This document shows, piece after piece, positions 1 through 21,021 of a stretch of 21,021 nucleotides of DNA. How positions within the stretch are numbered: the stretch's first letter is position 1; every line of letters begins with the position of its first letter. The notes under the pieces are model-generated. The model had not been told where the DNA came from. It searched no databases and worked only from the letters and a program-made list of their open reading frames with translations. Origin of the DNA: Clostridia bacterium (GTDB lineage Bacteria > Bacillota_A > Clostridia > Peptostreptococcales > JAAYPU01); contig JAKSCF010000359.1 in assembly GCA_022360735.1 (NCBI GenBank), forward strand, positions 1 to 21,021, read 5' to 3'. The position numbers and the translations under genes are program-made.

Positions 1-232
1 CATCTTTTAAAAAGTCATGAGGTATCTGTATGGTAATGCCTGCACCATCACCGGTTTCCACATCTGCACCTGTAGCGCCTCTATGCGACAAGTTTTTTAA
101 TACCTCCAGACCATTGACTACTATTTCATTAGATTTTATGCCATTAACATTTGCTACTAAGCCAACACCGCAACTGTCCTGTTCATAATCTGGATGATAT
201 AGCCCTTGTTCTTCCGGAAATCCATTATTCAT
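1..232 (-). CDS. gltB: Glutamate synthase large subunit, N-terminal fragment (cut by window edge)
   Basis: The large subunit of glutamate synthase makes two glutamates from glutamine and 2-oxoglutarate. Only the first 77 codons are in the window. The translation contains DSCGVGLVAN, whose Cys21 would be the N-terminal nucleophile of the class II glutaminase domain after removal of a ~20-residue propeptide. It also contains LSHRGATGAD and GDGAGITIQIPHDF, both typical of GltB. Two in-frame ATGs lie at 238 and 232. I choose 232 because the AGGAGG at 247-242 is 9 nt away from it but only 3 nt from the other. The gene has its own promoter. It belongs functionally with glnA and amtB to the right but is separated from them by the 5-kb sigma-54 module. 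Identity is secure; the rest of the protein is not visible. Confidence 0.93.
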   Translation of the reverse strand, partial: MNNGFPEEQGLYHPDYEQDSCGVGLVANVNGIKSNEIVVNGLEVLKNLSHRGATGADVETGDGAGITIQIPHDFLKD

Positions 233-307
233 TTCCATCAACCTCCTATTGCTCGAACTTTATTTTTATATCAATAATAAATATTCGCAGTTATTGTTTT
301 AACAATC

Positions 308-336
308 AGTATATTCAAACCACTATTCCCTGTCAA
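308..336 (-). promoter_or_regulatory. Sigma-A-type promoter of gltB
   Basis: On the minus strand TTGACA (336-331) is followed after 17 nt by TATACT (313-308). Predicted transcription start is near 301, giving a leader of about 70 nt. Unlike the glnA and amtB leaders, this one shows no GGCAATG hexaloop and no terminator, so gltB does not appear to share the attenuation control. Confidence 0.7.
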
Positions 337-424
337 ACCTGAAAGCGTTTTCTTTAAAAATAATTTATTTTTTTTTTCGATGGATTATGAAACCGTTTAC
401 TTTCAACAGGTTTTTTAGAACTTT

Positions 425-531
425 ACTTTTCCACAGTCATAAATCCCAACTTCTTTTCATAAAAAAAAACGTGTATGCTTTTGTTCGCATACACGCGTTT
501 AATATAAGAGTTTGACAACACAATGTTCGTA
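425..531. repeat. Dispersed repeat, copy 1 (107 nt)
   Basis: This segment matches 5544-5648 in the same orientation. I count five substitutions and one 2-nt length difference in a poly-A tract (9 A here, 7 A in copy 2), about 95 % identity. It starts ACTTTTCCACAGTCATAAA and ends near GTTCGTA; flanks on both sides are unrelated. It contains a terminator-like hairpin read on the minus strand. This copy lacks the right-hand inverted end seen in copy 2. It lies downstream of the antiporter gene and upstream of the gltB promoter. With the gltB promoter it fills the gene-free stretch 233-566. Confidence 0.9.
461..495 (-). terminator. Intrinsic terminator within repeat copy 1
   Basis: On the minus strand CGTGTATGC (495-487) pairs with GCATACACG (478-470) across an 8-nt loop, a 9-bp perfect stem followed by nine T. 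It lies 70 nt beyond the antiporter stop codon and would end the dehydrogenase-antiporter transcript before gltB. Confidence 0.85.
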
Positions 532-566
532 TCATACTTTTTTTCTTATATATTGGTTAGATAAGC

Positions 567-2099
567 TTACGCTTTGCTTGTATATTGCTTTTTATAATTA
601 TTCATTGAGATTTTATGAAGGGCATATACAAGAATTCCTAATCCTATCAAACCAGGTATTGTAAGTATAGCTCTTTCTGTAAAACCAGCAATTGCAAACA
701 ATATAGCAGCTACAAAAGCAACTGTTAAAGCATAAGGAAATTGTGTTTTAAAATGGTCGATATGATCACATGCTGCTCCCATAGAGGCTAAAATAGTTGT
801 ATCGGACAGCGGTGAGCAATGATCTCCAAATAATCCACCGCTTATAACTGCAGCTACAGTAACATACAAAGGAGCGTCCATAGTGAGGGCCATAGGGATA
901 GCTATTGGCATTAATATAGCATACGGACCCCATGATGACCCTGTTGCTAATGACATAGCAGCTGCAATTATAAATACGATTACCGGTAAGAAAGCGGGGT
1001 TTAAAAATTCATTTGTAACGTCAACTATATAGTTTGCAGTACCCATAGCTTTACAAACACTACCCAAAGACCAAGCAAATATCATGACTACCATTAGGTA
1101 TACCATGCCCTTCATACCATTAAATATATTATCTTGAGCCGCTTTTAAGGTCATAATTCCATTCCTAACAGATAAGAAGATACAAATACTAGCTCCGGTA
1201 ATAAAACCACTTGCAATACCTAGTCTGATTGTAGTGCCTCCAAGTTTCTCAAATGGAAATCCATTCTTTATAAATATAAAAAACATAACACATAATAAAG
1301 CTATCAGAGGCAGAATCATCGTTGAAGCTTTAGCTTCTACCCCCTCAGGAAGTGTTATATCTTCAGTGTTTCTCAAAGGCACTGCACCATCTCTTAGAAC
1401 TTTACCAAATTCAGCTCTTTTTTGTGCATCAAGCATGGGCCCGTAGTCAAACTGAGTATAGGCTATGTAACCTACCATGGCCAGAGTTAACCAGCTGTAA
1501 AATTGAAATGGAACAGCTCTAACAAAGACATCCCAACTGGTCATATTTGTAATAGATAAAGCCTCTAATTCACTATTTATAAGACCCATTATATAAACTC
1601 CCCAGCTTATAATTGGGATTAATGCACAAATAGGAGAGGATGTCGCATCAAGTATATAGGCAAATTTTTCTCTTGACACTTTCATTTTATCTCCCATAGA
1701 CTGAAAAACAGGCCCCACTAATAAGGAATTTGCAGAATCGGAAAACCAAACAAAAATGCCGCCGAACCACATAGATAGTTCCGCTCTTCTTTTTGAACTT
1801 ATGATCTTTGAAAATTTTTTAGCAAAGGCTATCGTTCCGCCGGATGCACTTATAAGGGAAACAAATGCACCAATAATCAATAAATTTGTTAAAGATTGTG
1901 CTTGCCAAGGTTTTGCTATCTCTACGTAAACATAATCTTGGAGTATAGAATAAAAACCTAAAAAGGGATTCCAACCAGATAATACCGTAGCACCAAATAA
2001 TAATCCACATATTAAAGATAGAATTACATTTTTTGTCCTTACTGCTAGAAGTATGGCTAGAACAGGTGGAACAACAGAAAGTATGCCGTAATGCTCCAT
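567..2099 (-). CDS. NhaC-family Na+/H+ antiporter-like membrane transporter
   Basis: A 510-residue polytopic membrane protein of the NhaC/PF03553 type. The N-terminus SVVPPVLAILLAVRTKNVILSL, the SSWGPYAILMPIAIP segment (about residue 395) and GDHCSPLSDTTILASMGAACDHIDHF (about residues 425-450) are family hallmarks. The length is normal, with roughly eleven or twelve hydrophobic segments. The ATG at 2099 has a GGAGG 8 nt upstream. It follows the dehydrogenase gene by 85 nt with no terminator between, so the two are probably one sigma-54-driven operon. Members of this family exchange Na+ or H+ and some carry organic anions (the malate/lactate antiporter MleN is one). Beside an amino-acid-type dehydrogenase, uptake or exchange of an amino acid or organic acid is a plausible inference. 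The substrate cannot be told from sequence. Confidence 0.88.
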   Translation of the reverse strand: MEHYGILSVVPPVLAILLAVRTKNVILSLICGLLFGATVLSGWNPFLGFYSILQDYVYVEIAKPWQAQSLTNLLIIGAFVSLISASGGTIAFAKKFSKIISSKRRAELSMWFGGIFVWFSDSANSLLVGPVFQSMGDKMKVSREKFAYILDATSSPICALIPIISWGVYIMGLINSELEALSITNMTSWDVFVRAVPFQFYSWLTLAMVGYIAYTQFDYGPMLDAQKRAEFGKVLRDGAVPLRNTEDITLPEGVEAKASTMILPLIALLCVMFFIFIKNGFPFEKLGGTTIRLGIASGFITGASICIFLSVRNGIMTLKAAQDNIFNGMKGMVYLMVVMIFAWSLGSVCKAMGTANYIVDVTNEFLNPAFLPVIVFIIAAAMSLATGSSWGPYAILMPIAIPMALTMDAPLYVTVAAVISGGLFGDHCSPLSDTTILASMGAACDHIDHFKTQFPYALTVAFVAAILFAIAGFTERAILTIPGLIGLGILVYALHKISMNNYKKQYTSKA

Positions 2100-2184
2100 A
2101 AAAAAACCTCCTTTAAATACATTGTTTAAAATTAAGAAAAATTAAGGCAAATATTTATATAGTCATGATTCACTTAAAAAGGTG

Positions 2185-3315
2185 TTATACTTCTACTAAA
2201 GAACTTTTAGATTTCATATAATAATTTAGAGATGATCTAACCAGTGCCCTTTCAAATAAATCTTCACTATCAATACTGAGAGAATTAAGATCCTTTTCTA
2301 CTAATATTTTTAGGAAATTGCGAAGCTGTTTTTCATAGGTCATCATAGAATTGACCGGATCAACTCCAGGCCAAGCGTTACAACTTACAACAACTCTTCT
2401 ATTTTCTGAGTTTATTCCATGGGGGACTGAGTCATAGAGCTTGTCATTAATTTCTATAATATATTTTTCTAGATTACCAGTCGGAATACCTTCTATTCCT
2501 TTAACTTGTTTTGGAGATATTTGGGTGTTATATGGATCAGCGGATAAATCAAGAATTATTGCATGGTCAGGTAAAGCCAATATTAAATTGTTGGGTAGAA
2601 TTGGCTTCGAAGTATCTAATCTTTTGCTTGCATCTACTAAAATATCAGTATCTTTAAGTATTTCCTTTAGACCATCAAGGTCTTTAGTAATACTTCTGGG
2701 AAGCATTCTAATAATCACTCCGGAAACATTACTATCTAAAAATTCTTTATCACTAAACTCTTCAAAGGCTTTCGCACTATTTAAGCCTACACCTCCCATA
2801 CCTATTATTGTAGCCATTAAAGGTTTTCGGGAAACTAATGAAAAATTTTCAAATCTCTTTTTAAATTCGTAAAAGGCAACCTTTGTACCTGCCCTTGAAG
2901 TACCATAATAATTAACTACCATTCGGTTGTTATCATCGTCTTCAATAGAGTCCATGGAAAAGGCTTTAATATCATGTGCTAATAATAATTCGTTTCTAGT
3001 AGTACGTGTATCGTAATGCAGCATAGAAAAAAGTGCCGAACCTTTTTTCATTAGTTTAAGTTCATTTTCCATAGGAGCCTTTAACACAATTACAATATCT
3101 TTTTCTAAGGCTTCTACATGATTTACAAATTTAATATGCGGATTTTTTTTAAGATAATCTTCATGGGTATATCCCACTCCCTCTCCGTAAGTATTTTCAA
3201 GGAAAATTTCTATACCATTATATTTTTGTAAATATTTAAATAGAGAAGGAATAAAATCTCTTTTTTCACCCCTTTCATGAATCATTCTTGGAAAACCTAA
3301 AGTCTTTACCCTCAT
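2185..3315 (-). CDS. AlaDH/PNT-superfamily NAD(P)-dependent dehydrogenase (amino-acid or opine type)
   Basis: 376 residues. The N-terminus MRVKTLGFPRMIHERGEKRD resembles the AlaDH/PNT N-terminal domain. A Rossmann nucleotide site GMGGVG lies at residues 172-177, and the later segment ILDLSADPY recalls lysine-forming saccharopine dehydrogenases. Family candidates include alanine dehydrogenase, N5-(carboxyethyl)ornithine synthase and saccharopine-dehydrogenase-like enzymes; I cannot choose between them. A TTG lies five codons upstream at 3330, but GGAGG at 3328-3324 sits 8 nt before the ATG at 3315, so 3315 is the better start. It is the first gene after a strong -24/-12 promoter and is followed by the antiporter, suggesting inducible catabolism or synthesis of an amino-acid-like compound. 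Confidence 0.75.
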   Translation of the reverse strand: MRVKTLGFPRMIHERGEKRDFIPSLFKYLQKYNGIEIFLENTYGEGVGYTHEDYLKKNPHIKFVNHVEALEKDIVIVLKAPMENELKLMKKGSALFSMLHYDTRTTRNELLLAHDIKAFSMDSIEDDDNNRMVVNYYGTSRAGTKVAFYEFKKRFENFSLVSRKPLMATIIGMGGVGLNSAKAFEEFSDKEFLDSNVSGVIIRMLPRSITKDLDGLKEILKDTDILVDASKRLDTSKPILPNNLILALPDHAIILDLSADPYNTQISPKQVKGIEGIPTGNLEKYIIEINDKLYDSVPHGINSENRRVVVSCNAWPGVDPVNSMMTYEKQLRNFLKILVEKDLNSLSIDSEDLFERALVRSSLNYYMKSKSSLVEV

Positions 3316-3370
3316 GGATAACACCTCCAAAATGTTAAGAAAATTTCAAAATCCCGTATGCTCTATATTG

Positions 3371-3387
3371 AGCAATTATAATGCCAA
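3371..3387 (-). promoter_or_regulatory. Sigma-54 (-24/-12) promoter of the dehydrogenase-antiporter operon
   Basis: The minus strand reads TTGGCATTATAATTGCT (3387 to 3371). This matches the consensus TGGCAC-N5-TTGCW except for T in place of the last C of the -24 element, with exactly 10 nt between the GG and GC pairs. The predicted start is near 3360, about 45 nt before the dehydrogenase ATG. A sigma-54 activator is encoded in the divergent operon, which supports the assignment. Confidence 0.88.
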
Positions 3388-3451
3388 AGTGTTAAGAGGT
3401 TGAATTCACTGATTGATTCATTTAAATAAGTTAAAATAGCAATAAATGTGT

Positions 3452-3485
3452 TGCAAAAATGAAATATTTGCAGATATGCAATATT
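3452..3485. promoter_or_regulatory. Candidate upstream activator sites for the sigma-54 regulator
   Basis: Three TGCAA/TTGCA half-sites form two overlapping dyads: TGCAAAAAT-gaa-ATATTTGCA (3452-3472, one mismatch) and AATATTTGCA-gata-TGCAATATT (3463-3485, one extra T). The centre is about 100-115 nt upstream of the predicted start near 3360, the usual distance for an enhancer-binding protein acting through DNA looping. Assignment to this activator is inference from position. Confidence 0.6.
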
Positions 3486-3504
3486 GAAGATAAAAGAAAT
3501 TAAG

Positions 3505-3520
3505 TATAGAATATTCTATA
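3505..3520. promoter_or_regulatory. Perfect 16-bp palindrome overlapping the rpiR-type gene promoter
   Basis: TATAGAATATTCTATA is fully self-complementary and overlaps a TATAAT -10 box at 3519-3524 on the plus strand, 24-29 nt before the RpiR-type start codon. No good -35 is visible. A perfect dyad covering a -10 box is a natural autoregulatory operator for the RpiR-type protein, but the base composition is AT-rich and chance cannot be excluded. Confidence 0.5.
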
Positions 3521-3547
3521 TAATACAAAAACTACTGGAGGATTAAT

Positions 3548-4414
3548 ATGAAAGTAAATGATCAATCTACTAAAAAAATATTAGATAAAGTAAAAAATGA
3601 TAAAGATACGACAAACAACAGCAATGAAATAGCCGAATATATCCTGAATCATTATAAAAAAATTTCTTACATGAATTTAAGTGAAATCGTAACAGATATG
3701 GCTGTTGATGAAAAAAATATTCATGATTTTGTAAAAAAGTTAGGATATTTGGACTACAATGATTTTCGTGAAAATTTAAGAACTGCTATAACAGGTGACT
3801 TAAAAACTACCGATAGATTTAAAATCTCAGTAGAAATAAGTCCTAAAATAAACAATATATTAAATAGAGTTATAGAAATGGAAAAAAAGAATATAGAGAA
3901 CCTTTCAAAGAGATATGATGAAAAAAAATTTATGAATTTAGTAGAGGAAGTATATAATGCTCCCGAAATAATTGTAGTGGGAACAAGAACATCATCTTCT
4001 CTTGCCATCTATACGGAATATATTTTTAATAGGATTGGAGTGAAAGCAAGAAAGATGATTTCAGGATGTACGGAAAATTTTGATTTTCTCTCTAATACTA
4101 ATAGAAATGCTTTAGTACTTGCCTTTGGATTTGCAAGATATCCCAAAGAGACTATTAAAGTCCTTAATTTTTTTAAAAAGAGAAATTTTAATATAATTGG
4201 GATTACAGATAGTGACTTATCTCCTTTAGTTCCACTATCCAATCAGCACCTTATTATATCCAGCGAGTCTTTTTCGCTTACAGACTTTTTTGCTGCACCC
4301 ATGTGTTTAATCAATACTTTAGTTATTTCAATCAGCCAGCTTAATGAAGAATATACCCTAAAAAGATTAAATGAGTTTGAGGACGTAGCTAAAGATATGG
4401 ACTTTTATTTTTAA
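3548..4414 (+). CDS. MurR/RpiR-family transcriptional regulator (HTH + SIS domain)
   Basis: 288 residues, the usual family length. Residues ~20-90 (EIAEYILNHYKKISYMNLSEIVTDMAVDEKNIHDFVKKLGYLDYNDFRENL, with a run of charged residues before it) form the N-terminal helix-turn-helix. Residues ~110-250 form a SIS domain (IIVVGTRTSSSLAIYTEYIF ... ALVLAFGFARYPKETIKVLNFF ... IIGITDSDLSPLVPLSNQHLII), which normally binds a phosphorylated sugar. The ATG is preceded by GGAGG at 6 nt. It is divergent from the dehydrogenase operon and 22 nt ahead of the sigma-54 activator, so these two regulators are co-transcribed. In this setting the SIS ligand may not be a sugar phosphate. The role (activator or repressor) is unknown; the upstream palindrome hints at autoregulation. 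Confidence 0.9.
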   Translation: MKVNDQSTKKILDKVKNDKDTTNNSNEIAEYILNHYKKISYMNLSEIVTDMAVDEKNIHDFVKKLGYLDYNDFRENLRTAITGDLKTTDRFKISVEISPKINNILNRVIEMEKKNIENLSKRYDEKKFMNLVEEVYNAPEIIVVGTRTSSSLAIYTEYIFNRIGVKARKMISGCTENFDFLSNTNRNALVLAFGFARYPKETIKVLNFFKKRNFNIIGITDSDLSPLVPLSNQHLIISSESFSLTDFFAAPMCLINTLVISISQLNEEYTLKRLNEFEDVAKDMDFYF

Positions 4415-4436
4415 TAACATACTGAGGTGGAATTAG

Positions 4437-5501
4437 ATGAATGATTTTTTATATAGTCAACACATTGATACAGATAATTGTTGTATAGCGATCAATGATT
4501 TTACACCATTCAGATTTGAAAACATTATAACTAAGGATAAAGAAATGAAAAATATAGTACTTTTAGCCAAACGAGTAGCAGAATCTGAAGCTTCAATTAT
4601 ACTTTATGGACCTTCCGGCTCTGGAAAGGAAGTTATAGCCGAGCACATACATAAAAACAGTAAGAGATCTGAAAAACCGTTAATAAAGCTAAATTGTGCT
4701 TCTATCCCGGAAAGTTTGTTTGAATCAGAAATTTTTGGCTATGATGCAGGCGCTTTTACCGGAGCTTCAAGATATGGCAAAAAAGGGGTAATGGAGTTAG
4801 CCGAGAACGGGACCTTGTTTTTAGATGAAATAGGCGAAATGCCTTTAAGTATACAAGCTAAACTGCTTAGAGTTATACAGGATGGCAAATTTTTAAAGGT
4901 AGGTGGACAAAAAGAATTATCAACAGATATAAGAATAATATCAGCTACTAATAAGAATTTAAAAGAGCTGGTTGCTAAAGGAAGCTTTAGGGAAGACTTG
5001 TATTTTAGATTAAATGTGATTCCTATAATTTTGCCTCCTTTATATAAGCGAAAAGAAGATATAATCATACTATCTTTATTTTATTTAGATTTCTATAACA
5101 AAAAGTATAATATCGATAAGAAGTTATCGGGAGATGTTATAAGAAAGTTCCTGAACTACAATTGGCCTGGGAATGTGAGAGAATTAAGAAATAATATTGA
5201 AAGATTGGTATTAATATCAGGCAAAAACATTATTGTTCCTGAAGATTTAATCTATTCAAATTTTGCTGTTAAGGAATTACATTTTGAAAAAAATAATTTA
5301 GATTTTAATGACATAGATTTAAATATTGATGAAGAAACAGAAGGCTCCCTGAAGGATATTATAAATGAATTTGAAAAGAAAGTTATCCTTAAAGCCGTAA
5401 AAAAATATGGTTGTCAACGAAAAGCAGCTGATGCTTTAAAGGTATCACCTTCAACAATATCTAGAAAATTAAGAAATATGAATTGCAAAGATTTTTGTTA
5501 A
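4437..5501 (+). CDS. Sigma-54-dependent transcriptional activator lacking a sensor domain
   Basis: 354 residues. The AAA+ domain starts almost at once: Walker A GPSGSGKE at 58-65, the sigma-54 contact loop GAFTGA at 105-110, Walker B GTLFLDEIGE near 125-134, and arginine-finger segment REDLYFRLNV at 185-194. A Fis-type helix-turn-helix follows at the C-terminus (KAADALKVSPSTISRKLRNM). The first ~30 residues hold no receiver, PAS, GAF or PRD domain, so ATPase control must come from another protein, from abundance or from a ligand on the AAA+ domain. The upstream RpiR-type gene ends 22 nt before, with GAGGTGG as ribosome site. The most likely target is the -24/-12 promoter of the divergent operon. 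Confidence 0.93.
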   Translation: MNDFLYSQHIDTDNCCIAINDFTPFRFENIITKDKEMKNIVLLAKRVAESEASIILYGPSGSGKEVIAEHIHKNSKRSEKPLIKLNCASIPESLFESEIFGYDAGAFTGASRYGKKGVMELAENGTLFLDEIGEMPLSIQAKLLRVIQDGKFLKVGGQKELSTDIRIISATNKNLKELVAKGSFREDLYFRLNVIPIILPPLYKRKEDIIILSLFYLDFYNKKYNIDKKLSGDVIRKFLNYNWPGNVRELRNNIERLVLISGKNIIVPEDLIYSNFAVKELHFEKNNLDFNDIDLNIDEETEGSLKDIINEFEKKVILKAVKKYGCQRKAADALKVSPSTISRKLRNMNCKDFC

Positions 5502-5543
5502 ACCTCTTTTATTGGCATATGATTTTAATATTTGAACCTATTG

Positions 5544-5666
5544 ACTTTTCCACAGTCATAAATCCCAACTTCTTTTCATAAAAAAACATGTATGCTTTTA
5601 TTCGCATACACGCTTTTAATATAAGGGTTTGACATCACAATGTTCGTAGTTTATGATTGTGGATAA
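5544..5666. repeat. Dispersed repeat, copy 2, with inverted ends resembling DnaA boxes
   Basis: Positions 5544-5648 match copy 1 (425-531) in the same orientation. This copy also has a right end, so that TTTTCCACAGTCATAAA (5546-5562) faces TTTATGATTGTGGATAA (5650-5666): a 17-nt terminal inverted repeat with two mismatches around a 121-bp unit. The right end carries TTATCCACA on the minus strand (5666-5658), identical to the usual DnaA box; the left end carries TTTTCCACA, one base different. The layout resembles a miniature inverted-repeat element, but no target duplication or transposase gene is seen. It lies between the convergent sigma-54 activator and ANTAR genes. Confidence 0.8.
5580..5612 (-). 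terminator. Intrinsic terminator within repeat copy 2
   Basis: On the minus strand CGTGTATGC (5612-5604) pairs with GCATACATG (5595-5587) across an 8-nt loop, followed by seven T. The one base change from copy 1 becomes a G-U pair in the minus-strand transcript but an A-C mismatch in the plus-strand transcript, so the hairpin is conserved for minus-strand reading. It would end the glnA-ANTAR transcript 75 nt after the ANTAR stop codon. Confidence 0.8.
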
Positions 5667-5686
5667 CTCATAAAGATACCTTTTAT

Positions 5687-6253
5687 CTAGAATTTTTTAA
5701 TAATTTCTTCTGCTACTTTATCCATAGTTTTGCACAGGTCCATACTTTTTTTTCTAATATACTCATAGGCTTCTTTTTCACTTATCCCTAATCTTTCTAT
5801 AAGCAGACCTTTCGCTTGATCAACTTTCTTTCTGCCCTCCAGGGTATTCTCAAGCTTTTCTACTTTTTGATTTAATACTTTTATTCTGTTTGAATTCATA
5901 ATCGCAAATTCTGTAATCTGGTATAATTGATCCGGACTTATGGGTTTTGTTATATATGCAAAGATGGTCATTTTTCTTAACCTTTCATACAGATTTTGAC
6001 CAGGATTATTGGTCATAAAAACCACAACAGCAAGTTTATCTGCTTCAATGATTCTTGCAACCTCAAAAGCATTTATCCCCCAGATATTAGTATCTAATAT
6101 GACTATATGTGGTCTGATTTTTCTAGCCATTCTGATTGTTCCGGCACCATCAGTTGCATGATATGTTTTATATCCTTTTCTATTAAGCAGCTTACAGATT
6201 TTCTCTCTAGTACTCTCGGCACTGTCTGCAACCAGAATTTGATATTCCTTCAT
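5687..6253 (-). CDS. Response regulator with ANTAR RNA-binding domain (nitrogen antiterminator)
   Basis: 188 residues. Receiver domain at 1-115 with phosphoacceptor-like D54 (VILDTNI), T81 and K103 (ITKP). The usual paired acidic residues near the N-terminus are reduced to one (VAD10S). A helical linker follows (~115-135), then an ANTAR domain at ~133-186 (EGRKKVDQAKGLLIERLGISEKEAYEYIRKKSMD). ANTAR proteins bind hexaloop RNA hairpins and prevent formation of an overlapping terminator. The gene lies 24 nt after glnA with no terminator between and so is in the glnA operon. Clostridial glnA operons are known to carry such a regulator. Three matching RNA hairpins are in this window (glnA leader, and two in the amtB leader), which makes these the likely targets. 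How it senses nitrogen is not visible; no histidine kinase is encoded nearby. Confidence 0.92.
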   Translation of the reverse strand: MKEYQILVADSAESTREKICKLLNRKGYKTYHATDGAGTIRMARKIRPHIVILDTNIWGINAFEVARIIEADKLAVVVFMTNNPGQNLYERLRKMTIFAYITKPISPDQLYQITEFAIMNSNRIKVLNQKVEKLENTLEGRKKVDQAKGLLIERLGISEKEAYEYIRKKSMDLCKTMDKVAEEIIKKF

Positions 6254-6277
6254 AAAACCACTTCCAAGTTAAATAGA

Positions 6278-7615
6278 TTAATACTTCCTTAAATATCTTT
6301 TAATTTCCCATTGAGAAATACATCTGGAATACTCATTCCATTCATAAAGTGCAGCATCCATAAATTTTTCATAAACATGACTTCCCAGTGCTTCTTTTAT
6401 CACTTCATTTTTAGATAATTCTGCAACTGCTTCAGATAAATTAGAAGGCAAGCTATAAATCTGTTTTTCTTCCATCTCTTCATCATTCATATGGTATACA
6501 TTACTGTTGACCGGTGCAGGGGGCTCGAGTTTATTCTTAATGCCGTCTAGCCCTGCTTTCAATACAGTCGCTAATGCTAAGTATGGATTAGCAGATGGAT
6601 CCGGATTCCTAAGTTCAACTCTGGTAGAATTGCCTCTTTTTGCAGGAATTCTAATCAAAGGACTTCTATTGCTTGCGGACCATGCAATCAGCACCGGAGC
6701 TTCATATCCCGGAACTAATCTTTTATATGAATTAACAGTAGGATTTGTTAATGCTGCAAAGGATTTTGCATGCTTGATTAATCCTCCAAGATAGTGATAA
6801 GCAATTTCTGAAAGCTGCATATCACCTTTTTCATCATAAAAAGCATTTTTTCCATCTAACGTTGCTAAGGACATATTGGTATGCATACCGGATCCGTTGA
6901 TGTCAAATTTAGGCTTTGGCATAAATGTAGCATGTAATCCATGTCTTTGTGCGACAATTCTAACCACCATTTTAAAAGTCATGATGTTATCTGCTGTTGT
7001 TAATGCATCCTCGTATTTAAAATCAATTTCGTGCTGTCCCGGAGCAACTTCATGGTGTGATGCTTCTATTTCAAATCCCATCTCTTTAAGCGTGATGGTC
7101 ATATCCTTTCTTGCACTGCCACCCAGATCCACAGGTGCTAAATCAAAGTAACCCGCATTATCGTGAGTCTCTAAAGAGGGATTACCTTTTTCATCTGTTT
7201 GAAAAAGAAAGAACTCACATTCAGGACCAACATTTATGATAAACCCCATTTCTTTAGCTTCCTCAATAACCTTCTTTAACACATTTCTTGGGCACCCCTC
7301 AAAAGGCGTTCCATCAGATTTATAAATATCACAGATTATTCTTGCTTCTTTTTCAGTATGTGTCCAAGGGAAAACTGTGAAAGTTGAAATATCAGGTTTT
7401 AGGTACATGTCAGATTCTTCTATTCTAACAAATCCATCAATTGAGGAACCATCAAACATGATTTCGCCATTTAATGCTTTTTCTAATTGTTCCTGTGTTA
7501 TGGATACATTTTTCATTGTCCCCATAATATCAGTAAATTGTAAATGAATCAATTCCAGTTCTAACTCTTTTGCAATTTTTAGTATCTCCTCGTTGGTATA
7601 GTTTTTACTTTTCAT
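6278..7615 (-). CDS. glnA: Glutamine synthetase, type I
   Basis: 445 residues, the size of the Firmicutes GSI-alpha form, which lacks the adenylylation loop of enteric enzymes. It makes glutamine from glutamate, ammonia and ATP in the cytoplasm as a dodecamer. Clear signatures: FDGSSIDGF (latch region), GPECEFFLF (metal ligands), [11 protein letters not shown], the glutamate-flap region [17 protein letters not shown], and [21 protein letters not shown]. The ATG has AGGAGG just upstream. Transcription appears to start near 7715 and to pass through an attenuator at 7641-7700, so expression would depend on the ANTAR protein encoded next in the operon. The preceding gatB has no visible terminator, but the attenuator would also stop readthrough from it. 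Confidence 0.98.
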
Positions 7616-7640
7616 AATAATCCTCCTTTTTATTCAGAAA

Positions 7641-7690
7641 ATAAAAAAAGTCCACAACAAATGGAACAAAATATTCCATTGATGTAGACT
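7641..7690 (-). terminator. Attenuator terminator in the glnA leader
   Basis: On the minus strand an arm from 7690 to 7674 (AGTCTACATCAATGGAA) pairs with the arm from 7666 to 7649 (TTCCATTTGTTGTGGACT) around a 7-nt loop, with two mismatches and one bulge. A run of seven T follows (7648-7642). It sits between the promoter and the glnA ribosome site, so it must be overcome for glnA to be made. Its 5' arm shares bases 7685-7690 with the hexaloop hairpin. Confidence 0.88.
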
Positions 7691-7700
7691 TCATTGCCTA
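7685..7700 (-). promoter_or_regulatory. ANTAR-type antiterminator hairpin in the glnA leader
   Basis: The minus-strand RNA reads UAGGC-AAUGAA-GUCUA: a 5-bp stem (one G-U) closing a six-base loop with A at position 1 and G at position 4, the pattern reported for ANTAR-bound hairpins. Its 3' arm is also the start of the terminator's 5' arm, so only one of the two can form. ANTAR targets are usually described as two such hairpins; the other is not visible, since the predicted start is only ~15 nt upstream. Confidence 0.75.
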
Positions 7701-7721
7701 AATAATATTAATTTATAATAT

Positions 7722-7751
7722 ATTATAGTCCCTGAAAAAGTAAAATGTCAA
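7722..7751 (-). promoter_or_regulatory. Sigma-A-type promoter of glnA
   Basis: On the minus strand TTGACA (7751-7746), an 18-nt spacer and TATAAT (7727-7722). Both hexamers are perfect, so basal initiation should be strong and control is expected at the downstream attenuator. Predicted start near 7715. Confidence 0.85.
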
Positions 7752-7789
7752 TCTTTTTTTTATATTCTGTCATTATCTTTCGTATTTTA

Positions 7790-9208
7790 TTATAGCTTTT
7801 TTTCTAATAGCGCCTTTGCTAATGCAGGATTTGCTTTTCCTTTGGTTGCCTTCATCATTTGGCCAACCAGAAAACCAATAACTTGAGTCTTTCCACTGCG
7901 AAAATCTTCTACTGCTTTGGAATTCTGAGCTAGAACATCTTCTGCAATATTTTCTAATTCTCCAGTATCACTCATCTGAATCAGCCCCTTGTCTCTAACA
8001 ATCTCTTCTGGGTCCATATCTGTATATACCATTTCGTCAAAAACCTCTTTAGCAGCAGAACGACTGATTATCTTTTTTTCAACCAATTGAATGAGCTTAG
8101 CTAAACCTTCTACACTAACAGGAATTTCTTCAACGTTTTTAAGAACCCGCAACATTTCTACAGTTATCCAGTTAGATACTTCTTTAGGTTTACAATCTAG
8201 GGATACAACCTTTTCAAAATAGTCTGCCAGCCGTTTTTCTGTGATAATAATCTCGATTTCTTTTTCTCCTAAACCATACTCTTCCATAAATCGTCTCTTC
8301 TTTTCTGTAGGAAGTTCCGGTATAAATCCTTCAATCTTTTCCACTTGCTCTGTAGAAATAAACACCGGTGGCAAGTCGGGCTCAGGGAAATATCTGTAGT
8401 CATGCGCATCTTCCTTTGAACGCATGGGTACAGTTCTTCCTTTTGCCGCATCCCATTTTCTCGTTTCCTGCTTGACCTTATGCCCTTCTCCGTATGAATA
8501 TAGTTCCTTTTGCCTTTTTTCTTCCTTCTCAATAGCCTTAGCAACCTCTTTAAATGAATTTAAATTCTTGATTTCTACTTTTGTATTGTAGGTCTCTTGA
8601 CCGATTTCCCTTACCGAAATATTGACGTCACATCTTAGAGAACCTTGCTCCATTCGACAGTCGGAGATTTCGCCATATTCTAATACGCCTTTCAAAGTTT
8701 TTAGAAAAGCAACTGCTTCTTCAGCCGACCTTATATCAGGCTCTGATACAATTTCTATCAAGGGTACCCCCGTACGATTATAATCCACTAAAGATATAGG
8801 CTCATCTTCAAGGTGGATGAGTTTTCCTGCATCCTCTTCAATGTGAATTCTCGTTAATCGAATATTCTTAGTATTACCTCCCACATTAATCGCAACATGT
8901 CCATTGGTACATATAGGCAGGTCAAACTGAGAAATTTGATACGCCTTTGGCAAATCCGGATAGAAATAATTCTTTCTATCGGTCTTATTCACCAGCTGTA
9001 TTTCACAGTTTAATGCCCTTCCCGCACGAATAGCCAGATTAACAACTTCCTCGTTCAGTACCGGTAAAGTACCCGGTAATCCTATACATATTGGGCAAGT
9101 ATTTTCATTTGGTTCTGCTCCGAATTTCGTAGAACACGAGCAAAATATCTTGGATTGAGTATTCAATTCCACATGGATTTCTAAACCAACAATTATCTCC
9201 AAACCCAT
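7790..9208 (-). CDS. gatB: Asp-tRNA(Asn)/Glu-tRNA(Gln) amidotransferase subunit B
   Basis: 472 residues. GatB binds the mischarged tRNA and phosphorylates its Glu or Asp side chain before amidation. Signatures include IIVGLEIHVELNTQSKIFCSC with ENTCPICIGLPGTLPVLN (cysteines for zinc), KNYFYPDLPKAYQISQFDLPI, and KWDAAKGRTVPMRSKEDAHDYRYFPEPDLPP. The C-terminal YqeY-like tail ends FLVGQMMKATKGKANPALAKALLEKKL. An open frame continues 12 codons upstream, but the ATG at 9208 has GGAGGCG at 9220-9214 and begins the conserved sequence. The gatA stop and gatB start overlap as TAATG, suggesting translational coupling. It is the last gene of the AspRS-gatCAB operon; no obvious terminator follows. Confidence 0.97.
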   Translation of the reverse strand: MGLEIIVGLEIHVELNTQSKIFCSCSTKFGAEPNENTCPICIGLPGTLPVLNEEVVNLAIRAGRALNCEIQLVNKTDRKNYFYPDLPKAYQISQFDLPICTNGHVAINVGGNTKNIRLTRIHIEEDAGKLIHLEDEPISLVDYNRTGVPLIEIVSEPDIRSAEEAVAFLKTLKGVLEYGEISDCRMEQGSLRCDVNISVREIGQETYNTKVEIKNLNSFKEVAKAIEKEEKRQKELYSYGEGHKVKQETRKWDAAKGRTVPMRSKEDAHDYRYFPEPDLPPVFISTEQVEKIEGFIPELPTEKKRRFMEEYGLGEKEIEIIITEKRLADYFEKVVSLDCKPKEVSNWITVEMLRVLKNVEEIPVSVEGLAKLIQLVEKKIISRSAAKEVFDEMVYTDMDPEEIVRDKGLIQMSDTGELENIAEDVLAQNSKAVEDFRSGKTQVIGFLVGQMMKATKGKANPALAKALLEKKL

Positions 9209-10689
9209 TATAACGCCTCCTTTACCGACGGTATTTGCAGACAAAGACCCAGTTCTTGTTCTAAGGCATAGGCTGCCTGGAATAATTTTTTCTCTTGATA
9301 ATGATTGCCCAATAGCTGTAATCCTATTGGCAGGTTGGAATCACTCATGCCGCATGGCATGGAGATGGCAGGAATTCCTGCTAAGTTCACATTGACCGTA
9401 TAGATGTCCGCCAAATACATTTCCAATGGATTATCCACTTTTGCTCCTATTTCAAAAGGCAGCACAGGGGATGTTGGTCCGGCAATTAAATCATATTTTT
9501 TAAAAGCGTCTTGGAACATATCACGCAGTTTATTTCGATACTGCAATGCTTTTTTATAGTAAGCATCATAATATCCGGAGGATAACACATAAGTTCCTAA
9601 CATAATCCTACGCTTTACCTCTTTTCCAAATCCTTCTGTTCTGGTTTTTAATATAAGGTCCTCTGTTTCTTCAAAGTTTTTAGTGCGATATCCATAGCGT
9701 ATTCCGTCATAACGTGCTAAGTTAGAACTGGCTTCTGCCGATGAAACAATATAATAAGCCGACAGCTCTGTCTCCCCTAAAGGCATATCAAACTCCTCTA
9801 CTTTTGCCCCTAGGCTTTCCAAAGTTTTTAGACTGTCCAGCACCTTCTCCTTAATCTCACCGGAAAGTCCATCCCCTAAGTATTCTTTAGGAATACCAAT
9901 TTTCATGCCATCAATGCCTTTATAAATATCCATTGTATAATCCGGTTCTATGGGCTTTTTTACGCTGGTACTGTCCATTGGGTCATGGCCTGCAACCGCC
10001 TCAAGTCCAAGGGCACAATCCTCTACCGTCTTTGCCAAAGGGCCAATCTGATCCAAGGAGGAACCAAATGCAATTAAACCAAATCTAGAAACCAATCCAT
10101 AGGTTGGTTTCATCCCCACAAGACCACAAAATGCTGCCGGTTGACGGATAGACCCACCTGTATCGGAACCATAGGATAATGGCGCTAGCCCTGCTGCTAC
10201 TGCTGCTGCAGATCCTCCCGAAGACCCTCCTGGGACCTTCTTTAGATTCCAGGGATTATATGTATTTTGAAAAAAAGAGTTTTCTGTAGAAGACCCCATA
10301 GCAAATTCATCCATATTGGTCTTGCCTATTAGTACAGTGCCTGCTTCTTTTAGTTTTTTTGTTACGGTAGCGTCATAAGGTGGTATATAATCTTCAAGCA
10401 TTTTTGATGCACAAGTGGTTTTCATTCCATTGGTACAAATATTATCTTTTAATGCTATAGGGATGCCTTCTAATTTCCCTAAACTTTCTCCCTTTGCTAT
10501 TTTTTTATCTACTTCTTTTGCTTTTTGTAAAGCGCCTTCTCTATGAACGGATAAAAATGCTTTTACTTTGTTGTCTATCTCATGGATTCTGTTCAGGTAT
10601 GCTTCTGTTAGTTCTTTGCAGGAGAACTGCTTGTCGATTAACCGTGACTTAATTTGTGAAATTGTCATATTTTCTATTGGCAAAATCAT
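9208..10689 (-). CDS. gatA: Asp-tRNA(Asn)/Glu-tRNA(Gln) amidotransferase subunit A
   Basis: 493 residues, full length. GatA is the glutaminase that releases ammonia for transfer to the mischarged tRNA bound by GatB. The amidase-signature triad is present: K81 (IALKDN), S156 in GGSSGGSAAAVAA, and nucleophile S180 in SDTGGSIRQPA. The start is uncertain. The ATG at 10689 lies only 2 nt after AAGGAGG; a TTG at 10683 has better spacing (8 nt), and an ATG at 10668 would start directly at MTISQIKSRL. I keep 10689. The gene starts 7 nt after gatC stops, and its own stop overlaps the gatB start. Confidence 0.97.
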   Translation of the reverse strand: MILPIENMTISQIKSRLIDKQFSCKELTEAYLNRIHEIDNKVKAFLSVHREGALQKAKEVDKKIAKGESLGKLEGIPIALKDNICTNGMKTTCASKMLEDYIPPYDATVTKKLKEAGTVLIGKTNMDEFAMGSSTENSFFQNTYNPWNLKKVPGGSSGGSAAAVAAGLAPLSYGSDTGGSIRQPAAFCGLVGMKPTYGLVSRFGLIAFGSSLDQIGPLAKTVEDCALGLEAVAGHDPMDSTSVKKPIEPDYTMDIYKGIDGMKIGIPKEYLGDGLSGEIKEKVLDSLKTLESLGAKVEEFDMPLGETELSAYYIVSSAEASSNLARYDGIRYGYRTKNFEETEDLILKTRTEGFGKEVKRRIMLGTYVLSSGYYDAYYKKALQYRNKLRDMFQDAFKKYDLIAGPTSPVLPFEIGAKVDNPLEMYLADIYTVNVNLAGIPAISMPCGMSDSNLPIGLQLLGNHYQEKKLFQAAYALEQELGLCLQIPSVKEAL

Positions 10690-10696
10690 CTCCTCC

Positions 10697-10981
10697 TTAC
10701 TCTACAATCTTAGGGATTTCAATATAGGTTTCACGCATTTTTTTCACATTTTTAAACAATGCTTGTTTTTCATGAAATATCTTCATGTCATCTTTTCTTA
10801 ATACGGACACTTTCTCTTTAAACTCATAGACAGGCATATTTTCCAGGTCTACCTTATTCAAGTTATCAAAATGAGTTAGTATAGCATCAAATTCACCGGA
10901 TAGTTGATCAATTTCTTCTTCTGAAAAAGATAATTTCGCCAATTTTGCAATGTATTGTACTTCTTCTTTACTTATTTTCAT
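10697..10981 (-). CDS. gatC: Asp-tRNA(Asn)/Glu-tRNA(Gln) amidotransferase subunit C
   Basis: 94 residues, normal for GatC, the small subunit that wraps GatA and GatB together. The sequence ISKEEVQYIAKLAKLSFSEEEIDQLSGEFDAILTHFDNLNKVDLENMPV is typical of the family; the tail after residue ~60 is less conserved, as usual. AGGAGGG lies 6 nt before the ATG. It lies 11 nt after the AspRS gene and 7 nt before gatA, in the usual C-A-B order. Confidence 0.95.
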   Translation of the reverse strand: MKISKEEVQYIAKLAKLSFSEEEIDQLSGEFDAILTHFDNLNKVDLENMPVYEFKEKVSVLRKDDMKIFHEKQALFKNVKKMRETYIEIPKIVE

Positions 10982-10992
10982 GTTATCCCTCC

Positions 10993-12282
10993 TTATGGTG
11001 TTATCCTCTTCATATCTCTTGGCAGTAAAGTAGCTTTTCTTATATTATCTAGACCCAAAATCATCATGGTGATACGTTCCAGCCCAATGGCATATCCGCC
11101 ATGAGGCGGCATACCATAGCGAAAACTATCTAAATAAAAATCAAAATCATCAGGATTGCACCCAAAGTCAATCATATTTTGCTTTAACATTTCATAGTCA
11201 TGAATTCTTTGTCCACCGGTGGTGATTTCTAATCCCTTATAGATTAAATCAAAGCTTTTGGTCATGCCTTCCAATTGGTCATCCGGCATGGTATATACAG
11301 GACGCTTCGAGGCAGGATACTTGGTTAGGAATACAAAGTCACTATGGTATTCTTCCTTTACATGTTTCATAAAAAGGCTCTCTCCCTCAGCGTCAATATT
11401 TCCTACCGGAGATTTTTTGCCAAACTTTTCAAGTAGTATTCTTTGAGCATCTGCCAGCGGAATTCTTGGTATTTCTTTTATTTTTGGCAATTCTACCTTG
11501 TACATAGCCAGCTCCTTTGCACAGCTTTCATTTAGATGAGAAAAAATATGCTTCATTAAGTCTTCTTCCAGATTCATCAAGTCATATTCATCTTCAATGA
11601 ATGCCATTTCCACATCTAAACTCACATATTCATTTAAGTGGCGCCATGTGTTATGTGATTCCGCTCGATAGGCATGACCAATTTCAAATACTCTCTCAAA
11701 TCCGGCGCCCACCATCATCTGCTTATAAAACTGAGGACTTTGAGCTAAAAAGGTTCTGCGGTCGAAATAATTAACGGTAAACACCTCGGAACCGCCTTCT
11801 GTTTCACTGCCAATGATTTTAGGCGTATGAATTTCAGAAAAGTTATGTTCTCTAAAATAAGTACGAAAAGCCTCTACGATTTCCTCTTGAACTTTAAAGA
11901 CTGCTCTTCTATCAGGTCTGCGTAAACTCATACTCCTATAATCCAACTCGGTTTCTAATGTCGTCTGTATTTCTTTACCGTTAATAGCAAATGGAAGCAA
12001 GTCATAATATGTTTTGCCTAGTATTTTTAATGCGTCTACCTTTACTTCAACCCCACCGGTGGCTTTTTTATTTGCTAATACTTTCCCCTGTACTTCCACA
12101 GACATTTCCAATTGTAATGCTTTAAGAGTCTCATCATTGTCAATCACCAGCTGTACAACACCAGAGCAGTCTCTTAAAATAACAAAAGCAAAATCTTTAA
12201 ATTCTTTTATTTTGTGTATCCATCCTTGCAAGCATACATTTTCTGATTGTGTGGTCAATTGTGATATAAAACTTCTTTCCAT
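10993..12282 (-). CDS. aspS: Archaeal-type aspartyl-tRNA synthetase, probably non-discriminating
   Basis: 429 residues, class II synthetase. Bacterial-type AspRS is near 590 residues and carries a GAD insertion; this protein lacks it and matches the short archaeal-like form. The OB-fold anticodon domain (GWIHKIKEFKDFAFVILRDCSG) is followed by motif 2 (FEIGHAYRAESHNTWRHLNE) and motif 3 (GYAIGLERITMMILGLDNIR). His23 in GWIH corresponds to the position where archaeal studies reported Trp in tRNA(Asp)-specific and His in relaxed enzymes; that comparison is from memory. With gatCAB immediately downstream and a T-box that can read the Asn codon, the enzyme most likely makes Asp-tRNA(Asn) for amidation to Asn-tRNA(Asn). 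A separate discriminating AspRS elsewhere in the genome is expected. Confidence 0.93.
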   Translation of the reverse strand: MERSFISQLTTQSENVCLQGWIHKIKEFKDFAFVILRDCSGVVQLVIDNDETLKALQLEMSVEVQGKVLANKKATGGVEVKVDALKILGKTYYDLLPFAINGKEIQTTLETELDYRSMSLRRPDRRAVFKVQEEIVEAFRTYFREHNFSEIHTPKIIGSETEGGSEVFTVNYFDRRTFLAQSPQFYKQMMVGAGFERVFEIGHAYRAESHNTWRHLNEYVSLDVEMAFIEDEYDLMNLEEDLMKHIFSHLNESCAKELAMYKVELPKIKEIPRIPLADAQRILLEKFGKKSPVGNIDAEGESLFMKHVKEEYHSDFVFLTKYPASKRPVYTMPDDQLEGMTKSFDLIYKGLEITTGGQRIHDYEMLKQNMIDFGCNPDDFDFYLDSFRYGMPPHGGYAIGLERITMMILGLDNIRKATLLPRDMKRITP

Positions 12283-12299
12283 AGGTCCCTCCTATTTTC

Positions 12300-12631
12300 T
12301 TCTTTTACAGTTTTACTCTAACAAAAATAAAAACCTTTCATCCCTGTATAGGGACGAAAGGTTGATTCGCGGTACCACCCTGGTTAGCATTTAGCTCACT
12401 CTATTCAGTACAGAATTATAAAATCTTATACTGTCCAATAGATAACGGATTGGTGCCGTCTAAGTCTACTCTCACTACTCGTGATTTTGGTTAGAAACTC
12501 AGAGATGTTCTTCAGCATACATCCAGTTACCGGTCTTTCACCACCACCGGCTCGCTTTAACTTTCCAGTAAGCTTACTCTTCTCTTCATAGTCTTTAATA
12601 ATGGTTTTGATCTTCATTAAGTTCTGAATTT
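12300..12631 (-). ncRNA. T-box riboswitch leader of the aspS-gatCAB operon
   Basis: The minus strand carries the T-box AGGGTGGTACCGCG (12381-12368), the stem I base motif GAAGAGAAGAGTA, the distal GAGCCGGTGGTGGTGAAAG region with matching ACCGG, and a terminator. The specifier side reads GAAGAACATCTCT (12513-12501), where CTCT pairs with the AGAG of the 5' strand. The four bases GAAC (12510-12507) contain both GAA (Glu) and AAC (Asn), one base apart. Uncharged tRNA binding would favour the antiterminator (AGGG with CCCT) over the terminator. The T-box N is U. With its promoter this fills most of the gene-free stretch 12283-12780; I see nothing clear in the AT-rich 12667-12780. Confidence 0.95.
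12321..12363 (-). terminator. T-box attenuator terminator
   Basis: On the minus strand AACCTTTC-G-TCCC (12363-12351) pairs with GGGA-T-GAAAGGTT (12345-12332) around a 5-6 nt loop, followed by TTTTATTTTTG. It ends about 40 nt before the AspRS start. Confidence 0.92.
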
Positions 12632-12637
12632 AAAATC

Positions 12638-12666
12638 ATTTTAAAAGTATTTTACGCATTCGTCAA
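12638..12666 (-). promoter_or_regulatory. Promoter of the T-box/aspS-gatCAB operon
   Basis: On the minus strand TTGACG (12666-12661), a 17-nt spacer and TAAAAT (12643-12638). Predicted start near 12631 fits the beginning of the T-box stem I region. Confidence 0.7.
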
Positions 12667-12780
12667 GTCTTTTTGTTATTAATACATGATTTATTTTTCT
12701 CATTCATTAGAAATATTAAACGCTAAAATTATAATTTTCTAATTATTACGAATAAATCCATAAATTTTCTTTCAAAGATA

Positions 12781-13131
12781 TTATTCCAGCGCCTCCTTTC
12801 CTTGTTTTCCATCTCTTATTCTAACGACATTGGTAATGTCATATATGAAAATTTTTCCATCCCCTGGATAATTGGTCCTTAACACTTTCTCAGCTTCTGC
12901 TAAAATAGCCTCTACACACTCTTCCATAGCAACAATTTCGATTTTTACTTTTTGTAATAGTTTGGGTGTATAGTTAACGCCTCTGTAATTCTGGATAACG
13001 CCTTTTTGGTTTCCCCGACCCATAACATGAGTAACCGTCATTCCAGTAACACCGATGACATTCAATGCTTCAATCAATTCTTCATAGAGTCTTACTCTTG
13101 TTATAATTTCAATCTTTTTGATTTTATCCAT
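12781..13131 (-). CDS. glnK: PII-family nitrogen regulatory protein
   Basis: 116 residues, the usual PII size. The T-loop GRGNQKGVIQNYRG carries Tyr49, the equivalent of the modified Tyr51 of enteric PII. The C-terminal NYPGDGKIFIYDITNVVRIRDGKQG is the ATP/2-oxoglutarate-binding B/C-loop region. The end of the T-loop, NYTPKLLQK, differs from the commoner EYxVDxLPK. An open frame extends ten codons upstream, but AGGAGG is placed for the ATG at 13131. It lies 35 nt downstream of amtB in the standard amtB-glnK order, so it probably blocks AmtB under nitrogen excess. Whether it is uridylylated is unknown; no GlnD gene is in view. Confidence 0.93.
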   Translation of the reverse strand: MDKIKKIEIITRVRLYEELIEALNVIGVTGMTVTHVMGRGNQKGVIQNYRGVNYTPKLLQKVKIEIVAMEECVEAILAEAEKVLRTNYPGDGKIFIYDITNVVRIRDGKQGKEALE

Positions 13132-13166
13132 TACAATTCCTCCTCTCTGATTCTTCAACACTTTTT

Positions 13167-14384
13167 TTAAGATGCATATCCTTCGAAGTTATGTTCTACA
13201 ATATCCAGACCATTTTCCTCTTCCTCTTCTGCAACTCTTAATCCAATAGTTAAATCTATGAGCTTGAACATAATAGTACATGTCAATAATGTCCAAAATG
13301 CCACCGCTATTATCCCTATAATCTGTACTCTAAAGAGTTCTAATCCCCCTCCGTACAATAATCCACCGTCAACAGCAAATATACCAACCAATGCAGTTCC
13401 AACAGCACCACATAAACCGTGAACCGCTATGGCTCCAACCGGATCATCGATTTTCAGAACTTTGTCGATCATCTCAATAGAAAAAATGACGACTGCCCCT
13501 GCAATAATTCCTATGATAACCGCACCTGTCGGACCTACAATATCCGTTCCTGCTGTGATTGCAACCAGCCCGCCTAAGGCGCCGTTTAACGTTATACTAA
13601 CATCCGGCTTTCCATACCGGATAAATGATATAACCATAGCTGAAACAGTCCCTGCTGCTGCAGCCAAGTTTGTGGTTAAAAATATGTGAGATATACTGGA
13701 AAAATCGGTACCTGATAAAGTTGACCCTGCATTAAATCCAAACCATCCAAACCATAATATAAATACACCTAAAGCGCCTAGCGTTATGCTGTGACCTTGA
13801 ATAACATTTGATCGACCACTTTTGCTATATTTACCTACTCTCGGGCCAATGATTTTTGCTCCTACTAATGCTGCCCATCCTCCTAAAGAGTGTACAGTTG
13901 TTGATCCTGCAAAATCATGGAAGCCTTGTTGTGCTAACCATCCTCCGCCCCATATCCAATGACCCGCCACAGGATAAATAATAGTGCTCAGTATTATACT
14001 ATAGGCAATGTATGCAACAAATTTTGTTCTTTCAGCCATAGCCCCTGAAACGATGGTAGCAGCAGTAGCACAAAATACCGTTTGAAAAATTAAAAATGCT
14101 TCTTTTGGAATGTTTAATCCCAGATGTTCAAAGCTTCCTGAGGAAAACAAATCGATTTGACCTATATATCCCCCCATATCTAAGCCAAACATAATACTAA
14201 ACCCTATTGTCCAAAACATAATTGAACCAACAGATAAATCAATAATATTTTTCATTATTATATTTCCGGCATTTTTTGCACGTGTAAATCCTGTTTCCAC
14301 CATAGCAAATCCTGCCTGCATGAACAGAACTAAAGCTGTTCCCATTAATACCCACATAGTATCGATTGCAATTGAATATTCCAT
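13167..14384 (-). CDS. amtB: Ammonium transporter
   Basis: 405 residues with about eleven membrane segments (Amt family). The twin pore histidines are present as H165 (STTVHSLGGW) and H322 (GAIAVHGLCG). Other family hallmarks are FMQAGFAMVETGFTRAKNAGNI, the FCATAATIVSGAMAERTKF segment and ILWFGWFGFNAGS. The cytoplasmic tail is acidic (VAEEEEENGLDIVEHNFEG). The open frame extends nine codons upstream, but GGAGGT lies 6 nt before the ATG at 14384, so this start is preferred. It is followed by the PII gene. Expression should depend on two successive attenuators in the ~390-nt leader, both of the same type as at glnA. Confidence 0.97.
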   Translation of the reverse strand: MEYSIAIDTMWVLMGTALVLFMQAGFAMVETGFTRAKNAGNIIMKNIIDLSVGSIMFWTIGFSIMFGLDMGGYIGQIDLFSSGSFEHLGLNIPKEAFLIFQTVFCATAATIVSGAMAERTKFVAYIAYSIILSTIIYPVAGHWIWGGGWLAQQGFHDFAGSTTVHSLGGWAALVGAKIIGPRVGKYSKSGRSNVIQGHSITLGALGVFILWFGWFGFNAGSTLSGTDFSSISHIFLTTNLAAAAGTVSAMVISFIRYGKPDVSITLNGALGGLVAITAGTDIVGPTGAVIIGIIAGAVVIFSIEMIDKVLKIDDPVGAIAVHGLCGAVGTALVGIFAVDGGLLYGGGLELFRVQIIGIIAVAFWTLLTCTIMFKLIDLTIGLRVAEEEEENGLDIVEHNFEGYAS

Positions 14385-14553
14385 TTTTGTACCTCCAATT
14401 TTTTTATTCAAGTATTGATTCTGAAGAAAAAAATCTATATGTTTAAAGATTGTTATTTACATTCTTAATCTTCTCGACTCCCTAAAAGACTAATTGGTTT
14501 TGAATTACAGTATAAATATAAATTATAAACTTAAATAAATCCTTCAGAAAAAC

Positions 14554-14596
14554 AAAAAGGCACCTTAATAGCAGTTTTCTACTGTATTAAGGCGCC
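14554..14596 (-). terminator. Second attenuator terminator in the amtB leader
   Basis: On the minus strand GGCGCCTTAATA-C-AGT pairs with ACT-GC-TATTAAGGTGCC around an AGAAA loop, followed by TTTTTGTTTTT. Its 5' arm begins with the GGCGCC that also forms part of the hexaloop hairpin at 14591-14602. The remaining leader, 14385-14553, is AT-rich and shows nothing else clear. It is the stronger of the two amtB terminators. Confidence 0.9.
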
Positions 14597-14602
14597 ATTG
14601 CC
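14591..14602 (-). promoter_or_regulatory. Second ANTAR-type antiterminator hairpin in the amtB leader
   Basis: Minus-strand GGC-AATGGC-GCC: a three G-C stem closing a six-base loop with A1 and G4. It is mutually exclusive with the terminator at 14554-14596, since bases 14591-14596 belong to both. The stem is short, but the same arrangement occurs at glnA and at the first amtB site. Confidence 0.68.
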
Positions 14603-14695
14603 ATTTGACTATATTTTTTTTGCAGATTTTTCTCAGAATTTTTCCATCACATCCTTTTCTTCTATATTACACAGCTGTATACTTGAATTCAAAAT

Positions 14696-14739
14696 AAAAA
14701 ACGGCATCGGATTAAGAAAACTTTCTTAATAACGACACC
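14696..14739 (-). terminator. First attenuator terminator in the amtB leader
   Basis: On the minus strand GGTGTCG (14739-14733) pairs with CGATGCC with two G-U pairs. After a small internal loop the 9-bp ATTAAGAAA/TTTCTTAAT forms the upper stem, and six T follow the lower stem. It is about 35 nt after the predicted transcription start. Confidence 0.88.
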
Positions 14740-14745
14740 ATTGCC
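14734..14745 (-). promoter_or_regulatory. First ANTAR-type antiterminator hairpin in the amtB leader
   Basis: Minus-strand GGC-AATGGT-GTC, extended by TAA/TTA with one bulged G, closing a hexaloop with A1 and G4. It overlaps the 5' arm of the terminator at 14696-14739, so formation of one excludes the other. Confidence 0.72.
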
Positions 14746-14775
14746 TTACTTTGAACTTTATTTATTAATGTATTA

Positions 14776-14804
14776 ATTATAATTAGATAATGTGACTTTG
14801 TCAA
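14776..14804 (-). promoter_or_regulatory. Sigma-A-type promoter of amtB-glnK
   Basis: On the minus strand TTGACA (14804-14799), 17-nt spacer, TATAAT (14781-14776), a perfect match to consensus. Predicted start near 14770. It lies 24 nt beyond the exporter gene's stop codon, and no separate terminator for that gene is visible. Confidence 0.88.
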
Positions 14805-14827
14805 TAATATTCTTTAAATTAATGCTA

Positions 14828-15745
14828 TCAATTCATACTCTTTTTTCTAAAATAAGGAATAAATTTTAACTCTGTTTCTATTAAAATAATGGCAGAAAAT
14901 ATCAGTAATGTTCCCCATAATACTGAAAGGGTTAGGCTTTCCTTTAGTATTAAAAAACCAAATATTGCAGCAAAAACCGATTCCAGTGAAATAATAATCA
15001 CCTGCCGCGTAGCGGTGGTATATCTTAAGCTCATGTTAACAATAACATGAGCAACCGCCGTTGCACCTATGACGATATATATAATAGCCAGAATACTTTC
15101 CGTATGTCCGGTATAAACCGGAAGGGGTTCAAAGGCTATTGCCGCAATAATATAGTATAGACCTGTTCCACCGGTTTGAGAAATAGCTATACCAATGGGA
15201 TCCATTTTTTTTATATAATGTGCTTTTAAAATGATGACAAAGGAAAAAAGAATGGACGCTGATAATGATAGGGCCTCGCCAAATCCTATATGTATTTCAC
15301 CTTCTACTAAAGTAAGAAAATAAATCCCTATCATACACAATAAAGAGCCTGTCATCACCGTCCAATGAGGGCGTTTTTTATATATAATCGTAGTAATAAG
15401 CGGTACCCACACCGTATAAGTTGCCACAAGGAAAGCATTGACTGCCACAGAAATATACTGCATGGCCGATGTCATACAAGCAAACGCAACAAAAGAAAAA
15501 AAACCGATAACCAAGCCTACTTTCACATAACTTTTATCAAGCTGCTTTGCTTTTTTCCAAAAAACCAGCCCAACCGCTATAAACCCAAATCCAAATCTAA
15601 ATACATTAACGTATATAGGTGAAAACTCTAACAGAGCATATTTTATAGCGATATACTCCATTCCCCATAGCATAGCTCCAATAATCAATGCCATATCGGC
15701 ATAAAAGATTTTTTTCTTGTCTACTTCATACTTATGTTCGTCCAT
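14828..15745 (-). CDS. EamA/DMT-family transporter (10 membrane segments)
   Basis: 305 residues with ten hydrophobic segments forming two EamA repeats. The first repeat has the typical IIGAMLWGMEYIAIKYALLEFSPIYVNVFRFGFGFIAV; the second ends AVAHVIVNMSLRYTTATRQVIIISLESVFAAIFGFLILKESL, a classic EamA ending. The first ~14 residues are charged and cytoplasmic. The gene begins 14 nt inside the end of the decarboxylase gene, so the two are translationally linked. Family members are exporters of amino acids and other metabolites. Given the partner enzyme, export of a polyamine or of an amino acid related to its substrate is possible, but this is inference only. Confidence 0.88.
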   Translation of the reverse strand: MDEHKYEVDKKKIFYADMALIIGAMLWGMEYIAIKYALLEFSPIYVNVFRFGFGFIAVGLVFWKKAKQLDKSYVKVGLVIGFFSFVAFACMTSAMQYISVAVNAFLVATYTVWVPLITTIIYKKRPHWTVMTGSLLCMIGIYFLTLVEGEIHIGFGEALSLSASILFSFVIILKAHYIKKMDPIGIAISQTGGTGLYYIIAAIAFEPLPVYTGHTESILAIIYIVIGATAVAHVIVNMSLRYTTATRQVIIISLESVFAAIFGFLILKESLTLSVLWGTLLIFSAIILIETELKFIPYFRKKSMN

Positions 15746-17177
15746 GGTGGTCCCCTTTTACAATGGCTACTTTTTTTTCATTTTTCAGTCCCAAAATTAA
15801 AATATCTTTTTTAATTTTTATAATTTCAGTAATAATTTTTTCTGTAAATACTTCTCCAGGATAAATCATTGGAACACCTGGAGGGTATGGTGTTACAGCA
15901 ATGGCACATACCTTTCCAATACTGTCTTCAAAATTTTCCCATGCTTTTTCTTTTTGGGCCGCTTGGGACGGTTTTAAAACAGCTTGATTTTCTTCATACT
16001 CTACGTGAGGTATATGTATGCTTTCATTTCTACTGTAATGAGTCTCTATCTCTAATAATGCTTCAGCTAACTTGTCCAAATGCTCTTTAGTCGTACCAAT
16101 GCCTGTCATCCCCATTACAATATTTGGCGTAACCAATTCCATATATATATTATACTTTTCCCTTAATATCTCTTCCAGCTTTTTACCTGTTATACCAATA
16201 TCGGTCATATCTATATTAATCTTTGTAGGATCAAATCCTTTAATCTTTTTTGATCCGTTCATAATTTTTGTGTGTTTTGCTGATTTCATTTTATCATAAA
16301 ATTCATCTAAGTTTTTAACCCAATTACAGATCAGTTCTTCACCATGCTTTGCCATTATGTCTGCATTAATATCTAAGGAGGCCATTAATATATAGGATGG
16401 ACTGGTGCTCTGTACCATTTGTAATTTATCCATTAATGCATTCATATCTACTCTGTTTGAGTTCACATGAAGGACTGCACTTTGTGTCAAAGAAGCTAAA
16501 GTTTTATGTGTACTGTTAATCACTATATCCGCTTCATGTGCTAATGCACTATCCGGAAAGTGATCTGAAAAGTGAAGATGTGCGCCATGGGCTTCATCAA
16601 CAATAAGTATCATATTATGTTCATGTATGATACGCGATATTTCTTGAATATCGCTGCAAATTCCATAATAATTTGGACTTGGCAATATTACAGCCTTTGC
16701 ATCAGAATGACGCTTTACAGCCTTTTCAACTTCTCTTAGATGAATCTGTCCGGATACATGATAATCATCAACCAGTTCAGGCTGGATATAAATTGGGTTA
16801 ATATCGCCAAGTACCAATGCATTAAAAGTAGATTTATGGCTATTCCTTGCCATAATTAATTTCTCGTTTGGACCAACGCATGATAAAATGCTGGCAAGAA
16901 TCCCTCCTGTTGTTCCATTCACAAGCAAAAAAGAACGCTTTGCATCATAAAGTCTTGCATATTTTTTTTGTATTTTATCAATGATTTCGTTAGGGTGGTA
17001 TAGATTATCTGCACCATGTATTTCTGTTACATCGTATTTTATAATATTCTCTAAAAAACCTTCGTAGCCATACTTTTTAAAAAATGCTCCGCCTTTATGG
17101 CCCGGCATATGAAATGAGATGGCATTCTTCTTAGAATGATTCATCAAAAACTCATAAATAGGCGCATTGATTGTCAT
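15732..17177 (-). CDS. Orn/Lys/Arg decarboxylase family PLP enzyme (SpeA/YaaO-like)
   Basis: 481 residues. PLP-dependent fold-type-I decarboxylase of the short Gram-positive type, without the N-terminal wing domain of the enteric inducible enzymes. Visible motifs: SFHMPGHKGG (21-30), NGTTGG (88-93), NSHKS (112-116), DEAHGAH with PLP-ring Asp194, and the Schiff-base lysine K225 in STHKTLAS. The C-terminal domain contains the conserved YPPGVPMIYPGE. The substrate among arginine, lysine and ornithine cannot be read from sequence; products would be agmatine, cadaverine or putrescine. A GTG at 17192 also opens the frame, but GGAGG there is the ribosome site for the ATG at 17177. The downstream EamA exporter overlaps it by 14 nt. 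The upstream region holds two hairpins. Confidence 0.92.
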   Translation of the reverse strand: MTINAPIYEFLMNHSKKNAISFHMPGHKGGAFFKKYGYEGFLENIIKYDVTEIHGADNLYHPNEIIDKIQKKYARLYDAKRSFLLVNGTTGGILASILSCVGPNEKLIMARNSHKSTFNALVLGDINPIYIQPELVDDYHVSGQIHLREVEKAVKRHSDAKAVILPSPNYYGICSDIQEISRIIHEHNMILIVDEAHGAHLHFSDHFPDSALAHEADIVINSTHKTLASLTQSAVLHVNSNRVDMNALMDKLQMVQSTSPSYILMASLDINADIMAKHGEELICNWVKNLDEFYDKMKSAKHTKIMNGSKKIKGFDPTKINIDMTDIGITGKKLEEILREKYNIYMELVTPNIVMGMTGIGTTKEHLDKLAEALLEIETHYSRNESIHIPHVEYEENQAVLKPSQAAQKEKAWENFEDSIGKVCAIAVTPYPPGVPMIYPGEVFTEKIITEIIKIKKDILILGLKNEKKVAIVKGDHHGRT

Positions 17178-17219
17178 TTTGTATTCCTCCACTATATTGC
17201 TTAAAAATCCAATTCAATC

Positions 17220-17236
17220 GTATATCTTCGATATAC
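17220..17236. promoter_or_regulatory. Perfect 7-bp inverted repeat upstream of the decarboxylase
   Basis: GTATATC-TTC-GATATAC (plus strand) is a perfect dyad 43 nt before the decarboxylase start. It could be an operator or a small RNA hairpin in the leader. No function can be assigned. Confidence 0.4.
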
Positions 17237-17263
17237 AAAATCTTGCTTTGATATATCCATGAA

Positions 17264-17295
17264 CAATAGACCCCTTATTTATAAGTAGTCTATTG
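17264..17295 (-). promoter_or_regulatory. Long hairpin between the flavoprotein operon and the decarboxylase
   Basis: On the minus strand CAATAGAC pairs with GTCTATTG (8 bp), then an internal loop TA/GG, then CTTAT with ATAAG (5 bp) around a 2-nt loop. No T-run follows, so it is not a standard terminator. It lies 48 nt downstream of the flavoprotein stop codon and about 90 nt before the decarboxylase. Confidence 0.5.
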
Positions 17296-17342
17296 CCTTT
17301 ATCAGTTAACATGTAGAAAATTATTGTTAACCTTTTCTTTTT

Positions 17343-17903
17343 CTAAATGTGATCTTTAGCCAGCATTTGTCCGAGTTCATACGACTTTTCAAATATGGAA
17401 TGCTTTTTCTCTTTCAAATTTTCCTCACATGTATGTACAATATCAATAATATGACCCTGGCAATAATTAAAAATATCTTGAAAAGAGCGCAGCGCATTAA
17501 CTGCACCTGATGAAAAGGCATCGTCATCCGCATAAGTCATGATAATTCCTGCCGTTTTATCTTTTAAAAAGTTCTCATCTTTCATAAATAAAGCATACCA
17601 TCTATCAATAAAAGTTTTCATTTGTGCTGTCATATTAAACCAGTATACCGGACTTGCTAAAATAAATCCATCTGCTTCTGTGATTTTATTGTATAAAAAT
17701 GCCATATCATCTTTTACAGTACATATTGATTCACTTTTCTCACATCCGTTACAAGCTCTACAAGGCTTTATGTTATAATTCTCCAGAACAATTTCTTCTA
17801 CGGTTCCGCCGGCATCTTTTATCCCTTTAACGGCTTTATCTGCTAAAGCCCCTGAAAAGCTCAGCTTTCTTGGGCTTCCTTTTACAACCAATATCTTCCT
17901 CAT
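17343..17903 (-). CDS. Flavodoxin-fold FMN reductase with iron-sulfur-flavoprotein-like cysteine cluster
   Basis: 186 residues. The N-terminus RKILVVKGSPRKLSFSGALAD gives the phosphate loop of the NADPH-dependent FMN reductase / flavodoxin-like fold, and SPVYWFNMTAQMKTFIDRW is the flavin-contact segment. Cysteines C48, C51, C54 and C61 form CX2CX2CX6C, the compact motif of iron-sulfur flavoproteins (Isf) of anaerobes, which bind a 4Fe-4S cluster. A role in reducing oxygen species or other small acceptors is a family-level guess. The start overlaps the upstream COG2509-like gene as ATGA (4 nt), so it is translationally coupled and is the last gene of a three-flavoprotein operon. Confidence 0.85.
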   Translation of the reverse strand: MRKILVVKGSPRKLSFSGALADKAVKGIKDAGGTVEEIVLENYNIKPCRACNGCEKSESICTVKDDMAFLYNKITEADGFILASPVYWFNMTAQMKTFIDRWYALFMKDENFLKDKTAGIIMTYADDDAFSSGAVNALRSFQDIFNYCQGHIIDIVHTCEENLKEKKHSIFEKSYELGQMLAKDHI

Positions 17904-19501
17904 TCTACCCTCTCCTTTTGATTTTTATTAGTTACTGCGAATTCAGCAGCTTTAATCCCGTCCACAGCAGCTGATATAATCCCACCGGCATAACCTGCCC
18001 CTTCCCCTGAAGGAAATAATCCTTTAATATTGCTCTCAAAATATTGATCCCTCAATATTCTAACAGGAGAAGAGCTCCTAGTCTCTATACCTGTCATCAT
18101 TGCCTCATTCATATCAAAACCCTTCAGCTTCTTGCCTAGTTTAGGTAATGCTTCTTTTAAAGATTCCGTTACAAATGAGGGCAAACATCGCGTTAAATCA
18201 GTATATTTTGTGCCCGGTAAATAGGTTGATTCTACTGTCTTTTGATCCACTCTAGATGGGTTACCTAAAAAATCTCCAACACTTTGAGCAGGTGCAGTAA
18301 AGTTTTTTCCACCTGCTTCCCATGCTTTTCTTTCCCAGGTTCTTTGAAATGCTACACCATCTAAAGGATGTCCCCTATCATAGTCTTGGGTTTTAATATC
18401 CACCAGTAACGCACTGTTAGCGTTGTCTCCTGAACGATTATGATAACTCATGCCATTGGTTACCACACCTTCCGCTTCTGATGCACTGCCTATTACCAGT
18501 CCTCCAGGGCACATGCAAAAAGAATATACGCCTCTTCCATTCCGACAATGATAAGATAACTTATAATCAGCAGCACCTAATTTAGGGTGCCCTGCATATT
18601 CTCCAAATTGAACTTGATTGATTAACTTCTGTGGATGCTCAATACGTACACCCATTGAAAAGGGTTTTTGTTCTAAAGCAACACTTTTTTCAAACAGCAT
18701 TTCAATGGTATCTCTTGCACTATGACCTAATGCTAAAATAACCGCATCCGTCATTATTTCTTCTCTATTGTTAATCTTAACACCGGAAATACTATTTTCT
18801 TCTATTATTAAATCCGTTACCTTACTATTAAACTTTATTTCACCGCCTAGTTTGGTGATCTGATTTCTTATATTTTTTATTACGTTTCTAAGAATATCAG
18901 TTCCTACATGAGGCTTTTGTTTGTATAAAATATCTTCCGGTGCACCTGCCTCAATAAGCGTTTTAAGTACCTTTCTACATCGTTTGATATCTTTTATTCT
19001 TGTGGTCAATTTGCCATCTGAAAAAGTACCCGCCCCACCTTCACCAAATTGAACGTTGGATTCAGTATTTAGCAAACCTTCTTTCCAAAACAAATCCACA
19101 TCTTGTATTCTTTCTTCAACCGCTTTTCCTCTTTCCAATACAATAGGTTTAAAGCCCAATTCTGCTAAGATAAGTGCTGCAAACATGCCGCAAGGCCCAA
19201 AACCTATGACAACAGGCCGATGCTTTAAGGCTGCTTTTTCTTTTTGAGGGTATCGATACAACAAATCCGGTGTCTTAGTTACTTTTTTAGGATTGTATTT
19301 TAGGACCTTTTCTTCATTTTTAACTTCTATATCTACTGTATAAACAAAGTGTATTTCTTTTTTTCTTGCATCAATAGATTCCCTAAAAATAGAATAAGAA
19401 ATCCAATCATCCTCTTTGATTTTAAGTTTTTTCTTTATCTTATATGGAATCCTGTCCAGCGCTTCATTGATGGACAGTTTTATTTCATTAACTCGTAACA
19501 T
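17900..19501 (-). CDS. Uncharacterised FAD-dependent dehydrogenase (COG2509-like)
   Basis: 533 residues. A ~90-residue N-terminal domain (LRVNEIKLSINEALDRIPYKIKKKLKIKEDD) is followed by the FAD Rossmann motif GFGPCG at 100-105 and its acidic strand end VLERG. A conserved QFGEGGAGTFSDGKLTTRIKD follows, then the C-terminal FPSGEGAGYAGGIISAAVDGIKAAE closing the FAD site. The length and all segments match the widespread COG2509 family, whose reaction is not established. It is 15 nt after the HI0933-like gene and overlaps the next gene by 4 nt. Confidence 0.88.
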   Translation of the reverse strand: MLRVNEIKLSINEALDRIPYKIKKKLKIKEDDWISYSIFRESIDARKKEIHFVYTVDIEVKNEEKVLKYNPKKVTKTPDLLYRYPQKEKAALKHRPVVIGFGPCGMFAALILAELGFKPIVLERGKAVEERIQDVDLFWKEGLLNTESNVQFGEGGAGTFSDGKLTTRIKDIKRCRKVLKTLIEAGAPEDILYKQKPHVGTDILRNVIKNIRNQITKLGGEIKFNSKVTDLIIEENSISGVKINNREEIMTDAVILALGHSARDTIEMLFEKSVALEQKPFSMGVRIEHPQKLINQVQFGEYAGHPKLGAADYKLSYHCRNGRGVYSFCMCPGGLVIGSASEAEGVVTNGMSYHNRSGDNANSALLVDIKTQDYDRGHPLDGVAFQRTWERKAWEAGGKNFTAPAQSVGDFLGNPSRVDQKTVESTYLPGTKYTDLTRCLPSFVTESLKEALPKLGKKLKGFDMNEAMMTGIETRSSSPVRILRDQYFESNIKGLFPSGEGAGYAGGIISAAVDGIKAAEFAVTNKNQKERVE

Positions 19502-19516
19502 AAGTTGCTCCTTTAT

Positions 19517-20746
19517 TTAAAAACATGCTTCTGCTGCACTCTTTCCTGCTAAATATCCCGATGACCACGCCCATTGTAAATTATATCCTCCGCATAACCC
19601 ATCTACATCTATTAATTCCCCGGCGAAATATAGCCCTTCAGTAAGTTTTGATTCTAAGGTATTAGGATTAATTTCTCTTATATCTACTCCACCTGAAGTG
19701 ACTTGAGCATGTTTCCATGAGCGGGTAGCAACCACCGGCACTTTCCATTTCTTTAGTACGTTTTTCAGCCGGTATAATTCTTTATTGGTTAACTCAGAAC
19801 AATTTTTATGGTGATCAACATCAGATAATTTTAATAATACCGGTGCCAATCGATTGTTTACCATTCCAATTAAAAAGTCTTCTACTGGTTTACTATAACA
19901 AAATTCCCTTCTTTTCTTTAATATTTCTATTAAATTTTCATCTGTTATATCAGAAAATATATCTATTATTATGCTGCATGATTTTCCAAGGTCTAAAGAA
20001 TTGTTCACCTCTCCGCTTATATCAAAAATACAGATACCTGAAAGGCCATCTTCTGTAAATTGTATTTCACCACTTTGAATTTTTATGACTTTTTCATTGC
20101 ATTCAAGGCTCACACTCCCTTTTACCCGTACGCCTTTCAATTTTTTAACATACCATTCATTATGTACAACTTGTACCAGAGCCGGTTTTGGTGTTTTAAT
20201 ATTATGACCTATTGATTCAGCTATCGGATACCCGTCTCCATTACAACCGTACTGTGGTCCGGCCATGCCTCCACAAGCTAAAATTACTTTTTCACTTTCT
20301 AAAATCGATCCATCCTTTAAATAAGTAAAAAAAGTATCCGCTCTATTTTTAATGGTCTTAACCGTACTGCCCGGTAACACATGGATATACAAACGTTCTA
20401 TTTCCATTTTTAAAACATCCAATACAGCTGCTGCTTGGTTAGAATAAGGATACACCCTTCCTTCAGCTTCTACCTTATGCATCAAACCCAATGCTTCAAA
20501 AAACGTCAATGTGTCTTCCACATTAAACTGTGACAAAGCAGAGGATACAAAGGATTTGTTTTTATTATACCCATATTCTTGAGCGTTGATATTGCTCATA
20601 TTACACCGACCGTTACCGGTGGCTAATATCTTCTTGCCTACATCATCCATTTTTTCTATTAAAGTCACATTCGCCCCGTGTCTTGCAGCTGCTATGGCTG
20701 CTGTCATTCCAGAAGCTCCACCACCTACAACTAACACTCTATACAT
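19517..20746 (-). CDS. HI0933/BaiN-family NAD(P)/FAD-dependent oxidoreductase
   Basis: 409 residues, normal for the family (COG2081). FAD Rossmann motif GGGASG at 8-13 is followed by VGKKILATGNGRCNMSN (36-52), the family signature. The C-terminal QVTSGGVDIREINPNTLESKL and GLYFAGELIDVDGLCGGYNLQWAWSSG complete the FAD site. BaiN from a gut Clostridium was proposed to act on bile-acid intermediates, but most members are of unknown function, so no substrate is inferred here. A TATAAT-like -10 lies about 35 nt upstream, without a clear -35. It is the first gene of the three-flavoprotein operon. Confidence 0.88.
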   Translation of the reverse strand: MYRVLVVGGGASGMTAAIAAARHGANVTLIEKMDDVGKKILATGNGRCNMSNINAQEYGYNKNKSFVSSALSQFNVEDTLTFFEALGLMHKVEAEGRVYPYSNQAAAVLDVLKMEIERLYIHVLPGSTVKTIKNRADTFFTYLKDGSILESEKVILACGGMAGPQYGCNGDGYPIAESIGHNIKTPKPALVQVVHNEWYVKKLKGVRVKGSVSLECNEKVIKIQSGEIQFTEDGLSGICIFDISGEVNNSLDLGKSCSIIIDIFSDITDENLIEILKKRREFCYSKPVEDFLIGMVNNRLAPVLLKLSDVDHHKNCSELTNKELYRLKNVLKKWKVPVVATRSWKHAQVTSGGVDIREINPNTLESKLTEGLYFAGELIDVDGLCGGYNLQWAWSSGYLAGKSAAEACF

Positions 20747-20849
20747 ACACTTGCAAATCCTTTCCTTAAGTCTCTATTATATATTACCACATATTTAGAT
20801 AAAGATTAGCTGAATATGTTATTGTAGAATTTATATATATGGGAGTTTT

Positions 20850-20875
20850 CTCAACTATTGATATGAATAGTTGAG
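20850..20875. repeat. Perfect 10-bp inverted repeat
   Basis: CTCAACTATT-gatatg-AATAGTTGAG forms a 10-bp perfect stem with a 6-nt loop, about 105 nt upstream of the HI0933-like start and 78 nt beyond the end of the partial gene. No T-run follows on either strand, so an intrinsic terminator is not supported; an operator or RNA structure is possible. Confidence 0.6.
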
Positions 20876-20952
20876 GTTGTCGAAAAATGAATACAGGCAT
20901 ATAAATATTCGTTAATGTATTAATTTGGAGAAAATTTGATGGCATATGAACT

Positions 20953-21021
20953 TTAGCTGGTATCCCGTATAGGAACACAGCCTAAATCATGTACTTTTTC
21001 CAGTGAGGCGTTGTTACATTC
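20953..21021 (-). CDS. C-terminal end of an unidentified protein (cut by window edge)
   Basis: Reading the minus strand from the window edge, 22 codons stay open and end in TAA: ECNNASLEKVHDLGCVPI, then RDTS. The codons look protein-like and the frame has the same strand as its neighbours. Too short to identify. It would be the gene upstream of the flavoprotein operon, separated by 206 nt. Confidence 0.4.
   Translation of the reverse strand, partial: ECNNASLEKVHDLGCVPIRDTS

Follow-up and report, generated by a model that had tools for sequence, protein, structure and literature searches.

Among ANTAR proteins with a receiver-like domain, AmiR/AmiC and NasT/NasS are controlled by a partner protein and not by a kinase. 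NitR of Clostridium saccharobutylicum induces the GS/GOGAT genes by antitermination under nitrogen limitation (Stutz et al. 2007, as summarised in the review PMC6316151), and ANTAR nitrogen regulons have been predicted elsewhere, for example in Desulfotomaculum (Ramesh 2012, PMC3369931). The known ANTAR target RNAs carry two hexaloop hairpins, one (P2) overlapping a terminator and the other (P1) shortly upstream of it (PMC3369931). For EutV, deletion of P1 abolished eutP induction (Ramesh 2012, PMC3369931) and a longer linker stopped antitermination in vitro (Walshe 2022, PMC8934654). Walshe et al. (PMC8934654) also reduced the definition of a minimal ANTAR target to one hexaloop and left the role of single ones to further work. 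Two published target searches, among them that of Ramesh 2012 (PMC3369931), were built on two stem-loops, so that a class of single-loop leaders would tend to escape notice. Both antitermination by NitR and ANTAR regulons for nitrogen genes have been described before (PMC6316151, PMC3369931), so the core idea pursued here (ANTAR antitermination, a clostridial NitR and nitrogen ANTAR regulons) is already published, and the novelty implied by a preliminary description of this locus is reduced accordingly.

The window, that is, the whole stretch of 21,021 nt analysed, encodes beside glnA a regulator in which a receiver (PF00072) and an ANTAR domain (PF03861) both score over their cut-offs (Table 1). 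Because a gap of only 24 nt follows the glnA stop, glnA and the regulator are probably read as one operon, and the preliminary description's claim that the regulator controls itself would mean that it is co-read with glnA. As for C. saccharobutylicum NitR, an ANTAR regulator is tied to glutamine synthetase; unlike what the review reports for that system (PMC6316151), amtB-glnK is a predicted target in the window, whereas no hexaloop unit was found for the window gltB (positions 2-241). This gltB begins only at the window edge, some 5.4 kb away from nitR. The regulons of Ramesh 2012 (PMC3369931) likewise have ammonium transporter, P-II and glutamine/glutamate synthesis genes as targets, but they are described as found with a dual-hairpin model, whereas the window units have a single hexaloop. 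The units sit 3′ of gatB and of a gene at 14828-15745.

Table 1. Predicted genes, promoters and leader elements of the glnA-nitR and amtB-glnK loci (window positions).
Feature	Position	Strand	Remarks
nitR-like ANTAR regulator, 188 aa	5687..6253	-	REC 6-113, ANTAR 132-185; acid pair D10-S11 non-canonical, D54 kept
glnA, type I glutamine synthetase	6278..7615	-	stop 24 nt before regulator
glnA leader intrinsic terminator, U-run	7643..7692	-	5′ arm overlaps hexaloop 3′ arm
glnA leader hexaloop UAGGC-AAUGAA-GUCUA	7685..7700	-	sole hexaloop; no G from -10 box to stem
predicted glnA promoter TTGACA-18-TATAAT	7722..7751	-	12/12 match
glnK / P-II protein	12781..13131	-	start taken as ATG at 13131; longest ORF to 13161
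amtB ammonium transporter	13167..14384	-	start taken as ATG with GGAGG at 14384; longest ORF to 14411
amtB leader second overlapping terminator, U-run	14554..14596	-	fold and unit detector
amtB leader second hexaloop GGC-AAUGGC-GCC	14591..14602	-	motif and unit detector
amtB leader first overlapping terminator, U-run	14696..14739	-	fold and unit detector
amtB leader first hexaloop GGC-AAUGGU-GUC	14734..14745	-	motif and unit detector
predicted amtB-glnK promoter TTGACA-17-TATAAT	14776..14804	-	12/12 match

Exactly three copies of the motif GGCAATGNNGYC are present in the window, all on the minus strand (7687-7698, 14591-14602 and 14734-14745), once in the glnA leader and twice in series upstream of amtB, while 100 dinucleotide shuffles contained a mean of 0.06 copies and never three (0/100). 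These are the sites named in the preliminary description, which took them for A1/G4 hexaloops overlapping intrinsic terminators, and both statements hold. Each unit has an A1/G4 hexaloop on a stem of at least three pairs, and the predicted fold is the terminator in all three, with the 3′ arm of the hexaloop lying within the terminator 5′ arm, the overlap that marks an ANTAR target RNA. Fold energies are -21.0 kcal/mol for the glnA unit (7687-7698, z -5.4), -19.5 kcal/mol for the first amtB unit (14734-14745, z -5.5) and -24.1 kcal/mol for the second (14591-14602, z -4.6), and none of 200 shuffles was equally low for any of them. Isolated hexaloop hairpins are weak, with 29, 10 and 77 of 200 shuffles folding equally well, and short pieces folded on their own form the hexaloop in two of three cases, the piece at 14725-14750 (first amtB) favouring a 4-nt loop. 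The unit detector, run over the window, returned these three sites and no others. A covariance model independent of the window, trained on 35 units from other genomes, also placed them first to third, at E 8e-12 (glnA), 1.3e-6 (first amtB) and 0.017 (second amtB, the weakest of the three), the next-best window site having E 0.13.

Of 148 genomes sampled within the order of Marinisporobacter McD1.33, 20 encode a close ortholog of the regulator (E below 1e-38), the copy of G034 being split over two contigs; Clostridium carboxidivorans has one as well, which brings the nitR genomes to 21. The gene directly upstream of nitR is glnA in all 21, and hexaloop-terminator units lie upstream of glnA, amtB or both. 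Five genomes have the order amtB-glnK-glnA-nitR (G003, G010, G022, G030 and G124), and tandem amtB units recur in G010 and G022. G049 and G138, of the same order, have a divergent ANTAR protein directly 3′ of glnA together with a single-hexaloop glnA leader. The preliminary description had named loops not conserved in related genomes as a case against its reading, and the opposite was found: the core G8 C9 A10 A11 G13 G16 (G-C-A-A-n-G) is invariant over 38 aligned units, three from the window and 35 from the 21 nitR genomes, an alignment from which the amtB leaders of G031 and G013, with G for A at loop position 1, were left out.

Since the 5′ arm of the hexaloop stem lies outside the terminator, pairing of this stem is a fair test. 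Its cells are paired in 80.3% of cases against 73.1% after shuffling, and two-sided changes number 27 against 14.5, a count reached in 0 of 500 shuffles and higher than in all six slid controls. At the fourth pair from the loop, 20 of the 38 units have G-C and 13 have A-U, the three inner pairs being near-constant; one of the five measures, the number of stem pair types, was not above shuffling (276/500). The terminator pairs covary as well. Stem covariation supports the hairpin without proving it, because relatedness is only partly controlled and kin sequences can beat such shuffles anyway.

At genome scale the bare 12-mer was rejected as a marker, being present in 21 of 21 nitR genomes and almost as common without the regulator (38 of 40 genomes lacking a close ortholog), so that hairpin plus terminator alone is informative. 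Model R1, a covariance model built from the 38 units, matches 21/21 nitR genomes at E <= 1.1e-6, although every one of them contributed training sequences, and gives no match at E < 1e-4 in 40 control genomes of that order that lack a close ortholog (chosen from 128, leaving aside those with an EutV-like match). The best control values were 8e-4 and 0.017 (both in G012), 0.021 and 0.025, and 16 of the 40 had any match at E <= 1; G012 carries divergent ANTAR-like genes, one of which adjoins a glutamine-synthetase gene with a hexaloop leader. Units beyond the training set were found at E 1e-9 to 0.009 upstream of type III or other glutamine synthetases (L257, L258, L260, L261), a xanthine/uracil-type permease (L255) and a NifH-family gene (L256). 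G037:C1:1303176 was excluded from the counts.

The regulators found beside such units were compared with EutV in a set of 61 ANTAR proteins, grouped by gene neighbourhood into 34 of the single-hexaloop group, eight of the dual group and 19 of the EutV clade (eutA nearby in 17, none seen beside L120 and L125); the set omits three duplicates and a protein encoded beside L317 that fell into no group and is also degenerate. The EutV residues reported to contact G4 or plug the loop, R142, K149, E160, Y164 and M172 (PMC8934654), have, by our own matching of the numbering, the counterparts R141, K148, E159, Y163 (Y or F) and M171, kept respectively in 41, 42, 42, 41 and 42 of 42 regulators. EutV R175, a member of a triple mutant that abolished binding (PMC8934654), is replaced in 38 of the 42; its loss was dropped as a marker of single-loop readers, as five of the eight dual-loop NitR-like proteins have lost it too. 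The EutV proteins form one clade in a tree on which single or dual status takes five changes, although this tree was made by a quick method, has 18 of 58 inner branches well supported and contains several long branches.

The receiver domain differs between the groups, the full site (acid pair, D, T/S, K) being present in 0 of the 42 regulators beside units and in 19 of 19 EutV-clade proteins. Ser at the second place of the acid pair is invariant in the 28 aligned rows (the window protein and 27 of 37 matches). NitR could nevertheless be a normal phosphorylated response regulator that tolerates the change in its acid pair: 30 of 34 single-group and five of eight dual-group proteins retain the acceptor Asp, and the window regulator also has Thr81 and Lys103. 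We regard this as unlikely, given that the acid pair is broken in 42/42 regulators and intact in 19/19 EutV-clade proteins, that seven of the 42 have N, Q, E, H or S in place of the acceptor, and that a scan of ten window proteins found no kinase. As an acid-pocket residue kept by EutV-clade proteins is missing from the receiver, the preliminary description was probably wrong in taking the phosphorylated ANTAR protein for the active form.

Such a pseudo-receiver suggests control by a partner protein. AmiR/AmiC and NasT/NasS have their partners, whereas glutamine synthetase, the upstream neighbour in 21/21, and P-II are candidates in the window. P-II as an obligate partner is weakened, being undetected in two of the 21 nitR genomes (G001, G037), as amtB is in one (G037), though genome completeness is unreported and both absences are soft.

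How many hexaloops the leaders carry was examined with two P1 detectors. The strict one found a P1 in one of the 38 nitR-set units, against 2.8 expected by shuffling, and the relaxed one, which allows any first loop base, in one of 38 against 0.4 expected. At eutA-bearing loci this relaxed detector found a P1 in 14 of 16 noncoding units (Fisher p 5e-10), although the 16, from 11 of 17 eutA loci, were chosen with a filter set post hoc (terminator energy <= -15, outside long frames); the arrangement of P1 and P2 over a short linker is seen in these 14 and in neither the window nor, apart from that one candidate, the nitR-set units. Six of the 16 come from nitR genomes, four with a P1 (G059, G037) and two with none (G047, G056). 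The distance from loop to terminator end is greater in the nitR set (median 49 vs 43.5 nt, p 3e-4), which may give more time for binding. Since EutV loses induction without P1 and antitermination with a longer linker, a leader with one loop may depend on some further, unseen factor.

Wider samples gave R1 matches at E <= 1e-3 in 56 of 398 genomes of the phylum, and matches in six of 79 genomes of the family of C. carboxidivorans. From these, 68 of 71 phylum matches were included (two of G002 were already in the order set, and G012 was examined separately) and seven of nine family matches (two of G003 were already in the set); without two that have no A1/G4 hexaloop (L293, L339), the 75 loci become 73, four of which have no recognised downstream gene and are possibly false. 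A P1 accompanies 22 of the 73 units and is absent from 51, with 3.8 expected by shuffling, though some single calls are possibly missed P1s, as L335 passes the strict and fails the relaxed rule. By downstream gene, dual and single units number 10 vs 17 for glnA-type genes, 0 vs 5 for gdhA and 2 vs 0 for gltB. Because R1 was trained on single-loop leaders, the single-loop share is indicative only.

It is quite improbable, in our judgement, that the leaders of the nitR set are ordinary dual-hexaloop attenuators whose first hexaloop is degenerate, displaced or part of a leader longer than predicted. Such a reading draws on the 10 of 27 glnA-type units of other Clostridia that are dual, on P1 loops with G1 for A1, which do exist (L274, L295, L333), and on the glnA leader of G001 and the glnN leader of G124, exceptions that have another G4 hexaloop 66-72 nt upstream. 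However, the sole candidate of the any-first-base detector overlaps a promoter, in the window glnA leader no G occurs in the 21 nt from the -10 box to the stem, and 32 of the 38 units have a promoter-like pair (>=9/12 matches) ending <=40 nt from the stem core, although such matches are common by chance in DNA as AT-rich as this (12 found vs 10.7 expected). That the units simply terminate the upstream genes, or are attenuators that answer to a factor other than the ANTAR protein, is hardly credible: they do come after gatB and the 14828-15745 gene, and ANTAR binding is a prediction, but a 12/12 promoter stands between each upstream gene and its unit, conservation extends to the loop and the 5′ arm, which a terminator does not require, the units track the regulator across genomes (21/21 vs 0/40 with R1), and an Rfam scan of the two leaders gave no family better than E 0.41, all far under gathering scores.

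We consider it likely that the window holds a NitR-type nitrogen regulon that works with one hexaloop and with a NitR probably switched without phosphorylation. From a strong promoter each, transcription of glnA-nitR and of amtB-glnK would enter a short leader and by default stop there at the intrinsic terminator, or at one of two in series for amtB. Under nitrogen limitation, a NitR dimer would bind the lone A1-A-N-G4 hexaloop immediately upstream of the terminator, and the hairpin so held would keep the overlapping terminator from closing, allowing glnA-nitR and amtB-glnK to be read. Unlike for EutV, a single hexaloop would suffice, and the switch would be a protein or ligand acting on the pseudo-receiver, probably not phosphorylation. 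Binding and the sufficiency of one loop we infer from the comparisons above; the direction of control and the nitrogen signal would be those of C. saccharobutylicum NitR, as given in the review (PMC6316151), and of EutV.

The earlier proposal that one regulator controls glnA-nitR and amtB-glnK by antitermination at three attenuators is thus strengthened by sequence comparison with relatives, and its analogy with EutV and NasR survives as far as antitermination goes, not for the leaders, which are without the first hexaloop that EutV needs, nor for the degenerate receiver. With EutV and the eut leaders, as described in PMC3369931 and PMC8934654, the window shares the REC-ANTAR architecture, an A1/G4 hexaloop overlapping a terminator and the G4 contacts; EutV depends on two hexaloops and its receiver can be phosphorylated, whereas the window has one hexaloop per unit and a pseudo-receiver.

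As far as searches of the open-access literature show, Stutz 2007 and the Ramesh supplementary tables aside, the new element is a conserved class of single-hexaloop leaders that goes with pseudo-receiver ANTAR proteins linked to glnA. We lean slightly towards the broader view that this would be a second, widespread clostridial class of ANTAR attenuators, with one hexaloop and a pseudo-receiver NitR that answers to a partner (perhaps glutamine synthetase) and not to a kinase, in some species alongside a dual-hexaloop EutV in the same cell. The nitR leaders form a natural, conserved set in which the sufficiency of a single hexaloop is directly testable, and at least two nitR genomes (G059, G037) also have dual-loop eut leaders, which provide an internal control. 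The lost receiver site points toward a kinase-free nitrogen signal. In plain terms, the genes for taking up ammonium and making glutamine appear to be switched on by a protein that binds their messages and prevents these from being ended early, and the RNA tag it reads has one hairpin, simpler than the two-hairpin tag known for the family.

The two amtB attenuators in series, each a hexaloop hairpin overlapping an intrinsic terminator, are separated by a spacer that is partially conserved across the window and the two other genomes with tandem amtB units, G022 and G010 (with loci L153 and L154). A first conserved stretch, CAGCTGT, is followed some 15-25 nt beyond by a second, AGGA.GTGAT, which resembles a ribosome site plus the start codon opening a short reading frame whose length varies.

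Elsewhere in the window, the sigma-54-type activator has only about 30 residues N-terminal to its ATPase domain and its gene adjoins that of an RpiR-family regulator. Genes resembling gatCAB come after the T-box leader and the ligase gene.

Features of the window
Feature	Position	Strand	Remark
Sigma-54-type activator ATPase with helix-turn-helix	4437-5501	+	
T-box leader	12347-12598	-	5' of aspartate--tRNA(Asn) ligase gene
Spacer between tandem amtB attenuators	14602-14695	-	

In a small sample, both gltB leaders carry two hexaloops (L280, L302), whereas all five gdhA leaders carry a single one (L268, L275, L277, L287, L306). By eye, an inverted repeat like CAACTGTT...AACAGTTG, overlapping a TTGACA-like box, was found immediately 5' of the hexaloop at L268, L273, L275, L277, L287 and L306, upstream of gdhA and one glutamate-synthase-like gene.

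Single-hexaloop attenuators also precede genes for PPDK_N-domain proteins (L294, L308, L313) and FAD-linked oxidases (L328, L331), identified by domain scan at L294, L308 and L331 and by similarity at L313 and L328; these are targets not expected of an ANTAR nitrogen system.
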